From: Candidatus Chlorohelix allophototropha
Lineage (GTDB): Bacteria; Chloroflexota; Chloroflexia; Chloroheliales; Chloroheliaceae
DNA: 64,000 bases
Assembly (NCBI RefSeq): GCF_030389965.1
Contig: NZ_CP128400.1
Coordinates: 992,001 to 1,056,000 of the forward strand
Direction: 5' to 3'
Every line of letters starts with the position of its first letter. Position 1 is the first letter of the stretch. The position numbers and the translations under genes are program-made. The notes beneath the pieces are model-generated. The model made no database searches. It saw only the letters and a program-made list of their open reading frames with translations, and was not told the origin of the DNA. Positions 1 through 64,000 of this stretch are shown one piece after another.

Positions 1-1962
1 CTGGAAAAGCTCAACGCCTTTCTTACTAAAGAACTGGAAGTGCTAGAACTTGGTCGCAAAATCCAGTCACAGGTTCAGGAAGAACTCAACAAATCACAGC
101 GCGAGTACTTTCTGCGTGAACAGTTAAAAGCTCTCCAGAAAGAATTGGGCGAGGAAGACCCCCAAGTTGCCGAAATAAACCAGTTACGCGAAACTCTCCA
201 GAAATCACATATACCGGCAGAAGGACGGCGCGAAGCTGAGCGTGAACTCGATCGCCTCTCTCGCCTACCGCCCGCCGCCGCCGAGTATGGCGTAATCAAA
301 ACTTACTTGGACTGGCTGGTTAGCCTACCTTGGAATAAAACTACCGAAAACGCGCTAGATATTATCAAAGCGCGTCAGACGCTCGATGAGGATCACTACG
401 ACCTCGAAAAGGTCAAAGAGCGTATTCTGGAATATCTAGCGGTGCGCAAACTACGCCTTGAGCGCCAGAAAGCAGCACAAGCGGTCGCAGAGGCAGTACC
501 TTCGGAATCCCTTGCGGAGGATGATCCAACCCATCGCCCACCTACCTTTGAGGAGGTGCATCATTACACGGGTCCGCGTGAGCCTATATTGTGTTTTGTG
601 GGACCACCCGGCGTTGGTAAAACCAGTCTGGGACAAAGTATCGCAAGAGCGTTGGGGCGTAAGTTTACCCGTATGTCGCTGGGCGGTATGCGCGATGAAG
701 CTGAGATTCGCGGACACCGTCGCACCTATATCGGGGCGATGCCGGGGCGTATAATTCAGGCTTTGCGCCGTGCCGAATCTTCCGACCCGGTCTTTATGCT
801 GGATGAAGTGGACAAAATCGGGATGGATTATCGGGGTGATCCGAGTTCAGCCTTGCTGGAAGTGCTTGATCCTGAGCAAAACAGCGATTTCCGCGACCAT
901 TATTTGGACGTGCCTTTCGATCTGTCCAAAGTAATGTTCATTGCAACCGCCAACTTGCTCGACCCCATCCCGGCACCGTTGCGCGATCGTATGGAGATTC
1001 TAACACTATCTGGTTACACCGAGGATGAGAAAGTTAAAATTGCTTTCAATTATCTGATTCCTAAAATGTTGAAAGCAAACGCACTCACCGAGGAAGATGC
1101 CGTATTTGAAGAAGCGGCAGTACACCGTCTAGTGCGCGAATACACCCGTGAGGCAGGGGTACGCAATCTTGAGCGGGAGATTGCAACGGTACTTCGGAAA
1201 GTAGCCCGAACTGTGGCAGAAGGCAATACCGAAAAAACCCTGATAAACGAAGCCAAAGTAACCGAATTGCTAGGCAAACAACGCTATTTCTATGACGTGG
1301 CGGAGCGTACCCAACAACCGGGCGTGGCGACCGGATTGGCAGTCACCGAAGTAGGTGGCGATATTCTGTTCATTGAGGCAACCCGTATGCCCGGTAGCAA
1401 AAATCTGATGGTAACGGGGCAACTGGGCGATGTCATGCGCGAATCTGTGCAGGCAGCGTTAAGTTATGTGCGTTCTCGCGCCACGCATCTGGGTATTGAG
1501 CCAGCCTTCTTCGAAAAAAACGATATCCACATCCATATTCCGGCAGGCGCGATTCCAAAGGACGGACCAAGTGCAGGTATCACCATAACCACCGCGATTG
1601 TCTCGTTGCTAACCGGACGCTCGGTGCATGGGGATATAGCAATGACGGGGGAAATAACCCTGCGCGGCAAGGTCTTGCCTATCGGAGGGGTCAAGGAGAA
1701 GGTGCTGGCAGCGCGGCGTGCCGGGCTTAAAACTGTTATTCTACCTAAAATGAACGAACGTGACCTTGACGACTTAACGCCTGAATTGCGGCAAGAGATA
1801 ACTTTTGTACTGGTTGATAATATCGATGAGGTGCTGGAAGCAGCTCTGAACAAACCCGGTGAACATAATTTGCCACTCAATGGAGTTGATTTAGAACCCA
1901 TCAAGAACGGCAAAGAAGACAATGAGGTTGTCACCAAACCAAAGAGTCGCAAAAAGCAATAA
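1..1962 (+). CDS. lon: ATP-dependent Lon protease (5' end outside window)
   Basis: Lon is an ATP-dependent serine protease that degrades misfolded and regulatory proteins in the cytoplasm. The frame is open from base 1, so the N-terminal substrate-binding domain is cut off by the window edge. Visible in order: a coiled-coil linker (about residues 1-110 of the fragment), the AAA+ module with Walker A GPPGVGKT at 601-624 and Walker [11 protein letters not shown], and the Lon protease domain. The catalytic serine lies in DGPSAG (codon at 1570) and the catalytic lysine in the GGVKEK motif near 1690. The C-terminal tail is lysine-rich. A glycosyltransferase gene starts 4 bases after the stop. Family identity is certain; only the missing start limits the annotation. 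Confidence 0.97.
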
Positions 1963-1966
1963 CACC

Positions 1967-2956
1967 ATGGCTCAAGTCGAAATTATTATCCCAAACTGGA
2001 ACGGGCGCGAACTCCTTCGCGCCTGTCTTGATTCTCTGAGGGCGCAAACATACCCTGATTTTAAAATTATCGTGGTGGATAATGCCTCCTCCGATGGCTC
2101 GGTGGAATTTTTGCAAAGACACTATCCAGAAGTGGAGTTGTTGGAATTACCTGAAAATCGGGGCTTTGCAGGTGGAATCAACGCCGGAATTCGAGCGGGT
2201 ACTGCCCCCTATCTCTGCTGGTTTAACAACGATGCCGAAGCAGCGCCGGATTTTCTTGAAAAGTTACTGAACGAACTTATAAAAGTAGAGGGGAAAGGCT
2301 TCGGTTTTGCCGCACCGCGCATTTGCCTACATTCTGACCATAACACCCTAAACTCGGCGGGAATTTTTATCGGGCAAGATGGTATCGCCAGAGAGCGCGG
2401 TTTCTTGCGTCCGAATGCCGCCCCCTACGACCAACCGCAAGAAGTTTTTGGACCTGCCGGAGCCGCCGCGCTCTTTCGGCGAGAGCTTTTCGAGCGAACA
2501 GGCTTGCTGGATGAGGATTACTTTATGTACGGAGATGAAGATGATCTGAGTTATCGGGCACAATTGCTGGGTTATCGTTGCTTGTATGTTCCCGGTGCGG
2601 TTGCCTATCATCAGGTTTCAGCTTCATCTCGAAAAGTGCGACCCCAAACGGCGCAACGCGCTTCCCGAAATAGCCTTACCACTATCTTGAAAAATATGCC
2701 CCTGCCGCTGGTGCTGGCGTACAGTCCTGCCATAATAACCGGGCAATTTTATCAGTTAGCCCGCTTTGGACAGCAAGGTGTATTTATTCCCGCGCTTATG
2801 GGCAAATTGGACGCGATGCGGTTACTGGCGCAAACTTTGAAAAAGAGGCATATAGTGCAAAAAACCCGGCTAATATCGCTCACTGATTTTCGCGCCCGTC
2901 TCAAATTAGGACGCAATCTGCCCCGTTTTCTCGAAACTCGTTTGAAGGGGCATTAA
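1967..2956 (+). CDS. Glycosyltransferase family 2 (rhamnosyltransferase-like)
   Basis: A probable cytoplasmic GT2 enzyme that adds a sugar to a cell-surface glycan or lipid-linked intermediate; donor and acceptor cannot be read from sequence. It begins with the GT-A fold pattern VEIIIPNWNGREL, followed by VVDNASSDGS, GFAGGINAG, the probable metal-binding WFNNDAEA and the acceptor-side GDEDDLSYRA. Length is 329 residues with no clear membrane segment. The ATG at 1967 was chosen over the upstream in-frame codon at 1922, which would overlap lon by 41 bases. No strong Shine-Dalgarno sequence precedes 1967, so translation may be coupled to lon. A convergent terminator-like hairpin follows. Confidence 0.85.
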   Translation: MAQVEIIIPNWNGRELLRACLDSLRAQTYPDFKIIVVDNASSDGSVEFLQRHYPEVELLELPENRGFAGGINAGIRAGTAPYLCWFNNDAEAAPDFLEKLLNELIKVEGKGFGFAAPRICLHSDHNTLNSAGIFIGQDGIARERGFLRPNAAPYDQPQEVFGPAGAAALFRRELFERTGLLDEDYFMYGDEDDLSYRAQLLGYRCLYVPGAVAYHQVSASSRKVRPQTAQRASRNSLTTILKNMPLPLVLAYSPAIITGQFYQLARFGQQGVFIPALMGKLDAMRLLAQTLKKRHIVQKTRLISLTDFRARLKLGRNLPRFLETRLKGH

Positions 2957-2959
2957 AAA

Positions 2960-2986
2960 CCCCTCTCACCCGATTGGGCGGAGGGG
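2960..2986. terminator. Hairpin between convergent genes
   Basis: CCCCTC (2960-2965) pairs with GAGGGG (2981-2986), with an inner CCC/GGG pairing. It sits between the glycosyltransferase stop (2956) and the stop of the opposing secreted-protein gene (3009). There is no long T-run, so termination is inferred from position and stem strength. Confidence 0.45.
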
Positions 2987-3008
2987 CGTTAACTGTCATC
3001 TCAATAAG

Positions 3009-4997
3009 TTATTGGCTGACAGGAGCAGGAGCAGGATTAACCGAACCCCAACTAAAATTGATTTCTTTAAGATTCACGTTCACCGAATCGCCTTTGTAGC
3101 GAGCCGCCGCCGCGAAATTCCATTTGATACCGCTAGTGGTAATCGGCGTGGGGTCGAGGAAACTGCCGTAATCAACTTTCACCCTGACTTGATTCCCATC
3201 CCACACAATTAGGAAGTGATGAGATTGGCGCGGATCGAGCAAGTTGGGATCGGAATAACGCCAGAGCGGTCCGTTTGCGGTAGTACCTTCGACCATAATA
3301 GTCAACCCGTTCGGGCTGATTATCGAATCGCTTATCACCCCTACTCTGACCTCCTCACCGACATCATTTACTATCTGGACATAGGCTTTATAGCCGGAAC
3401 CGCTGCCAAAGTTGCAATTCTGCCCGTTGGCATCGCATATCGGCGCAAATTCGACATCCAGTCCACCCGAATTACCAACATTGCCGGGGATTGTGCTTGC
3501 TCCGGCGGTGTAATTGTTGACCGGATTATCATTCCAATAGCTATCCACCACCCGTTTACCCTCAATCTTGACCGAACCGAAATCGGGGGAAATAGTGGTC
3601 TTCAAGCCCTGATCGGTTTGCCAATTGGTCAGTTGGGTAGTCATACCACTTCCGGTAGTAAAGGTCAGCTTATCGGAAGCCACCTCCTGCCCAATAATAT
3701 CTCTGGTTCTCGCCCGCAGATTATAGGTGCGGTTCGGGGCAAGATCACCCAGATAAACCACATGGTTGGTGCCCATAAAAGTTCCCGGAGTGGTGTGGAA
3801 ACGGTAGTTAGTGTCGAAGCCGTATTCCAACCAGTCAGTCGTAGGAACATTGGTGTTCCAAGAGATAGTGGCATTGCCGCTACCGATATTCTTAATCTGA
3901 ACATTGCTAAGCTGCACCGGTGTAATGTTAGCGCCCCACAGGAAGCTAACCGCCAAGCGATTGCCATCTTTCCAACCAGCGCCGCCTAAACCGAGGTCAG
4001 TCCACCATGTACCATCGCCGACATCTATGGAACTTGGGTTGACTACATCATCCCCGAACTCATTTTTGCCATTATTGTAGTTGTTAAAGAAGGCTTTTTC
4101 AGCCATCGGCATCCCTACCGGTAGGTCATTCCACATATCGCGAGGGGCTGTCCAGTAATTATCCTGATTACTCCACGGACCGACATCATAAACCGGGGCA
4201 ACGCCGCTTTTACCGTTCGGGGCAACAATTCGAACTTGGTAATCGCTGCTGCCTTTTTTGGAGAGAGAACGCCAACTTGGCAGCGAAACGAAGCGATCAT
4301 TCGGTACTATAACATGTCCGCTGGCAGTACGTCCCCCTACCATCCCTTGCCGCGTACCATACACCTTGTAGGTAGCAGGTTGGTTGGCAGCCAACATAGC
4401 TAAATTAGCGTTATTACCGTTGAAAAAGGTATTGACGTTCTGGCTATTGGCTGCCAGCGAAATACCCATAAACTCAGGGCTTATACCTTCGTCCGCCGAA
4501 AACATACGGATGCGATATTCGGCGTAAAGATATAATTTATTGGAGTCGAAGCGGGCTACTTGCCCACTCTGATTTAAAAGCTCCCAGAGCGTCCAGTTTT
4601 GCCCGTCACCACTAGCGCGTACATCAATTTGGAGGGCAGTGCGAACAGGCACATTCGCCAGCCATTCCACCCGCAATACATTAAAAGGCTCGTTAAACCG
4701 GATTGTAGTGGAGTCCATCAAACCAAAGTTGAGCCAGTTGCCGCTCCAAGCAGGCGGGGTTACCTTTTCATTGCCAATCTGAACGGTGGAGTTTCCGCCC
4801 CGATAAGCTACCAGCGCGTTATTGGCGTTGGTGGATTGAACTGCTACCAAAGCATCCGCATTTTGCTTCACCACTTGCGGGAAATCTGCGGTGGAAACAG
4901 TATTTAGCTCACCTAAACGGGTAGGAATAGACACATGAGTCATCGCCGCAGTTACAAGGCTCATAACCAGTAACATTAGCGCAAGAACGCGCCCCAT
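3009..4997 (-). CDS. Secreted multidomain protein: discoidin-like, DPBB/RlpA-like, FN3 and lectin-like regions
   Basis: No named family is recognised, but a modular exported protein is clear. From the ATG at 4997 it starts with a signal peptide or anchor (MGRVLALMLLVMSLVTAAMT). A discoidin-like beta region follows (roughly residues 60-185). Next comes a stretch with GGRTASGHVI and VAPVYDVGPW, resembling the double-psi barrel of RlpA-type proteins. Then an FN3 domain (ATISWNTNVPTTDWLEYG ... LTFTTGSG) and a C-terminal concanavalin/lectin-like beta region containing HHFLIVWDGNQVRVKVDYG. A TTG at 5045, 16 codons upstream and overlapping the preceding stop as TTGA, is an alternative start. It probably acts outside the cell on wall or polysaccharide. 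It follows the M20 peptidase gene directly. Confidence 0.6.
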   Translation of the reverse strand: MGRVLALMLLVMSLVTAAMTHVSIPTRLGELNTVSTADFPQVVKQNADALVAVQSTNANNALVAYRGGNSTVQIGNEKVTPPAWSGNWLNFGLMDSTTIRFNEPFNVLRVEWLANVPVRTALQIDVRASGDGQNWTLWELLNQSGQVARFDSNKLYLYAEYRIRMFSADEGISPEFMGISLAANSQNVNTFFNGNNANLAMLAANQPATYKVYGTRQGMVGGRTASGHVIVPNDRFVSLPSWRSLSKKGSSDYQVRIVAPNGKSGVAPVYDVGPWSNQDNYWTAPRDMWNDLPVGMPMAEKAFFNNYNNGKNEFGDDVVNPSSIDVGDGTWWTDLGLGGAGWKDGNRLAVSFLWGANITPVQLSNVQIKNIGSGNATISWNTNVPTTDWLEYGFDTNYRFHTTPGTFMGTNHVVYLGDLAPNRTYNLRARTRDIIGQEVASDKLTFTTGSGMTTQLTNWQTDQGLKTTISPDFGSVKIEGKRVVDSYWNDNPVNNYTAGASTIPGNVGNSGGLDVEFAPICDANGQNCNFGSGSGYKAYVQIVNDVGEEVRVGVISDSIISPNGLTIMVEGTTANGPLWRYSDPNLLDPRQSHHFLIVWDGNQVRVKVDYGSFLDPTPITTSGIKWNFAAAARYKGDSVNVNLKEINFSWGSVNPAPAPVSQ

Positions 4998-5041
4998 ACT
5001 TTCAAATGAATGCGACGGATAAAATCCTAATTTTCTGTTAA

Positions 5042-6271
5042 TCAACCTTTTACAACACCTTTGGAAGCCTGCTCAGCAAACTCACGTTTGGCAGCCGCCA
5101 ATAATTCTGGCTTTGCCAACAAATCCAGCGCGGTTAACGCTAGAGCGCGGGCAGCATTGAGCATCCCCCGTTGACCCACATCGGAATAAGCCGCTTCACG
5201 AAACTCTACGCTGTGTCCTGAAACGCTCTCCGGGGCTATAGCTAGATAAGCATGGATGGATGGCACGACTTGGCTGACATTACCCATGTCAGTGCTACCC
5301 ATCGCTTCGTTTGGCTCAGGCTGAACCACCTCCAGACCAAGCTTTTCCAGCTTTTCGGCAAAGAGGCGCGCCATTACGCCGTTAGGAACCATATTGTCGT
5401 AGCGGGTATGTTCTAATACGTTAAAATCGAGTGTCGCGCCGGTTGCCAGTGCAGCGGCTTCGGCACAGCGACGGAATTTTTCCAAAACCTCATCGGCATA
5501 TTTGCGGTCGGCGGCACGCACGCTAAAGGAAGCGCTGGCAAAGTCTGGCACGATATTAACCGCTTGCCCACCATTGGTAATAATGCCGTGTACCCGCGCA
5601 TCGGGGCGCAGGTGTTGCCGTAAGGCGTTTATATTATTGAAAGTCTGGATAACCGCATCAAGCGCATTGATACCCATTTCGGGATGGGCGGCGCTATGGC
5701 TTGCTTTCCCTTTGAAAGATAGCTCGATACGGGTGGCGGCAAGGCTGCCACGAGTGGTTATATTGCGGGTACTGGGGTGGAATATGAGAGCAGCATCTAC
5801 TTTCTTAAAAATGCCACGGTTTACCATTAGCACCTTGCCACCACCTCCTTCTTCGGCGGGTGTGCCATACACCGCCAGTTGTCCGGGCAATTGGTCTAGC
5901 ACCTCGCGCAAAGCCCACGCTGCGCCTAACGTGGCAGTTGCCATCAGGTTATGCCCACAGCCATGCCCTAAACCGGGTAGGGCATCGTATTCGGCTAACA
6001 AGGCGATTTGGGGGGGGGAAGAGGAACCGACTCTAGCAACAAAAGCGGTGTCAAGTTCGGCAATACCGCGTTCAACCTCAAACCCGCGCTCTTCCAGAGA
6101 AGCGGTTAACAGGGCGACGGCACGGAATTCTTTGTAGGCAATCTCAGGATCAGAATGAATTGTGCGACTGAGCTGGATTAGCCTTTCGCTGTCACGTTCA
6201 ATCGTGCCTAGAATCCGGCTTTCCAGTTCTTTATACAACTTTTCGGTAATGTCACTAGCGGACTTAGTCAA
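5042..6271 (-). CDS. M20 family amidohydrolase/peptidase (AbgB-like)
   Basis: A cytoplasmic zinc-dependent amidohydrolase of the M20 family (aminobenzoyl-glutamate or N-acyl-amino-acid hydrolase type); the exact substrate is unknown. Visible motifs are SDPEIAYKEF near the N-terminus, the metal-binding GHGCGHNLMA, and PAEEGGGGKVLM with the catalytic and metal-binding glutamates. A dimerisation insert carries SFKGKASHSAAHPE and NALDAV, and a late GSTDMGNVS supplies further ligands. About 409 residues, a normal family length. The TTG at 6271 is preferred because GGAG lies about 10 bases upstream; the frame stays open to a TTG at 6316. It appears co-transcribed with the secreted protein gene downstream. 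Confidence 0.85.
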   Translation of the reverse strand: MTKSASDITEKLYKELESRILGTIERDSERLIQLSRTIHSDPEIAYKEFRAVALLTASLEERGFEVERGIAELDTAFVARVGSSSPPQIALLAEYDALPGLGHGCGHNLMATATLGAAWALREVLDQLPGQLAVYGTPAEEGGGGKVLMVNRGIFKKVDAALIFHPSTRNITTRGSLAATRIELSFKGKASHSAAHPEMGINALDAVIQTFNNINALRQHLRPDARVHGIITNGGQAVNIVPDFASASFSVRAADRKYADEVLEKFRRCAEAAALATGATLDFNVLEHTRYDNMVPNGVMARLFAEKLEKLGLEVVQPEPNEAMGSTDMGNVSQVVPSIHAYLAIAPESVSGHSVEFREAAYSDVGQRGMLNAARALALTALDLLAKPELLAAAKREFAEQASKGVVKG

Positions 6272-6533
6272 AAATGTTTTACTCCAGATAAAATCAAAAC
6301 TTACAAGCAAGAACAATAGCTTGTACGCTAATTACAGCAAACGCTTCAAGCGTTTTGATTTTCCCAGCACCTATGAACCAAAATGACATTTAAACCCAAT
6401 AGTGAGCAACAATGCTTTATAATTGTGTTTATTATAACATGCTCTGGCAAGTCAATTTAAATCTCCCTTTATTATAGGCACAAATCAGGTTCAAACGCAG
6501 TTAACATATTGATTAGAAAGGGTTAAAAAGCTC
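6272..6533. other. Divergent intergenic region
   Basis: A/T-rich 262-base region between the divergent M20 and channel-like genes, presumably holding both promoters. It contains a tight inverted repeat, AAACGCTT-C-AAGCGTTT, near 6339-6355 and several TATAAT-like stretches around 6416-6440. No convincing small ORF or RNA gene was seen. Confidence 0.35.
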
Positions 6534-7616
6534 GTGGATATTGTCCTGCGGGTTATAGCTGGGCTGGTAGGCATTAGCCTAGTTATCTGGGTTTTACTCT
6601 CGGTTATTCGTACTTTTATGCTCCCGCGTAGCGCCAATGACCGCTTGGCGCGTTTTGTGTTTCTTCTGATGCGCCGTATCTATGATTTTTTTGTCAAACG
6701 CTCCAGCTATTATGAGCGGCGCGACCGGATAATGGCATTTTACGTGCCAGTTTCTCTCTTGATATTATTGGCTTTTTGGTTGATGGTCATTCAACTGGGC
6801 TATACCTTGATATATTTAAGTTTGGGAGTTGATTCACTCGAAAGAGCGCTTATTGATAGCGGCTCATCTATGCTTACCCTCGGCTTTGCCAGCCTACCCG
6901 ATTTACCGACAACATTTGTAGCTTTCACCGAAGCGTTAATCGGGCTAATAATGGTAGCCCTCTTGATTTCGTTTATCCCAACCCTCTATTCTGCTTTTTC
7001 CAAGCGAGAATCGGCAGTTAATATGCTGGAAGTTCGGGCTGGTAAACCGCCCTCTGCGCTAGAATTGATAAAACGCTTTCACCGTTTACAAAGGCTAGAT
7101 AAACTTAACGACCTATGGGTAAGTTGGGAACTATGGTTCGTAGAGTTGCAAGAAACGCACACCTCTTTTTCTATGTTAGCCTTTTTTCGTTCGCCTGACC
7201 CGCAGCACTCATGGATAACGGCTGCCGGAACGGTGCTTGATGCCGCCTCTATGGTCAATTCTACCCTCGAAATTCCAAAAGATGCTCAATCTGACCTGTG
7301 CATCCGAGCGGGATATCTAGCATTGCAGAATATTGCCAGCTTATACCAGATACCCTTTGAGCCTAAACCAAAAAGAACCGACCCGATCAGCATTACCAGA
7401 GAAGAATTTTATGAAGCCTACGAAAATTTGGCAAGAGAAGGAGTACCTGTTAGAGTAGACCGCGAATTGGCATGGGAAGATTTTGCAGGCTGGAGGGTGA
7501 ATTATGACAGGGTGCTTGTGGCGCTTGCCGGATTACTGATGGCTCCCCCCGCCCAATGGTCATCCGATCGCTCAACCATCATTCGCAGGCGAAAACTGCA
7601 TAAAAAAGTAAAATGA
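6534..7616 (+). CDS. Ion-channel-like membrane protein with altered selectivity filter
   Basis: A 360-residue protein with an N-terminal membrane helix (about residues 4-27), then a TM-pore-TM block resembling two-TM potassium channels. The helix MAFYVPVSLLILLAFWLMVI is followed by a re-entrant-like segment with TLGFA where TVGYG is expected, then a helix containing EALIGLIMVALLIS. The remaining ~200 residues are soluble, helical and cytoplasmic. The GTG start at 6534 is supported by AGAAAGGG at 6515-6522. The assignment to the ion-channel superfamily is an inference from layout. The changed filter argues against ordinary K+ selectivity, so transport function is uncertain. The gene stands alone upstream of the WD40 lipoprotein gene. 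Confidence 0.55.
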   Translation: MDIVLRVIAGLVGISLVIWVLLSVIRTFMLPRSANDRLARFVFLLMRRIYDFFVKRSSYYERRDRIMAFYVPVSLLILLAFWLMVIQLGYTLIYLSLGVDSLERALIDSGSSMLTLGFASLPDLPTTFVAFTEALIGLIMVALLISFIPTLYSAFSKRESAVNMLEVRAGKPPSALELIKRFHRLQRLDKLNDLWVSWELWFVELQETHTSFSMLAFFRSPDPQHSWITAAGTVLDAASMVNSTLEIPKDAQSDLCIRAGYLALQNIASLYQIPFEPKPKRTDPISITREEFYEAYENLAREGVPVRVDRELAWEDFAGWRVNYDRVLVALAGLLMAPPAQWSSDRSTIIRRRKLHKKVK

Positions 7617-7664
7617 CCTAACTAAGGCGATACATAGGTAAGCTTGATTCTAAAAGGGAAAGAG

Positions 7665-9674
7665 ATGATAAAGCAGCGAAACAGTAGCTATTCTCGAATT
7701 GTTACAACGGGATTAATAATTGTTTTATTGGTTTTGGCAGCATGTTCTGATGAAACCAATACTGTAATACCAACTAATCATCCGCCCGTAACTCCGCTTA
7801 GCCTAATCTTTTCCACCCCTTCTCAAACTGGTCAGATGAAATCAATTAATGCAATGGCTTTTAGCCCGGATGGTAAATTGGTAGCCAGCGCCGGGGGAGA
7901 TTATGCAATCCGTTTCTGGGATACTTCCTCCGATAAAGAGATTATGACCCTTAAAGGTCATACAGATAGCATTACCAATCTGGCATTTAGCCCGGACGGG
8001 AAGTTTCTTGCCAGTGGTAGCAAAGATGGTACCGTTAGGGTCTGGTCTGTTACAACCGGACAACAAGTAACTAGCTTAGCCTTGGGAAACAAATATTATC
8101 TGATTTCAGCGCTGGCTTTTAGCCCGGATGGTAAAACGCTGGCAGTGCTTGGCAATAACGAACAACCCGATTTCTACACACTATGGTCGGTAGGTGACTG
8201 GAAACAGTTAGCCAGTTTTGCGGTTGGTTCTACCGGATACGCGGGTTCAATAGCCTTTGACGCTGAAAATGGAGCAATGGCAGTCGGGGTTACGCAAGAA
8301 GAAGAAACAGCCATTTCCTTTTTTAACCTGCTAAATGGACAAAAACTTACCTCGCTGGCTATAGGTATTCGGGTTTATCCTCTAACCAGCGGTTACTTCC
8401 CTTTAGTTTTCAGCCCAACCGGAAAAATTATAGCTGCGGTGGACAGTGATAAAAAAAATAATATTGTGCTATGGAATCGGACTGATGGGAAAAAGCTGGC
8501 TACTATCCAAGTACAAGCTGAAGAGGTAGCAAACCTTGCTTTCAGCTTTGATAGCCAAATGCTGGCTTTTGGTACAGCTACCGGAGAAGTTAAAATATGG
8601 TCGTTGAATACTCAGAAAGAACTATTTTCTTTCAGGACACTATCTCGGCATACCTCTCTGGCTTTTAGCCCGAACGGAAAGCAACTAGTAAGCGGTGACG
8701 AACAGGGTACAATCAAATTTTGGTCGCTAGAGAACGGCAAGGAACTGAAAACAATACAAGGCAATCGCCAAGCGATAAACGCGGTAGCCTTTAATCCCGA
8801 TAGTACCGATTTTGCCAGTGGTAATGACGAAGGGGTAATCAAAATTTTTGCAGCTCCATCAGGCAAAGAGTTAATAACTATCAAAGCTTTTAGCGGAGCG
8901 TGTAAAGCGCTGGCTTTTAGCCCGGATGGTAAAACGCTAGCAAGCGGTGGCAAAGAAAATTCAATCAAGTTCTGGTCGGTAGAAAATGGCAAGTCTACCG
9001 GAGAACTTAAGGTAAATACCAAAACTATCGAAAGTTTGCAATACAGCAGTGATGGTAACTACCTCGCCAGTATAGGAAAAAATGATTATAGTGCTTCACT
9101 TCAGATGTGGGAAGTCAAAACCGGAAAACTCTTAAAAGAGGTAGAAGGTACTAATGATAGAGAGGTTGTGGCGGCAGCTTTCAACCCTGATAATACACAA
9201 TTGGCTTACCTAGCAAATTCCCCGTATGATGCGCTAGCAGGTTTGTGGTTCTGGACGGTCGGGAGAAGTGAGGAGGAAACGAGGGTTGATGGGGCAGAAG
9301 CGCACCTAACAGCTTTCTCATTTAGCGCGGATGGGAAGTTGTTAGTTAGCGCCTTTGACACTTATTGGGGTTTAAACCCACAGTGGCAAAGAGGCTTTGA
9401 GATATTGTCTGTTGTAGGTCAAAAAAGAATCAGTCGAATAGAAACTTTTAACCGCAGGCTAAGCTGGTTGGTATTCAGTCCCGATACACAAACAATTTAT
9501 TCGGCAGGAGAAGACCGGATAATTAGAGGGTGGGATGTACAAAGTGGAAAAGAGCTTTTTTCCACTACTTCAGAACAAACTTATGGATTACAAGCTACTG
9601 TACTTTCCAAAAATGGGAAATATATTGCCAGCGGGCAGCTTGATGGCTCTGTAAAACTATGGGAAAGAACATAG
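7665..9674 (+). CDS. WD40-repeat lipoprotein
   Basis: A 669-residue exported protein made almost wholly of WD40 repeats. The N-terminus has a hydrophobic stretch ending in the lipobox LAAC, followed by an Asp/Thr-rich linker, so it should be tethered to the outer face of the cytoplasmic membrane. About 12-14 blades can be seen as repeated units of the type LAFSPDGKxLASG...IKFWS; several copies near 7860, 7980, 8110, 8920 and 9470 are very similar. The repeats suggest a beta-propeller scaffold for binding proteins or polymers; no catalytic motif is present. The ATG at 7665 is chosen because AGGGAAAGAG lies just upstream; an in-frame TTG occurs at 7644. Confidence 0.85.
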   Translation: MIKQRNSSYSRIVTTGLIIVLLVLAACSDETNTVIPTNHPPVTPLSLIFSTPSQTGQMKSINAMAFSPDGKLVASAGGDYAIRFWDTSSDKEIMTLKGHTDSITNLAFSPDGKFLASGSKDGTVRVWSVTTGQQVTSLALGNKYYLISALAFSPDGKTLAVLGNNEQPDFYTLWSVGDWKQLASFAVGSTGYAGSIAFDAENGAMAVGVTQEEETAISFFNLLNGQKLTSLAIGIRVYPLTSGYFPLVFSPTGKIIAAVDSDKKNNIVLWNRTDGKKLATIQVQAEEVANLAFSFDSQMLAFGTATGEVKIWSLNTQKELFSFRTLSRHTSLAFSPNGKQLVSGDEQGTIKFWSLENGKELKTIQGNRQAINAVAFNPDSTDFASGNDEGVIKIFAAPSGKELITIKAFSGACKALAFSPDGKTLASGGKENSIKFWSVENGKSTGELKVNTKTIESLQYSSDGNYLASIGKNDYSASLQMWEVKTGKLLKEVEGTNDREVVAAAFNPDNTQLAYLANSPYDALAGLWFWTVGRSEEETRVDGAEAHLTAFSFSADGKLLVSAFDTYWGLNPQWQRGFEILSVVGQKRISRIETFNRRLSWLVFSPDTQTIYSAGEDRIIRGWDVQSGKELFSTTSEQTYGLQATVLSKNGKYIASGQLDGSVKLWERT

Positions 9675-9736
9675 TTGAACGCATTTTTAACATAATTGCA
9701 CAACGGCAAAAACGATACAATTAGAAAATGATACAG

Positions 9737-9742
9737 TATAAT
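9737..9742 (+). promoter_or_regulatory. TATAAT -10-like element upstream of histidine kinase
   Basis: A perfect TATAAT; the matching -35 region (GATACA, 17 bases upstream) is weak. Transcription from here would leave about 260 bases before the preferred kinase start at 10010, or about 15 before the alternative TTG at 9764. Confidence 0.35.
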
Positions 9743-10009
9743 TTAGTTGGTTGAAGTTAACCATTGCCGGACAAGGATTTGCCCATTCTGGAAGGAAATA
9801 CACAATTGGCTGCCCGCCCCACTTCTGATGGAACAGCCGATTCATCAGAAACCCCTCAAAAAAAATCCGTAGTAGAAACTACTGTCAAAAAGCCCTTACA
9901 TGAGAGATACTTAAAAAGGGAGAAATTATCCCTGCTGGTTCGTTGTCTATTTTTCAAACATTTTATTCGATCCGCTCACACTCCAGCCTCACCGGGAGGA
10001 ATCACGCTG

Positions 10010-11143
10010 ATGCAAGATACGCATAGCCGTTTTTCGGCACCTGCGCACCATGGAGTACCATTCAACAAAAAAGCCATTCGCGAAAAACAGAGCCTGTGGT
10101 TTCAATTACCTCTACTACAGCGCATTCTTATCTCTAACCTGTTGATTATCAGTTGCAGTGCGATTATTGGCTCATGGTTTACTGCACAACTGGCAGAAGC
10201 AGGTAGCTTCAATGTTGTTACCTTTGTAATTATCATCTGTTGCGCCACCCTCCTGAGCGGGTCGATCAGCTTTTTCACGCTAAAAAGCGCCTTCCGCCCC
10301 TTCCATGAATTACAAAGAGTGCTTACGAAAATTCACGCCGGATACCCACGCGCACATGTAGCGCTTTCGCGGATTAATGACCCGGATGTGCGCGAATTTA
10401 CCGGGGCTTTACGCCAGATGTTGGTACGGCTGGAAGATAACGCGCGAGTTATTCAGGAAGATCAGCACCAACTTCAAATTATGACAGCGCGGGTAATCAC
10501 GGCACAGGAAAATGAGCGCAAACGAATTGCTCGTGAATTGCACGATGAAGCTAGCCAATCGCTCACCGCCATTATTATGGGCTTGGATGCAGCCCGCCGA
10601 CAGGCGCGAGACGAACAGCAGGAAACTCGCCTCGGCTCTTTGCGTGATATGGCAACCGCAACACTGGATGAGTTGCGAAAATTGGCGCTGGATTTACGCC
10701 CCACTATGTTGGATGACTTAGGGCTAGTTCCGGCAGTGCGTTGGTTGAGTCGTGGCGCGGGCGAACGTGCCAATTTTGAAGTGAAACTCGAACTTGACCG
10801 CATCGGCGATACCGACCGCCTACCACCAGAACTTGAAACCTGCTTATTTCGTATTACCCAAGAAAGTCTGACCAATATCATTAAACACGCCCAAGCTACT
10901 AGAGTTGATATTCGTATGTCACGCCTGCTAAATGACAATATTAAGCTGGAAATACGGGATAACGGTAAGGGTTTTAATATGTCAGAAGCACGCCACAAAG
11001 CAATCTGTGGAGGGCATTTGGGGCTGTTTGATATTGAGGAACGTGCCGGATTATTGGGCGGTAAAGCCAGCATAATGTCCGGGGATAGCGGAACCACTAT
11101 CCAAATAGTAGTACCGCTCAAACCACACGGTTGCCCTTTCTAG
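10010..11143 (+). CDS. Sensor histidine kinase, NarL/DegS (HisKA_3) type
   Basis: A membrane sensor kinase of 377 residues. Two N-terminal membrane helices (around ILISNLLIISCSAIIG and VTFVIIICCATLLSGSI) flank a very short loop, so the input is probably intramembrane or intracellular. A HAMP-like linker follows, then HisKA_3 with the phospho-acceptor in ERKRIARELHDEASQS and a HATPase domain with RITQESLTNIIKHA, RDNGKGF and the G2-like GLFDIEERAGLLGG. The ATG at 10010 is preferred because GGGAGGA lies 9 bases upstream; the frame stays open upstream to a TTG at 9764 (82 extra residues without recognisable features). No response regulator gene is adjacent, so its partner is elsewhere. A terminator follows. 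Confidence 0.85.
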   Translation: MQDTHSRFSAPAHHGVPFNKKAIREKQSLWFQLPLLQRILISNLLIISCSAIIGSWFTAQLAEAGSFNVVTFVIIICCATLLSGSISFFTLKSAFRPFHELQRVLTKIHAGYPRAHVALSRINDPDVREFTGALRQMLVRLEDNARVIQEDQHQLQIMTARVITAQENERKRIARELHDEASQSLTAIIMGLDAARRQARDEQQETRLGSLRDMATATLDELRKLALDLRPTMLDDLGLVPAVRWLSRGAGERANFEVKLELDRIGDTDRLPPELETCLFRITQESLTNIIKHAQATRVDIRMSRLLNDNIKLEIRDNGKGFNMSEARHKAICGGHLGLFDIEERAGLLGGKASIMSGDSGTTIQIVVPLKPHGCPF

Positions 11144-11169
11144 CTATTTCAAAAAAATCATTCGCTTAA

Positions 11170-11200
11170 GTCCCGGTGCGAGGCAAGCGGGGCTTTTTTT
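11170..11200 (+). terminator. Intrinsic terminator after histidine kinase
   Basis: GTCCCG (11170-11175) pairs with CGGGGC (11188-11193, one G-U pair), followed by seven Ts (11194-11200). Confidence 0.75.
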
Positions 11201-11377
11201 ATGGCTCTTTTTTGCTATTCCAGTGATCTAAATAATGTGCGATACGTCACACGCCAAGAGTGATAAGGCGCATAACAGCGACAGAGTACAAAGGTTAACA
11301 TAGTAGTGTAAGCCAATAGCTTACTGGAATTATGAACTTAATCTCCTAAATCTTCTCTCAAACTCCTCCTATAACAG

Positions 11378-11408
11378 AAGGTCACCGATGAGCAGCGGCG
11401 ACCTTTTT
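11378..11408 (+). terminator. Intrinsic terminator without an upstream protein gene
   Basis: AAGGTC and CCG pair with CGG and GACCTT around an A-C mismatch, with loop ATGAGCAG, followed by a T-run. It lies about 200 bases after the previous terminator with no ORF between, so it may end a small RNA or attenuate the ABC operon. Confidence 0.65.
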
Positions 11409-11472
11409 TATTTGCCTCGTTTTTACCATATTCTATTTACCTGTCTACCAGAACGGCATAAGATTTAAATGA

Positions 11473-11490
11473 AGTGCTAATTAATGCACT
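11473..11490. promoter_or_regulatory. Inverted repeat upstream of ABC exporter
   Basis: AGTGC-N8-GCACT, centred about 45 bases before the ATP-binding subunit start. Size and symmetry suit a small dimeric repressor; no regulator gene lies beside it. Confidence 0.35.
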
Positions 11491-11526
11491 GATTTATTTG
11501 CGCCAACACAATAAGGGGGTGAAATT

Positions 11527-12498
11527 ATGCAAACTTCACTTACCCCTTCAAAGACTGTGATAGGAACAGACAGGCCTGGGCGGGCAATCCGCACCGAAAA
11601 TCTTACCAAAAGGTATGGCCGGAACAGGGGAATTACCGAACTTAACCTTGAAATAGCCGAAGGTGAAATTTTTGGCTTCCTTGGACCTAACGGGGCAGGG
11701 AAAACCACCACGATTCGCTTGCTGATGAACGAGATTCATCCTACTTCCGGCAGTGCTTCCATTTTCGGTTTGGATTGTATGAAAGATAGCGTGAAGATTA
11801 AAAAGCTGACAGGCTATCTGCCGGGCGAATTTATGCTGTATCCGGGAATGACCGGAGCGCAAACCTTGAAATACCTCGCCTCCCTGCGGGGAGGGGTTGA
11901 TTGGAAACATATCGCCGGGTTAGCAGAGCGGCTGCAACTCGACTTAAGCAAAAAGTTCCGCGAGTATTCGCACGGAAATAAGCAAAAAGTGGGCATCATT
12001 CAGGCGATTATGCACAAGCCACGCCTTCTTATTCTGGATGAACCAAGCAACGGGCTTGACCCGCTAAACCAGCATGAGTTGTTCAACCTAGTGCGCGAAC
12101 TGCGTAATGAAGGCGCTACCGTTTTTCTTTCCTCGCATATAATGAGTGAAATTGAGTCCACCTGCGACCGAGTGGCGCTTATTCGCGAGGGGAAACTGGT
12201 GAAGGTGGGTAGCATTGGCGATCTGGCAGACCTGAAATGTCATTACCTTGAAATCAGCTTCAAGGGCAAGGCGCAAACTGATTTCTTGCGCTCGCTGGAA
12301 GGTGTTGACCAACTTGAGATAGGCGAAACGGCTGAGGGTGATACGGTACGTTGTATCGTTTCTCAGGAGATATTGGGCAGCGTAGTAAAGCACTTCGCCC
12401 AATACGAGATACTCGACTTTGTAAGCCATGAACCATCGCTGGAAAACATCTTCATGGATTTCTACGGCAAAAGCGCGAACCTGCCAGAAGGGAGGTGA
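11527..12498 (+). CDS. ABC transporter ATP-binding protein (ABC-2 type exporter)
   Basis: Cytoplasmic ATPase subunit of a two-gene exporter, 323 residues. It shows Walker A GPNGAGKTTT, a signature motif of the altered form YSHGNKQK (usual in drug- and lipid-exporter ATPases), Walker B LLILDEPSNGLDP and the H-loop SSHIMSE. The C-terminal extension (about residues 225-323) matches the regulatory tail seen in CcmA/DrrA-like subunits. The ATG has an AGGGGGTG ribosome-binding site. The permease gene overlaps its end. The substrate is unknown; multidrug or antibiotic export is typical of the family but not proven here. Confidence 0.9.
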   Translation: MQTSLTPSKTVIGTDRPGRAIRTENLTKRYGRNRGITELNLEIAEGEIFGFLGPNGAGKTTTIRLLMNEIHPTSGSASIFGLDCMKDSVKIKKLTGYLPGEFMLYPGMTGAQTLKYLASLRGGVDWKHIAGLAERLQLDLSKKFREYSHGNKQKVGIIQAIMHKPRLLILDEPSNGLDPLNQHELFNLVRELRNEGATVFLSSHIMSEIESTCDRVALIREGKLVKVGSIGDLADLKCHYLEISFKGKAQTDFLRSLEGVDQLEIGETAEGDTVRCIVSQEILGSVVKHFAQYEILDFVSHEPSLENIFMDFYGKSANLPEGR

Positions 12499-12503
12499 GC
12501 GCC

Positions 12504-14144
12504 ATGATGCTGCATAATATATTTTTCAAAACGCTGCGAGACACGCGCTACCATATTCTGATTTGGGGAGGCGGTTTTGGGCTACTCATGTTTTTTTACA
12601 GCCAAGCCTACACGGCTCTTTTCGCTGGACCCGAACGCGACAAACTAATCAAGGACTATGTAACCGCGTTTGAATCGATGAGCTTTATCGCCGGAAAAGC
12701 CTACGATGTGGATACGCTGGGCGGCTTTATTACCGCTGAGTTTATGATTTTTTCCCCGTTGCTTTTCAGCATAGTAGCCTTTTTAATCGGCAGCAATCTG
12801 ATAAGAGGCGAAGAAGAAAAAGGCAGCCTTGATATTCTGCTGAGTACACCCCATTCGCGCCTTTCGGTATTTTTGCAAAAATCGGCAGGGCTAACCGCAA
12901 TGCTGCTGTTAATCGGAGGATTGGCGGCAGTAGGTTTGGTGGCTGGCGCAGCAACCTTTAACCTCGAACTCAGCACGAGCGGCGCATTTCTGCAAATGCT
13001 CAACGCCATAGCTGTCAGCCTGATATTCGGCAATATTGCACTGCTGTTTTCCCAGCTAGGTTCACGCAAATGGGCGATTGGCTGGAGTGGCGGACTTCTT
13101 GCTGCCACGTACCTGCTGAACAGCCTGTCCGAAGTGGTTGATATGCTCAAGTGGATGCGTCCGCTTTCACCTTTCCATTACTATAACCTAAGCAAACCGC
13201 TTTGCCGCAGCGTAGGCATGGACTGGATGGGACTGATTATACTGTTAGTGGTCAGCATCCCGCTGGTGATAGCCGCCGCCTATATGTACCTGCACCGTGA
13301 CCATAGCGGGGTATTCCAGCTATTCCCGCAAAAAGCCTTAGCCGAAAACAACCATCGCTCGCTGGCAGAGCCTAAAGCGCCATGGCTGGCTGGCAGTTTT
13401 TGGTTTGCGCTCAAATCGTTGGCTTTGGGCGCACTCATCTGGGGAGTGGGCATTGCCTCCTATACGGTGCTAATTCTAGCGATTTTCAACAATATGAAAG
13501 ATAGCATGTTGAGCCTGCTGCAAAGCGATTTTTACAAGGCAATAGGCTTCATGACTATGGGTACTAACGAAAATCTGCTGAACCTAATGCTCTTCCTGTT
13601 TCTGGTGGTGCTATTTGCCTCGTATGCAGTGACAATGGTGGCAAGTTGGGCGAACGATGAGACAGAAGGCAGGCTCGAACTGTTGCTGGCAACACCACAA
13701 GCGCGTTGGAGATTATTACTATCGCGCTTTACTGCGAGCCTAATTGCGATGGCGTTCGTGGTAGGCTTGAATTGGCTTGTTTTTGAAATAATGCTACAGG
13801 TTGGGAACGTCAAGCTGGTCAACAACTACTCAATGGAGGCTTTTGCAGGAGCGTTCGTATTGGGCGGAGTTATTCTAGCCTTCGGTTTCCTATTCTGCGC
13901 TTTCAAACCGGGCTGGACTATGGGCGTACTAACTGGATTGGTAATTATCAGCTTCCTGATTGAATTCCTGAAAGCAACTTTCAAGTTTCCAGATTGGGTA
14001 GTTGATACATCCCTATTCCACCATTACGGGCAGCCTATTATCAGTGGTCTGGATTGGACGGTACAATACATTTTGCTGGGGCTGTGTGCGCTATTTGTAG
14101 GAATAGCAATAACACGCTTCCACTACCGAGATATTGAATCCTAA
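12504..14144 (+). CDS. ABC-2 type permease, fused double membrane domain
   Basis: Membrane partner of the preceding ATPase. The 546-residue protein has about 12 predicted helices in two homologous halves. Each half contains a short motif typical of exporter permeases (RGEEEKGSLDILLSTPHSR in the first; NDETEGRLELLLATPQARW in the second), so one polypeptide replaces two permease subunits. The ATG at 12504 is chosen because GGGAGG at 12490-12495 sits 8 bases upstream; an in-frame GTG at 12495 overlaps the ATPase stop as GTGA. Translational coupling with the ATPase is likely. A bidirectional terminator follows at 14213-14253. Confidence 0.88.
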   Translation: MMLHNIFFKTLRDTRYHILIWGGGFGLLMFFYSQAYTALFAGPERDKLIKDYVTAFESMSFIAGKAYDVDTLGGFITAEFMIFSPLLFSIVAFLIGSNLIRGEEEKGSLDILLSTPHSRLSVFLQKSAGLTAMLLLIGGLAAVGLVAGAATFNLELSTSGAFLQMLNAIAVSLIFGNIALLFSQLGSRKWAIGWSGGLLAATYLLNSLSEVVDMLKWMRPLSPFHYYNLSKPLCRSVGMDWMGLIILLVVSIPLVIAAAYMYLHRDHSGVFQLFPQKALAENNHRSLAEPKAPWLAGSFWFALKSLALGALIWGVGIASYTVLILAIFNNMKDSMLSLLQSDFYKAIGFMTMGTNENLLNLMLFLFLVVLFASYAVTMVASWANDETEGRLELLLATPQARWRLLLSRFTASLIAMAFVVGLNWLVFEIMLQVGNVKLVNNYSMEAFAGAFVLGGVILAFGFLFCAFKPGWTMGVLTGLVIISFLIEFLKATFKFPDWVVDTSLFHHYGQPIISGLDWTVQYILLGLCALFVGIAITRFHYRDIES

Positions 14145-14212
14145 AAGCGGCGAGAAATAACAAGTAAAGACAAGGGGGTTTAAACCTCTTGTCCAAAGCG
14201 AAAGTTCAGAAT

Positions 14213-14253
14213 CAAAAAAGCCCCGTGCCTTGTTAGCGCAAGAGGCTTTTTTA
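14213..14253. terminator. Bidirectional terminator between permease and CoA-transferase genes
   Basis: AAAAAAGCC pairs with GGCTTTTTT across about 20 bases, giving T-runs on both strands. It serves the convergent permease (ends 14144) and CoA-transferase beta gene (ends 14259). A second inverted repeat (GGGGTTT/AAACCTC) lies at 14170-14191. Confidence 0.75.
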
Positions 14254-14258
14254 GCTTT

Positions 14259-15029
14259 TTACTTCAAGAAAATGCGGTCGGGGTCAACTACATCACGCAA
14301 AATCCGCAATTCTTCCTGAGAAGGAATCGGAGTCTCTATCGCGTCTTGCGTATCCAGAGGGAAGCCCGTATCATCCGATACCTGCTGAGCAGTTAGACCG
14401 GGATGATAGCTCTCCAGATACATTTCGTGGCTCACCGGCTTGAACTTCATAACCGCTTTGGTTGTTACCACCACATGCGGTCCGCCTCTAGTCAAACCCG
14501 CTTCATGACGACTGTCGCCCCCTTCAAGCCAGCCCGGACTGGTGAGATAGTCAATCTTCGCAGGGAAGCGTCGTTTTTCGTGCAAAGCGATAATGGCGGT
14601 GCGCTGCGCGAGGCAAGCAATATCACCAGAACCGCCACTACCGGGGAAACGTACTTTGGGGTGACGATGGTCTGCGCCAATCGAGGTGCTGTTGATGTTG
14701 CCGTAGCGGTCAATCTGCGCACCGCTGAGGAAGCCCACATCCACGCGCCCGGCTTGCAACACGTAGGTAAACACTTCGCTCAAACCCGCCGCAGTAGCCG
14801 CACCGCGCATTACGCGAGGGTCACCTACCGACATGGGCAAGTGCGCAAGACGACTCGCCATCGTTCCGGCTTCAAAAATGATACAGCAATCGGGCGCGTG
14901 GGTGCGCTGCGCCAACATCGCGCCAAGCATCGGCAAGCCTGTCCCCGCAAAAACAACTTCACCGTTTTTAATCTGACGGGCAGCGGTGACCGCCATCAAT
15001 TCGGTCAGAGTGTAGCTATATTCTGCCAT
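14259..15029 (-). CDS. CoA-transferase beta subunit (GctB/IpdB-like, family I)
   Basis: Small subunit of a heterodimeric family I CoA-transferase or related hydrolase, 256 residues. It has the family hallmark FAGTGLPMLGAMLAQ near the N-terminus, then IIFEAGTM (about residues 50-57), where a glutamate could be the thioester-forming residue. Later motifs are VGFLSGAQIDRYGNIN and RFPGSGGSGDIA. It starts at the base where the alpha gene stops (TAATG), so the two are translationally coupled. Specificity cannot be read: glutaconate/3-oxoacid CoA-transferases and the IpdAB ring-opening hydrolases share this architecture. Retention of the glutamate favours transferase activity. Confidence 0.85.
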   Translation of the reverse strand: MAEYSYTLTELMAVTAARQIKNGEVVFAGTGLPMLGAMLAQRTHAPDCCIIFEAGTMASRLAHLPMSVGDPRVMRGAATAAGLSEVFTYVLQAGRVDVGFLSGAQIDRYGNINSTSIGADHRHPKVRFPGSGGSGDIACLAQRTAIIALHEKRRFPAKIDYLTSPGWLEGGDSRHEAGLTRGGPHVVVTTKAVMKFKPVSHEMYLESYHPGLTAQQVSDDTGFPLDTQDAIETPIPSQEELRILRDVVDPDRIFLK

Positions 15030-15997
15030 TAGTCCAGTCTCCTCCGTTTCAGGTTGGGGCTGTAACCATAAACAGGATCAGCCTTCAAGCCACTGAGCCG
15101 TTCTTCCCCGCCAATAACCTGTAAATACTCGGCATGGTTTTTTACACCATACACATATTTATCGAGGTATTGCTGAAAGGTCGCGTCATCGTCCGAACCA
15201 TCATGATAGATTTTTAGTTGGCGCGGGTCATAATCATAATAACGGAAGACGGCATACGGATGCGAACCGTAAGGAACATGGCAAACATGCTTTACGGCAA
15301 AATAAGGAAGCAGGTTGCGCTCTGGCTCCTCACGCAATTGATCCTCATCCACAATTTCTTCCGCCGTAACAATCACGGTATCGGCGCACAAAGCCTGTTG
15401 CACGTCTGCGAAGCTTTGCCCTTCGATGCGTACAACGCCATTCAGAGAAGCTTTTTGCACATGGATAACCGCAAACTCGGTGTGAATCGCCGGAACCAGC
15501 ACCACTTTTTCACCCGTATTGAAGGGGGAGTTCATCACTTCCAGCTTTTTGGAAGCGGTGCGAGGGTCGGCAAGACGTTGTTCGGGCGTTAAAACTTCCT
15601 TTGTCAGCACATCGCTACCGAGCAAACTGCGGATGGGCATGAACGGAATACCCATTGCCCCGGCAGTGAAGCGCGAAACCATCGCAAAGTTGCTGTAATC
15701 TTCCCACTCTATCTGCCCCCGCTCAACCGCTAAACGCCAGCGTGAACCGATAGTGTTAAAAGCTTCATCGGCTTCATAAGCCAATTCCACCCGTTTTACG
15801 CAACCCGCGCCGATAAGAATGTCCCAATCGCCACCGGGAGAATGTCCAAAAAGATATAGATTGCGTCGCCTGAGCCGGATAAGCTCATGAATAAAAGCCA
15901 TAGGATGGCGTTGCGTAGTGAAACCGCCAAAGGATATGGTTGCCCCATCAGGCACCATAGCAGCGGCTTCCGCCAACCCGATTAGTTTGTTCGACAT
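15029..15997 (-). CDS. CoA-transferase alpha subunit (GctA/IpdA-like, family I)
   Basis: Large subunit partner of the preceding gene, 322 residues. It shows the N-terminal family pattern VPDGATISFGGFTTQRHPMA, then LFGHSPGGDWDILIGAGCV and FTAGAMGIPFMPIRSLLGSD, the glycine-rich CoA-binding region typical of GctA-like proteins. The ATG has AGGAGG-like bases upstream. The pair is followed by a bidirectional terminator, so it forms a two-gene operon. Likely role: activating or transferring CoA among organic acids in the cytoplasm. The free acid is not predictable. Confidence 0.87.
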   Translation of the reverse strand: MSNKLIGLAEAAAMVPDGATISFGGFTTQRHPMAFIHELIRLRRRNLYLFGHSPGGDWDILIGAGCVKRVELAYEADEAFNTIGSRWRLAVERGQIEWEDYSNFAMVSRFTAGAMGIPFMPIRSLLGSDVLTKEVLTPEQRLADPRTASKKLEVMNSPFNTGEKVVLVPAIHTEFAVIHVQKASLNGVVRIEGQSFADVQQALCADTVIVTAEEIVDEDQLREEPERNLLPYFAVKHVCHVPYGSHPYAVFRYYDYDPRQLKIYHDGSDDDATFQQYLDKYVYGVKNHAEYLQVIGGEERLSGLKADPVYGYSPNLKRRRLD

Positions 15998-16040
15998 CGA
16001 ACTTCCTCCTGAAAATGTGAGGTGTATTGAAAAGCAGGTA

Positions 16041-16421
16041 TTAAAGAATTTCTACAAACTCTAGCCTGTTACCCCACGGGTCGCGCACAAAAAAGCGACG
16101 CTGTCCCGCAAATTGCGAATCGCTGATAATCGTCACTCCGTTTTCTTGCAGGCGTTGTTGTAACACTTCAAGACTTTCCACCTGAAAAGCGGCATGCCGA
16201 CTGCTCGGGGCATTATATTTATCCGGGTTTTGTTCTGCGCTGATATGAATTTGCTGCCCATTCTGGCAACCTAACCACCAACCCGGAGAGCCACTATCGA
16301 CTGAATCCGGTCGTTCAAGCACTTCAAGACCAAGCACCTGAACATAAAAATGGTGAGCTTCAGCCAACGCTGCCGCGCCCGGTGAAATTGTCAGATTTAC
16401 GTGCAAAATACCTTTGAGCAT
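16041..16421 (-). CDS. VOC-superfamily protein (glyoxalase/bleomycin-resistance fold)
   Basis: A 126-residue protein with two beta-alpha-beta-beta-beta modules. The first begins ILHVNLTI and carries FYVQVLGLEVLERP; the second holds AAFQVESLEVLQQRL and ends with FFVRDPWGNRLEFVE, the classic C-terminal VOC signature with the metal-binding glutamate. The first-module ligand position is a histidine (HVNL). The reaction is unknown: the family includes glyoxalases, dioxygenases and drug-binding proteins. It lies 43 bases upstream of the CoA-transferase alpha gene on the same strand and may share its transcript. Confidence 0.85.
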   Translation of the reverse strand: MLKGILHVNLTISPGAAALAEAHHFYVQVLGLEVLERPDSVDSGSPGWWLGCQNGQQIHISAEQNPDKYNAPSSRHAAFQVESLEVLQQRLQENGVTIISDSQFAGQRRFFVRDPWGNRLEFVEIL

Positions 16422-16637
16422 TTTTACCCTGAATAATCAATCCGACTACAGATTTGGATTTGCAACATGTTAACACAAAATTTGTTTTGTGAAAAATTGT
16501 CTAATCTACATTACACTATAGACAATCTTAATAGTTTGTATTCGCCATTTTTATGGGAATGCCAAACTGTTCGGGAAAAAACTCAACAATAATAATAGCG
16601 CATATTCCTCAGAGTATGAGCAATAATTAATAAATCA

Positions 16638-16666
16638 TTGACTAACTAAAATTTAAGAGCTAGAAT
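16638..16666 (+). promoter_or_regulatory. Sigma-70-type promoter of glpD
   Basis: TTGACT (16638-16643), a 17-base spacer, then TAGAAT (16661-16666). Transcription should start near 16673, giving a leader of about 130 bases before the glpD ATG. Confidence 0.7.
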
Positions 16667-16687
16667 TAATATGTATCGAAATTAATT

Positions 16688-16778
16688 GAGAACTCGGAGA
16701 TATGGAGAAAGGTTCTCTCTTGATGGCTCGGCGCTTCCTAGCTTTGGGGTGCTCGCCTGATGGAGTAGAACCTTTTTT
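16688..16778 (+). promoter_or_regulatory. Attenuator or riboswitch-like leader of glpD
   Basis: GAGAAC (16688-16693) can pair with GTTCTC (16712-16717). The same segment, as AAAGGTTCT (16708-16716), can instead pair with AGAACCTTT (16767-16775), followed by T16773-16778, which makes an intrinsic terminator. The two hairpins exclude each other. Inside the terminator loop, GGCG/CGCC forms a further hairpin flanked by two TGATGG copies (16721 and 16758). This is the layout of a transcription attenuator controlled by a ligand, an RNA-binding antiterminator or a leader event. It does not match a riboswitch class I know. Confidence 0.6.
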
Positions 16779-16804
16779 ATTTGCAAGAAAAGAGGACATC
16801 ATAT

Positions 16805-18478
16805 ATGGAAGGCAGCAATCGCCTAGATAATTTGGACGGGCAGCGTCTCGATTTAATCGTTATCGGGGGGGGCGTAATCGGCAGCGGAATTGCCAGCGAT
16901 GCAGCGAATAGAGGTTTGCGGGTAGCTTTATTCGAGAAAGAGGATTACGCCTGTGGAACTAGCAGTCGTTCCACACGCCTCATTCACGGTGGTTTGCGTT
17001 ACCTTGAAATGTTTGATTTCGGGCTAGTGCGGCAAGACCTTAAAGAGCGTGAAATGCTATTGCGAAACGCCCCTCACCTTGTTAAGCCCCTACCCTTTAT
17101 GGTACCGATGTATAGCAAGAGCCTGTTCTATCGCCTGAAAATGCGGGTGGGCATGGTGCTATATGATGTACTGAGCTACGATAAAACCCTTCGCAATCAC
17201 CGCTTTTACAGCAAGAAGCAAACCCTCGAAATGGAGCCTAATTTAAAAGAAAAAGGCTTACAGGGTTCATTCATTTATTATGATGCACAAGTACCATATA
17301 CTGAACGGTTGGTTATAGAAAATATTATCAGCGCTGAAATAAATGGAGCGTTGTGCTTTAACCATGTAAAGGTACTAAAAGCAGTTAAAGAAGGGAATAG
17401 CGTAACCGGCGTGCTGGTTCGGGATGAACTTACAGGCGTGGAACATAAGATAAAGGCGCGATTGGTGGTCAATGTGACCGGACCATGGCTCGATCCGGTA
17501 GATGAAGCGATGGTGGAAGCCCCGTCGCACCGGGTACGCAAAACCAAAGGCATCCATTTCACCGCTACGAATGTAACTACCAACGCAATGGTGCTTTTCG
17601 CCGAAAGCGATAATCGCCTGTTTTTTGTAATTCCGTGGTTGGGCTATGCTTGGGTAGGCACTACCGATACTGATTTCAAAGATGAGCTTGAAAGCGTTCG
17701 GGCAGACAGGGAAGATGTGGAATATCTGGTGGCAAGCGTGAAGCAGGTCTTCCCAAAGGCAGATTGGGACAAGATTTTTTTCACCAACGCTGGAGTGCGC
17801 TCGCTGGTGATGAAGGAAACTAGCCAAGGTGTAAGTGAATCGGCGGTTTCGCGCAAACACGCAATAGTGGATTTCGAGAAGAAACAGGGCTTGAAGAACT
17901 ATCTTTCGGTGGTGGGCGGCAAATTGACCGCATATCGGGGAATTGCCGAAGAAGCCACCGATGCAGCCTTGAAAAAGTTGGGGTTGAAATGCGAAGGGCA
18001 GACCTCCAGTACGAAACTTCCCGGCGCACAATTTGAAGGTTCTTTCGAGCAATTCATTCTGACAATGGCGGAAGAAGGTACAACCATCGGCTTGAGCGTG
18101 GCACAGGTTAAATACCTTTCAACGCTCTACGGCAGCCGCATAACCGAAATATTTGAGATAGTCCGGTCAAATCCGGCGCAGGCACAAGCCTTACATAGCG
18201 CTTATCCCGATGTACGAGCGCAAGTTAAACACGCCATAGAACGTGAGCAATGCTTAACCTTATGCGATTTTATGATGCGACGCTGTGGGCTATATTTTTC
18301 GAAAGATCAAGGGCAGCAAGCAATCGAAGCAGCCAGTCGCGATATGGCGTTATTACTGGGTTGGGATGAGGCGCGCCGCCAATCGGAAATTAAGGCTTAT
18401 CTTACCGAGGTGGGTTGGACACAAGAATGGAAAGAAAAACCCGCGCCTCGCGCTGAATCTTTGGCAGGAATCCGATAA
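16805..18478 (+). CDS. glpD: Aerobic glycerol-3-phosphate dehydrogenase (FAD)
   Basis: A membrane-associated flavoenzyme that oxidises sn-glycerol 3-phosphate to dihydroxyacetone phosphate and passes electrons to the quinone pool. The 557-residue protein has the FAD-binding fold LIVIGGGVIGSG (about residues 17-28), the GlpD signature RLIHGGLRYLE, GTTDTD in the substrate domain, VVGGKLTAYR for the second FAD contact, and the C-terminal GlpD cap domain (DFMMRRCGLYF). The ATG at 16805 has AGAGGA upstream; an in-frame TTG at 16781 would fall on the terminator's edge and is rejected. No glpK or glpF lies beside it. Expression is probably set by the leader upstream. Confidence 0.95.
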   Translation: MEGSNRLDNLDGQRLDLIVIGGGVIGSGIASDAANRGLRVALFEKEDYACGTSSRSTRLIHGGLRYLEMFDFGLVRQDLKEREMLLRNAPHLVKPLPFMVPMYSKSLFYRLKMRVGMVLYDVLSYDKTLRNHRFYSKKQTLEMEPNLKEKGLQGSFIYYDAQVPYTERLVIENIISAEINGALCFNHVKVLKAVKEGNSVTGVLVRDELTGVEHKIKARLVVNVTGPWLDPVDEAMVEAPSHRVRKTKGIHFTATNVTTNAMVLFAESDNRLFFVIPWLGYAWVGTTDTDFKDELESVRADREDVEYLVASVKQVFPKADWDKIFFTNAGVRSLVMKETSQGVSESAVSRKHAIVDFEKKQGLKNYLSVVGGKLTAYRGIAEEATDAALKKLGLKCEGQTSSTKLPGAQFEGSFEQFILTMAEEGTTIGLSVAQVKYLSTLYGSRITEIFEIVRSNPAQAQALHSAYPDVRAQVKHAIEREQCLTLCDFMMRRCGLYFSKDQGQQAIEAASRDMALLLGWDEARRQSEIKAYLTEVGWTQEWKEKPAPRAESLAGIR

Positions 18479-18573
18479 TTCGAATAAAGGTAGCTACAAC
18501 TACTTACGAATCAAGCCGAGTGCAATATGCTGATAATGAACCGAAACGGTTGTTAAGAAGGGAGAAAAGAAAA

Positions 18574-19107
18574 ATGTGGCGTTTGCATATATTATTGCTG
18601 CTCTGTATGTCGGCGCTGCTTCGTTCTTTACGCTTGCATATCGGCTTAATCAACGAGAAAGGCACACCTGATTCCGATACCGCTTACAATGTGGATGAGC
18701 TTGAATATTCCCACGCTGTTTATGCCAGAATGGAATCGGGTAGAGAAGTTGATTATTACAGCTTCGAGGCAGAAGCGGGTTTTGTACCGCGCCTTATGCT
18801 TTTTGTAACTACCTCAGCTTATAACAAACGCGGTTTTCGAGTCAGTATGACCCTTACCGGACCCGGTATCCCACCCGAAGGTCTTATCCCGCCCGCTTTT
18901 GCGCAGCCGTTTAATATTATGGGTGCCGATTACATGTTATTGCAAAGTCATTATGCGCCTGTACCACAGAGCGGGCAGTATAAAGTGCGGGTTGACCGTA
19001 TTACCGGAGAGGGAGTATATGCCTTCTGCGTGGGTTCAGGCGAGGGCAAGGTATCCGAACCAGAAATGTTGCAGCGTATTATGGAATTACTGGTATCGGA
19101 TAATTAA
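18574..19107 (+). CDS. Unknown exported or anchored protein
   Basis: Not recognised. The 177-residue protein begins with a hydrophobic stretch (MWRLHILLLLCMSALLRSL) that could be a signal peptide or anchor, followed by a mostly beta-rich domain. Segments such as SGREVDYYSFEAEAG and PQSGQYKVRVDRI resemble the PPC-type beta-sandwich found after secreted peptidases, an inference only. The ATG at 18574 is chosen because AAGGGAGA lies about 8 bases upstream; an in-frame GTG at 18520 would add 18 polar residues before the hydrophobic segment. It follows glpD by 95 bases and may share its transcript. Confidence 0.55.
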   Translation: MWRLHILLLLCMSALLRSLRLHIGLINEKGTPDSDTAYNVDELEYSHAVYARMESGREVDYYSFEAEAGFVPRLMLFVTTSAYNKRGFRVSMTLTGPGIPPEGLIPPAFAQPFNIMGADYMLLQSHYAPVPQSGQYKVRVDRITGEGVYAFCVGSGEGKVSEPEMLQRIMELLVSDN

Positions 19108-19223
19108 TCTGGCGCAAGCGTCTCTTGGTTTATGGAAAGAAACGAAGTGTCGAGTGAATTGATATTTCGTTTCGGTACGTGCTAGCTATATAAAGGCATG
19201 TTTTGAGAAAGGCTCTTCTTGCC

Positions 19224-19267
19224 GATAATGGAGTCCTGCACCCGCCGGTGCAGGTTAATCCATTATC
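19224..19267. repeat. Two-tier perfect palindrome between convergent genes
   Basis: GATAATGGA (19224-19232) pairs with TCCATTATC (19259-19267), and CCTGCACC (19235-19242) pairs with GGTGCAGG (19247-19254), with loop CGCC. It lies between the unknown protein gene and the end of the TldE gene. It probably serves as a bidirectional terminator despite lacking a T-run, or may be a dispersed palindromic element. Confidence 0.7.
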
Positions 19268-19296
19268 AAAAGCAGGGAGAGTTTTTCATTTCCCGG

Positions 19297-20646
19297 TTAT
19301 TCTACCAGCACCGAACAGGTAAACTGGATAGCCGGGCTATCTTCAAATGGCTCCCACGAAAAAGCGGTATCATCCGCAAGAATCGACTCGAAGAAATTGC
19401 CGCTGATAGTTGCTTTCACTTTGCCTTTGATTTTACCATTTTCAATCACCAGCGAACGAGGCGCAGAAAGAGAGAAACGACCATTGGTAGTATCCTGAGT
19501 ATGCATACCCAATACCCCGTACACCAACAAACCATACTCCATCTCTCTTATCATCTGCTCAAAGGCTTTCTTCTCATCATCCACCAGCACATACAAACCA
19601 CCGCCGGGAGTTGGCGGAAACCCGGTGATGCCGGCGTATTTTAGATCAAGAGAAGGAGCTATCAGCTTGCCGTTCTGAATCAAATAAGATTGTCCACCCG
19701 GTATGCCCTCGCCGGTAGCGCGACTGGCGGTAGGTTCAAAGGGGCGCAACCCATCAATAAACAGAGAAATATCCTCACGCAAGACCTGCTTTTGTTCCTT
19801 GAAATCTTCCAGTTTATAGGCAGATTGTCGGTTAGACACTGCACTGCCCGATAGGTTGCCTGCAATATAGCTTCCCATAAAGGAGCCGCCCACACCGGGA
19901 GAAAGGATAATCCGACAACCGTCAGGATTTGGCTTGAACTCGGCTTCGCGCTTCAAATGTTTGGTATTAACCTTCACATCTTCGATTATCCGCTCAAGCT
20001 CACCAGCGGGCGGGATTTTGCGCTTGCCATAGCCATTACCGTAAAGGCTATCGGCATAGAATGAGTAACTATACATCGTGCTAGGATAAGTCAGGTCGAT
20101 ACCTTTAGAATTGCGCAGATAACGCATGCTCAGGCTGGCGCTTGCTCCCGCATCGAGGAATTCCACCTCACTGCTGCGCAACTCGGTTTCTCCCTGCTTC
20201 AGGGTGCGAAATAGCTCGGCAATATCACCATCGACAATATCCATAATAGCAGGGTCAAACATTACTATATCGGGAGTAGGCTGCGGTTCAAGAATATCAG
20301 GCGCTCTTTCATCGCTATATGCGCCGGCACGCCACTCCGCCAACCGCTCTTCAAACTCTGGAATAGTATGGCGGTCTATAGAAGCAAGGGAGCGCATCTC
20401 ATCTTCCCAAATGAGATATAGACCACCGCCCAAACTGTCACGGGCGGTAGCAGGTCCATACACCCCACCCAGTTTATTATCTACTATGCTCAGTGTAACA
20501 CTGCGACCTTCGCTGGCATCAAAACGCCAACCCTTAACTTTGGGAACATTAGCAGATGCACCCAATTCGGCTTTGCGCAACAATTCCACCATTTGGTCGG
20601 CAAAATCGCTGTAGGGTATATTGGCGGGTAAATCTTCAGGCAGCAT
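19297..20646 (-). CDS. TldE/PmbA-like subunit of TldD/E metalloprotease
   Basis: Partner subunit of the TldD/TldE cytoplasmic protease, which trims modified peptides such as microcin precursors and, in some bacteria, unfolded peptides. The 449-residue protein has the family fold, including SLSMRYLRNSKGIDLTYP and the C-terminal LSPGVGGSFMGSYIAG and NGRFSLSAPRSLVIENGKI. It lacks the metal-binding HExxxH motif, as expected of TldE. The ATG follows the TldD stop by 3 bases, with GGGGGAG inside the tldD 3' end as its ribosome-binding site. The pair is a tight operon, ending at the palindrome at 19224-19267. Confidence 0.85.
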   Translation of the reverse strand: MLPEDLPANIPYSDFADQMVELLRKAELGASANVPKVKGWRFDASEGRSVTLSIVDNKLGGVYGPATARDSLGGGLYLIWEDEMRSLASIDRHTIPEFEERLAEWRAGAYSDERAPDILEPQPTPDIVMFDPAIMDIVDGDIAELFRTLKQGETELRSSEVEFLDAGASASLSMRYLRNSKGIDLTYPSTMYSYSFYADSLYGNGYGKRKIPPAGELERIIEDVKVNTKHLKREAEFKPNPDGCRIILSPGVGGSFMGSYIAGNLSGSAVSNRQSAYKLEDFKEQKQVLREDISLFIDGLRPFEPTASRATGEGIPGGQSYLIQNGKLIAPSLDLKYAGITGFPPTPGGGLYVLVDDEKKAFEQMIREMEYGLLVYGVLGMHTQDTTNGRFSLSAPRSLVIENGKIKGKVKATISGNFFESILADDTAFSWEPFEDSPAIQFTCSVLVE

Positions 20647-20649
20647 ACA

Positions 20650-22158
20650 CTAGTCTCCCCCTATGGTTACATTCTCGTTGCGGTCGATTACAATAAAGCT
20701 GTTAGCGCCTCCACTGCTAGGAACAGATTGTCCTGCTTTGCCACAATGCCCTTGCGCGTCCAGCAAGATTGGGCCGATTCCGGCAAGAATTGAGTGGAGT
20801 GCAGATAGCACTTTCCCGCTGAAAATTGCGGGCTGGTAGAGCTTAGGGTTGCCATTTTCCAACTCGTGGAGCGCATAGATACTGGCGCAGTTAAATACAA
20901 AATCGCCATCTTTGGGGTTTACCTGTCCGCCTTTATAGCCGGAGAGGTACAATACCTGCTCATCCGCCTGCATCAAACCGTTAGAAAGCAGCACTTCACG
21001 CAGTTCAAGGGGAGTAACCAGTTCAAATCGGGTATCTAAGGGAATGGGATTAGCCACGCTGATACGGATATTGGTCATACGCGGCACCGGCAAATTGCGG
21101 TAGCTCTCGATGCGTTCTGCCCCGGTAATCGGTACGCCCGCTTTAGCAGCTGAAAACAAATCCGCCAACCCAGCCCGTAAAATCCCATCCTTCAAGATTT
21201 CAACGGTTTGGCGTGGCATACCGTTTGCGCTAATTGGTTGGTAAGCATAATCACCTAGCACCGAACCATCGGTTATAGTCACGCTGGGAGCTGCCAATTG
21301 TTCGCCCAGCCGCATCTTGCCATCTTTGCCCAAAATGCTGGTTTCCATGCCATCGGTTTCGCTGGCGTGACCGAAAGCCTCATGCGCCAACCCTTTTGCC
21401 AGTGCGTAATCAATCACCAATTTATAATTACCGCCCCTGATACGCGGTGCATCTACCAACTTTTGTGCCAGATCAGCCATTTTGCGAGCGCGTAAATCCA
21501 GCTTTTCACTATAAGCGTTGTCCAGCAACACCGAGGCATCCGGACCGCTAACTGCCGCGTAGGTACTTACCGCATTGCCACTTGTGCCAGTTACGGTGAT
21601 ATTTGCGCCAACTGCGGCATGTGGAAGATCGAAGCTCATATCGGTTCCATCGCTGCGTACAATGCGCCAATGTGAATCGTTAACCCAGTGTGAGCTTCTC
21701 ACCGAAAGATTTGTGCCGTACTCCCGGATTTGTTCGTTACACTCTTTCAGGCGTTGTACTTGTTCTTCGTATGAAGTTTCGGTAAGGGTTTTATAATCGG
21801 TAGCGATTGTCTGAACGCCACTTGGAGCTATTTCAAAAACAGAGAGGTTTGGTTCGGTGCCAAAGACGCTGCTACTGAATGCCAGTTTCGCAGCAGTCTC
21901 TACGATTTTGCGCGCAGATTCTGGAGTAACTTTATCACTAGAGGCAAAGCCCGTATAGCCTTCGCGGGTAAAAACGCTTACCCCCATGCCAGTGCCGCTG
22001 CCGGTACTGATTCCTTCCAGCCTTCCATTGTTAATGGTCATGCTACGCCCTTGACTGTCCATTATGCGCCCTATGGCATAGACATCCAGTTCACGTGCGC
22101 GGCTCAACAGCGCCTCTATTGTATCATCATATTTTGCTACCCTGAGTTTCTTGGGCAT
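20650..22158 (-). CDS. tldD: TldD metalloprotease subunit
   Basis: Catalytic subunit of the TldD/E protease, 502 residues. It carries the zinc motif HEAFGH at residues 259-264, following DYALAKGLA, plus the family C-terminal NGLMQADEQVLYLSGYKGG, which supplies further active-site contacts. Upstream, GRSMTINNGRLEGISTGSG and the GYTGFAS motif are typical of TldD. The ATG has AGGAGTG upstream. No RiPP precursor or maturation enzyme is visible nearby, so the peptide substrate is unknown. A GNAT acetyltransferase gene lies 56 bases upstream on the same strand and may belong to the operon. Confidence 0.92.
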   Translation of the reverse strand: MPKKLRVAKYDDTIEALLSRARELDVYAIGRIMDSQGRSMTINNGRLEGISTGSGTGMGVSVFTREGYTGFASSDKVTPESARKIVETAAKLAFSSSVFGTEPNLSVFEIAPSGVQTIATDYKTLTETSYEEQVQRLKECNEQIREYGTNLSVRSSHWVNDSHWRIVRSDGTDMSFDLPHAAVGANITVTGTSGNAVSTYAAVSGPDASVLLDNAYSEKLDLRARKMADLAQKLVDAPRIRGGNYKLVIDYALAKGLAHEAFGHASETDGMETSILGKDGKMRLGEQLAAPSVTITDGSVLGDYAYQPISANGMPRQTVEILKDGILRAGLADLFSAAKAGVPITGAERIESYRNLPVPRMTNIRISVANPIPLDTRFELVTPLELREVLLSNGLMQADEQVLYLSGYKGGQVNPKDGDFVFNCASIYALHELENGNPKLYQPAIFSGKVLSALHSILAGIGPILLDAQGHCGKAGQSVPSSGGANSFIVIDRNENVTIGGD

Positions 22159-22214
22159 TTCTCACTCCTGTCCCGTTTTACAGCAAACATTTTATGAGCA
22201 GATTTATTGTGTGT

Positions 22215-22733
22215 TCATGCAAGGTTGCGGCGCATCACTATTTGAAAATCCTCAAACCCTTTCTTATGCCAGAAACGCTTACCAATCTGGTTTCGCAAAT
22301 CAACCTCAAGTTGGAGGCGACTAACGTTGGCATGACGAAACCAGTCAAAGGCAGCGTTTAGCAAGAGTTCTGCGCCACCGCGACCTCTAAACTTTTCATC
22401 AATCCATAGATCGACGATGTAGCCAAAACGATTCTGGATAAACAGGGGTGCTTCGTAGTGAAAACTAGCAAGTATATAACCGCAAGCAGTATTCCCATCA
22501 TGCGGGAAAAGTAATACCCTCAACCACTCTTCGGAAGCAAGAGAACGCTTGAGCCATTGCGTACTACCCTGCTGCCAACCTTCATAAGTTTGCCAGTCTT
22601 GATGGAGCGAGGCGTGGTAATCGTACATTCGGGTCATCAAAGCCACAAGTCGCTCGATTAACCCATCTATCTCTAAAGGCTCAGTATTCTGGTCAAGGTT
22701 TATAAGCCTGAACTGGTTATCTTGCATAAGCAT
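22215..22733 (-). CDS. GNAT family N-acetyltransferase
   Basis: A cytoplasmic acetyltransferase of 172 residues with the GNAT core. The acetyl-CoA binding loop is seen in the segment IVDLWIDEKFRGRGGAELLL (the R-G-x-G-x pattern), followed by the helix AAFDWFRHANVSRLQLEVD and the C-terminal NQIGKRFWHKKGFEDFQIV. The acceptor (amino acid, antibiotic, polyamine or protein) cannot be inferred. It precedes tldD on the same strand. The ATG at 22727 (residue 3) is an alternative start. Confidence 0.82.
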   Translation of the reverse strand: MLMQDNQFRLINLDQNTEPLEIDGLIERLVALMTRMYDYHASLHQDWQTYEGWQQGSTQWLKRSLASEEWLRVLLFPHDGNTACGYILASFHYEAPLFIQNRFGYIVDLWIDEKFRGRGGAELLLNAAFDWFRHANVSRLQLEVDLRNQIGKRFWHKKGFEDFQIVMRRNLA

Positions 22734-22867
22734 AACTACATAATTCCCTGTTAAACAATAAGTTTAGTATAACACAATCATCGTTTAATGTTGTTGCAAT
22801 CAAGAATTGTTTATAAACGTATATGGTAAAATAGAAATAGAGTAATGATTGGAAATGGATTGGAATA

Positions 22868-24526
22868 ATGAAAAAGCCGCGTTTACGCAACAACCAAAAG
22901 CAGGTTAGCGAAGAAACCCGCAATCTGTTGGATACTGCAATAACAAATCTGGTGCAAGCGTTGGGCAGCAAAGCCAGCGTGTTGGTCTTTTGGGACGCTT
23001 ACCGTGAAGCGCCAAGCCGTTATTCCACCTACGGGTTATCACCAACTGCCCTCAAGGAAATTCAACCCACCCTAGAAGATTTAACCCGACGACTAGCAGA
23101 GCGTAGTGGCAGCGGAACTGAAGAATTGGGTGCGCTACAGGCTGAGATTAACTTGCAACAGCTTAACACCCGCATTGTGGCATTGCCAATCCAATCTGAA
23201 GGTCGTTTCATTGCCGCCCTGTGCCTGTTGCAACCCGCCAGCGTTCACCTCGAAACCACCGATCTAACGGACTACCCAATGGCAAGCTCTACTCATCAGT
23301 TGGTCAAGCCGGAGGAAGATTTTATCTCGCCTGAAATCGAACCCGGTTTCGCCGTTGAGCCGGCGGAATTGGTAACGCGCAATGCCCGTTTGGTTAAACG
23401 TTTGGTGGAGGAAAACCAATGGTTGCAAACTATCTTCAGTTATAGCCCGGATGGTATCCTGATTGTCAACGCCGACTGTAACATCATCGGGTTTAATCCT
23501 GCCTTTTCACGTCTCACCGGATGGTCGGTGGATGAGTTGCGGGGACACAATTGTGATGAGGCATTGCGTCTGAGTCCAAAAGGCTTTGGCGAACATTGTC
23601 GAGTATTATGCCCGCTTAAGATGGGACTGATGACAGCCTCCGGTCCGGCGCAACGCCATGCCGAAGTGGTACTGATTACCAAGGATGCGGAGGAACGCGC
23701 CGTCGAATTAAGCTACTCGGTGATACTTTCACCGCGAGGCGATGTACTGGGTGGAGTAATCGGGGCGCGCGACATTACGGCACGGAAAGAAGCGGAAGAG
23801 TTGCAAAACACCTTTCTTTCGGTGGTAAGCCACGAATTGCAAACCCCTATCGCCATTATCAAGGGCTACGCAGGACTATATGCCGATGAAACTACCGAAA
23901 TCAAGCCCGCGCAGGTACGCGAGAAAATGAAAATCATCGAAGAAGAGAGCGAGCGTCTGAGCAAGTTGGTGGATAATTTGCTGTACGCATCGCGCATTCA
24001 GGCGGGCGGCATCGAACTAGAGCGTAACCCGATTGACCTAGAAAGGCTTATCCGAAGAGTAGCGCAGAAAATGAAAACGGTCAGTAACCAGCATTTAATA
24101 GGAACGGATTTGCCGGAAGACCTTCCTGCGGTGCTGGGCGATTACGATAAAATTCAGGAAGTGCTGGTGAATTTGGTGGAGAATGCTATCAAATATAGCC
24201 CGCACGGTGGCGACATTATTATCAGCGCAGAACCTACCAATACCGAAGTAATAATTCGGGTTTCGGATCAGGGCATCGGTGTTCCAGCCGCCGATCGTGA
24301 GCGTATTTTTGAACGTTTCAGTCGTTTGGACAGCCGCTATGTGCGTGAGCGCAAGGGGGCTGGGCTAGGGCTGTATATTTGCAAAGCAATTGTAGAAGCA
24401 CATGGCGGACGTATATGGGTGGAAGCAGCAGAGTCGGGCAATATGGGTACGCTCGGCTCACGTTTCTGTTTTTCATTGCCGCGCGAGGTTCCGGCGCAAC
24501 TCCCGGTATTATTCGGTAAGATATAG
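22868..24526 (+). CDS. Soluble GAF-PAS sensor histidine kinase
   Basis: A 552-residue kinase without membrane helices, so it senses a cytoplasmic signal. Residues 1-150 look GAF-like. A PAS domain follows (LQTIFSYSPDGILIVNADC ... FSRLTGWSVDELRG), containing cysteines in HNCDEA, EHCRVLCPL that could bind a metal or sense redox; this spacing is common in PAS proteins. HisKA carries the phospho-acceptor in SVVSHELQTP, and HATPase shows NLVENAIKYSP, VSDQGIGVP and GAGLGLYI. The response-regulator gene follows 15 bases downstream, forming a two-gene operon. Confidence 0.9.
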   Translation: MKKPRLRNNQKQVSEETRNLLDTAITNLVQALGSKASVLVFWDAYREAPSRYSTYGLSPTALKEIQPTLEDLTRRLAERSGSGTEELGALQAEINLQQLNTRIVALPIQSEGRFIAALCLLQPASVHLETTDLTDYPMASSTHQLVKPEEDFISPEIEPGFAVEPAELVTRNARLVKRLVEENQWLQTIFSYSPDGILIVNADCNIIGFNPAFSRLTGWSVDELRGHNCDEALRLSPKGFGEHCRVLCPLKMGLMTASGPAQRHAEVVLITKDAEERAVELSYSVILSPRGDVLGGVIGARDITARKEAEELQNTFLSVVSHELQTPIAIIKGYAGLYADETTEIKPAQVREKMKIIEEESERLSKLVDNLLYASRIQAGGIELERNPIDLERLIRRVAQKMKTVSNQHLIGTDLPEDLPAVLGDYDKIQEVLVNLVENAIKYSPHGGDIIISAEPTNTEVIIRVSDQGIGVPAADRERIFERFSRLDSRYVRERKGAGLGLYICKAIVEAHGGRIWVEAAESGNMGTLGSRFCFSLPREVPAQLPVLFGKI

Positions 24527-24541
24527 ATTGGATTTATAACT

Positions 24542-25249
24542 ATGAATCAGACTATTCTTGTAGTAGATGACGAACAAAAGTTAGTTGAACTGTTGCGAAC
24601 TATCCTTGAGAAAGAAAATTACCTTGTGCTAGAAGCGCACAACGGCTACGAAGCGATTGAAAAAGTGCGCTCCGATTTGCCAGACCTAGTTTTGCTGGAT
24701 GTGATGATGCCCGAAATGGACGGTTTTGAAGCGCTGAAAGAAATCCGGCAAGCCAGCAATACGCCCGTTATTATGCTTACGGTACAGGCTACCGAAGCTG
24801 ATAAGGTGCGCGGGCTGGAATTGGGCGCGGATGATTACGTGGCAAAACCTTTCGACCATCGCGAATTACTGAGCCGGGTTAAGGCAGTAATGCGCCGTGC
24901 CGCCATGCCGCCTAGCATCAGCCGCAGTGACGGGCTTATCAAGGTTGATGAAATTTTCAGCATAGACTTTGACAAACGCGAGGTGATTGTACGCGGGGAA
25001 AGCCAGAAATTGCGCCCTACCGAATACCGATTGCTCTACCATATGGTCAGTAACGCCGGGCGATTGCTAAGCCATGAGAGCTTGCTAACCAAAGTGTGGG
25101 GACGCGAGTATCGCGATGATGAGCAACTCTTACGGCTTTATATTACCTACCTGCGCCAAAAAATCGAGCAAGACCCTTCGCACCCAAAGTATATTCTAAA
25201 CGAACGTGGGTTAGGGTATCGTTTCGTTGATTTCGGAGAGGTAAAATAA
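24542..25249 (+). CDS. OmpR/PhoB-family response regulator
   Basis: A DNA-binding response regulator of 235 residues, partner of the PAS kinase upstream. The receiver shows the acidic pair in ILVVDDEQ, the phospho-aspartate in LVLLDVMMPEMDG and the conserved lysine in DDYVAKPFD. The C-terminal winged helix (about residues 135-232) carries LRPTEYRLLYHMVSNAGRL and the recognition region LLRLYITYLRQKIEQDP, ending with the usual RGLGYRF. It probably activates or represses sigma-70 promoters. Targets are not visible in the window. A hairpin follows. Confidence 0.93.
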   Translation: MNQTILVVDDEQKLVELLRTILEKENYLVLEAHNGYEAIEKVRSDLPDLVLLDVMMPEMDGFEALKEIRQASNTPVIMLTVQATEADKVRGLELGADDYVAKPFDHRELLSRVKAVMRRAAMPPSISRSDGLIKVDEIFSIDFDKREVIVRGESQKLRPTEYRLLYHMVSNAGRLLSHESLLTKVWGREYRDDEQLLRLYITYLRQKIEQDPSHPKYILNERGLGYRFVDFGEVK

Positions 25250-25274
25250 AAGACGGCGCATTTCGCGCCGCCTT
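25250..25274 (+). terminator. Hairpin after response regulator gene
   Basis: AAG-A-CGGCGC pairs with GCGCCG-C-CTT around ATTTC, directly after the stop. The T-run is poor, so efficiency is uncertain. Confidence 0.5.
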
Positions 25275-25598
25275 GGCAGTAGTAAAGTTGGGTATTAGAT
25301 AGCATCTGGGTAGTATTCCGTAGAAAGTAAATTGCTATTGCGACTAGGCTTTACACCGCCGAAAAAATAAAATAATAGCTAAATTGCGCCCTGTTAACCT
25401 TTGTTTTAGCTCGAAATGGCTTATGCTCTAACCTGAATTAATTATAGTTCTGCGTCATTTTTAGCGAAATGAGTTATTAGTACCTATCTTCACATAGTAT
25501 TTTTAGCAGTTTTTTTCATAGGACTATTATAGGGATATGAAGCATATCCTCTCTGAAAATGCTAAAATAGTTTATCAATAACGAGAAGGTGATGCGGT
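25275..25598. other. Intergenic region upstream of Nudix gene
   Basis: About 325 A/T-rich bases without a credible ORF. It holds the operator-like inverted repeat at 25533-25549 and a TAAAAT -10-like element at 25563-25568; the rest shows no feature I can support. Confidence 0.4.
25533..25549. promoter_or_regulatory. Operator-like inverted repeat before the NrtR-like gene
   Basis: GGATATG-AAG-CATATCC, a perfect 7-bp inverted repeat with a 3-base centre, 50 bases upstream of the Nudix gene start and just before its probable -10 element. It suits autoregulation by the gene's own winged-helix domain. Confidence 0.5.
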
Positions 25599-26291
25599 AT
25601 GACAATTGCCCGGAGAGATAGCGAAAAATACAGCGCCGAAAAGTACGAGCGACCTTCTGTAACGGTGGACGTGCTTGTTTTCACGATTGTGGGAGACGAA
25701 CTAAAAATCCTGCTGGTCAAGCGTGCGGCATGGCCCTTTGAAAATTACTGGGCATTGCCGGGTGGCTTTGTGCAAATGAATGAATCGCTGGAACAAGCCG
25801 CCATTCGCGAGTTGCGAGAGGAAACCGGCGTTTCCGATGTCTATCTTGAGCAGCTTTATACTTTTGGCGACCCCGGACGCGACCCCCGCACCCGCGTTAT
25901 CACCGTCGCGTATATCGTGCTGATTACCGCCGATGCACTGGAACTGAAAGCCGGTTCGGATGCAGGTGAGGCGCAATGGTTTCCGGTTAAGAAGATACCC
26001 GCTCTCGCCTTTGACCATCAGAAAATAGTGGAATACGGGCTGAATCGCCTACGCAGTAAGCTTGAATACAGCAATATCTCTTACGGGTTGCTCTCTACCG
26101 AGTTTCGCTTGAGCGAATTGCAGAAGGTGTACGAGGTGATTCTGGATAGGCAATTGGACAAGCGCAACTTCCGCAAGAAAATCCTCTCGTTGGGCTTGTT
26201 GGAAGCCACCGGCGAAAAGGAGATTTCGGGCGCACACCGTCCCGCCATGCTCTACCGTTTCAACAAGAAAGAAATCGTCTTCTTCGACTAA
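25599..26291 (+). CDS. Nudix hydrolase with C-terminal winged helix (NrtR-like)
   Basis: A 230-residue protein with an N-terminal Nudix domain and a C-terminal winged-helix-like domain (about residues 150-230), the layout of NrtR regulators of NAD metabolism and of the related ADP-ribose pyrophosphatases. The Nudix box (residues 56-78) is intact, with REL-REE-TGV in place, so hydrolase activity on ADP-ribose or a similar nucleotide is plausible. Many true NrtR regulators have a broken box, so this may be bifunctional. The ATG has GAGAAGGTGA upstream, and an operator-like inverted repeat lies ahead. The Fic gene follows 40 bases downstream. Confidence 0.85.
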   Translation: MTIARRDSEKYSAEKYERPSVTVDVLVFTIVGDELKILLVKRAAWPFENYWALPGGFVQMNESLEQAAIRELREETGVSDVYLEQLYTFGDPGRDPRTRVITVAYIVLITADALELKAGSDAGEAQWFPVKKIPALAFDHQKIVEYGLNRLRSKLEYSNISYGLLSTEFRLSELQKVYEVILDRQLDKRNFRKKILSLGLLEATGEKEISGAHRPAMLYRFNKKEIVFFD

Positions 26292-26331
26292 TACTGGTAT
26301 TTCAAGCACTATACAAAGCCAGAGGATTTTT

Positions 26332-27873
26332 ATGTCTTCCTATGAATTTATAAAAGATTTGCCGGATAACTGGAATGAATTAGCTTCGCCAGATCTTAAA
26401 AGAATGCATAAATTCTGGCTTCGAGCCAAGAAACAATTTGAAGAAAACAACTCGGAAGAATTACGCACGTTTAACTCGCAACTTGCCCGTGAATGGTCTA
26501 TTGAAACCGGGATAATCGAGAATATTTATAGTATTAATCGTGGTATTACCCAAACTCTAATCGAAAAAGGCATACAGGAAAGCTATATCCAGCATGGTTC
26601 AACCGATAAGCCTGCTGAAATTATTGTTCCAATATTAAACGCCCAAAAGAATGCGCTTGAGATGGCTTTCAGTTTTATTAAAAATGAGCGGAAGTTATCG
26701 AGTTCATTCATAAAGGAATTACATGCAGCCATAACGCAACATCAGGATACAACGATAACTAAAGACGTGTTCGGTACAATAAAAGAAGTACCTCTCAGGA
26801 GAGGGGATTGGAAACTGCTTCCGAATAATCCTACTCGATCAGATGGCACTGTATTCTTCTACTGCCCTCCAGAGCACGTTGCGGCTGAGATAGACAGGTT
26901 ATTGGAAATGCACATCAACCACCAAAATGAAGGTATTGCTCCTGAAATTGAAGCAGCATGGCTCCATCACCGTTTTGCTCAAATCCACCCTTTTCAGGAC
27001 GGCAACGGACGGGTTGCGCGTGTATTGGCATCGCTTGTCATGATTCGCGCTAATCTATTTCCGGTAATTATCTATCGTGAACAACGAAGTGAATATATAG
27101 ATGCCTTAGAAGAGGCTGATAGTGGTGATCTGGTAAAGCTTATAGGATTGCTCAGCCAGAATCAAATGAGGGCGGCGAGGCAAGCTATTAAATTTGTGGA
27201 AACTTCTGTCCCAGAGCCTATCCTTCTGGAAAAAGATGAGATTGAAGTCATAATTAAATCAGGAGTGGAAGCTCGCAGGAGAAAAAAAGAAAAAGTCCAG
27301 AAAGAGTTACTAGAAACTTCATCGCGACTATCCCATTTGCTGGAAGAAATTACCTATCAAAGATTAGTTGAGATAGCAGCTATTCTAAATAAAGAATTTA
27401 AAGAATTCGATAAAGACAAATATAGGAATGAGACTTATGCACAGGTAAGAACAACTGAGGAGCCAGATTTTCCTCATCCTGGGGTAGTTATAAACTTTAT
27501 TTTAGATTGGGCAGATTATTCATCAAAAAAAGCTTATTTTAAGTGTTTAATTTTAGAATTTGATGATATTGAAACAATTGAAATAGGTTTCTTCTTCCAA
27601 TCTATTGGTTATGAATTTAGAGGAGGAATGTGCGTTTTAGGTGGGATTTGGGATCCGGGATTAAATATTTTGGATAAATTTGGCAAACAAAAAAAAATAT
27701 TTAGAGACGAAACAATGTTAACCGAAGACTTCTTTAATCTAGAAATATTAGGAAACGAATTTCATTTCTCAGATTTAGATTCTGAAAATGAAAATGAGCT
27801 AGTACGCAATTATAAGGCTTGGTTTGAAGAAAACCTTAAAGAAGGCTTACGCATTTGGCACGACCATATCTAA
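26332..27873 (+). CDS. Fic-domain protein, class II-type inhibitory motif
   Basis: A probable AMP-transferase (or related nucleotide transferase) of 513 residues. The Fic core has the full active-site motif HPFQDGNGRVAR at residues 219-230. An N-terminal TGIIEN (residues 59-64) fits the (S/T)xxxE(G/N) inhibitory helix of class II Fic proteins, so it should be autoinhibited until triggered. After residue about 300 come a charged coiled-coil-like stretch and a ~190-residue C-terminal region of unknown fold, coded in clearly more A/T-rich DNA. AGAGGA precedes the ATG. Neighbours are the Nudix regulator and, convergently, a thioesterase. No antitoxin gene is seen. Confidence 0.88.
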   Translation: MSSYEFIKDLPDNWNELASPDLKRMHKFWLRAKKQFEENNSEELRTFNSQLAREWSIETGIIENIYSINRGITQTLIEKGIQESYIQHGSTDKPAEIIVPILNAQKNALEMAFSFIKNERKLSSSFIKELHAAITQHQDTTITKDVFGTIKEVPLRRGDWKLLPNNPTRSDGTVFFYCPPEHVAAEIDRLLEMHINHQNEGIAPEIEAAWLHHRFAQIHPFQDGNGRVARVLASLVMIRANLFPVIIYREQRSEYIDALEEADSGDLVKLIGLLSQNQMRAARQAIKFVETSVPEPILLEKDEIEVIIKSGVEARRRKKEKVQKELLETSSRLSHLLEEITYQRLVEIAAILNKEFKEFDKDKYRNETYAQVRTTEEPDFPHPGVVINFILDWADYSSKKAYFKCLILEFDDIETIEIGFFFQSIGYEFRGGMCVLGGIWDPGLNILDKFGKQKKIFRDETMLTEDFFNLEILGNEFHFSDLDSENENELVRNYKAWFEENLKEGLRIWHDHI

Positions 27874-27895
27874 ATCTTCCAATCAGACCTGTACT

Positions 27896-28429
27896 CTACA
27901 AATCCTTGAGTTCTGCCTCGATTTTTTTGGCGCGTTCGCGGCGGCGAAGGGCGCGTTCGATAATGGCGAGTTCCGCATCATCGGCTGGTTCAAGCGGAGG
28001 TACAGGGGTAGGCTTGCCGTTAGCGTCCAATGCCACAAAAATTAGCTGACTGCTGGCGACATGCCGCACCTCACCTGTAATTAAATCCTCGGTGTTAACC
28101 TCTACCCGCACTTCCATACTGCTACGCCCCACATAATCCAGCGCAGAATAGATATACAGCACATTGCCGATATAGGCAGGCGCGAGAAAATCAAAGCGAT
28201 CTACCCGCACCGTCACCACCGGACGTTGGGAGTGCTTGATTGCCACAATCGCTGCCGCCTCGTCCACCATACGCATAATCACGCCGCCATGCACATTGCC
28301 ATGCCCGTTCGCATCCAGCACTTCCATAATACGACTGGTGGTGGTGCGGGAATAGGCAATGCTGCGCCCTTTAGTCAAATCCACTTCGGGCAATTCACGC
28401 CGCGATAAAATTCTGTGGAAAGCGTCCAT
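27896..28429 (-). CDS. Acyl-CoA thioesterase, hotdog fold (YciA/BACH-like)
   Basis: A cytoplasmic thioesterase that hydrolyses acyl-CoA esters. The 177-residue protein has the hotdog helix NVHGGVIMRMVDEAA with the family's conserved Asp, then a beta strand VVTVRVDRFDFLAP and the C-terminal strand containing SSQLIFVALD, followed by an extra charged helical tail. The ATG has GAAGGAG upstream. It may serve fatty-acid or branched-chain acyl-CoA turnover, in keeping with the CoA-related genes elsewhere in the window; substrate length is not predictable. Confidence 0.88.
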   Translation of the reverse strand: MDAFHRILSRRELPEVDLTKGRSIAYSRTTTSRIMEVLDANGHGNVHGGVIMRMVDEAAAIVAIKHSQRPVVTVRVDRFDFLAPAYIGNVLYIYSALDYVGRSSMEVRVEVNTEDLITGEVRHVASSQLIFVALDANGKPTPVPPLEPADDAELAIIERALRRRERAKKIEAELKDL

Positions 28430-28453
28430 ACACTCAACTCCTTCTTATACAAC

Positions 28454-30331
28454 TCAGGATTTGGGGAGCCAGCCCCGCGCCTGTAGCACCTGAACGCCTA
28501 AAGGGGCAAGCGAAACGGTAGCGTTAATAATCTGAAACTTGGTGCGCTCGAAATACTGCACTAAAACCGTCTTGCCGTCTGCGCCCTTCTCCTCGATTTC
28601 CTCGGTAATAGGGTAGCCAAACACCGCCAAGCCGCCGTTACTGTCCCAAAAAATCTTGAAAGCCCCCTTAAGGGTATGCTGAGTCACGTCAAAGTAAACA
28701 AGCTGGTTGGTGGTAGCTACAAAGCGAGCAGGTACAATATACTTCCCGGCTTGCGACTCTTTGCCTAGCAACGCCACCTTGATTTCCTGACCGGGAGGCT
28801 GATTGGGCAGAAATTCCAGCTTGGCGCGTTCATAATATTGCACCGTGCGCCGAACGCTCTGCTGCTGATCGAACTCACTAAATTCTTCAGTAATAGGCAA
28901 GCCGTAAATATTGCGTCCGTTATTGCGCTCCCAGAAATTCTTAAAGCCACCCGAAATATAATGCCCGGTTTCGGTAAAGTACAAGCGGGTAGTATCGGTA
29001 ACAGTCGAATCGGGCGCAGCGACCCGCGCTGCCGGATTTACCCCCCCGTACAGCGAAAAGTCGGCAATAACCGAACCATCGGTAATAATATTGGCATATT
29101 GCCCGTTGCCAAAATCCTTGCTCTCGTAGCGTATCAACTTACCGTCACGGTTGAGGGCAAATAGTAGTGAGTTGCTGTAAACGGCATCAGAAGCGCGAGT
29201 AGGCGAAACCATAGTCAACAGCAAAGGATTAATCAAAAGGTTGGAAGAAGGCAAGCCGAGACTATTTCCGGTTAGCGTAATACCATCGCCCTCGGTAAGC
29301 TTTACCCAGCGCGTACCGTCGCTGTTGCGGTAGATGCCACTATTGGTAGCAGCGTAAACCACCCCGCGCCTTTGTGCATCGGAAGCAACGGCATAAACCC
29401 CACGCTCAGGCAACCCGTTACCGACTTGCACCCAACTCTTGCGGTCAGGGGTAAGGCGGTACAGCCTGTCGCCATCCCCGGCAAACACTCTTTCACCGGG
29501 CGCTGCCAACAGAACTCGCAGCGTACTGCGTGGGTCAGGAGTAGTGGTGTTTTCAGACCAATCACCAAGCGCGTTCCAGCTAACCCCACCATCCCGCGAA
29601 ATCTTCACCCGACTCCAATCTTCCGCTTTTTCATTCGGCGCGTAGGAAGTCGTCATGTATAAATATTGGTTTACGTTCGGGTCGAGCGCAATTGCGATAA
29701 TATTCGAGGTAGGGGGAAAGCTACCTGCGGTCGGCGGTATCCAGTTTTTGCCGCCATCACTGCTTAAATAGACCCCGTTCAAAGCGCCGTTAGCGGCTAC
29801 CAGCAAGTTGTTGTTACGCGCAATAACTTTTACCAGCGAACGACCTGCCAGCCCCAAATTTTGCCAGCTTTTGCCGCTATCGCTGCTTTTGAAAAGCCCT
29901 TTTCCATCGGTTGCAGCATATAAAGAACGCTGCGCATCATCAGAATCTATTGCTACGCTCAATACTGCCACACCCCGAAGCGTATCGCCCACATCCTGCC
30001 AGCTTTTGCCGCCATCGCTGCTTTTCTTCAAACCTACAGCAGTAGCCAGATAAAGGCTGTTCGGGTCTTTGGGATCAATTAGCAAATCGCAAATCTTCTG
30101 AGAGGGTTGGTTACTGCTAACAACGCTCGTAGCTGAAATACTTACCAAAGCGGTAGGACTGGCGCTTTTGGGTTGGGAAGTATTACTGCCACTCAGAACA
30201 CCTACCACCGCCAAAATTCCCAAACACAATAACGCCACTGCGCCTACTATAATTCCAAACCGCCTATTTCTAGGAGGCGGGGGCGTTTGGAGTGGCAGGG
30301 TTTCGTTTTCTTTCCCGCTAGTTGCAACCAT
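28454..30331 (-). CDS. Membrane-anchored Asp-box propeller with FGYPITEE repeats
   Basis: A 625-residue extracytoplasmic protein. A single N-terminal membrane helix (about residues 25-45) and a Ser/Thr-rich linker lead to a beta-propeller with at least four Asp-box repeats (SSDGGKSWQ, SSDSGKSWQ, SSDGGKNW, SRDGGVSW), as in Ycf48-like and sialidase-type propellers. The C-terminal 200 residues hold two LGFP-like repeats, each with a GxFKxFW segment, a YGLPITEE/FGYPITEE core and an aromatic QYFERxKF segment. These repeats are common on Chloroflexota surface proteins. A structural or binding role is inferred; there is no catalytic motif. The thioesterase gene follows 24 bases downstream. Confidence 0.75.
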   Translation of the reverse strand: MVATSGKENETLPLQTPPPPRNRRFGIIVGAVALLCLGILAVVGVLSGSNTSQPKSASPTALVSISATSVVSSNQPSQKICDLLIDPKDPNSLYLATAVGLKKSSDGGKSWQDVGDTLRGVAVLSVAIDSDDAQRSLYAATDGKGLFKSSDSGKSWQNLGLAGRSLVKVIARNNNLLVAANGALNGVYLSSDGGKNWIPPTAGSFPPTSNIIAIALDPNVNQYLYMTTSYAPNEKAEDWSRVKISRDGGVSWNALGDWSENTTTPDPRSTLRVLLAAPGERVFAGDGDRLYRLTPDRKSWVQVGNGLPERGVYAVASDAQRRGVVYAATNSGIYRNSDGTRWVKLTEGDGITLTGNSLGLPSSNLLINPLLLTMVSPTRASDAVYSNSLLFALNRDGKLIRYESKDFGNGQYANIITDGSVIADFSLYGGVNPAARVAAPDSTVTDTTRLYFTETGHYISGGFKNFWERNNGRNIYGLPITEEFSEFDQQQSVRRTVQYYERAKLEFLPNQPPGQEIKVALLGKESQAGKYIVPARFVATTNQLVYFDVTQHTLKGAFKIFWDSNGGLAVFGYPITEEIEEKGADGKTVLVQYFERTKFQIINATVSLAPLGVQVLQARGWLPKS

Positions 30332-30429
30332 AAGGCAGACACCTATATAAAAGCGTAGAATTTACGCCTCAATCGTTTCAAGTAATAACCGCCCTGATTT
30401 TACTACAGAATCGGGGAGTTTGCCTTAAG

Positions 30430-31017
30430 CTAGTTCAGGCTTTGCAGGAAAGCGTAAATATCCGCTACTTGAGAATCGGGTACTTCTTCCTGTCGAAAAG
30501 GAATCATTGAATTACCGGTGGTAGGTCTAGGATTGCGCACTTGCATTAAAACCTCAGCATAGCTTAATTTTGTAGCCGCTATTTTTGGACCATATGCACC
30601 CTGAGCGGTTGGTCCGTGACAAGCTGCGCAGCCCACCAGAATAAATAGATTTTTGCCACGCTCAGCAGCAGTGCTACCCACCACCGAAATAGTAGTCACA
30701 GCCACTGTAGCAGTCGCGGTAGGTTTGGATACCGGAGGCGTTGTGGCGGTCGTCACAGCCACCGTGGTAGTAGATGTGGTAGTTGTGGTTGCAGCGGTTG
30801 TGGTGGTTGCTGTAGTTTGAGTCAGAAGAGGTAAAGTGGCAGTGGCAGCCCCAGTAGTTGCGATAGGAGTTATATTGACAACAGCTTGAGTATTAGAAAC
30901 AGTAGTGGTAGGAGCGGGGGTTTGAGTTGCCTCATCACTACAGGCTGCCAATAACAGCCAGCAAAATAAGCCAGCAAGTAAGAAGTTAATCGATTTTTGT
31001 CTTTTCATGAGCCTCAT
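30430..31017 (-). CDS. Cytochrome c-type lipoprotein
   Basis: A 195-residue lipoprotein that probably shuttles electrons on the outer face of the membrane. It has a signal sequence ending in the lipobox LLAAC, a long low-complexity Thr/Val/Ala linker (about residues 30-120), and a small class I cytochrome c domain. The single haem motif CAACH lies in LVGCAACHGPTAQGAYGP, and a likely axial methionine lies in GNSMIPF. Only one haem is present. The low-complexity linker would let the domain reach across the wall. A second ATG at 31008 (residue 4) is an alternative start. Confidence 0.85.
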   Translation of the reverse strand: MRLMKRQKSINFLLAGLFCWLLLAACSDEATQTPAPTTTVSNTQAVVNITPIATTGAATATLPLLTQTTATTTTAATTTTTSTTTVAVTTATTPPVSKPTATATVAVTTISVVGSTAAERGKNLFILVGCAACHGPTAQGAYGPKIAATKLSYAEVLMQVRNPRPTTGNSMIPFRQEEVPDSQVADIYAFLQSLN

Positions 31018-31018
31018 G

Positions 31019-31100
31019 TATTACCACAAAATGAAGGGCAACCACAGCGGTACAGGAAGCCGTGATGCCCCTCTTCCAATAGTCCGTTTAAGCCGCTATT
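31019..31100 (-). terminator. Possible terminator between surface-protein and cytochrome genes
   Basis: On the minus strand GGGCA pairs with TGCCC and CACGG with CCGCTG-like bases across a ~10-base loop. The stem is broken and the T-run poor, so it may only slow or reduce read-through into the cytochrome gene. Confidence 0.3.
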
Positions 31101-31682
31101 TTACTTCAGATTAGCTCTGCGACGCAACACTAGGATACTGCCCGCTATTGCTACCACTAAAGCAGCAGCTATAGCACCGTAACCTAACAAGGGATTGCCA
31201 CTTTCAACTGCGCCACCACCAGCACCGGTTGCAGGCAAAGCGGTAGTCGCCGCAGCCGCGGATGCTACGATATTACCACATGATACATACACCGCTACTT
31301 CCTGAGCAGATCTATGTACATTTATAGCGGTTGGCGTAGACAACAAGCTAGCGATGGTGACATTGACTTCAGTAGTAGATTTACCATCCACTACGTTGGT
31401 GAGCGGGTATTTGACCCCCTTCAAATCGCTACCCAACGAGCAAACCCCATCATGAATATGGATAGGCTGCGCTACACCCGCAGCGCCGGGAGTAATACTA
31501 ACATCCACACGAGTTTTACCACCACCAATATCGGTCAGAGTAGCAGTTCCATTTTGTCCGGAACTATTCTCCGCACCAAGTTGGATTGTAATTGTTTGAG
31601 GGGTCTGGGCAATAGCCGATGTAAGACCGGCTAATAACAAAAGCAATGCCAATAATAGCGCAACCAAACTTTTCTTCTGCAT
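31101..31682 (-). CDS. Surface protein with CHRD-like domain and LPATG-type tail
   Basis: A 193-residue exported protein: a signal peptide (residues 1-25), a beta-rich domain with QPIHIHDGVC and NVHRSAQEVAVYVSCGNI (two cysteines that could pair), then a short Ala/Thr linker. The C-terminus reads LPATG, about 15 residues, a hydrophobic helix and RRRANLK, the order of a sortase sorting signal in monoderm bacteria. The domain resembles the secreted CHRD/Cu-Zn-SOD-like fold, an inference. If sorted it would be covalently attached to the cell wall; otherwise it is membrane-anchored. It shares strand and spacing with the cytochrome gene. Confidence 0.65.
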   Translation of the reverse strand: MQKKSLVALLLALLLLLAGLTSAIAQTPQTITIQLGAENSSGQNGTATLTDIGGGKTRVDVSITPGAAGVAQPIHIHDGVCSLGSDLKGVKYPLTNVVDGKSTTEVNVTIASLLSTPTAINVHRSAQEVAVYVSCGNIVASAAAATTALPATGAGGGAVESGNPLLGYGAIAAALVVAIAGSILVLRRRANLK

Positions 31683-31993
31683 TTATATAACCTCCTCGGT
31701 TACAACAATAAGGTAATCAAAATTAACCTAATATTTAGTCTATTTTGGGAGCTAGGGGCTTGAACGATTTTGCTTAGTAATTGTTACGGGTTTAGAACTA
31801 GGTACATTCCAGTGTAGAACTAATCTATTATAGAGTGGAAAATAATTTTTATTCATCCCACAAGTGGGTGAAATTGTGAACCAAGTGGGGGTTTAAGTTT
31901 CACATGCCTTGTATTCTTCTATACAGCTTGTTATGCTGATTCCACATCTATCTTGCCTAAAATTATAATAAAATGGGTTTAAGGTGTGAGGAA
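31683..31993. other. Divergent control region with repeats
   Basis: 311 bases between the surface-protein gene and the NarL-type kinase gene. It contains TAGAACTA as a direct repeat (31793-31800 and 31815-31822, 22 bases apart, two helical turns), a palindrome CCCACAAGTGGG (31857-31868), a related AAGTGGG at 31883, and TATAAT at 31964-31969. It looks like a regulated promoter region, possibly for the response regulator encoded downstream. Confidence 0.5.
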
Positions 31994-33649
31994 ATGCAAT
32001 TGCTCAGAGTTGTTCCCTTATCGCAAGAAGCTACTTTTTTCAAACTGATAGCGCTGTACCGTTGTTTTGCTATGATTCCGCCAACGGTAGCATTACTAAT
32101 GGCAGGCTCAACCAACACCGATTTGAATTACTTATTATATAGCATAGCGTGGGCAAATACCCTGCTACAAACCTTCTACCAGTTGTTTTCACCATTGAAT
32201 CGGAACTGGCGCACCCATCGCAGGCAAATGCTTTTGCTGGTGGGTTTGGAATTAATCCTGTGTGCTGCCTTGAACGGTATGAGCGGTATCTGGTCGAGTC
32301 CCTTTTACCTTTATTCACTTGCACCGATCTTCCAAAGCGCCTTTTTCTACGGTTTAAGAGGAGCGTTGCTTAGCGCTACTACGCTCAGTGTGAGCTACGC
32401 CTTCGCCCTCACCTTGAGCATCTATATCACGGAAAAAGGGGGGAATTGGCTAGTATCGGTTACACTGCTAACCGGATTTTTTGGCAGCGCAGTGTTATAT
32501 GGCTACCAATCGGTGATCTCTAACCAACTTCGCAAATATGCTGCCACTATAGAACAATATCGCGCTAATCTAGAAGAGCAAAATCGCGACCTAGAGCAAG
32601 CGAATAGGCGATTGGAACAGTTAGGGATTTTCAGCCGCGCGTTGCAAGATGGCAATACATCGGCACAGGTTGAACATCTGGCGGTACGTTATATCTGGCA
32701 ATTTTTCGGACATACTTCTGAAGATAACCTGCAATTGCTAAAAAACGAGGAAGCCGCCGGTTTAATTCAAACCACGCAAGAATCAGCCTTACTATTTGAA
32801 GATAGCGAAGGACGAATATACCGAGTTCAGATAAAGGGAAAGCCGCATTTGCTCATCCCTCTAACCTACAAAGATGAGCGATTCGGGGCATTACTGGTAA
32901 CAGAGTCCGACACAAACGGTAATGGACAGGAACAAAGAAAATTGCTGAGTTTGTTGTCAGATCAGTTGGCACGTGCCCTCGGTAGCCTGCGCCAAAGCCA
33001 AGCGTTGGCAATCGAAGCCGAACGCGCCCGCCTTGCGATGGATATGCATGACGTGGTGGCACAATCGGTTTTCGGCATCGCCTTTAATCTTGATGCCTGC
33101 TTGAAATTATACGACCGTGAGCCTGAGCATGTGCGGGAGCGCCTGAACGACCTTAAAAGCAACGCTTTTGACATGCTTGGAAGTGTACGTGCTATAATAA
33201 ATGATCTGTGGAACGAACAAAACGGCGACACAGATTTCAACACCCTAGTTGAAACCTTTATTAAAAAAGCCGGGAGGCTCTATCCTTTCAAAATCCAATT
33301 GCAATTTAGTGGACAAAAGCTGAATCTTGAAAAAGATGTGCAGAAGGGGCTTTATCGCCTGTTGCAGGAAGCGCTCTCCAATGCTGCTAAACATTCTGGA
33401 GCAACGCAAGTCATAGTCAGTTTGCGAGAATCTGAGCAGAGCGTAGAATTGGAAGTCACCGATAACGGGGTCGGTTTTGACACCGGAATTTTGCCACAGG
33501 TTGGGAGAGCCAACGGTGGCATAGGATTGGCAGCGATGCGTGAACGGCTAGAACAGCTAGGAGGCACTTTCTTGCTTTACTCCTCTCCCGATGCAGGCAC
33601 TCGGCTTTTAGCAAAATTACCATTTAAAGTGCCTTTAGCCACACTATGA
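31994..33649 (+). CDS. Sensor histidine kinase, NarL type (HisKA_3), multi-TM
   Basis: A 551-residue membrane kinase. About six N-terminal helices (through residue 170) lack a large external loop, so it may sense a membrane or energetic signal. Next come a coiled coil (EEQNRDLEQANRRLEQ), a GAF-like segment, HisKA_3 with the phospho-acceptor in RLAMDMHDVVAQS, and HATPase with LYRLLQEALSNAAKHSG, VTDNGVGFD and GGIGLAAMRERLE. The ATG at 31994 is preferred because AAGGTG lies 7 bases upstream, and because TATAAT at 31964-31969 would make the in-frame ATG at 31973 leaderless or untranscribed. Its stop overlaps the response-regulator start as ATGA. Confidence 0.88.
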   Translation: MQLLRVVPLSQEATFFKLIALYRCFAMIPPTVALLMAGSTNTDLNYLLYSIAWANTLLQTFYQLFSPLNRNWRTHRRQMLLLVGLELILCAALNGMSGIWSSPFYLYSLAPIFQSAFFYGLRGALLSATTLSVSYAFALTLSIYITEKGGNWLVSVTLLTGFFGSAVLYGYQSVISNQLRKYAATIEQYRANLEEQNRDLEQANRRLEQLGIFSRALQDGNTSAQVEHLAVRYIWQFFGHTSEDNLQLLKNEEAAGLIQTTQESALLFEDSEGRIYRVQIKGKPHLLIPLTYKDERFGALLVTESDTNGNGQEQRKLLSLLSDQLARALGSLRQSQALAIEAERARLAMDMHDVVAQSVFGIAFNLDACLKLYDREPEHVRERLNDLKSNAFDMLGSVRAIINDLWNEQNGDTDFNTLVETFIKKAGRLYPFKIQLQFSGQKLNLEKDVQKGLYRLLQEALSNAAKHSGATQVIVSLRESEQSVELEVTDNGVGFDTGILPQVGRANGGIGLAAMRERLEQLGGTFLLYSSPDAGTRLLAKLPFKVPLATL

Positions 33650-34326
33650 ATCAACAAACACCAACCGAAACCTCCCAAACTCCTAAAATTCGCCTGTTGG
33701 TAGTTGATGACCATCAAGTGGTGCGTAAGGGGTTATCGTTGGTACTAGGGCTTGAGCCGGATATGCAGGTTTGCGGGGAAGTGAGCGATGGCAGAACAGC
33801 GGTTGAAGCAGCCTTGCACCTAAAACCCGACCTCATCTTAATGGACTATAAGTTACCCTATCTCAACGGCATTGAGGCAGCTAAAATCATAAAGATGAGC
33901 TTGCCTTCCTGCAAGATTATGATCCTCACAGGGGTTGAGGTAAATGCTACCATCTTTGAAGCCCTTCAAAGTGGCATCGACGGTTATATTCTGAAAGAAG
34001 TATCACCCGAAGAGTTGATAAGGGCGGTCAGGCAAGTGGCAGCAGGAGAAGGATACCTTCACCCCGCCGTTACCCGCAAAGTATTAAACAAACTCAGCGC
34101 CCCGGCAACGGAAGAGATGCGAGCCGATGAGCCTTTAAGTGAACGGGAAAAGCAAGTTTTGCAAGGAGTAGCAAGGGGACAGAGTAACCGCGAAATCGCC
34201 GAAGTGTTAATCGTTGGTGAGGAAACGGTGCGAACCCATCTTAAAAGCGCCTTTCGGAAACTAGGAGTTAACGACCGAACATTAGCGGTTGTTGTAGCAC
34301 TTAAAAAAGGTTTGATTCAACTTTAG
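33646..34326 (+). CDS. NarL/LuxR-family response regulator
   Basis: A 226-residue regulator and partner of the overlapping kinase gene. The receiver has LLVVDDHQ (acidic pair), the phospho-aspartate in LILMDYKLPYLNG and the lysine in GYILKEVSP. The LuxR-type HTH (about residues 160-226) shows LSEREKQVLQGVARGQSNREI and GEETVRTHLKSAFRKLGV. The ATGA overlap with the kinase indicates translational coupling. It may bind the repeats upstream of the kinase gene (autoregulation), an inference from their position. Confidence 0.94.
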   Translation: MNQQTPTETSQTPKIRLLVVDDHQVVRKGLSLVLGLEPDMQVCGEVSDGRTAVEAALHLKPDLILMDYKLPYLNGIEAAKIIKMSLPSCKIMILTGVEVNATIFEALQSGIDGYILKEVSPEELIRAVRQVAAGEGYLHPAVTRKVLNKLSAPATEEMRADEPLSEREKQVLQGVARGQSNREIAEVLIVGEETVRTHLKSAFRKLGVNDRTLAVVVALKKGLIQL

Positions 34327-34523
34327 CGCAGATTACAAAACTGAAATCCTACTAAATCCCACAACTTTAAGTCAGTTACGCTACAAGATTAATTAATGAT
34401 TCCATAGGAAAAAGGTAATAGGACTACTTGGCTATATTCTTAATATTATTTTAATTGCACAATTACACGATTATAGGTTAAGCTTTATACAGAGCCAAAT
34501 AATAAAGGCTTTTGAATACGGGT

Positions 34524-35258
34524 ATGGGTATTAAGATAAAAAATACTAATATGCTTAAAACTGTTGAAACAGAACAAAGTCAGCAAGCAATGGAAGATAT
34601 GTCTGAGAAGACTAGTGAAAAGCCATTGGTTGAAGCATGGGGAAATCATATCCTCATCATTGACGACAGCAACCAAATATGTAGTTTGCTGGTTTCCAGC
34701 ATCATAAGCCAATGCGCTGCTGTTAGCCGAAACGTACAGGTAGTACAAGCTTCTGCTTTGGGCTTACTGGTTACTATGCCCATCGTTTTCTCGCAGGATG
34801 ATTCCCCGGATATTTTAACAATATATACTGCAAATAATCCTAAAAGTGCTTTGCCAGTTCTCCAACTCAATACACTTTCGAACCTAACCATAATTTGCGA
34901 TATTATGACGCCCGCCGATACAGAAGTCGGCTTGTTTGGTTTATTGGAAGACTTAACTGCAAAGCAAGTGCCGGTAAATCTGGTATTCGCCAGTAGTGAA
35001 GGGCAAAATCGCTATTATGTTGAACAATTAATCAAACAACATAAAGCCTTCTTTGTGGAAAAAGGCAGCCAAGCATGGATGGAGTTGCCGTTTGCGTTGG
35101 TACATCGTCGTTCAATGTTCCAGTACAAAACCATTGTTCGCAGCGATTATGATAGCGGTTTCTTGAGAGGAAGCAAACAAAAAGCTGAGGAGCGTCTTAG
35201 AACGCCGGAAATAAAAAAATCTTGGTGGCAAAAGCTGTTCTTTTGGTGGAAACAATAA
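34524..35258 (+). CDS. Divergent receiver-like protein, no output domain
   Basis: Not a known named family, but the fold reads as a degenerate response-regulator receiver. ILIIDDSNQI supplies an acidic pair, ICDIMTP an aspartate at the phosphorylation position, VFASS the switch serine, and FFVEKGS the lysine. A ~50-residue insertion (about residues 70-120) separates the first beta-alpha unit from the phospho-aspartate. The tail is basic and tryptophan-rich (WWQKLFFWWKQ), which could touch membrane. It lies downstream of the NarL-type regulator on the same strand, after 197 bases, and may act as a phosphate sink or adaptor. The start is uncertain: a TTG at 34512 is possible. Confidence 0.55.
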   Translation: MGIKIKNTNMLKTVETEQSQQAMEDMSEKTSEKPLVEAWGNHILIIDDSNQICSLLVSSIISQCAAVSRNVQVVQASALGLLVTMPIVFSQDDSPDILTIYTANNPKSALPVLQLNTLSNLTIICDIMTPADTEVGLFGLLEDLTAKQVPVNLVFASSEGQNRYYVEQLIKQHKAFFVEKGSQAWMELPFALVHRRSMFQYKTIVRSDYDSGFLRGSKQKAEERLRTPEIKKSWWQKLFFWWKQ

Positions 35259-35270
35259 CAGGAGAATAAT

Positions 35271-35301
35271 AAAAAGGACGCGCCCGAAGCGCGTCCTTTT
35301 T
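35271..35301. terminator. Strong bidirectional terminator
   Basis: AAAAAGGACGCGC pairs perfectly with GCGCGTCCTTTTT around CCGAA, with T-runs on both strands. It separates the receiver-like gene (plus) from rplS (minus). Confidence 0.92.
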
Positions 35302-35307
35302 ATTATA

Positions 35308-35676
35308 TTATTTACTTTCTCGCTTCTCACGAATACGAGCAGCTTTGCCGCTCAAACCACGTAAGTAGTAGAGCTTGGCACGGCGTACTTTACCACGACG
35401 CACAACTTCGATTTTGTCGATGCGAGGAGAATGAATCAGGAAAGTGCGCTCTACTCCGATACCGTGAGTAGCGACACGGCGTACTGTGAAACATTTATTG
35501 ATTCCACCGTTGCGCTTGCTGATTACCACTCCTTCAAACTGCTGGATGCGTTCTTTGTTACCTTCAACTACCTTAACGCCTATGCGCAAAGTATCGCCCG
35601 GGCCAAAATCCGGGATATCGCTGCGTAACATCGGCGCGGTTATTTCATTGATTATTTCTAATGCTGGTCTAGACAT
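35308..35676 (-). CDS. rplS: 50S ribosomal protein L19
   Basis: L19 lies at the 30S-50S interface. The 122-residue protein has all expected family segments: [41 protein letters not shown], and the basic C-terminal region [20 protein letters not shown] followed by [10 protein letters not shown]. Length is normal. AGAGGT lies upstream of the ATG. The usual trmD/rimM/rpsP neighbours are absent here, so the gene is separate from that operon. A strong terminator follows. Confidence 0.97.
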
Positions 35677-35760
35677 TTCAGCTATTACCTCTTATTACTT
35701 ACTTCCGCAATTATTTTGGATTTATTAGCGCAAGAAGGGATTATAGCACCTGAGCTTACT

Positions 35761-36153
35761 CTAGTCAAATTTTTCGACCTCCCAAACCTGCTTCCACAAC
35801 TCCAATGCGTTCATAAAGACGGGTACGCCCGCCGGTGGCAAGATCAGTTCGAGGAATTGTAGAGCCTCTTCAGCGGTTACTCCGAGCCGTTTTAGCACTT
35901 TGAGGTGGGTGATAATGTGTTCCGCGCTGCTACCTGCCACGATGATTGCAGTGGTGATTATATATTCTTTGGTGCGGGCATCCAGCAAGCGAGGGGAAGT
36001 ATAGGCAGCCGCCAGCAAATCATTGTAACTTTTGAGGAAATCCAAATCATAATGCGCCATCAGCTTGTGGAAATCCAGCAAATAGCCGCGCTCCGCTTCC
36101 ATTTTCTTGAGATAGGCAGTGCGCTCTTGCTCACGGTCGGTATCGTCAGACAT
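35761..36153 (-). CDS. Carboxymuconolactone decarboxylase (CMD)-family protein without CxxC
   Basis: A 130-residue all-helical protein of the AhpD/CMD superfamily, recognised from LDARTKEYIITTAIIVAGSS and the following HIITHLKVLKRLGVTAEEA. In AhpD-type oxidoreductases this region carries CxxC and a proton-relay histidine. Here the cysteines are replaced by Ser-Ser-Ala-Glu, so thiol peroxidase-reductase activity is unlikely, while the histidine is kept. Its role is unknown. The GT-C-like membrane protein gene lies 17 bases upstream on the same strand; both may be in one transcript. Confidence 0.75.
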   Translation of the reverse strand: MSDDTDREQERTAYLKKMEAERGYLLDFHKLMAHYDLDFLKSYNDLLAAAYTSPRLLDARTKEYIITTAIIVAGSSAEHIITHLKVLKRLGVTAEEALQFLELILPPAGVPVFMNALELWKQVWEVEKFD

Positions 36154-36170
36154 CCCCGTTGCTCCTTGAA

Positions 36171-38006
36171 TTAAGCTTTGACTTTTATCTCGGCAAAACC
36201 CTGCCGCCCGCTCTGCAAACCCTTCGCCGTTACGGATTGTGTAACCGCATTAAAAGGCTTGAATGTAATGGTGATGCGTCCCTGTGCATCTGCTATAACG
36301 ATAGGCAAACTCTGCGCCTGATTGTCCCAGCTTACCCACACCGAAATTTTTTCGTTGGGGTCGTAACCATCTCCGGTAAAAATATAGGTCTGATCAAGCG
36401 TCCCTTCGAGTGGCGTTACACTAAGCGGACGGTAGAGCGGCCCGCTAACAATCGAAAAAGCGCCGTAGCTTGCTACATGATGGTATCTACCTTTTAAATC
36501 ATCTATCGTTTGTTTATTCCCGGCAGTGTCAATATGCAACCAAGCATAGGGCTTATCATCTACCACCGTCCGCGAAAAGCCTTCAATTTCTGAGATAACC
36601 CGCAAGCCTTGTGCTTTAGAATTGGGGAAATGCCAACCATCCGGGCGATTGGTCAAAACCGTTAGGGCATAGATATAGCTGTAATCGCCCCCGTTCGCCG
36701 CTTTCGGGTTGGGGAAATGCACCGGAATAACCACGTTGGTAGGTAAATTCCCGCTTTCGGTCTGTTCTTTGAACCATAGCGCCACCTGACGAACATTCCC
36801 ATCCGGGAAAGCGTCGGCACGATCTAATGTGGTCTCTGCAAACAAGCCGAGCATTACCGCGAATATTGCGCCACCGCCAAGTATTGTTATTAATTGCAAT
36901 TTCCGTTCCGAAACGCTTTTAAAGAGTGCCTTTGTGCTTATTGCCACTGCACGGCTCACCAGCCAAACCACTACCGGCAACAACAACAGCAAGTTAGAAA
37001 CCGGATAACGTGCGCTGCCCGGCGCAATATTATTGGTTGGAAGGGTGGTAATAATGAATATACAGAACTCGCCCCACACTAAGGCGAGATATGGGCGCGC
37101 TTGCCGCACTCGAATAACCAACAACACAGTGCCAATAACCGCTAGTGTGGTGAGCCAAGGCATCAGGTTAAACATGGTGCGGGGATAAAATAGCAGACGC
37201 TCTAACAGGTTCGCATTCTGGTTCGCATCGGCAGCCAGCGTGGCATTAATCTCGCTGGTCAGGCTGACAAAACCCCACGGTTTCCCCAGTTGTAGCCAAC
37301 TTGCCAGACACCAGATAAAGGCAAAACTAAAGGGTATTGCTAATATCGGCAGAATTTTCCAAGAGAACTTGGCTTTTCGCAAGACAAGAAACAGCGCTAT
37401 CCCGCAAAAGGCAAGGCTATAAAACCACGCTTCGTAACGTAGCATGGTTGCACCTAGCAAACCCAACGCGCCAAATGAAAGATGCAGCAGGCGGCGTGTT
37501 TGCAGCCAACGCGCGAACCACATCACGCCTATGCTCAAAAACATATGGGTGAGGCTTTCCGCCATCCCGCTCATGCCAAATTTGATTTCCCAAGGGAAAA
37601 GAGCCACCAACGCAGCACAGGCATAGCCGTAGCCCTTGCCAAACAGCCAACGCGCTAGAAAAAAAAGATTTAAGGTGGTAATACAGGAAGCCAGTAGGTT
37701 AACGGCACGAGGTTGCCAGTATAAATCTGACCAAAAATTCATGAGAAAGCCGTTAAGCCAGAACTGAAGCGGCAGCCATGCATCCACTTCTAGTCGTGGA
37801 TTTTGCAACCATTCCCAAGCATGCACCGAGCGGGTAAAGCCATCCCCATCATATTCGAGGTAGCCGCTGCGGTATAGCAGCAGGGTAAGCCCGGCTTTCA
37901 GCAACAAAACACCTGCCAGAAACAGCAACGCCAGCGGCATTTCTTTGCGGTAAAACGGTTCGGATGTTATTTTTTTTGTCTGTTCTTTGGTTTCTATCAA
38001 ACTCAC
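36171..38006 (-). CDS. GT-C-like membrane glycosyltransferase with C-terminal beta domain
   Basis: An integral membrane protein of 611 residues with about 11-12 predicted helices, resembling the dolichol-phosphate-mannose/ArnT-type GT-C fold. The first loop carries an acidic motif, DGDGFTRSVHAWEW, where GT-C enzymes have catalytic acidic residues. The C-terminal 100 residues are an exported beta-sandwich (TYIFTGDGYDPNEKISVWVS). It probably transfers sugar from a lipid carrier to a surface glycan or protein; the sugar is unknown. The start is GTG at 38006 without a clear ribosome-binding site. It lies 76 bases downstream of another GT-C-like gene. Confidence 0.7.
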   Translation of the reverse strand: MSLIETKEQTKKITSEPFYRKEMPLALLFLAGVLLLKAGLTLLLYRSGYLEYDGDGFTRSVHAWEWLQNPRLEVDAWLPLQFWLNGFLMNFWSDLYWQPRAVNLLASCITTLNLFFLARWLFGKGYGYACAALVALFPWEIKFGMSGMAESLTHMFLSIGVMWFARWLQTRRLLHLSFGALGLLGATMLRYEAWFYSLAFCGIALFLVLRKAKFSWKILPILAIPFSFAFIWCLASWLQLGKPWGFVSLTSEINATLAADANQNANLLERLLFYPRTMFNLMPWLTTLAVIGTVLLVIRVRQARPYLALVWGEFCIFIITTLPTNNIAPGSARYPVSNLLLLLPVVVWLVSRAVAISTKALFKSVSERKLQLITILGGGAIFAVMLGLFAETTLDRADAFPDGNVRQVALWFKEQTESGNLPTNVVIPVHFPNPKAANGGDYSYIYALTVLTNRPDGWHFPNSKAQGLRVISEIEGFSRTVVDDKPYAWLHIDTAGNKQTIDDLKGRYHHVASYGAFSIVSGPLYRPLSVTPLEGTLDQTYIFTGDGYDPNEKISVWVSWDNQAQSLPIVIADAQGRITITFKPFNAVTQSVTAKGLQSGRQGFAEIKVKA

Positions 38007-38082
38007 TCAAACCCGCCTGGCAGAATTTTTCACCTCTTTTATAACGTCTGCACCCGGCTACAGGTTGCTATGATACCATAAT

Positions 38083-39786
38083 TCAAGGCTGTAAGTGTTT
38101 TTTCTTCTTAGGGATATGTACGCTCAAATATGCTGCGCCAATCCCTACCAACGTAAAAATTAGTACCCAAATTGCCTGGATAGGTGTATTATCCAACCCA
38201 TGTGCCGGTTCAAGCACCGTCACATAGGAAGGAAACCAGCTTGCTATATTGGCAGAGTGCAAGAAAGCGATATTATCCTGCAAAAAGAGCAGCAACTTAG
38301 CGGGTTGATTATCTTGCCAGTGGTAAAAGAGCTTTGGATTAATCGCAAAGGCAAGGCTAACAAGAAAACTCCAGTTTGCTACAAAGCTCACCAGCGCGCG
38401 CCCACGCCAGTTTCTCCACAAACTCTCCAGCGTCAACCCTAGCGGTAACGCCAACAAAGGCAGGAAGGGTGTCAGGTAACGAGCAGGAGGACACCACTCG
38501 CCCCACCACTGTTTGTACCGAGCTATGTAGCTAAAATAGGGTAATATTACTATTGCCAACCAGATAAAATCTTGACGGTTGCGACGCGAAATTAATTGTT
38601 TGGTAGTGGGCAACACCAGCAGAGCAAGACCGGACAACGCCAATAGATAAATAGGGGCGTAGAACAGTAAACCCCATTTTTGGTCGAGAAAGAGACCCAA
38701 CACACCCGTCCCCACATTAACCCACTCAACGAATCCGGCGTGATCTTGCTCATTCGGCAGCAACTTTCCAAAGTAATAGAGATAGTAAGTCGCCAGCAGC
38801 CCTCCAAGCACTAATACGGGCAGCAGCAGCAACGCCGATTCCGCCAAACCCCACACTTTATCGCGATGACGCAAGTAAGCAACCAGTCGTTTTTTCTCAG
38901 CCCGAAAACGCCAAGCCCCACCTAGCAACCAATAAGTCGCCAGCGAAAGAGTAAATGTTATGTAAAGTGAATGCAGCCAAGGCAAAAAGCCCAAACATAA
39001 ACCTATCATGAAAGCTTGTATTGCGTTATTTGCGCGTTTGTCTTCCGCTTGCGCCGCTAAACGGATGCGTCGGAAGGCATAGATTACACACAATGCGGCT
39101 GGAATCGCCGGAAATATCAGGAAGGCGTAACCGAATAACGGTAAGCTGAAAGTCAGCAATACCCATACCGCCCATGCCACCGAGCGTTTTCCGGTGGTCT
39201 CCCACGCCAACATCCAAAGATTCAACCCTAGCAAAGCCGCCAGTGCCGTCATAAATAGCGCCACCACCAACCGGATGCCGAAAATATTGCCCAGCGCATA
39301 AGCTGGCAATATTAAAACCGAGAGTCCCAACCCGTGTTTGGTATAATTGCCGCTGCGAATTGTCTGACTAGAAAAGTGGGGCGTTAAGTCTACCGAAATT
39401 TCGTCATAGGGAGGCAGGCAGATGCGCAAACCCGGAGCAAGTACTCCCGGTACATAGAGCGAAGCAGCCCAACCGGGGTGCATTATTTCGTCACAGGATG
39501 GGGAAAATTTCCAGTAATCGTGACGATTGTAATTGTTAGTTTCGTCTATATCGTGGTCTGCCAGCAAACTCTGCGCAGTCATAAGGTAAAAAGGCTCATC
39601 TCCAGTCACCGGATTTAGCCACTGAATAATATGCGGGGTTAGCGCCACGAAGAATAACCACGCCACAGAAAAAACCAGCGCCAGTTCTGTCCAGCGGGGT
39701 TTGTCAGAAACAGGAAGCGATGTTTCCTCGCCTACCGCTGCCGCTGACTCGGTTTCCAGCGGGGCGCTTTCCTCGGTACTACTCAT
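38083..39786 (-). CDS. GT-C-like polytopic membrane protein
   Basis: A 567-residue protein with around 12 helices after a polar N-terminal tail. Its first external loop contains NPVTGDEPFYLMTAQSLL, the acidic pattern of ArnT/PMT-type glycosyltransferases (GDEPxYL). A later loop has WGEWCPPARYLTPFLPLLAL. Sequence length and helix number suit a lipid-linked-sugar glycosyltransferase working on the outer face of the membrane. It starts 6 bases after the dehydrogenase gene ends, probably as part of one operon. Substrates unknown. Confidence 0.7.
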   Translation of the reverse strand: MSSTEESAPLETESAAAVGEETSLPVSDKPRWTELALVFSVAWLFFVALTPHIIQWLNPVTGDEPFYLMTAQSLLADHDIDETNNYNRHDYWKFSPSCDEIMHPGWAASLYVPGVLAPGLRICLPPYDEISVDLTPHFSSQTIRSGNYTKHGLGLSVLILPAYALGNIFGIRLVVALFMTALAALLGLNLWMLAWETTGKRSVAWAVWVLLTFSLPLFGYAFLIFPAIPAALCVIYAFRRIRLAAQAEDKRANNAIQAFMIGLCLGFLPWLHSLYITFTLSLATYWLLGGAWRFRAEKKRLVAYLRHRDKVWGLAESALLLLPVLVLGGLLATYYLYYFGKLLPNEQDHAGFVEWVNVGTGVLGLFLDQKWGLLFYAPIYLLALSGLALLVLPTTKQLISRRNRQDFIWLAIVILPYFSYIARYKQWWGEWCPPARYLTPFLPLLALPLGLTLESLWRNWRGRALVSFVANWSFLVSLAFAINPKLFYHWQDNQPAKLLLFLQDNIAFLHSANIASWFPSYVTVLEPAHGLDNTPIQAIWVLIFTLVGIGAAYLSVHIPKKKKHLQP

Positions 39787-39792
39787 CTTTTC

Positions 39793-41394
39793 TTAAAAAT
39801 AGTCATGAAAACCGCGCCCCGCAGCCATACCAAGTCGCCGGGCGCGCACCATTTTACGTAGCAAAGGCGCAGGGCGGTAGCGCGGGTCTCCAGTTTCAGC
39901 CTGTAGATATTCCAACACCTGTAAAATATTATCCAGCCCGCTGCGATCAGCATATTCAAAAGGACCATGCCCATAGTTCATACCCAACCGCATGGCTTCA
40001 TCAATATCATGCGGAGTAGCGAGTTTTTCCTGCAAACAGAAAGCCGCCTCGTTCACCATACAACTTATCACCCTTAACACCACCCCTGCCGGAACCTCCG
40101 GTATCACCACCGTATGGTAATTCATTTTATCAAACAGGGCGCGAATCAGTCCCGCCGTTTCGGGGTCAGTATCTATACCCATACTGATTTCAAAAAACTT
40201 GCTATGCACCCACACCAGCGGGCACCATGCTGCAATCGTTTTTTCGGAACGACCCACCAACGCGCCCAGTTCCGTGACAGATGATAAGGGGTTCAGCGAA
40301 ACCAGTATAGCGTCCTCATGCGCTGCCTGCGCCACTCTTTTAAAAGTCTCTTTGTAATCTTCGCCGTATTCTTCCGGCACAAACACTACCTGCGCCTCGC
40401 CGGGTTCTACTATCCGGTAGCCCGCCTGTGCAAACTTGCCACCCCAACGGCGGGCTTCCTCCGTTTCCCCGCAAAAAGCTATCCGCTCAGGCGCAACCAT
40501 TGACGGCACTTCTATATCCTGCCAACGTGGTTGCGGTTCGCTATTGCTTTCCGGGTAGAGATACCAGCCCTTGCCAACTCGTCGCCCTATATGCCCCGCC
40601 CGCACCAGTTTTCGCATCAGTGGAATCGGGCGATATTTGGGGTCGCCGAACTCTTGTTGCAGATTCTCACTCACCGCCAGCCCAATTTGCACCCCACTCA
40701 AGTCACTGGTAGTCAGCGGACCCATACGGAAACTTGCGCCCAACACCAGCGCCTTGTCAATCGCCTGTGGGGTTACGCCCTCACTAATTAGCAATTGGGA
40801 TTCGTAATACACTGGGCGATTGATTCGGTTCACAATAAAGCCGGGAGAATCTTCGCAAACCACTGCGGTTTTATCCAACCGTTCCACCAGTTCCAACGCC
40901 TGCTGCACTACATCCTCAGCGGTTTCAGCCCCCCGTACCACTTCGACCAATTTCATGAGCGGAACCGGGTTGAAAAAATGTATCCCTACAAAGCGGTCGG
41001 GCCGCCCTGAGTTCGCCGCCATTTCGCTAATAGATAGACCGCTGGTATTGCTAGCGAAGATAGTTTCAGGTGGACAAATAGCATCGAGTTTTCCGAAAAG
41101 TTCCTTTTTGACCGTCATATTTTCAAAGACAGCCTCAATTACCAAATCTGCCCTCCGCGCCGCCTCTTCCAGCGCGGTAGTAGCAGTGAGTCGCGCTATA
41201 GCGGCTTCGGCAGTTTCAGCCGAGTATTGCCCTTTTTCAGCGCCGCGCCGGATGAACTTTGCAATCTGAGAAAAAGCCGCGTCCAGTTGAGGTGCGTTAA
41301 TATCTTGCATGCAAACGCTAAAGCCAGCCTGCGCAAATACTTGCGCGATTCCAGCCCCCATCTGCCCTGAACCTATTACGGTGACTCTCTCCAC
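39793..41394 (-). CDS. 3-hydroxyacyl-CoA dehydrogenase, double C-terminal domain
   Basis: A cytoplasmic NAD-dependent enzyme that oxidises 3-hydroxyacyl-CoA to 3-oxoacyl-CoA in beta-oxidation or aromatic-acid breakdown. The 533-residue protein starts with VTVIGSGQMGAGIAQVFA (NAD fold), then the catalytic region GIHFFNPVPLMKLVEVV and a first 3HCDH C-terminal domain (SFRMGPLTTSDLSGVQIG). A second, degenerate NAD-like segment and a second 3HCDH C-terminal domain (LGMNYGHGPFEYADRSG) follow. This PaaH-like tandem layout is about 1.8 times the usual single-domain length. The ATG is at the end of an AT-rich spacer. Confidence 0.9.
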   Translation of the reverse strand: MERVTVIGSGQMGAGIAQVFAQAGFSVCMQDINAPQLDAAFSQIAKFIRRGAEKGQYSAETAEAAIARLTATTALEEAARRADLVIEAVFENMTVKKELFGKLDAICPPETIFASNTSGLSISEMAANSGRPDRFVGIHFFNPVPLMKLVEVVRGAETAEDVVQQALELVERLDKTAVVCEDSPGFIVNRINRPVYYESQLLISEGVTPQAIDKALVLGASFRMGPLTTSDLSGVQIGLAVSENLQQEFGDPKYRPIPLMRKLVRAGHIGRRVGKGWYLYPESNSEPQPRWQDIEVPSMVAPERIAFCGETEEARRWGGKFAQAGYRIVEPGEAQVVFVPEEYGEDYKETFKRVAQAAHEDAILVSLNPLSSVTELGALVGRSEKTIAAWCPLVWVHSKFFEISMGIDTDPETAGLIRALFDKMNYHTVVIPEVPAGVVLRVISCMVNEAAFCLQEKLATPHDIDEAMRLGMNYGHGPFEYADRSGLDNILQVLEYLQAETGDPRYRPAPLLRKMVRARRLGMAAGRGFHDYF

Positions 41395-41471
41395 TATAAC
41401 CGCTCCTGTAGTAAGCCGTTCTTTCTTGTTTCGGACGGGCTAATAATCGATTCATTTTAGCATAAAGCAAA

Positions 41472-41493
41472 AAACGAGGCATTTACCTCGTTT
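41472..41493 (-). terminator. Terminator of the sigma/ImmA cassette
   Basis: AAACGAGG (41472-41479) pairs with CCTCGTTT (41486-41493). Read on the minus strand it is followed by a T-run, so it ends the minus-strand cassette just after the small membrane-protein gene. Confidence 0.75.
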
Positions 41494-41524
41494 CCTATCC
41501 TTTGAAGTTTTATTCGAGATTGCC

Positions 41525-41962
41525 CTATCTAAGCCGGGAATGGTTATGAGTAAAGTTCGCCGTAGTCCAACAACCGCATTCGGCGCAAAAGACCAGTTGG
41601 CGAGTAGAAGCGGGTGAAGGTAATGGGTGTGCGCGTTGCACTCTTTTGCGAGAGGAAAAGCGTGCTATTCGGATTATTCCATTTACAGGCTGAGGCTGTT
41701 TTCTGAGTTTGAGAGTTGACCAGTGCAACGCCAAGCCCACCAAACCCGCTACTACCCCCACCAAGCCCAATACTCCCAAACTGGCAAAGGCTGCGTCCTG
41801 TGAAGGATAAGGTTTAGGCAATCCGGCAAGCCATACTAGCAAACCGAAAAGCGTACAACTAAAAAAATACGCCCTCCGTGAAATTCGGCGAGCATATAGC
41901 GAATGTAAAGTCAGTAGGGTAACCAAAAACACAACCAGAAATACAGCCAGTAAAGGTGGCAT
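41525..41962 (-). CDS. Small membrane protein with C-terminal Cys/His motif
   Basis: Not recognised. From the ATG at 41962 (GCGAGGAG upstream) it has 145 residues: three predicted helices (MPPLLAVFLVVFLVTLLTL, YFFSCTLFGLLVWLAGL and ASLGVLGLVGVVAGLVGLAL), a basic loop and a C-terminal CAECGCW followed by HNHS, which could hold a metal. A longer frame extends upstream into the ImmA/IrrE gene but lacks a good start. It is the last gene of the sigma/ImmA cassette and may be the membrane sensor or target for the protease. Confidence 0.55.
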   Translation of the reverse strand: MPPLLAVFLVVFLVTLLTLHSLYARRISRRAYFFSCTLFGLLVWLAGLPKPYPSQDAAFASLGVLGLVGVVAGLVGLALHWSTLKLRKQPQPVNGIIRIARFSSRKRVQRAHPLPSPASTRQLVFCAECGCWTTANFTHNHSRLR

Positions 41963-42026
41963 ATGTTTCTCCTCGCCAGCACAGGATATAATCGCAAAGT
42001 TGCTACTACCTGCTCTATCTTCCGGT

Positions 42027-42797
42027 TTAGAAAAATGTGCCTTGTCCCGGTGTTCCCTTGCGGCTTTCTGCCTTGCGCGAACGAACCCCTTTGAATTCAT
42101 CCTGGCGCAAGCCCATTCCATTTAGCCGATAGTTTATTGCCGAAACCGAAACACCTAATTCCAGCGCCATACTTTTTACATCTCCGGCATGTTTTTTGTT
42201 AAGCCATTGCACCAGTTCGCGAGGCATCAGCAAACCGGAAGCAAAAACGTTTGCTTCCCATTCAAACCGATCGGCACGCTGCTTGAATTTGATAATCTTT
42301 GCCAGCCGCGCCTGTGCCTCTGCATCGTTCAATATGGTTTTCAGGGCGCTATCCTGCTCTTCTTCCATTTCGGTGGAATCGCAACGAAAGAAGCGCACGG
42401 CTTCCGCTGCGCCCTCTTCTTCCAACTCGAACAGGGTAGGCTGTTGGGCAACTTCAAGCGCCGGAATATAGTGTAAATAGTAATGTCCAAGCTCATGTGC
42501 AATTGAGAAATTCTGGCGTGTTTGCGATTCGTTTTCTTCGTACAAAATCTCCCCTGCCTCCGGGTCAAGTAAGCCCGAAAGCGAACGCCCGTCACATTCC
42601 AATGCCTTTACGCCTCGCACTGTAAAATCAGTCAGCGTCAATGCCAGATATTCCACCGGAACAGGCGGAATGTCCGGCACTTCCAGTCCGGCTTCTTCCA
42701 GCCTACCTTTAAACTCGCCGATGAGCTTGCCGGCGCGTTCTTCTATCTGGTAAAGGTTCGGTCTGCCCGACCATCTGCCGCCCCTATACCCTGTCAT
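42027..42797 (-). CDS. ImmA/IrrE-family metallo-endopeptidase
   Basis: A zinc protease of the ImmA/IrrE family, 256 residues. Known members (ImmA, PprI/IrrE) cleave transcription repressors in response to mobile-element or DNA-damage signals. The active site is HELGH at residues 101-105, inside FSIAHELGHYYLHY. A later helix-rich region has ANVFASGLLMPRELV, the usual third-ligand region. The C-terminus ends with an HTH-like DVKSMALELGVSVSAINYRL and a basic tail. Five bases separate it from the upstream 212-residue gene; the latter, or the sigma factor, is a natural substrate candidate. Confidence 0.9.
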   Translation of the reverse strand: MTGYRGGRWSGRPNLYQIEERAGKLIGEFKGRLEEAGLEVPDIPPVPVEYLALTLTDFTVRGVKALECDGRSLSGLLDPEAGEILYEENESQTRQNFSIAHELGHYYLHYIPALEVAQQPTLFELEEEGAAEAVRFFRCDSTEMEEEQDSALKTILNDAEAQARLAKIIKFKQRADRFEWEANVFASGLLMPRELVQWLNKKHAGDVKSMALELGVSVSAINYRLNGMGLRQDEFKGVRSRKAESRKGTPGQGTFF

Positions 42798-42802
42798 AGC
42801 TT

Positions 42803-43441
42803 TTACTCCTGTTCTTCTTCCCCTTTGAGCGCCTCAAGGATTTCCGCCTCGCTCAAATTCTGCGTGCGGGTTTCACTATCACGAGCAAACGCCATTCCCC
42901 GCATGGTTGGCGTTGCTGGTACACTCAGGCTCTTCACCGCGTTTTTCAGCCATTTCAGCAAACGCGGGAAAGCTGCATCCTTTACCCCATAGCGTTTTGC
43001 CAGAGCAGCATAATCTGCCAATCCATAATTCTTCAAATCATTCAAGGGTGTTGCGTCTTTTTTCAACGCCTCCACCACTTCCGGGCTTAGCCCGCTACCC
43101 GCTAATTCACCTGCGTTTAAGGCGGCAGATTGTTGCATATATTCGCCTAAGCTAGGGCTGGCGACAATTTCGCCCGTAAAAACTTTAGTTTTAAACCTTT
43201 CCCACGCTTTACCCCTGTCAGGCATGGCGCGTCCGGCGAGTGTCGGTATTTCAAACAGTACTAACCATTCGTGTAGTTCAATTTCAAGCTCAGGATACTG
43301 ACTCGCAAAAGCATCAATCTCGATGGGTTGACCTTCGTTGCGCTTTGCCAGAAATTCCGCTACCGCCAATGCCAATGACTCTTCCCGTTCACTGATTGTC
43401 TGTTCATCACCCGGTAATTCGCTTCTTCCCATGACTTTCAC
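42803..43441 (-). CDS. Unknown partner protein of the sigma/ImmA cassette
   Basis: Not a recognised family. The 212-residue acidic, mostly helical protein begins with a ~40-residue segment AVAEFLAKRNEGQPIEIDAF followed by SQYPELEIELHEWLVLFE, a pattern found at the start of some sigma partners and Ser/Thr kinases of Planctomycetota and Chloroflexota. The middle part contains VEALKKDATPLNDLKNYGLA and a possible HTH-like ALAKRYGVKDAAF. No membrane helix is present. It sits 16 bases after the sigma gene and 5 before the ImmA/IrrE gene, so anti-sigma or repressor roles are plausible, without proof. Confidence 0.55.
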   Translation of the reverse strand: MKVMGRSELPGDEQTISEREESLALAVAEFLAKRNEGQPIEIDAFASQYPELEIELHEWLVLFEIPTLAGRAMPDRGKAWERFKTKVFTGEIVASPSLGEYMQQSAALNAGELAGSGLSPEVVEALKKDATPLNDLKNYGLADYAALAKRYGVKDAAFPRLLKWLKNAVKSLSVPATPTMRGMAFARDSETRTQNLSEAEILEALKGEEEQE

Positions 43442-43457
43442 AACCTTTCCACCGCCG

Positions 43458-44264
43458 TTATAGTAGCCAGTCTTGCGCCTGACCGGGCATGCGCTTGCGG
43501 AGCCATACGATGCCGCGAGATGTATTGTGTTTAACCTGATCCATCGTCAAGCCCAATTCATCCGCCACTTCCTTGATTTTCTTGCCAAGTAGCCACTGGT
43601 AAACCAGCGGTGTGCGATAATTGGGCGGCATTTGTTCAATCAAATCGTGCAAAACTCTGACTTGCTCCAACCGAATTGCCGAGTCCGGTACATTTGCGGA
43701 GGCATCTTCCACTAAGTTAATAAGTTCGGCGCTTTCACCTTCCACCCCCGGCGCAGAAACATTGAGAGAAAGTACCACTGCCCCTTTTAGTTTGGAAGGT
43801 TCTTCTTGACCTTCCTCGTGGCGATTGGCGCGTTGCAACTTACGCCCTTGCAAAAGCTTTTCCAACAGGGTAGCATATTCGCGTTCAAAAGAGTGGCGCA
43901 CCAAACCCCGCAGATTTGTAACCACCTCGCGTCCGTTCAAGCGCTCCCAAACGGTCTGAAGAGTATCCTGAGCCAAGTCTTCGGCATAAACCGCACCGAT
44001 TTTACTCAACGCCCAAAAATAAGCTTGGTTCCAATACCGCTCAAAAATAGGTTTAAATGCTTCCGCCGCTTCCTCACTACGTGCGCCGAACTGTTCCGCT
44101 CTTGCCTTGTAGGCAGACACCAGTTCACTATCGCTGGATGGTTGCCTGTTCTGGGCGGAACCGCGCGGTCTGCCGCGCCCGCGAGGTTCGTTTTCACTCA
44201 TGTGTCCTTTAACCTCTTCAATATATTCCCCCGCAGTTTCAATATCAGGATTCAGCTTGTACAC
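43458..44264 (-). CDS. ECF-type sigma factor with N-terminal AT-hook-like motif
   Basis: A sigma-70-family protein of 268 residues. Residues 29-36 read RGRGRPRG, an AT-hook-like minor-groove binding motif that is unusual in sigma factors. Region 2 is seen as FERYWNQAYFWALSKIGAVY and AEDLAQDTLQTVWERLNG, and region 4 as LIEQMPPNYRTPLVYQWLLG and KKIKEVADELGLTMDQVKHN. The GTG start at 44264 has TGGAGG 7 bases upstream; an internal ATG at 44201 also has AAAGGA. It heads a four-gene operon ending at 41525. Two 11-bp direct repeats lie just upstream, suggesting autoregulation. Confidence 0.75.
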   Translation of the reverse strand: MYKLNPDIETAGEYIEEVKGHMSENEPRGRGRPRGSAQNRQPSSDSELVSAYKARAEQFGARSEEAAEAFKPIFERYWNQAYFWALSKIGAVYAEDLAQDTLQTVWERLNGREVVTNLRGLVRHSFEREYATLLEKLLQGRKLQRANRHEEGQEEPSKLKGAVVLSLNVSAPGVEGESAELINLVEDASANVPDSAIRLEQVRVLHDLIEQMPPNYRTPLVYQWLLGKKIKEVADELGLTMDQVKHNTSRGIVWLRKRMPGQAQDWLL

Positions 44265-44284
44265 GTTTTTTCCTCCAGTTTTTC

Positions 44285-44315
44285 GTTTCGGCTCAACAAT
44301 AATTGTTTCGGCTCA
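44285..44315 (-). promoter_or_regulatory. 11-bp direct repeat upstream of sigma gene
   Basis: TGAGCCGAAAC (minus strand) occurs at 44285-44295 and 44305-44315, exactly 20 bases apart, beginning 21 bases before the sigma start codon. On the same strand, GAACCTTAC about 20 bases further upstream could be a -35 element of ECF type. Autoregulatory binding is inferred. Confidence 0.5.
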
Positions 44316-44452
44316 GATGAACGTGTAAGGTTCTCAAATATTAATCGGCGGGTCTAGTAAAAAGTGCCACTATTTACCTATCATTTACCTCTATTAAAAA
44401 CCAATTAATCATAGCAAATTATTTCACACAATAAAATAAGACGGCTAACCCC

Positions 44453-44480
44453 TTTACCGTTTAATTCTGTCTGCTATAAT
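44453..44480 (+). promoter_or_regulatory. Promoter of the 48-residue gene
   Basis: TTTACC (44453-44458), a 16-base spacer and TATAAT (44475-44480). The transcript would carry a leader of about 155 bases before the small ORF. Confidence 0.55.
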
Positions 44481-44581
44481 CCAATTATACCTAAACTTTA
44501 GGAGAGCAAAGCCAACAGACATTGTGAGTGAGATTTTTAGCTCAAGTCTGCCCGTACCCTTGAATTATACATTTTAGTCGT

Positions 44582-44611
44582 GGAGTGGCGGCATAAGCCG
44601 TCTCCCTTTTT
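44582..44611 (+). terminator. Terminator-like hairpin in the leader of the 48-residue gene
   Basis: GGAG (44582-44585) pairs with CTCC (44602-44605) and CGGC with GCCG inside, followed by a T-run (44607-44611). Its place between promoter and start codon suggests attenuation. Confidence 0.55.
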
Positions 44612-44642
44612 ATTAACTTAACGTCTTTCGGGGAGCTTAAAA

Positions 44643-44789
44643 ATGAGTACTAACGAATTGGAAGGGTTGGTGTCAACATTGCGCCGCCTGATGAACAAAG
44701 CGCAGCAAGCAGGCGATACCATTGAATATTTTCGCTTAGGCGAAGAACTACGTATGGCAGACGCTGTCCTTAAAAGCATTAAAAATTAG
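44643..44789 (+). CDS. Small acidic-basic helical protein, 48 residues
   Basis: A short ORF with strong coding signs: GGGGAG 7 bases before the ATG, a promoter upstream and an amphipathic helical sequence. It starts MSTNELEGLVSTLRRLMNK, then holds DTIEYFRLGEELRMADAVLK. It has no cysteine, membrane helix or known motif. It is divergent from the sigma cassette and could be a regulator, an anti-sigma peptide or part of that system. No homologue is recalled. Confidence 0.65.
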   Translation: MSTNELEGLVSTLRRLMNKAQQAGDTIEYFRLGEELRMADAVLKSIKN

Positions 44790-44907
44790 TCTACTCTTCA
44801 AATCACCTGAACGGCACCACGCCACCCGATAATCCCCTTTTTACGATGAAGTAAAAAGCTTTAATCCTGAGCCATATCTGCGTTATTGACAGATATAGAA
44901 GTTTTTC

Positions 44908-46059
44908 TTATGCCTCGAATTCTTCGAGTTCGCGCAGGATTTCGGAATTATGTTGTCCTGCCGCGGGAACAGCTTTTAGTTCCCGTGGCAGGTTTACTAA
45001 CCCAAAAGGCGACACCAGCGCCTCCAGCATACGTCCGTCTGGAACTTGTAGTGTGGAAAAACGCCCTTGCGCCCTCAATTGAGGATGCTGCGCCACCGTT
45101 TCTAAGCTATTAACGCGCCCGAAAGGTACATCCGCTTCTTCCAATCGCTTTTCGAGTTCTTCCACCGTCAGTTCGCTAAAAATCTCCTCGATTAAAGCCT
45201 CTAATTCCTCACGTCTTGCCACCCGCTTCTCATTAGAATCATAGCGTGGATCGCTGGCAATATCGGGGCGTACCAACGCCACCCGACACAATCTACGCCA
45301 TTGTTCTTCATTTTGCACTGCCAGATTTACGCTGCCATTTTTGGCACGATACAAACCGTAAGGCACTATCACATTGTGACGTGAACCAGAACGCTGAGGG
45401 GTACGCCCGGTGTACATAGAATAATATAGGTAGGGCGCAACCCATTCCACGGTCGAGTCGAGCAAACTGGTTTCGATAACATTCCCCTGCCCGGTGGTAT
45501 CACGCTGCCGCAACGCCAGTAAAATTGAGGAAAAACAATACAGCCCTGCCGCAATATCCGATACCGAAATTCCGGCTTTCATCGGGTCGTCCGCCGTTCC
45601 TGTCAGCGCGTACACCCCAGCCTCACCCTGCAACAACAAATCATAGGCTTTCCGATCACGGTAGGGACCACTCAACCCATAACCACTCAGAGTACATATA
45701 ATCAAACGCGGGTATTTCTGGCGCAAAGCCTCAACTCCCAAACCCAACCGCTCCGCCGCACCCGGCGCAAGATTTTGCAAAAATATGTCTGAATGTGCCA
45801 ACAGTTTATGTACAATTTCAAGGCTTTCAGGCTGCTTCATATCCAGTGCGAGACTGCGCTTGCCCCGGTTCGCCCACACAAACCAGCTACTTACATTCTC
45901 ACCAGCGGCGCTGTCGTACTGACGCGCAAAATCGCCTCCTTCCGGTCGCTCAATCTTAATTACATCCGCGCCCATATCGGCAAGGTAGCGTGTACACAAC
46001 GGCACAGCTATTGCTTGTTCCAGCGATAACACCCTCAACCCGGCTAAAGGTAAATCCAT
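44908..46059 (-). CDS. Class III CoA-transferase (CaiB/BaiF family)
   Basis: A cytoplasmic enzyme that moves CoA between organic acids through an aspartyl-CoA intermediate. The 383-residue protein has the family opening LAGLRVLSLEQAIAVPLC, then MGADVIKIERPEGGDFAR and the CoA-loop region WFVWANRGKRSLALDMKQ. Farther on are SGYGLSGPYRDRKAYDLLLQ, with the likely catalytic Asp, and the C-terminal LEEADVPFGRVNSLETVA. Length is normal for the family. The ATG has CAGGAG about 12 bases upstream. The specific acids are unknown. It is divergent from fumarase. Confidence 0.9.
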   Translation of the reverse strand: MDLPLAGLRVLSLEQAIAVPLCTRYLADMGADVIKIERPEGGDFARQYDSAAGENVSSWFVWANRGKRSLALDMKQPESLEIVHKLLAHSDIFLQNLAPGAAERLGLGVEALRQKYPRLIICTLSGYGLSGPYRDRKAYDLLLQGEAGVYALTGTADDPMKAGISVSDIAAGLYCFSSILLALRQRDTTGQGNVIETSLLDSTVEWVAPYLYYSMYTGRTPQRSGSRHNVIVPYGLYRAKNGSVNLAVQNEEQWRRLCRVALVRPDIASDPRYDSNEKRVARREELEALIEEIFSELTVEELEKRLEEADVPFGRVNSLETVAQHPQLRAQGRFSTLQVPDGRMLEALVSPFGLVNLPRELKAVPAAGQHNSEILRELEEFEA

Positions 46060-46225
46060 TTCCAGCTAATTCTCCTGTTATTATCGGAATATTACGCCCA
46101 TTTATGCAAAGCAATATCCAATATTATAGAGCCTATTGTCATACTTTTTCATTCCGTTTTGCCGGGAATCAATGCTTATGATGATTTTTATTGAACCTGC
46201 CTATCCTGCATGCCCTGCCTTAACG

Positions 46226-46254
46226 TTGCTTACAACCACCATAAGGGTTATACT
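46226..46254 (+). promoter_or_regulatory. Promoter of the fumarase operon
   Basis: TTGCTT (46226-46231), a 17-base spacer and TATACT (46249-46254). Transcription would begin near 46261. This supports the fumarase alpha start at 46306 over an in-frame ATG at 46210. Confidence 0.65.
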
Positions 46255-46305
46255 GAGTCACAGATTGAGACAAACTTCACATTACCTATAGACAGGAGCC
46301 TTGGT

Positions 46306-47151
46306 ATGCGAGAAATACCAGTATCCACCATCAGCGACGCTGTCGCAGAACTCTGTCGTATTGCAAATTTTGAACTTCCCCAGGATTTCGTAACCGCCCT
46401 GCGTGTAGCTCAAACCAAAGAAGCCTCACCACGCGGCTTGCGAACCCTGCAATTGCTAGACCAGAATCAGGAAGTAGCCCGCGCCGAACAAGTGCCAAGT
46501 TGCCAAGATACCGGCTTTGTAATTGTATTCGCCGATGTTGGCACCGAAGTAAAAATAATCGGCGGCGAATTAGAAGAAGCTATTCAAGCGGGGGTAGGCA
46601 AAGGCTATAAGCAAAACTATCTACGCGCTTCGATGGTAGAAGACCCGCTCTTCAATCGTACCAATACCGGCAACAACACTCCCGCTATGACCCATTACGA
46701 GTTTGAACCGGGCGACCAAGTACATCTGAAGCTGATAGTCAAGGGCGGCGGCTCTGAAAATTCTACCAAACTCTATATGCTTACTCCCGCACAGGGCGCA
46801 GAAGGCGTTAAAAAAGCGGTAGTGGAAGCAGTACGAATGGCGGGACCAAACGCCTGCCCCCCGTTGGTAGTTTGCGTGGGCGTGGGCGGCACTGCCGATA
46901 AAGCTATGTTGATTGCCAAGAAAGCCAGCCTTCGCGAAGTTGGCTCGCCGCATCCAGACGAGCGCATCGCCCAGTTCGAGCGGGAATTGTTGGAAGAGGT
47001 CAACGCTACCGGCGTAGGTCCGCAGGGTTACGGTGGGCGCGTTACCGCTCTGGCAGTACACGTTGAAACCTTCCCAACCCATATCGCCTCACTGCCAGTT
47101 GCCGTCAACCTGCAATGCCATGCGGTCAGGCGTGCTAGCGTAACAATCTAA
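46306..47151 (+). CDS. Class I fumarate hydratase, alpha subunit
   Basis: N-terminal half of an iron-sulfur fumarase (two-subunit form), which hydrates fumarate to malate in the citric acid cycle. The 281-residue protein has VPSCQDTGFVIVFADVG, with the first cluster cysteine at residue 66, NRTNTGNNTPAMTHYEF, GGGSENSTKLYMLTPAQG, and two further cysteines in NACPPLVVCVGVGGTAD. All three cluster cysteines are therefore present. The ATG at 46306 has ACAGGAG upstream and a promoter ahead. The beta gene follows 52 bases later. The related L(+)-tartrate dehydratase TtdA cannot be fully excluded. Confidence 0.9.
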   Translation: MREIPVSTISDAVAELCRIANFELPQDFVTALRVAQTKEASPRGLRTLQLLDQNQEVARAEQVPSCQDTGFVIVFADVGTEVKIIGGELEEAIQAGVGKGYKQNYLRASMVEDPLFNRTNTGNNTPAMTHYEFEPGDQVHLKLIVKGGGSENSTKLYMLTPAQGAEGVKKAVVEAVRMAGPNACPPLVVCVGVGGTADKAMLIAKKASLREVGSPHPDERIAQFERELLEEVNATGVGPQGYGGRVTALAVHVETFPTHIASLPVAVNLQCHAVRRASVTI

Positions 47152-47203
47152 AGAAATAACCCGCGCTACTTGTTGGTGGCGCATTACCTTCAGGGGGATA
47201 AAT

Positions 47204-47773
47204 ATGAGCGTAGTACAAGACCCGGTAAAAATCCATACGCCCTTGACCAAAGAACAATCGCTTCAACTTAAAGCGGGCGATCAGGTGCTTATAACAGGCA
47301 CACTTTACACCGGGCGAGATGCCGCCCACAAGCGTTTTTCCGAAACGTTGGAACGTGGCGAAGCCTTGCCGGTAGATTTGAACGGTCAAATAATCTACTA
47401 TGTAGGACCTAGTCCGGCAAAGCCCGGTCAGGTTATCGGCTCGGCAGGTCCCACCACCGCCACTCGCATGGACAGCTACACTCCCCAACTGCTAGAGTTG
47501 GGCTTGCGCGGCATGATTGGCAAGGGCAAACGCAGCGAAGCCGTCCGAGATGCTCTCAAAAAACATGGGGCGGTATATTTCGGCTCTATCGGTGGATTGG
47601 GCGCATTACTGGCAAAGTGCATCAAAAAATCCGAAGTGGTAGCCTATGCCGACCTAGGGGCAGAAGCGGTACATCGCCTCGAAGTTGTGGATTTCCCGGC
47701 CGTAGTGCTATGTGACGCTCATGGCGGTGATTTATACAGCAGCGCCGTTAAAGAATGGGCTTTGGAAGAATAA
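47204..47773 (+). CDS. Class I fumarate hydratase, beta subunit
   Basis: C-terminal half of the two-subunit fumarase, 189 residues. It contains ITGTLYTGRDAAHKRF, YYVGPSPAKPGQVIGSAGPT, the substrate-binding TATRMDSYTP and GMIGKGKRS, and FGSIGGLGALLAKCIKK. It pairs with the preceding alpha subunit to form the active site. The ATG has AGGGGGATA upstream. A strong terminator follows, so the two genes form the operon. Confidence 0.92.
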   Translation: MSVVQDPVKIHTPLTKEQSLQLKAGDQVLITGTLYTGRDAAHKRFSETLERGEALPVDLNGQIIYYVGPSPAKPGQVIGSAGPTTATRMDSYTPQLLELGLRGMIGKGKRSEAVRDALKKHGAVYFGSIGGLGALLAKCIKKSEVVAYADLGAEAVHRLEVVDFPAVVLCDAHGGDLYSSAVKEWALEE

Positions 47774-47794
47774 TCAAAATCGCTGAAACAAATC

Positions 47795-47842
47795 AAACCT
47801 CTTGTGTGTCTTAATCTGTAGGACGCGACAAGAGGTTTTTTT
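47795..47842 (+). terminator. Terminator of the fumarase operon
   Basis: AAACCTCTTGT (47795-47805) pairs with ACAAGAGGTTT (47828-47838), with extra TGTC/GACG-type pairing inside, followed by a run of Ts. Confidence 0.85.
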
Positions 47843-47917
47843 ATTGCGATAAACGGGATAAGTCAAAATCTCCTTGTCGCTCTAAAGTTACTATGATAGT
47901 ATGGCAGGTAAGGCACA

Positions 47918-48670
47918 ATGGGATTTTCGTTAGCGCTACGCCGTAGTGGAGTAGATACACTAACCGCCCGCAAGGGTAAACAAACGGCAGCGAGAATGAC
48001 CGAACCAAATCGCTTGAACACACAGGTCGGGGCGAACCCCTATCACGTAGTGGCAGCGCAGACCGCGCGAACCGCCCCGACCGAAGCAGATTTAATTGAG
48101 CGAAGCAAAGCAGGCGACCAGCAAGCTTTTGCCGCGCTTATTGAGTTGCATCAAGATCGGGTTTACAATCTTGCCTTCCGAATCCTGCAAAACGCCGAAG
48201 AAGCCGATGATGCCGCGCAGGAAACATTCCTGAAGGCGTGGCAAGCATTACCCACGTTCAGGGGTGATGCCAAATTTAGCACTTGGCTCTATCGTGTAAC
48301 CCATAATCATTGTTTGAATCGCTTACGCTCTGCCCGTAGTAACCCTAAAACCGTTTCGGTTGAATGGTACAGCGGAGAGGATAACGAAGAACATGATATT
48401 CTGGCTAATCTACCAGGCGATGAAAGCGACTTACCCGCCATCCAATACGAAGGGCGTGAACAGCGCGATATAATTTGGAATCAGGTAGATGCGCTTCCCG
48501 CTCGATATCGCGCTATAATTGTTTTATATTATTCGGACGAATTATCCTACGAGGAAATCGCTACCGCACTTGAAATTCCGGTGGGAACCGTAAAAACCCA
48601 TCTCTATCGTGCCAAAGCACTCCTCAAAACCCGGTTGGTTGAGTTAAACCAGAAGGGTATTCTAAGTTGA
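47918..48670 (+). CDS. ECF sigma factor
   Basis: A sigma-70-family ECF factor of 250 residues with a ~55-residue N-terminal extension. Region 2 carries ALIELHQDRVYNLAFRIL, ADDAAQETFLKAWQAL and KFSTWLYRVTHNHCLNRLR; region 4 has ALPARYRAIIVLYYSDELS and YEEIATALEIPVGTVKTHL. It is followed 16 bases later by a membrane protein that probably restrains it. An alternative start at 47997 would remove the extension. The signal and regulon are unknown. Confidence 0.9.
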   Translation: MGFSLALRRSGVDTLTARKGKQTAARMTEPNRLNTQVGANPYHVVAAQTARTAPTEADLIERSKAGDQQAFAALIELHQDRVYNLAFRILQNAEEADDAAQETFLKAWQALPTFRGDAKFSTWLYRVTHNHCLNRLRSARSNPKTVSVEWYSGEDNEEHDILANLPGDESDLPAIQYEGREQRDIIWNQVDALPARYRAIIVLYYSDELSYEEIATALEIPVGTVKTHLYRAKALLKTRLVELNQKGILS

Positions 48671-48686
48671 CTTTGGGGTGGTAAAT

Positions 48687-49226
48687 ATGGATATGAAAGA
48701 AAACAACCAAAATAGCAACGTTTCAGGGGTTCATATCCACTATTATGATGCCCTTGAGCGGGTCTTGTCGGAGCGTCCGGTTTTGAAAGCGCCGCGCAAT
48801 ACTTCCCAACGTGTGCTGGCGAGGCTTGCCGCCCTACAACCGGCGGAAGCACAGGTTATGATGGCAACTCGCGTTAAATACGCGCCGCCCACCGCTCTAC
48901 CGCTACCCGATATTGAGGATGAAGACTCCCTGCCAATAAACCGTCGTCTTGGCTTCTACCTGTTTGCCCTGGGTTGGGTTTCCTTGCTGATTGGGCTTGG
49001 GGCGTTAGCTTGGTTCTTCGTGCTTTCCCCGCTTTTGAACGGCGATAAATTCGGGCTGATTTACTGGATACTGGACACGCAGGACGGTTTGATGAGCTAC
49101 GGGCGCAACCTGCTTAATCTTTTCTCACATGCCGCGCCTTATCTGCCCTCCTTCCTGAGCCTGATAGCCGGGTTAGTAATAATGTTGCTGATCTTCCGCG
49201 TACAGCGTTATCGGGAAACGGCCTAA
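48687..49226 (+). CDS. Probable membrane anti-sigma factor
   Basis: A 179-residue protein with a cytoplasmic N-terminal region (about residues 1-90), in which a helix-rich segment ALERVLSERPVLKAPRNTSQ could bind sigma, followed by two or three membrane helices (FYLFALGWVSLLIGLGALAW and LSLIAGLVIMLLIF). It lacks the HxxxCxxC zinc motif of ZAS anti-sigma factors, so the role rests on position just after the ECF gene and on topology. ATG 48687 is preferred to an upstream GTG at 48678. The IS4-family element begins 19 bases after its stop. Confidence 0.65.
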   Translation: MDMKENNQNSNVSGVHIHYYDALERVLSERPVLKAPRNTSQRVLARLAALQPAEAQVMMATRVKYAPPTALPLPDIEDEDSLPINRRLGFYLFALGWVSLLIGLGALAWFFVLSPLLNGDKFGLIYWILDTQDGLMSYGRNLLNLFSHAAPYLPSFLSLIAGLVIMLLIFRVQRYRETA

Positions 49227-49245
49227 ATCTACAAAAAATATTTTC

Positions 49246-49290
49246 AGACAGGGGGTTAGCCCATAGGCGTATAGTTAAGCCTTTCACAAG
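49246..49290 (+). repeat. Left terminal inverted repeat of the IS element
   Basis: Matches the reverse complement of 50890-50934 at most positions, with unbroken blocks AGACAGGGG, CCCATA and GCGTATAGTTAAG. Confidence 0.75.
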
Positions 49291-49296
49291 TTAAAA

Positions 49297-50817
49297 TCAG
49301 GCAACTTTGCATATTAGTGTAAGGTCGGGAGCATGTAGCTCGCGGGTGCTTAACTGAATTTGGCTAATCTGTTGGTAACTAGTGAGGCGATCTGCTCTTT
49401 TCTCTTTCAAACTATAGCGGCCCCATCTTTTCCTGAGCTTTTTAATCAATTTCTTTACTTTCTTGTCTTTACCTCTCAGCAAGGCTTTGCCCAGCCTTAC
49501 GATTTCTGTACCTAAGGTCTGAAGCGCTTTCGTTAGGCTCAACTCCCGCGTTGTCTTTATGAGCGCCTGCAATATAAGGGGCTTCGCCCTGCCTAACTTC
49601 GCTTTGTCCGTTTCTTGCCATTGACGGTTGCTTTCTCCTCCTGATGATCCCACCAGTGCTTCCACCAAGTTGGTTTCTTCCGCTTCCCCCATTTCTTCAC
49701 TCCCTGCTACTCCCCAACTCAAATAGATCAGCAGGGTGTAGCCAATTAACCGGGCATAGATTTCGCACCATACCCGGCTCAATTTCTTGTTGCCGCTCTG
49801 TGCTAGTCCCAAACCACTTTTCCAGAGCTTAAAAAGTAACTCGATTTGCCAGCGCAAGTGATAGACTATACCCACCTGATAACCACTTAACAGGCTCTCG
49901 TGCACATTCGTTAGATACAAGTTCCAGCGTAACCGCTTAGCTGTCGCGGCACTCAACTCCCGCCCTTTGAGTTGGCTAACCTTTTTCGCTTGCGCCAACC
50001 GCTGGAGATAAGCTTCTTGCGGTAGCACTTGTGCCACTACCCGTAACTTCAACCGTTCTTTTTGCCCTACTTCCACTCTTAACTCTATTACTGTTCCTGC
50101 GCAGGTACCTCCTCTGCGCCTTAATTCCGACCCTAAAGCCAGGGGCTGGTTACTCCCCTGCTCATACAAATGCACCTTGGGGGGCAAGCGGCTCACAAAA
50201 TAATGAGCTGCCATCAGCCGTTTTAGCCGTTCCAGGGTGCAATAACCCAAATCAAACAGTACCAAACTGCCTTCCGGTAATTTTTCCAACTTATCTTCAA
50301 AGCTCTGATCTGGTTCCAGCGCCGCTTGTGCCGTCACAACCTCCACTTGCTGCTGCAAATAATCATAGGTTATTTGTAACTTCATACCGGCTTTGCCAGC
50401 CTGTCCACCACTGGCAGGCTGACTATCCGCCAGTTTGTTAGCTAGCCCTATATGAGTGCTATCTATCAGGTACACTCCTCTAAAAGGTTCAAACAGTTCC
50501 AACCACAAACCTTCTCGCTGCTGCCACACTTGTAGCGCTTCTTCGAATAGCAAGCGTAAAAACTCCACTGTCACTGAGGTTAAGCGTTGGCTCAACCCCG
50601 AGCGGGTGACATTTACACCGAATTGTTGGGCTATTTGGCTCAATTGGTTAAGGCTAGCGCCGGGCTGGCTCATAAAGCCTGTTACCAACACCAGTGCCAA
50701 AATTGTCCCTGTGATTTTCGAGCTGCGTTTGTTCACTCCTTGCTCGTTCGCTAGTGCTTTGGCTCGTTCCCCAAATATTTTTTGCAAAGCTCCAACTATT
50801 TCGTCTATACTAGGCAT
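49297..50817 (-). CDS. IS4-family transposase
   Basis: A DDE transposase of 506 residues that cuts and re-joins the element. The first catalytic aspartate lies in VYLIDSTHIGLANK, the second in LVLFDLGYCTLERLK, and the glutamate in the IS4 Y-R-E signature YHLRWQIELLFKLWK. An N-terminal helical region would bind the repeats. The frame is intact, with no stop or frameshift, so the element may still be active. It is read opposite to the flanking genes. No passenger gene is present. Confidence 0.93.
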   Translation of the reverse strand: MPSIDEIVGALQKIFGERAKALANEQGVNKRSSKITGTILALVLVTGFMSQPGASLNQLSQIAQQFGVNVTRSGLSQRLTSVTVEFLRLLFEEALQVWQQREGLWLELFEPFRGVYLIDSTHIGLANKLADSQPASGGQAGKAGMKLQITYDYLQQQVEVVTAQAALEPDQSFEDKLEKLPEGSLVLFDLGYCTLERLKRLMAAHYFVSRLPPKVHLYEQGSNQPLALGSELRRRGGTCAGTVIELRVEVGQKERLKLRVVAQVLPQEAYLQRLAQAKKVSQLKGRELSAATAKRLRWNLYLTNVHESLLSGYQVGIVYHLRWQIELLFKLWKSGLGLAQSGNKKLSRVWCEIYARLIGYTLLIYLSWGVAGSEEMGEAEETNLVEALVGSSGGESNRQWQETDKAKLGRAKPLILQALIKTTRELSLTKALQTLGTEIVRLGKALLRGKDKKVKKLIKKLRKRWGRYSLKEKRADRLTSYQQISQIQLSTRELHAPDLTLICKVA

Positions 50818-50889
50818 GTGAGTTTCCTTTGGTTTTGTAGTAAGAGTTGAAGAGTCTTACATCTTACCAGAGGAACTCACCTCTTTCTA

Positions 50890-50934
50890 TTTGTGATTCT
50901 CTTAACTATACGCTTATGGGGTAGACCCCTGTCT
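50890..50934 (-). repeat. Right terminal inverted repeat of the IS element
   Basis: Reverse complement opens AGACAGGGG and contains CATAAGCGTATAGTTAAG, matching the left end. It ends only 18 bases before the thpR start codon. Confidence 0.75.
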
Positions 50935-50952
50935 TATTGTCTGGTCTAAATT

Positions 50953-51555
50953 ATGAACGATAAAGAAACTATCCGCTGTTTTGTGGCGCTGGAATTACCA
51001 CCCGTTCTCAAGCAAGAGCTTACCACGCTGATAACCGAATTACAACAACTCGACCGGAATCGTAAGGTGCGCTGGGTGCGCCCGGATGGTATCCACCTCA
51101 CCTTAAAATTTCTGGGGGAAGTAGCTGCCCCCCGCCTTCCCGAAATCATTTCTGTAACCGAAAATGCGCTTGCTCCTGTCCAACCGTTTAGCCTAATTGC
51201 CGCTAAGTTGGGGGTCTTTCCCAGAGCAGATGCCCCTCGCGTAATCTGGGTTGGACTGGATGGCAACCTCAAAGCGTTAGCGGCAGCGCAACAAGCAGTA
51301 GAAAAAAGTCTTGTGCCGCTTGGCTTTGCCCCCGAAACGCGCCCTTTCTCACCACATCTAACCTTGGGGCGCGTTCCCGATATCGGCGCAGAAGAAAAAC
51401 GCCGCCTCGGACAACTGCTTCAAACCTTTTCCGGCAAAAATTCTTTTGGGCATTACCGCTTTGAGGAAGCGGTATTAATGCAAAGTACGTTACTACCCGA
51501 TGGCGCGATTTATACCCCTCTCGCCCATTTCAAATTTGAAGGGGCTGCCCCCTAG
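50953..51555 (+). CDS. thpR: RNA 2',3'-cyclic phosphodiesterase (ThpR/LigT family)
   Basis: A 2H-family enzyme that opens 2',3'-cyclic phosphates at RNA ends and, in vitro, joins tRNA half-molecules. The 200-residue protein has both HxT motifs: HLTLKFLGE (H48, T50) and HLTLGR (H135, T137), which form the active site. Length is normal. The IS element ends 18 bases upstream, and no good ribosome-binding site lies between, so insertion may have replaced the native promoter or leader. Expression could depend on a promoter at the IS edge. Confidence 0.93.
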   Translation: MNDKETIRCFVALELPPVLKQELTTLITELQQLDRNRKVRWVRPDGIHLTLKFLGEVAAPRLPEIISVTENALAPVQPFSLIAAKLGVFPRADAPRVIWVGLDGNLKALAAAQQAVEKSLVPLGFAPETRPFSPHLTLGRVPDIGAEEKRRLGQLLQTFSGKNSFGHYRFEEAVLMQSTLLPDGAIYTPLAHFKFEGAAP

Positions 51556-51856
51556 CTAATACCAGCTATTTTTGCGCCTGCAAATTATAAGCAGATAGAA
51601 AATAGACCTATGTAACTAAAGGAATCGGAGCGGGGTTCTCAGGGGTGCAACCCATGTGCGGGGTGGCAAGGGGTGTCCCTTGAACTCCTCTCTCCTATTC
51701 CCCCTTGAGGGGGTAGGGGGTGAATTGTTACAATAGTTTGATACTAATCGAATTTTCCGGTTTAGGGTTGTGATTCTCCAAAGGGCTGATGTATAATGCC
51801 GCAAGGAAACTTATCGTTCCACCTTTGCCCCGTATGGGGTATTGGAGAAGTATGCA
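51556..51856. other. Intergenic region with G-rich stretches
   Basis: About 300 bases without a credible gene. It contains G-rich blocks (51628-51680) and a tight palindrome CCCCCTTGAGGGGG near 51700-51716. No promoter is certain for the VWA gene that follows. Confidence 0.35.
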
Positions 51857-54800
51857 ATGCCCAATATCTCTTTTGGTTATCCTCAAGCTCTCTTTCTGCT
51901 TTTACTCCTGCCTCTGGTCTATCTAATCGCACGCCCCGGCAAAAACAGGATACCAACTCGCACTCTTTTACGTCGCCGCAATCGTCGTTGGAGCGTTGGG
52001 GTGCGTCTGCTCATAGTAACCTTACTGGTACTTACAATAGCCGATATTCAGCTAATCACCCAAAGCGATAAATTAGCGGTGGTCTTCCTGTTAGATGGTT
52101 CGGATAGCGTAGGTGCGGGCGGAAAGCAGCAGGGTACAAACTTTATCCGGCAGGCTTCCGAAAAGATGAAGGGCAATCAGGAATACGGCGTAGCAGTTTT
52201 CGGGCAAGACGTTTGTATAGAAAAAGTAGTGGACAAACAGCAGCATTTTGATAATCCTACCTGCGCTCCCGGTACAAATTACACTAATTTAGCGGAAGCG
52301 GTACGGCTTGGCACTTCTATGCTGCCCAACGATTCACAGCGTCGCTTAGTGCTTATCTCGGATGGAAACCAGAACCTAGATGAAGTGCGTAGCGCTGCCA
52401 AGCTGGCGGCAGCAGCCGGAGTCCAAATTGATGTAGTTCCATTGGAACAAACCGACGGACCTGAAGTAGCAGTAGGTAATATCAGTGTCCCCAGCAACTT
52501 GCGCGAAGGTGAGCAATTCAGCCTAACCGTCAATATTGATAGTAACTACGAGGGTAGCACCAAACTTTATATTTTGCAGCAAAATCAAGTAGTAAGCGAA
52601 AGTCAGGTTACTCTAAAAAAAGGCAGTAACACCTTCACCCAATCGCTAACTGCTACCAGCAAGGGCTTTGTAAATTACACGGTGCGTATTATCCCCGATC
52701 GGGATACTCTTGACCAGAATAATGAAGCCAATGCCTATAGCGTGGTCAAGGGTAAACCCCGTGTGCTATTGGTAGATGGACATCCCGATGAACAAGAAGC
52801 GGCTAATCTCCAGAATGCGCTCACAGCCGGAGAAATTGAACCGACTATTATTCCACCCGAACGCTTCCCAAACCTCACCGACCTAGCGCAATACGATGCG
52901 CTGGTGTTGGTAGATGTACCTGCCAGCAGCCTTACTGCCAATAACATGAATGTCATCCAAGCTTATGTCAAAAATTTAGGCAAAGGTATGATTGTAGTTG
53001 GCGGCGAAGAAAGCTATGGATTGGGTGGTTATTTCCGTACCCCGCTTGAAGAAATGCTTCCGGTGGAACTTCAATTACCCAACAAATTGCAAGCGCCTAG
53101 CGTAGCAATGGCGCTGGTAATTGACCGCAGCGGCAGCATGGCGGATGCGTACAACGGACCTGGGGCAGGCGCTTCGGGCGTTCCTAAAATCGAAATCGCC
53201 AAAGATGCGGCTTATCTTGCCGCCACTCAGCTAAACAATTCGGATCAAGTCGGAGTTGTCACCTTCGATACTACTGCCCAATGGGTGGTAAATCTTGCTC
53301 CAATGGGCAACCCTAGCAATCTGGTTAGCGCAATTGGACGCATTGCACCCGGAGGCGGTACTCAAATTTCCACCGGACTTTCAGCGGCAGTTGACGAGTT
53401 GAAAAAAGCCACTGCCCAGAATAAGCATATAATCTTGCTTACCGATGGTCAGGATGCCGACAATACCAGCTATGACGCGCTGATAGCGGAAGCAAATAAA
53501 GCCAATATTACCATCAGCACCGTTGGGTTGGGCGAGGATGTGGATGAAAAAAGACTCAAAGGGCTGGCTGACCAAGGCGGTGGGCGTTATTATTTCGTGA
53601 CCGACCCCAGTAACTTGCCCAAAATTTTTACCAAAGAAACGCATCTTGCTTACCGCAGCTACATCATCGAAGAACCTTTTATACCTACCGTAAATGCGCC
53701 AAGCCCCATTTTGAAAGGGATTACCGCTACACCCCAACTGTTGGGCTATGTAGGCACTAAAATAAAACCGCTCGCCACCACTGCCCTTGTCACCGGCAGA
53801 GGCGACCCGCTTTTGGCACACTGGCAGGTAGGGCTTGGGCGTGTGGTAGCTTGGACTAGCGATGCAAAAGCGCGTTGGGCTACCGATTGGTTAAAATGGA
53901 ATGATTTCCCACGCTTCTGGGCGCAAACGGTGCGCTGGACTATTGCCGAAAGCGAAACCGGAGGCATGCAGGTTAGTACCAAAATCGTAGGCAACAAGGT
54001 TCAAATCTCAGCCGACGCTATAAATAATAGTAGCCAGTACCTTAACGGGCTGGATATAAATGCTAATGTAGTAAACAGCAACCTGAACGGTGGCAGCGAA
54101 GAAGTTACGCTCTCCCAAACCGCCCCGGGTCATTATGAAGGGTCTTTTGTCCCCAAAAACACGGGCAGTTATATCATCAATGTACAAGGAGGGGCGAACA
54201 ACAACACCGTAACGGTGGACAATGGACAGGTAGCGGACGTTGGCAACCTCTCTCAAACTGTTGGTGCAGTCGCCAGTTATTCACCGGAATACAAGCAATT
54301 GGGTACCAACAAACCGTTACTGGATGAAATAGCTTCCCTTACAAGCGGCTACACCCTTTCCAATCCTGAAGAAGCGTTTAACGATAATTTGCAGCACACC
54401 AGCCGTAGTCAATCGCTATGGCCAATCTTGCTTGCCCTTCTATTGCTGTTATACCCGCTGGATATCGGGCTAAGACGGGTTAATCTCTCGCCGCGTGCGC
54501 TTCTCAATGGCTTCCGCAAGCGTAAACAAGAAGAACCGGAAAGGGCTGCCGAATTTGAAGCTACAATGGTCAGTCCAGAAGTGAGTCGCCTCTTTATGGC
54601 AAAAGAAAGAGCATACGCGCATACTGGAGCGCACCATACTGAAACCGAAACGCATCGTTCCGGCGCAAGCTTGAGCAACAACGGCGAACTTGGCGCAAAA
54701 TCCGGGGTTGCCAGCGAAACGCGACCTTTTGTCAGCAGCAGTTCACGCAATAGCGCCCCACCAGTATCAGCCAAACCTACAACTGCGTCGGTTAACCCCA

Positions 54801-55183
54801 AAGTTGTGTCAGAACCCACGCCCGAAGCTGAGGAAGAAACTGTTTATGGTGCGATGGCACGCCGCTTCAATCGCACGCCCTCCGCGCCGATTTCTCGTGT
54901 GGATGAAAAACCCGCAACAGCCCAACCTGCAAAAACTCCGCTAGTTGATCCAGAAGAGGAAGCGGTCTTAGGTATTAAAATACCTGTTCGCCCGGTGACA
55001 AAAATTGAGACTGTGCTTGCAACGCCTACCCAGCCCAAAAGCGCCCCTTCTAAAATACCCGAACCCGAGCCAGTTTCGGGAGAAGAAAGCGGTATGACCG
55101 GCAGATTGCTGCGCGCCAAACGGCGAGTTTATGAGGAACGCAGTCGCAAGGACGAGGAAACAACACAACAGAAAGAAAACTAG
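51857..55183 (+). CDS. Large membrane protein with two VWA domains
   Basis: A 1,108-residue BatA-like membrane protein. An N-terminal membrane pair (FLLLLLPLVYLIARPG and LLIVTLLVLTIADIQL) is followed by VWA domain 1 with the metal site DGSDS, a beta-sandwich region, a glutamine-amidotransferase-like segment (VLLVDGHPDEQEAANL ... MIVVGGEESYGLGG), and VWA domain 2 with DRSGS and LLTDGQDAD. A C-terminal membrane helix (WPILLALLLLLYPLDIGL) leads to a ~230-residue charged, low-complexity tail in the cytoplasm. Both metal-binding DxSxS sites are intact. The ATG has GGAGAAG upstream. A role in protein-complex assembly or envelope stress is inferred; nothing more specific is visible. Confidence 0.8.
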   Translation: MPNISFGYPQALFLLLLLPLVYLIARPGKNRIPTRTLLRRRNRRWSVGVRLLIVTLLVLTIADIQLITQSDKLAVVFLLDGSDSVGAGGKQQGTNFIRQASEKMKGNQEYGVAVFGQDVCIEKVVDKQQHFDNPTCAPGTNYTNLAEAVRLGTSMLPNDSQRRLVLISDGNQNLDEVRSAAKLAAAAGVQIDVVPLEQTDGPEVAVGNISVPSNLREGEQFSLTVNIDSNYEGSTKLYILQQNQVVSESQVTLKKGSNTFTQSLTATSKGFVNYTVRIIPDRDTLDQNNEANAYSVVKGKPRVLLVDGHPDEQEAANLQNALTAGEIEPTIIPPERFPNLTDLAQYDALVLVDVPASSLTANNMNVIQAYVKNLGKGMIVVGGEESYGLGGYFRTPLEEMLPVELQLPNKLQAPSVAMALVIDRSGSMADAYNGPGAGASGVPKIEIAKDAAYLAATQLNNSDQVGVVTFDTTAQWVVNLAPMGNPSNLVSAIGRIAPGGGTQISTGLSAAVDELKKATAQNKHIILLTDGQDADNTSYDALIAEANKANITISTVGLGEDVDEKRLKGLADQGGGRYYFVTDPSNLPKIFTKETHLAYRSYIIEEPFIPTVNAPSPILKGITATPQLLGYVGTKIKPLATTALVTGRGDPLLAHWQVGLGRVVAWTSDAKARWATDWLKWNDFPRFWAQTVRWTIAESETGGMQVSTKIVGNKVQISADAINNSSQYLNGLDINANVVNSNLNGGSEEVTLSQTAPGHYEGSFVPKNTGSYIINVQGGANNNTVTVDNGQVADVGNLSQTVGAVASYSPEYKQLGTNKPLLDEIASLTSGYTLSNPEEAFNDNLQHTSRSQSLWPILLALLLLLYPLDIGLRRVNLSPRALLNGFRKRKQEEPERAAEFEATMVSPEVSRLFMAKERAYAHTGAHHTETETHRSGASLSNNGELGAKSGVASETRPFVSSSSRNSAPPVSAKPTTASVNPKVVSEPTPEAEEETVYGAMARRFNRTPSAPISRVDEKPATAQPAKTPLVDPEEEAVLGIKIPVRPVTKIETVLATPTQPKSAPSKIPEPEPVSGEESGMTGRLLRAKRRVYEERSRKDEETTQQKEN

Positions 55184-55197
55184 GCAGATTAAAGAAA

Positions 55198-56757
55198 ATG
55201 AACCTTGCGCCATCGGTATCGGGTAGTAAACTAAAAGTTCAAAACTCGAAGCTGAATCGGCGTATTTTCATTTTCTTCTTGTTACTCTTCTTCCTAACTT
55301 TCGGCGGGCATCTCTACAGTGGTGACGGTTTTACCAGCTACGCCACCGCTCGAAGCTTCATTGAAGGCAACGGCGGCGCATTGGATAACTATAGTAACGA
55401 TACTCGCTTCGCCCTACGTGGGGCTGACGGCAAGCTCTACGGCAAATATGGTCTGGGTCAAGCGTTAGTTGAAATTCCCCCTATTCTTTTCATAAAACTG
55501 CTCTCGCTTTTCTCAACCGGTTTTGCCGAAGATGCCACCGCTCGTTTTCTGGTTAGCACGCTGAACTTATTCGTTTGCGCCACTACCCAACTATTACTAT
55601 TCAAGCTTGGCAGAAAATTGGGATTCGGCACGCTCTCCGCTTTTTCGGTAACGCTGCTCTACGGCATCGCCTCGATGAGTTGGGTGTACAGCCATCTCGA
55701 TTTCAGCGAACCGTTAGTCACGCTCTGTTATTTGCTCATGTTTGGCGCGCTGCTGGAAGGACAAGACAAGCGACATTTATTCTGCGCCGGGTTTTGGCTA
55801 GGCGCTGCCATTCTCTTTAAAACGGTAGCGGCTATTGCCCTTTTCCCCCTACTGCTTTACCTGATAATGAAATCAGGACGGCATAATGCGCTAAAAGCAA
55901 TGCTATGGCTGGCGCTACCTTTATTGGCTACCGCCGCACTGCTACTCTGGTACAACTTCTACCGCTACGGCAAATTCACCGAATCGGGCTATAGCGCAAT
56001 AGCCGACCAGTTTGCCTTCGGTTCTGTTTACGGCGGGATTTACGGCTTTCTGTTCAGTTCCGGCAAAAGTATCTTCCTCTATGCGCCCGGTCTAGTTCTT
56101 GCCCTTTTCGGCTTAAAACCATTCTGGCAAAGGCAAAAAACGGAGGCGGTTTTCGGGCTGAGTTTGTTCACGACCTACCTAATCTTTTATGCGCTCTTCT
56201 GGAACTGGGAAGGCGATTGGACATGGGGTTCGCGTTATCTTTACCCTGCGCTGCCCTTCCTGTTCCTCTTTGCGCTGCCGCTATTGCAAAACCGTAGCAA
56301 ACCGATGCGCTGGTTCTTCAAACTGGTACTAGTCACCGGGATTCTGGTGAATATTGCCGGGTCGCTGGTTGAGTTCAACTATTACTTCTATGTAAGCGGC
56401 GCTGCTAACGCTGAACCGGACTGGCGTTTTGTACCCGAACTCTCGCCCCTACGCGGACAAGTGTTTTTAGCTGCATCCGCCTTCAGCCGTACCGCCGGAG
56501 GCGCTTCCCTGCAAATGGACTATACCGGGTGGGATGCCGAACGAGTGCATGCCGTTACAAAAAAAATCGAGCTTGCGCCTTACGACAAATTCGACCTCTG
56601 GTGGTTGCGCTTCGCCAACCCCGAAGGCGCGACAAACGGTTGGATGGGATTGATAGTCGGGGGGCTTATCGGAATCATTTTAGTTATAATAATTTGGAAT
56701 AGCTGGCAAAGATTAAAAATTCAACGGGATATAGTAGCCGCTATCGAAGCTGAGTAA
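55198..56757 (+). CDS. GT-C-like membrane glycosyltransferase
   Basis: A polytopic membrane protein of 519 residues with about 11 helices. Its first loop has HLYSGDGFTSYATARSFIEG, an acidic pattern comparable to GT-C enzymes. A later loop has ALFWNWEGDWTWGSRYLYPA. It differs from the two other GT-C-like proteins in this window but has the same layout. It starts 14 bases after the VWA gene, so the two may be co-transcribed. Sugar donor and acceptor unknown. Confidence 0.65.
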   Translation: MNLAPSVSGSKLKVQNSKLNRRIFIFFLLLFFLTFGGHLYSGDGFTSYATARSFIEGNGGALDNYSNDTRFALRGADGKLYGKYGLGQALVEIPPILFIKLLSLFSTGFAEDATARFLVSTLNLFVCATTQLLLFKLGRKLGFGTLSAFSVTLLYGIASMSWVYSHLDFSEPLVTLCYLLMFGALLEGQDKRHLFCAGFWLGAAILFKTVAAIALFPLLLYLIMKSGRHNALKAMLWLALPLLATAALLLWYNFYRYGKFTESGYSAIADQFAFGSVYGGIYGFLFSSGKSIFLYAPGLVLALFGLKPFWQRQKTEAVFGLSLFTTYLIFYALFWNWEGDWTWGSRYLYPALPFLFLFALPLLQNRSKPMRWFFKLVLVTGILVNIAGSLVEFNYYFYVSGAANAEPDWRFVPELSPLRGQVFLAASAFSRTAGGASLQMDYTGWDAERVHAVTKKIELAPYDKFDLWWLRFANPEGATNGWMGLIVGGLIGIILVIIIWNSWQRLKIQRDIVAAIEAE

Positions 56758-56765
56758 TGAAACCT

Positions 56766-57998
56766 TCAAAGCCTGACGACTCTGCCAATTTCCACCTTAT
56801 ATAATTGAGCTATTTTCTTAAGTCGCTCGGCATCACCGAATAGCGACAAATCGGTGGTGGTGATTAATACCTGCTGCGAAATTGCCAGCACCGTATCTAG
56901 CACATATTGCCGTCGTCCTGCATCCAGTTCGGAGAGAATATCGTCCAGCAACAGAATCGGACGCTCATCGGTTTGTTGCTCCATCCAACCTGCCTCTGCC
57001 AGTTTCAACGCCAGCACAGCGGTACGTTGTTGTCCGCGTGAGCCGAATACTGCCAGATTCTTACCCTCATACAAAAAACTCAAATCGTCCCGGTGCGGAC
57101 CTGCCAACGAAACGCCTCGCGCAAATTCCTGCACCCTTACCTTTTCCAGTTGCGCGGTAAAAGCGGCGGCAATTTGCCCCTCATTCTCTACAACCCCCTC
57201 TGTAAATTCAAAACTGGTCTGGTAAACCAATTCAAAATCGGGGGTAATACTATCACCCAACAAGCCAAGCAAATTGGAGTGAAGCAAGGCGGCGCGGCGG
57301 TTTAGCCCTTGAACACACTCATAGCGCCGCTTTATGATGTACGACCCTGCCTTTACCAGTTCCTCGTCCCAGATAGATAATTCCAGTTGCTCTTTCTGGC
57401 GCAGTGTACCTGACAACTTTTGAGCCTTTTGCTTCTCGCGGTATTGCCGCAGATAACCGTTGCGCTGTGCAATCACTTTGCTATAATCCTGAAGACAGCG
57501 CAGATAACGGTGATCTACTTGCGAAAGGGTAATATCAAAATAGCGGCGGCGCAGCGACGGTGCACCGATTATCAAATCGAGGTCTTCCGGCGAAAATAGC
57601 ACTACATTTACCTTGCCGATCAAGTCCATCGCCCGCTTGGCAGAACCGTTTAGCTTGACACGTTTGCGCGCCGGGACAGGTTGCTCAAGTTCTTCGCCCG
57701 CTGAAGCATCACGGGTGATCACTATTTCCGCTTCTAGTTCGTCATCGGTGCGCTGCACGTTGGCATGAAGGCGAGCAAAAGCAGGCACGCCAAATTGAGG
57801 TTCTGCCGCCAGATTCACCAGTTCCTGATCACTTCCGGCACGCGCCGATTTAGTAGTAGCAAGCATATAAATCGCTTCCAGCAGGGTAGTCTTACCCGCC
57901 GCATTTTCACCCTGAAACACGCTCAAACCGGGTGAAAGCGACAAGTCCAGCTTGCTGTAATTGCGAAAATCTTTGAGATGCAGTTGAGTGCAATACAT
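56766..57998 (-). CDS. recF: DNA replication and repair protein RecF
   Basis: RecF loads RecA at single-strand gaps together with RecO/RecR. The 410-residue protein opens LHLKDFRNYSKLDL, has Walker A GENAAGKT (residues 30-37), the RecF-typical VVLFSPEDLDLIIGAPSLRR, the signature SLAGPHRDDL, and Walker B PILLLDDILSELD. The ATG at 57998 begins the conserved sequence; the frame continues upstream without homology. A TATAAT on the minus strand (58005-58010) lies so close that the mRNA may be leaderless. dnaA/dnaN/gyrB, its usual companions, are absent. Confidence 0.93.
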   Translation of the reverse strand: MYCTQLHLKDFRNYSKLDLSLSPGLSVFQGENAAGKTTLLEAIYMLATTKSARAGSDQELVNLAAEPQFGVPAFARLHANVQRTDDELEAEIVITRDASAGEELEQPVPARKRVKLNGSAKRAMDLIGKVNVVLFSPEDLDLIIGAPSLRRRYFDITLSQVDHRYLRCLQDYSKVIAQRNGYLRQYREKQKAQKLSGTLRQKEQLELSIWDEELVKAGSYIIKRRYECVQGLNRRAALLHSNLLGLLGDSITPDFELVYQTSFEFTEGVVENEGQIAAAFTAQLEKVRVQEFARGVSLAGPHRDDLSFLYEGKNLAVFGSRGQQRTAVLALKLAEAGWMEQQTDERPILLLDDILSELDAGRRQYVLDTVLAISQQVLITTTDLSLFGDAERLKKIAQLYKVEIGRVVRL

Positions 57999-58004
57999 AA
58001 GCCG

Positions 58005-58010
58005 ATTATA
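58005..58010 (-). promoter_or_regulatory. TATAAT element just before recF
   Basis: Perfect -10 hexamer ending 6 bases before the recF ATG; transcription would start at or next to the start codon. The -35 region is weak. Confidence 0.4.
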
Positions 58011-58098
58011 GCATAAGCTGGACAAATCCCTCGTAAGCTCGGATAATATTGGGGTGAGGGCTGACAAAATAATATAGGCTTGAAAGAGAAACAAACCA

Positions 58099-58779
58099 AT
58101 GTACGGGCTTAATCACATACGCAAAGTGGCAATGAATAATATTATAGGCGGCTTAGTAGTAGCAATCGTCGGTACAGGCGCGTGGATATTGCTACTTCCA
58201 AGCTCGGCTTTAATCGGGGAGTCGCTCATCGGTGCGCTTGTCTCGTTTCTAGGCTTTGGTGCAGGCTGGTATTTTTTACGTGTTATGCTCACCAGCCAAA
58301 TTTACATGAACCTAACCAAAGAACAAAACTGGAACAAAACCGAAATCACGCGACTTAATAAAATACCCGCCGCCGAGCCAACCCGCAACGGGTTACCCTA
58401 CATGAACTATGAAATCACTCGTCTGGTAGTGGTGTTTATTGCGGTGCTAATCCTCACCTACATCCTGACCGATCTAGTTGGTCTTTCGTTGGGCAGTTTT
58501 GCGGGGGGTTGGTTAGTAGGTAGCGGAATTGGCAAATGGCATTTTGTTGTAAAAATGGAAAAACAACAGGCGAAAAGCGGAGGTGCCTATTTCTTCAGCG
58601 ATCCTGATTTTGGTCCCTATTCCGAAATCAGCTATTATAATCCCGATGAAGTTGTCGTCTTAGCCGAACCGCAAGGACTGACGCAGGTGAAAAAACCGAC
58701 TCGAACTAGCCCTAAAACCCGCGCTGCGCAACCGCTCGTCCGTAACGACAACAACCGTAGTAATAAGCGCAAAAACTGA
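58099..58779 (+). CDS. Small membrane protein of unknown function
   Basis: Not recognised. The 226-residue protein has three or four predicted helices (IIGGLVVAIVGTGAWILLL, LIGALVSFLGFGAGWYFL and LVVVFIAVLILTYILTDLVG), then a soluble C-terminal region ending in a very basic tail (NDNNRSNKRKN). A second ATG at 58132 (residue 12) is a possible start. It precedes the CCA-adding enzyme gene by 8 bases and probably shares its transcript. No functional motif is seen. Confidence 0.6.
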   Translation: MYGLNHIRKVAMNNIIGGLVVAIVGTGAWILLLPSSALIGESLIGALVSFLGFGAGWYFLRVMLTSQIYMNLTKEQNWNKTEITRLNKIPAAEPTRNGLPYMNYEITRLVVVFIAVLILTYILTDLVGLSLGSFAGGWLVGSGIGKWHFVVKMEKQQAKSGGAYFFSDPDFGPYSEISYYNPDEVVVLAEPQGLTQVKKPTRTSPKTRAAQPLVRNDNNRSNKRKN

Positions 58780-58787
58780 GCAAATTC

Positions 58788-60347
58788 ATGTCCTACCCTC
58801 TTTCTGAACCGCAAAAAGTAGCGCTAGAAATAGCTACCCAACTATTTGATTCTGACTCGCTTTGGTTGGTGGGCGGGTGGGTGCGCGATACCTTGCTATC
58901 CCGCTTGGCTGATGATGTCGATTTAGCGGTCAGCGGTTCGCCTGTCGAAGTGCTGGCACTTGCGCGGCGTTTCTCCAACACCGTCCAAACGCACCTACCG
59001 GGCTGGCAAATCTCCTATTTCCCGCTTGATACCGAGAACGGTGTGGCGCGTATAGTTTTTAAATCAGACAATGAACATTTCTATTTCGATTTCGCCGCCC
59101 TTCAGCAAAACAACCTTACTGCCGATTTGCTACGGCGTGATTTCACGCTCAATGCCCTTGCCATTGTGCTACCCGATTTCCTTGAGCATGGTTTGGAAGC
59201 AACCGTAATTGACCTGTGCGGAGGACTGGAAGATATAAAAGCGCACCTGATTCGCCCCATCAGCGAGGCAAACATCATCAGTGACCCTCTGCGTATGCTG
59301 CGGGGAGTCCGCCTTAAAGCACAGCTTTCCAACCTCGAATCGGAGTGGCAACTTACTGCAGATGCGCTCGAAATTTTCCGCCGCAACGCCCCGCTCATAA
59401 AACAATCAGCGGGCGAACGTTGCGCGACAGAACTAAACAAAATCCTGCTGGCGGGTGGCGTAATTGACAGCTTACGGTTGCTCGACTCGTGTGGGTTGCT
59501 CTCGCTGCTCATCCCTGAACTGGACGAGGGCAAAGGCAATATTCAGATGAACGCCCATTATTACGATGTCTGGAATCACAGCTTGGTAACGGTTGATCGG
59601 GTGGAATGGCTGGTGCGTCCTAACTATCGTGGGCAAAGCCTCGATGAAATGATATTGGCAGAACGACCTGAAAATTATATCAGCCACTGGCAAGAGATTA
59701 TCACAAAACTCTACGCCCACGAACAGGAACGGCTCTTGTGGTTGCTATGGGGCGCACTGCTCCACGATGTGGGCAAACCTCGCGCGCGTAGCGTGGATAG
59801 CGAAGGTGAAATCCACTTCTACCATCACGCTCAGGTAGGAGCGCAAATGGCACGCGCCATCCTTGAACGCTTCCATTTTAGCCGCCAGATGATCGAAGGC
59901 ATCGCTACACTGGTAGATAACCATATGCGTATTGGTATGCTAAAAGCCAATTACGATGTGAAAAGCGGCAGTGGAGTCAGTAATCGCGCTATTTTTCGCT
60001 TTCTCAAAGATACTGACCCGGTGCAAATTGAAATGATGCCGCTCTCGCTGGCTGATCATGCCGCCGTAGTCGGTCCTTGGATTGCACAAGCGCGTCAGCT
60101 AAAAAGCTGGGAGCATCATCTCCATTTTATAGATAGGCTTTCCCTTAAATATTTGGGTTCGGTGGAGGAAAAACTGATTGGCAAGCCGCGTCTGTTGGAC
60201 GGGCATGCACTAATGCAGGAACTGAAACTTGAACCGGGACCGCAACTAGGCAAAATCCTACGTGAAATCGAAGAAAGTCAGGCAGTTGGCGAAATCAGCA
60301 GCACAGAAGAAGCGTTAGAATTAGCGCGTCGCCTTTTGGGCTGCTAA
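58788..60347 (+). CDS. cca: CCA tRNA nucleotidyltransferase with HD domain
   Basis: A class II nucleotidyltransferase that adds or repairs the 3' CCA of tRNA. The 519-residue protein has LVGGWVRD (residues 27-34), the metal-binding DVD at residues 43-45, and LRRDFTLNALAI and SDPLRMLRGVRLKAQ of the head-neck region. A C-terminal HD domain follows (LLHDVGKPRARS ... HHAQVGAQMA), which in related enzymes acts on cyclic or terminal phosphates. The HD-containing layout also matches poly(A)-polymerase-like proteins, so A-adding-only activity cannot be excluded. The ATG overlaps no neighbour. Confidence 0.88.
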   Translation: MSYPLSEPQKVALEIATQLFDSDSLWLVGGWVRDTLLSRLADDVDLAVSGSPVEVLALARRFSNTVQTHLPGWQISYFPLDTENGVARIVFKSDNEHFYFDFAALQQNNLTADLLRRDFTLNALAIVLPDFLEHGLEATVIDLCGGLEDIKAHLIRPISEANIISDPLRMLRGVRLKAQLSNLESEWQLTADALEIFRRNAPLIKQSAGERCATELNKILLAGGVIDSLRLLDSCGLLSLLIPELDEGKGNIQMNAHYYDVWNHSLVTVDRVEWLVRPNYRGQSLDEMILAERPENYISHWQEIITKLYAHEQERLLWLLWGALLHDVGKPRARSVDSEGEIHFYHHAQVGAQMARAILERFHFSRQMIEGIATLVDNHMRIGMLKANYDVKSGSGVSNRAIFRFLKDTDPVQIEMMPLSLADHAAVVGPWIAQARQLKSWEHHLHFIDRLSLKYLGSVEEKLIGKPRLLDGHALMQELKLEPGPQLGKILREIEESQAVGEISSTEEALELARRLLGC

Positions 60348-60350
60348 ATC

Positions 60351-60758
60351 TTAAAACTCCGAGAGCGGTCTCCGCGACATAAAACCTGTATCGAGCGTAT
60401 GCCAGTATTCGATGGTTTCCTCGCCCATACGCCAACACAAATTAACTATCTCGCCGTTTGCCCGACGCGCCGGGAAATCTACCAGCCCCAAGTTTAAGTC
60501 TTTTACCTGGCAACCGATCTGATTGATTGCTTCGATATTCTCATCAATTGAGCGTCGTAACTCAGCAAGGCGCGAGGTTAGCCCCTCTCTCTTAACTTCA
60601 TATCCGTTTCCATGCGCCTTGCTATCATCCAACGCCTTATATTCGTTACCCTTCGCGCTAAACTCCTCCATTGCTGCCATTAACACCTGTAGTAGATTGC
60701 GCAAGCGAGGTAACAATGCTAGCGCATCTTCCAAAGTAAAAAGTTGCTCAAATGCCAT
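60351..60758 (-). CDS. DUF2203-family protein
   Basis: A 135-residue, mostly helical protein of the DUF2203 family. It opens FEQLFTLEDALALLPRLRNL, has a coiled-coil middle, and ends with the family signature GLVDFPARRANGEIVNLCW followed by GEETIEYWHTLDTGFMSRRP. The family's function is unknown. The ATG at 60758 is chosen because AAGGAAAC lies 4-5 bases upstream; an in-frame ATG at 60779 adds seven residues. It converges with the CCA-enzyme gene, whose stop lies 3 bases away. Confidence 0.8.
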   Translation of the reverse strand: MAFEQLFTLEDALALLPRLRNLLQVLMAAMEEFSAKGNEYKALDDSKAHGNGYEVKREGLTSRLAELRRSIDENIEAINQIGCQVKDLNLGLVDFPARRANGEIVNLCWRMGEETIEYWHTLDTGFMSRRPLSEF

Positions 60759-60990
60759 CTTTTGTTTCCTTAATTCCAACTTATAAGATCAATATAAATA
60801 AATTTACATGGGGATTTTATCAAAAATAATCCTTTCTAGTACTTAATTCCTATGACCATGTTCTCATAGTAGATTAACATTAATTCTATTAAAATATATT
60901 TATTGATATAGGGTGCAACTGGTAGATAGATCGGTTAAAGGTAAATAGCTTTTAAAGACATTCTTACTATTTTGCATTGGGGTCAGCACA

Positions 60991-61269
60991 ATGAGTAAAA
61001 ATCCTGTCGCGCTAAATGTTGTTCAACGGCTGCGCCAATATAATCATGAAATCGCAAATTATCTGCTTACTGCATCACTTACACTAGAGTTATGTGGCTC
61101 AGTACGTAACATGACTCCCGAAGACTTTGATGTACTTAAAGTCGAACTCGTTAAAATAATGGGCGAGCTTCAAAAGAGCCAAGATGATATGAAGCTGTTG
61201 AACGGTATTTTACAAAACGATGGCGCTACCAATATGCCAATATTATTATTGGAAGATGAAGTAGCCTAG
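60991..61269 (+). CDS. Small helical protein of unknown function, 92 residues
   Basis: Not recognised. The 92-residue protein is predicted mostly helical, with a central amphipathic stretch (DFDVLKVELVKIMGELQKSQ) that could form a coiled coil. No membrane helix or metal motif is seen; a single cysteine lies in LTLELCGSV. GGGG lies about 10 bases before the ATG. A 210-base A/T-rich region upstream may hold its promoter. It converges with the glutamate dehydrogenase gene. Confidence 0.6.
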   Translation: MSKNPVALNVVQRLRQYNHEIANYLLTASLTLELCGSVRNMTPEDFDVLKVELVKIMGELQKSQDDMKLLNGILQNDGATNMPILLLEDEVA

Positions 61270-61370
61270 CCTTTCTTACAATCCCGCTCACATCGTCTTT
61301 TAGAGACTCAGCTCTTATTTTGGTTAAACTCTTTAACCGAAACTAGATTCATAAATACTACTATAAAATA

Positions 61371-61399
61371 AAAGCAACGAGCTTTACACTCGTCGCTTT
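61371..61399 (-). terminator. Terminator of glutamate dehydrogenase gene
   Basis: AAAGCAACGAG (61371-61381) pairs with CTCGTCGCTTT (61389-61399), one wobble. On the minus strand it is followed by TTTATTTTA, suiting the dehydrogenase transcript. Confidence 0.75.
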
Positions 61400-61431
61400 G
61401 AGCCACAAAATAACTGCGAAATCAATCATAA

Positions 61432-62790
61432 TCAAGGATAAATTCCACGTATGCTGGTTGCGTCCGCCACACGCCCTATCGCCAGCAAATAAGCGGCTGT
61501 GCGCATATCAGTTTTTTCACGCTGCGAAATGCTATATACCTGTGCAAAGCTATTTGCCATAACATCAACCAGTTTCCGGTTAATTTCTTCTTCCGTCCAG
61601 AAAAAAGCCTGCCGATCTTGCACCCACTCAAAATAACTGACCGTCACCCCACCTGCGTTGGCTAAAATATCCGGAACCAATAAGATTCCCCTATCCCGAA
61701 AAATGTGATCGGCTTCGGGGGCAGTGGGACCGTTCGCGCCTTCAACTATCAAACGTGCCTGCACCTGATTGGCATTTTGCTCGGTCAATTGATTCTCAAG
61801 CGCTGCCGGTATCAGAATATCGCAGGGCAAGGTCAATACTTCGAGATTTGAAATAGCTTCAGCCTCCGGATAACCCAATATAGTATTATTCGGAGTGGTA
61901 CGGGTATAGGCAAGTAGCGCCGGAATATCTATGCCTTTCGGATTATAAAGACCTGCATAGACATCGCTAACCGCCACCACCTTGCAACCCAACTCATGCA
62001 TCAGGCGCGCCGAAACCGAACCTACATTCCCGAAGCCCTGTACCACCACTCTTGTCCCGGCAAGTGGAAGATCGATTGTCTTCGCCGCTTCTCGCGCCGA
62101 TACGCTAACCCCTCGCCCGGTCGCTTCCACGCGCCCTAGCGAACCACCTGTATTAATCGGTTTACCGGTAACCACTCCGGTAATACCTTTGCCTCGGTGC
62201 ATCGAGTAGGTATCCATAATCCATGCCATCGTTTGCGGGTTTGTTGCCACATCGGGAGCAGGAATATCGGTTTCAGGTCCGATTAATATAGAGATTTCGG
62301 TTGTAAAACGGCGAGTTAATCTTTCCAGTTCACGCTGTGAATATTGGGTAGCATCTATCACCACCCCGCCCTTTGCCCCACCGTAAGGTATATTTACCAC
62401 CGCACATTTCCACGTCATCCACATTGCAAGTGCGCGCACTTCGTCCATTGAAACGTTGGGGTGGTAGCGAATCCCGCCCTTAACCGGCCCACGCGCATTA
62501 TTATGATGCACCCGATAGCCGGTAAGCACTTTGATACGCCCATCATCCAAACGTACCGGGAAATTAACTTTCAATTCACGTTGCGGTACTGACAATATTT
62601 CCCGCAAGCCATCATCCAAACACAATTTATCTGCCGCATAAAAAAACTGTTCTTGCGCTATCTCATAAGGTGAGCGTGCTATAACAGTTTCTTTTACCTT
62701 ATTTATTTCATTTGAATACGATGGTATTGTCTCCTTAGCAGGCGACAGTGCCGCTGCCTCACCATTGAGGCGGTTTGCTGCGAGAGTCAT
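61432..62790 (-). CDS. gdhA: Glutamate dehydrogenase (Glu/Leu/Phe/Val family)
   Basis: An NAD(P)-dependent enzyme that interconverts glutamate and 2-oxoglutarate plus ammonium in the cytoplasm. The 452-residue protein has the catalytic GGAKGGVVID, preceded by GPVKGGIRYHPNV with another active-site lysine. PAPDVATNPQTMAWIMDTYS and the NAD fold in RVVVQGFGNVGSVSARLM follow. The ATG at 62790 has GGAGGA upstream; an in-frame ATG at 62823 adds 11 residues. It is divergent from the malic-enzyme gene. Sequence alone does not decide NAD versus NADP. Confidence 0.93.
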   Translation of the reverse strand: MTLAANRLNGEAAALSPAKETIPSYSNEINKVKETVIARSPYEIAQEQFFYAADKLCLDDGLREILSVPQRELKVNFPVRLDDGRIKVLTGYRVHHNNARGPVKGGIRYHPNVSMDEVRALAMWMTWKCAVVNIPYGGAKGGVVIDATQYSQRELERLTRRFTTEISILIGPETDIPAPDVATNPQTMAWIMDTYSMHRGKGITGVVTGKPINTGGSLGRVEATGRGVSVSAREAAKTIDLPLAGTRVVVQGFGNVGSVSARLMHELGCKVVAVSDVYAGLYNPKGIDIPALLAYTRTTPNNTILGYPEAEAISNLEVLTLPCDILIPAALENQLTEQNANQVQARLIVEGANGPTAPEADHIFRDRGILLVPDILANAGGVTVSYFEWVQDRQAFFWTEEEINRKLVDVMANSFAQVYSISQREKTDMRTAAYLLAIGRVADATSIRGIYP

Positions 62791-62838
62791 CAAATTTCCT
62801 CCATCTTTATGTACATCTTGCACAAATATGCACCAATT

Positions 62839-62868
62839 ATTTTAGCATATTGCCCAAGCTTAAATCAA
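62839..62868 (-). promoter_or_regulatory. Promoter of glutamate dehydrogenase gene
   Basis: On the minus strand TTGATT, an 18-base spacer and TAAAAT (62839-62844). The resulting leader is about 45 bases and fits the start at 62790. Confidence 0.6.
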
Positions 62869-63009
62869 GACGAAATAATCACGTTTACTTCATTTAAACT
62901 TATATTTACTGCGCTCACACCTAGCTGCGGTATGTTATAATCTTGATAATCCACGAAGAAGTGAAGAGAAGTCCCCATAACCTCATTATTCTTTTACAGG
63001 TGTGAAAAA

Positions 63010-64000
63010 ATGAATATCACCCCGAATGCCAGTTACAGTTTTACGCTGCGAATCGAAATCCCTAACCGGGTAGGGATGTTAAGCCAAATAATGGCTGCTA
63101 TCGCCAACTCCGGCGGAGACCTCGGTGCAATTGATATTGTACAGGCTAGCCGTGACAAAATGGTTCGTGATATTACGGTATCAGCCGGCTCTGAGCAACA
63201 TGCCGATGAAATTACTTCAAATGTTGCCGTTATTGAAGATGTGAATATTATCAATGTCAGCGACCGCACTTTCCTACTTCATTTGGGCGGAAAAATTTCG
63301 GTTAACTCCAAAATCCCGCTTAAAACCCGCGACCAGTTGAGCATGGCTTATACTCCCGGTGTCGCGCGTGTTTGCAACGCCATTGCTGAAGACAAGAGCA
63401 AGGTCTATTCTCTAACTATAAAGGGCAACACAGTTGCAGTTGTCACGGATGGAACGGCGGTTTTGGGACTTGGCAATATCGGACCGGAAGCAGCTATGCC
63501 AGTCATGGAAGGCAAAGCCATGCTCTTCAAAGAGTTCGGACAGGTAGACGCTTTCCCGATTTGCCTCTCAACGCAGAATACCGAAGAGATAATTCAGACT
63601 GTAAAAGCCATAGCGCCTACTTTTGGAGGCATTAACCTAGAAGATATTTCTGCCCCGCGTTGCTTCGAAATTGAGAAAAGGCTGATTGAGGAACTCGATA
63701 TTCCGGTAATGCACGATGACCAGCATGGTACGGCGGTAGTGGTGTTAGCCGCTCTTTTAAACGCCCTCAAAGTGGTCAACAAAAATATCGGCGAAATAAA
63801 AGTGGTGGTAAATGGGATTGGTGCTGCCGGAGTAGCTTGCAGCAAAATCCTGATGGCAGCAGGGGTACAGCATATCATTGGTTGTGACCGACGCGGCGCA
63901 GTTTATAAAGGGCGTGTCGAAGATATGAACGTTGCCAAAGAATGGTACGCCGAACACACCAATTTTGAAGGCGAACGCGGCACTTTGGTGAATGCGATGA
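63010..64000 (+). CDS. NAD(P)-malic enzyme with N-terminal ACT domain (3' end outside window)
   Basis: Oxidatively decarboxylates malate to pyruvate. The frame is open to the window edge, giving 330 residues. Residues 1-75 form an ACT domain (FTLRIEIPNRVGMLSQIMAA), suggesting amino-acid control. The malic core follows: YTPGVARVCNAI, VVTDGTAVLGLGNIGPEAAM with the active-site region, EDISAPRCFEIEKRL (metal-binding), PVMHDDQHGTAVV, and the NAD fold VVVNGIGAAGVACSKIL. AGGTG lies 7-8 bases before the ATG. A TATAAT occurs at 62936-62941. The missing C-terminus leaves coenzyme choice open. Confidence 0.93.
   Translation, partial: MNITPNASYSFTLRIEIPNRVGMLSQIMAAIANSGGDLGAIDIVQASRDKMVRDITVSAGSEQHADEITSNVAVIEDVNIINVSDRTFLLHLGGKISVNSKIPLKTRDQLSMAYTPGVARVCNAIAEDKSKVYSLTIKGNTVAVVTDGTAVLGLGNIGPEAAMPVMEGKAMLFKEFGQVDAFPICLSTQNTEEIIQTVKAIAPTFGGINLEDISAPRCFEIEKRLIEELDIPVMHDDQHGTAVVVLAALLNALKVVNKNIGEIKVVVNGIGAAGVACSKILMAAGVQHIIGCDRRGAVYKGRVEDMNVAKEWYAEHTNFEGERGTLVNAM

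Follow-up and report, generated by a model that had tools for sequence, protein, structure and literature searches.

The window, the whole 64-kb stretch of DNA that was analyzed, runs from base 992001 to base 1056000 on a 2.45-Mb replicon belonging to 'Candidatus Chlorohelix allophototropha', whose genome amounts to 6.09 Mb in five contigs; strain L227-S17 carries chromosomes of 2.96 and 2.45 Mb along with elements of 375, 241 and 55 kb (PMC10972752). On the minus strand of the window we observed a run of four genes, read from position 44264 down to 41525, whose members are separated by gaps of 16, 5 and 64 bases. The first codes for an ECF-type sigma factor of 268 residues with regions 2 and 4 (43458..44264). 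It is followed after 16 bases by the gene for a predicted soluble, helical protein of 212 residues, here termed p2 (42803..43441), and, 5 bases further on, by that for a zinc metallopeptidase of the M78 (ImmA/IrrE/CapP) type with 256 residues (42027..42797). The last gene, after a gap of 64 bases, encodes a small membrane protein of 145 residues with about three hydrophobic segments (41525..41962), and the cassette ends at an intrinsic terminator with a 13-pair stem and a T tract (41468..41497, minus strand). These four reading frames, with their gaps and terminator, are all present as an earlier note on this DNA had claimed. The same note had listed a divergent gene for 48 residues (44643-44789) along with the cassette; this is a plausible reading frame, but it is missing beside the cassette in the relatives and was ruled out as a member. 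An Rfam search gave no convincing match.

Each of the five Chloroheliaceae genomes that have been sequenced, which represent three genera, keeps the order sigma factor, p2, M78 protease, membrane protein, the three genomes of genus g2 being close relatives and not independent samples. The genes flanking the cassette differ among the three genera, which provide three different neighborhoods; given this combination of conserved order and differing flanks, the cassette exceeds a chance adjacency. Beyond the family the picture changes: p2 is found in the four other family genomes but was not detected in any of 56 more from the class, its profile has no match in other genomes among 400 of Chloroflexota, and the profile of the sigma factor recovers no further genome among 301 of that phylum. 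Likewise, among the fetched loci no sigma gene lies beside other Chloroflexota M78 genes, barring the second triad described below and one weak case (L127). Co-occurrence of the four genes across Chloroflexota, as envisaged in the earlier note, hence holds in all five Chloroheliaceae and, among the genomes searched, not beyond them, this form of the cassette being limited to one family.

The sigma factor, the protease and p2

The sigma factor exceeds the cut-off of the TIGR02937 sigma70-ECF model (50.8 versus 42.9 bits, residues 68-259), has orthologs of 56-57% identity in the four relatives, and is encoded next to p2 in all five family genomes. The protease is similarly well conserved, with an identity to the window copy within 54-57% (a range given jointly with the sigma factor), and lies far above the Pfam M78 (PF06114) cut-off (60.2 versus 22 bits). 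Its HExxH catalytic motif, H101ELGH105 (residues 101-105; 42483..42497, minus strand), and the third ligand E179, which aligns with E113 of IrrE, are invariant across eight protease sequences, and the active site is intact. The named relatives nearest to it are CapP and IrrE: in PADLOC it matches capP (best, E=7.6e-21) and RmrA, and its best match among PDB sequences is CapP (7t5t). Both PprI and CapP are M78 proteases that are activated by single-stranded DNA and cleave repressors, and in PprI this activation requires a C-terminal GAF-like domain (PMC10904395). The cassette protease has a C-terminal HTH-like segment followed by about 24 residues, and, because the GAF-like domain of the PprI type is missing, sensing of single-stranded DNA by it is not assured.

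The extreme C-terminus of the protease bears an invariant QG[S/T]FF tail on a variable linker (42030..42044, minus strand), which is present in all five family genomes. Tails of this kind are rare, with C-terminal Q-x-x-[LMIFV]-F occurring in 6 of 957 distinct reading frames of the fetched loci, five of them cassette proteases. The tail resembles the bacterial sliding-clamp-binding consensus, QL[S/D]LF or QxxLF (PMC12309361), fitting it at positions 1 and 5, with F and not L at position 4. As a lead only, we suggest that it could couple the protease to the replication fork.

Neither p2 nor the membrane protein matches a known protein family. The former is predicted to be soluble and all-helical, has about 215 residues across the family, and is less conserved than its two neighbors (36-41% identity to the window copy). 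Its predicted structure (mean pLDDT 57.8) has no usable fold match, and no relatives were found in viral contigs or plasmids. A conserved stretch near its C-terminus, GMAFARDSE (residues 182-190; 42872..42898, minus strand), lies in a low-confidence, probably disordered part of the model and is a candidate site for cleavage or recognition; the GM-FAR segment within it (residues 182-187) is perhaps where the M78 protease cuts.

A second triad linked to HerA and SbcCD genes

A diverged run of sigma factor, p2-like protein (p2b) and M78 protease is encoded on the 241-kb replicon, a plasmid, of the same genome (L014), and further copies of this triad were found in another family of Chloroflexota (L061) and in a cyanobacterium, on plasmid6 of Aulosira laxa NIES-50 (L134). 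Downstream of all three lie genes for a protein of 348-352 residues without a recognized family, a HerA ATPase, an SbcD nuclease and an SbcC-like ATPase; HerA, SbcD and SbcC belong to the processing of DNA ends. The HerA protein of L014 matches PDB 7f6d with E=1.3e-46, and SbcD is over the TIGR00619 cut-off in both members tested; an identification of the 348-residue protein as NurA was left unconfirmed by Pfam, NCBIfam and PDB sequences. The regions upstream of the plasmid triads contain no clear copy of the promoter motif of the cassette described below.

The domain formed by the first 75 or so residues of p2b is also found at the start of larger proteins, several of which have a clear membrane segment, and in 18 of 20 places the proteins sharing this domain are encoded next to a sigma factor of the same family. 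As its N-terminal domain recurs beside such sigma factors, p2b very probably acts as an anti-sigma factor of the soluble kind. Its C-terminal half, the part resembling p2, is missing from the larger versions, which lack an M78 partner. Although p2b has a well-predicted structure (mean pLDDT 85.5), neither Foldseek nor VIA-align found a convincing relative, the best fold score (Z 6.3) being common for helical bundles; hence, we conclude nothing from folds. No relatives of p2b were found in viral contigs.

The resemblance of p2 to p2b is confined to this C-terminal half, where a weak collinear profile match links columns 77-204 of the former to columns 74-196 of the latter (P=0.011). The hhalign probability of the match is just 3.9%, its score was reached by none of 150 column shuffles, and the reversed profile also falls short of it. 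For the N-terminal part of p2, comparison with the p2b anti-sigma domain detected no homology, 134 of 200 shuffles scoring equally high. The half common to both proteins would be the part that the M78 protease recognizes. Since the parallel triad holds a recognizable anti-sigma-like domain at the corresponding place, p2 is best read, by analogy, as a soluble anti-sigma factor and substrate of the protease, the role that the earlier note had tentatively assigned to the 212-residue protein.

The predicted promoter element and candidate target genes

Upstream of the sigma gene, the sole conserved element in all five genomes is TGGCACTTTT-N12-YGAT, with identical spacing throughout. In the window it takes the form TGGCACTTTT-N12-CGATTA (44342..44369, minus strand), which precedes the start of the sigma gene by 78-105 nt, and is the only exact match to the pattern within the 64 kb. 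We predict it to be the promoter of the cassette, with a -35 TGGCAC, a 16-nt spacer and a -10 YGATW, and the cassette sigma factor would read it as an autoregulated promoter. TGGCAC recalls the -24 box of sigma54 promoters; inspection found TTGC missing at the proper distance, and this assignment was rejected.

Candidate targets were sought by pattern searches of the five genomes and of selected stretches. The TGGCACTTTT-N12-YGAT pattern has one exact non-self match in the five genomes, which in G002 precedes an ssb gene by 93 nt. In the Chlorohelix genome a match with a single mismatch, equivalent to an exact TGGCACTTTT-N13-GAT, lies 83 nt before uvrB. The shorter form TGGCAC-N16-YGATA, from which the window's own sigma operon departs only by CGATT, has 28 exact matches in the approximately 35 Mb of the five genomes against 20 for the reversed-pattern control. 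Hence, the case for a regulon rests on the position of the sites and the identity of the genes behind them and not on their number. Nine of the 28 are promoter-positioned, that is, intergenic and closely upstream of a reading frame on the same strand; four of these precede sigma operons, four second copies of ssb, and one a small reading frame. The element stands upstream of the second ssb in each of the four genomes that have one, the Chlorohelix genome lacking a second ssb.

The uvrB genes of three relatives have sites with the same 16-nt spacing and a weaker -35 (ATGCAC), and none was found upstream of uvrB in G002. With a position weight matrix built from nine sigma and ssb sites, the Chlorohelix uvrB site scores 20.0, a site before polA in G001 18.0, and the uvrB sites of the relatives 11.3-15.2, scores for which chance accounts at a rate of roughly 0.01 or lower in 300 nt. 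The identities of UvrB, SSB and PolA are clear. A candidate element also precedes ArsR/SRPBCC genes in three genomes. LexA is over the cut-off in all five genomes, which rules out the cassette as a replacement of the SOS response, and the upstream regions of the five lexA genes are free of TGGCAC-N16-YGATA, which likewise rules out the element as a LexA operator.

Proposed mechanism, rival readings and known systems

At the sequence level we see the operon, the intact active site, the promoter and the recurrence of repair genes behind it. From these we infer a self-regulated stress switch, a reading that we hold to be reasonably likely. The ECF sigma factor would be held by the soluble anti-sigma p2 until stress, most likely in the form of DNA damage, switches on the M78 metalloprotease in the cytoplasm; this would cut p2, probably within the conserved part toward the C-terminus, and the released sigma factor would transcribe its own operon, along with uvrB, the second ssb and perhaps polA, from TGGCAC-N16-YGATA promoters, in parallel to LexA.

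In a rival account, which we judge unlikely, the same switch responds to a membrane or redox signal relayed by the membrane protein, and the sites before uvrB and ssb are coincidental or minor. Such an account could draw on the retention of the fourth gene in all five genomes, on the number of motif copies scarcely exceeding that of the control, and on the ArsR/SRPBCC sites. It would leave unaccounted for that ssb is the sole recurrent non-self exact target, in four genomes, that uvrB has a strong site here and same-spacing sites in three relatives, and that the sister triad heads HerA/SbcCD genes without a membrane protein gene. Moreover, conservation within the cassette is lowest for the membrane protein (27-40% identity). 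The earlier note had cast it as a Cys/His sensor; its C-terminal CxxC/HxH pattern is present in the window and one relative and missing in all three genomes of genus g2, and therefore most of the basis for this idea is gone.

The motif is tied to the cassette sigma factor by presumed autoregulation only. It might hence belong to another regulator or sigma factor, with the cassette as one of its targets and a different regulon for the cassette itself. We regard this as less probable again: its two half-sites differ from one another and keep a constant 16-nt spacing, as would the -35 and -10 of an ECF promoter and not a palindromic operator, lexA lacks the element, and exact promoter-positioned copies are nearly confined to the cassette operon and ssb.

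The direction of the switch is itself unproven from sequence, and a p2 of no recognizable family might also act as a co-activator or chaperone, or the protease might degrade the sigma factor, so that proteolysis would turn the response off. This strikes us as improbable, more so than the two preceding readings, in that the M78 proteases of known substrate remove repressors, namely DdrO and CapH (PMC10904395). Furthermore, the sister loci place anti-sigma-like proteins, several of them membrane-anchored, at the position of p2, and the p2-like region of p2b is missing from the versions without an M78 protease. M78 proteins are often paired with HTH repressors in mobile elements and defense systems, and a selfish or defense cassette, with a toxin-antitoxin-like M78 pair carrying a sigma factor by happenstance, would suit this habit, the PADLOC matches of the protease to capP and RmrA and the plasmid location of two of the three sister triads, but it is highly improbable for a cassette that lacks an HTH repressor partner, is kept in all five family genomes, and whose p2 is absent from the searched viral contigs and plasmids.

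Returning to the release of the sigma factor by cleavage of p2, the known action of M78 proteases is on HTH repressors, and proteolysis of anti-sigma factors is known chiefly from membrane proteases in envelope stress. A literature search found no M78 protease paired with a sigma or anti-sigma factor, though its coverage was incomplete and it constitutes weak evidence; as far as it goes, it agrees with the earlier note in marking it as unusual for a soluble M78 protease and a sigma factor to be paired. In a review of regulated proteolysis, IrrE is listed with its repressor only (PMC7593790). The elements are thus each known, and their combination appears new within the searched literature, to the extent that such weak evidence allows. 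We tentatively advance, as somewhat short of an even prospect, the wider proposal of a new form of sigma control, in which a soluble M78 protease, detecting DNA damage or stalled forks by way of single-stranded DNA or a clamp-binding tail, cuts a soluble anti-sigma factor and thereby turns on an ECF repair regulon parallel to SOS, the module being reused on plasmids of two phyla for HerA-SbcCD. Induction of uvrB and ssb through a sigma factor freed by a soluble M78 protease would, if true, join M78 proteases to anti-sigma proteolysis, in a DNA-damage response that works by activating transcription and not by lifting repression. The cassette also offers concrete promoters for testing, along with a predicted substrate and a protease, and its host is a phototroph in culture that has an unusual type I reaction centre.

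Among known systems, IrrE/PprI-DdrO of Deinococcus shares with the cassette the HExxH motif, the same third glutamate and the cleavage of a regulator to induce repair, which is predicted here; in the cassette, however, the target is a predicted anti-sigma factor, the output is a sigma factor, the protease lacks the GAF-like domain, and no HTH repressor of the DdrO/ImmR type is present, its neighbor p2 matching no family. CapP-CapH, the ssDNA-activated M78 system of CBASS, supplies the best PADLOC and PDB matches of the protease, whereas the cassette has a sigma factor and p2 in place of a CapH-like HTH repressor and is devoid of CBASS genes; when the sigma factor, p2 and the protease were run through PADLOC, the protease alone matched, and the flanking genes are not of CBASS. 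With RseA/DegS/RseP and RsiW it has in common a sigma factor and a predicted anti-sigma factor in an apparently self-regulated operon, with proteolysis as the predicted trigger; but those anti-sigma factors are membrane-anchored and cut by membrane proteases, while here both the anti-sigma factor and the M78 protease are soluble and encoded in the same operon. Finally, the sister triads recall the HerA-NurA-Mre11-Rad50 operons: no NurA model matches the gene for 348 residues that stands in the place of NurA, and the triad likewise precedes homologs of HerA, SbcD (Mre11) and SbcC (Rad50), to which these loci add a regulatory sigma/p2b/M78 head.

A plasmid-type operon with DNA end-processing genes

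Seven genes recur in the same order, namely those for a sigma factor, p2b (the predicted anti-sigma of the plasmid-type triad), an M78 protease, a protein of 348-352 aa, HerA, SbcD and SbcC, on the 241-kb Chlorohelix plasmid (G000:C4; L014:1-7911), in another Chloroflexota family (L061:6090-15026) and on plasmid6 of the cyanobacterium Aulosira laxa (L134:4530-12639). The 348-352 aa protein, of unknown family, occupies the NurA position in all three. Judged from sequence, this is a predicted DNA end-processing operon headed by M78 and sigma genes.

Protease tails and anti-sigma-like domains

The cassette M78 protease ends in QG[S/T]FF (window 42030-42044, minus strand), a tail invariant also in the relatives' cassette proteases (L010-L013) and resembling a sliding-clamp-binding motif; no such tail was found on the plasmid-type M78 proteins. 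Several Chloroflexota families also have M78 domains within open frames of ~1200-1300 codons, for example at L126 and L127.

In one Chloroflexota family (L062-L067, L077-L093), genes directly 3' of sigma genes of a common family encode an N-terminal domain of ~60 residues with the pattern RY..ALE.GD..T...L.EAE.D..LE....E.N..Y, and ABC transporter genes come next at several loci. This domain marks an apparently undescribed anti-sigma family.

Further candidate sigma targets and other genes

TGGCACTTTTATATTC-N7-[AG]GATAT is kept near ArsR/SRPBCC-family genes in three relatives (L173:4216; L181:2776, minus strand; L178:2974), and these genes are possibly a further target of the sigma. Another candidate target is polA, with TGGCACATTTGCCCAAAACCGCTGATTA lying 79 nt 5' of it in the relative G001 (L192:2510-2589, minus strand).

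Several Chloroheliaceae genomes encode two LexA-like proteins side by side (L205-L208, L211, L213, L216), one above the LexA cut-off and the other below.

In the window, a plus-strand 48-aa ORF (44643-44789) has a plausible ribosome-binding site and no homologue near the relatives' cassettes. The stretch 47918-49226 (plus strand) holds a separate, conventional-looking ECF sigma gene and, after it, one for a membrane protein.
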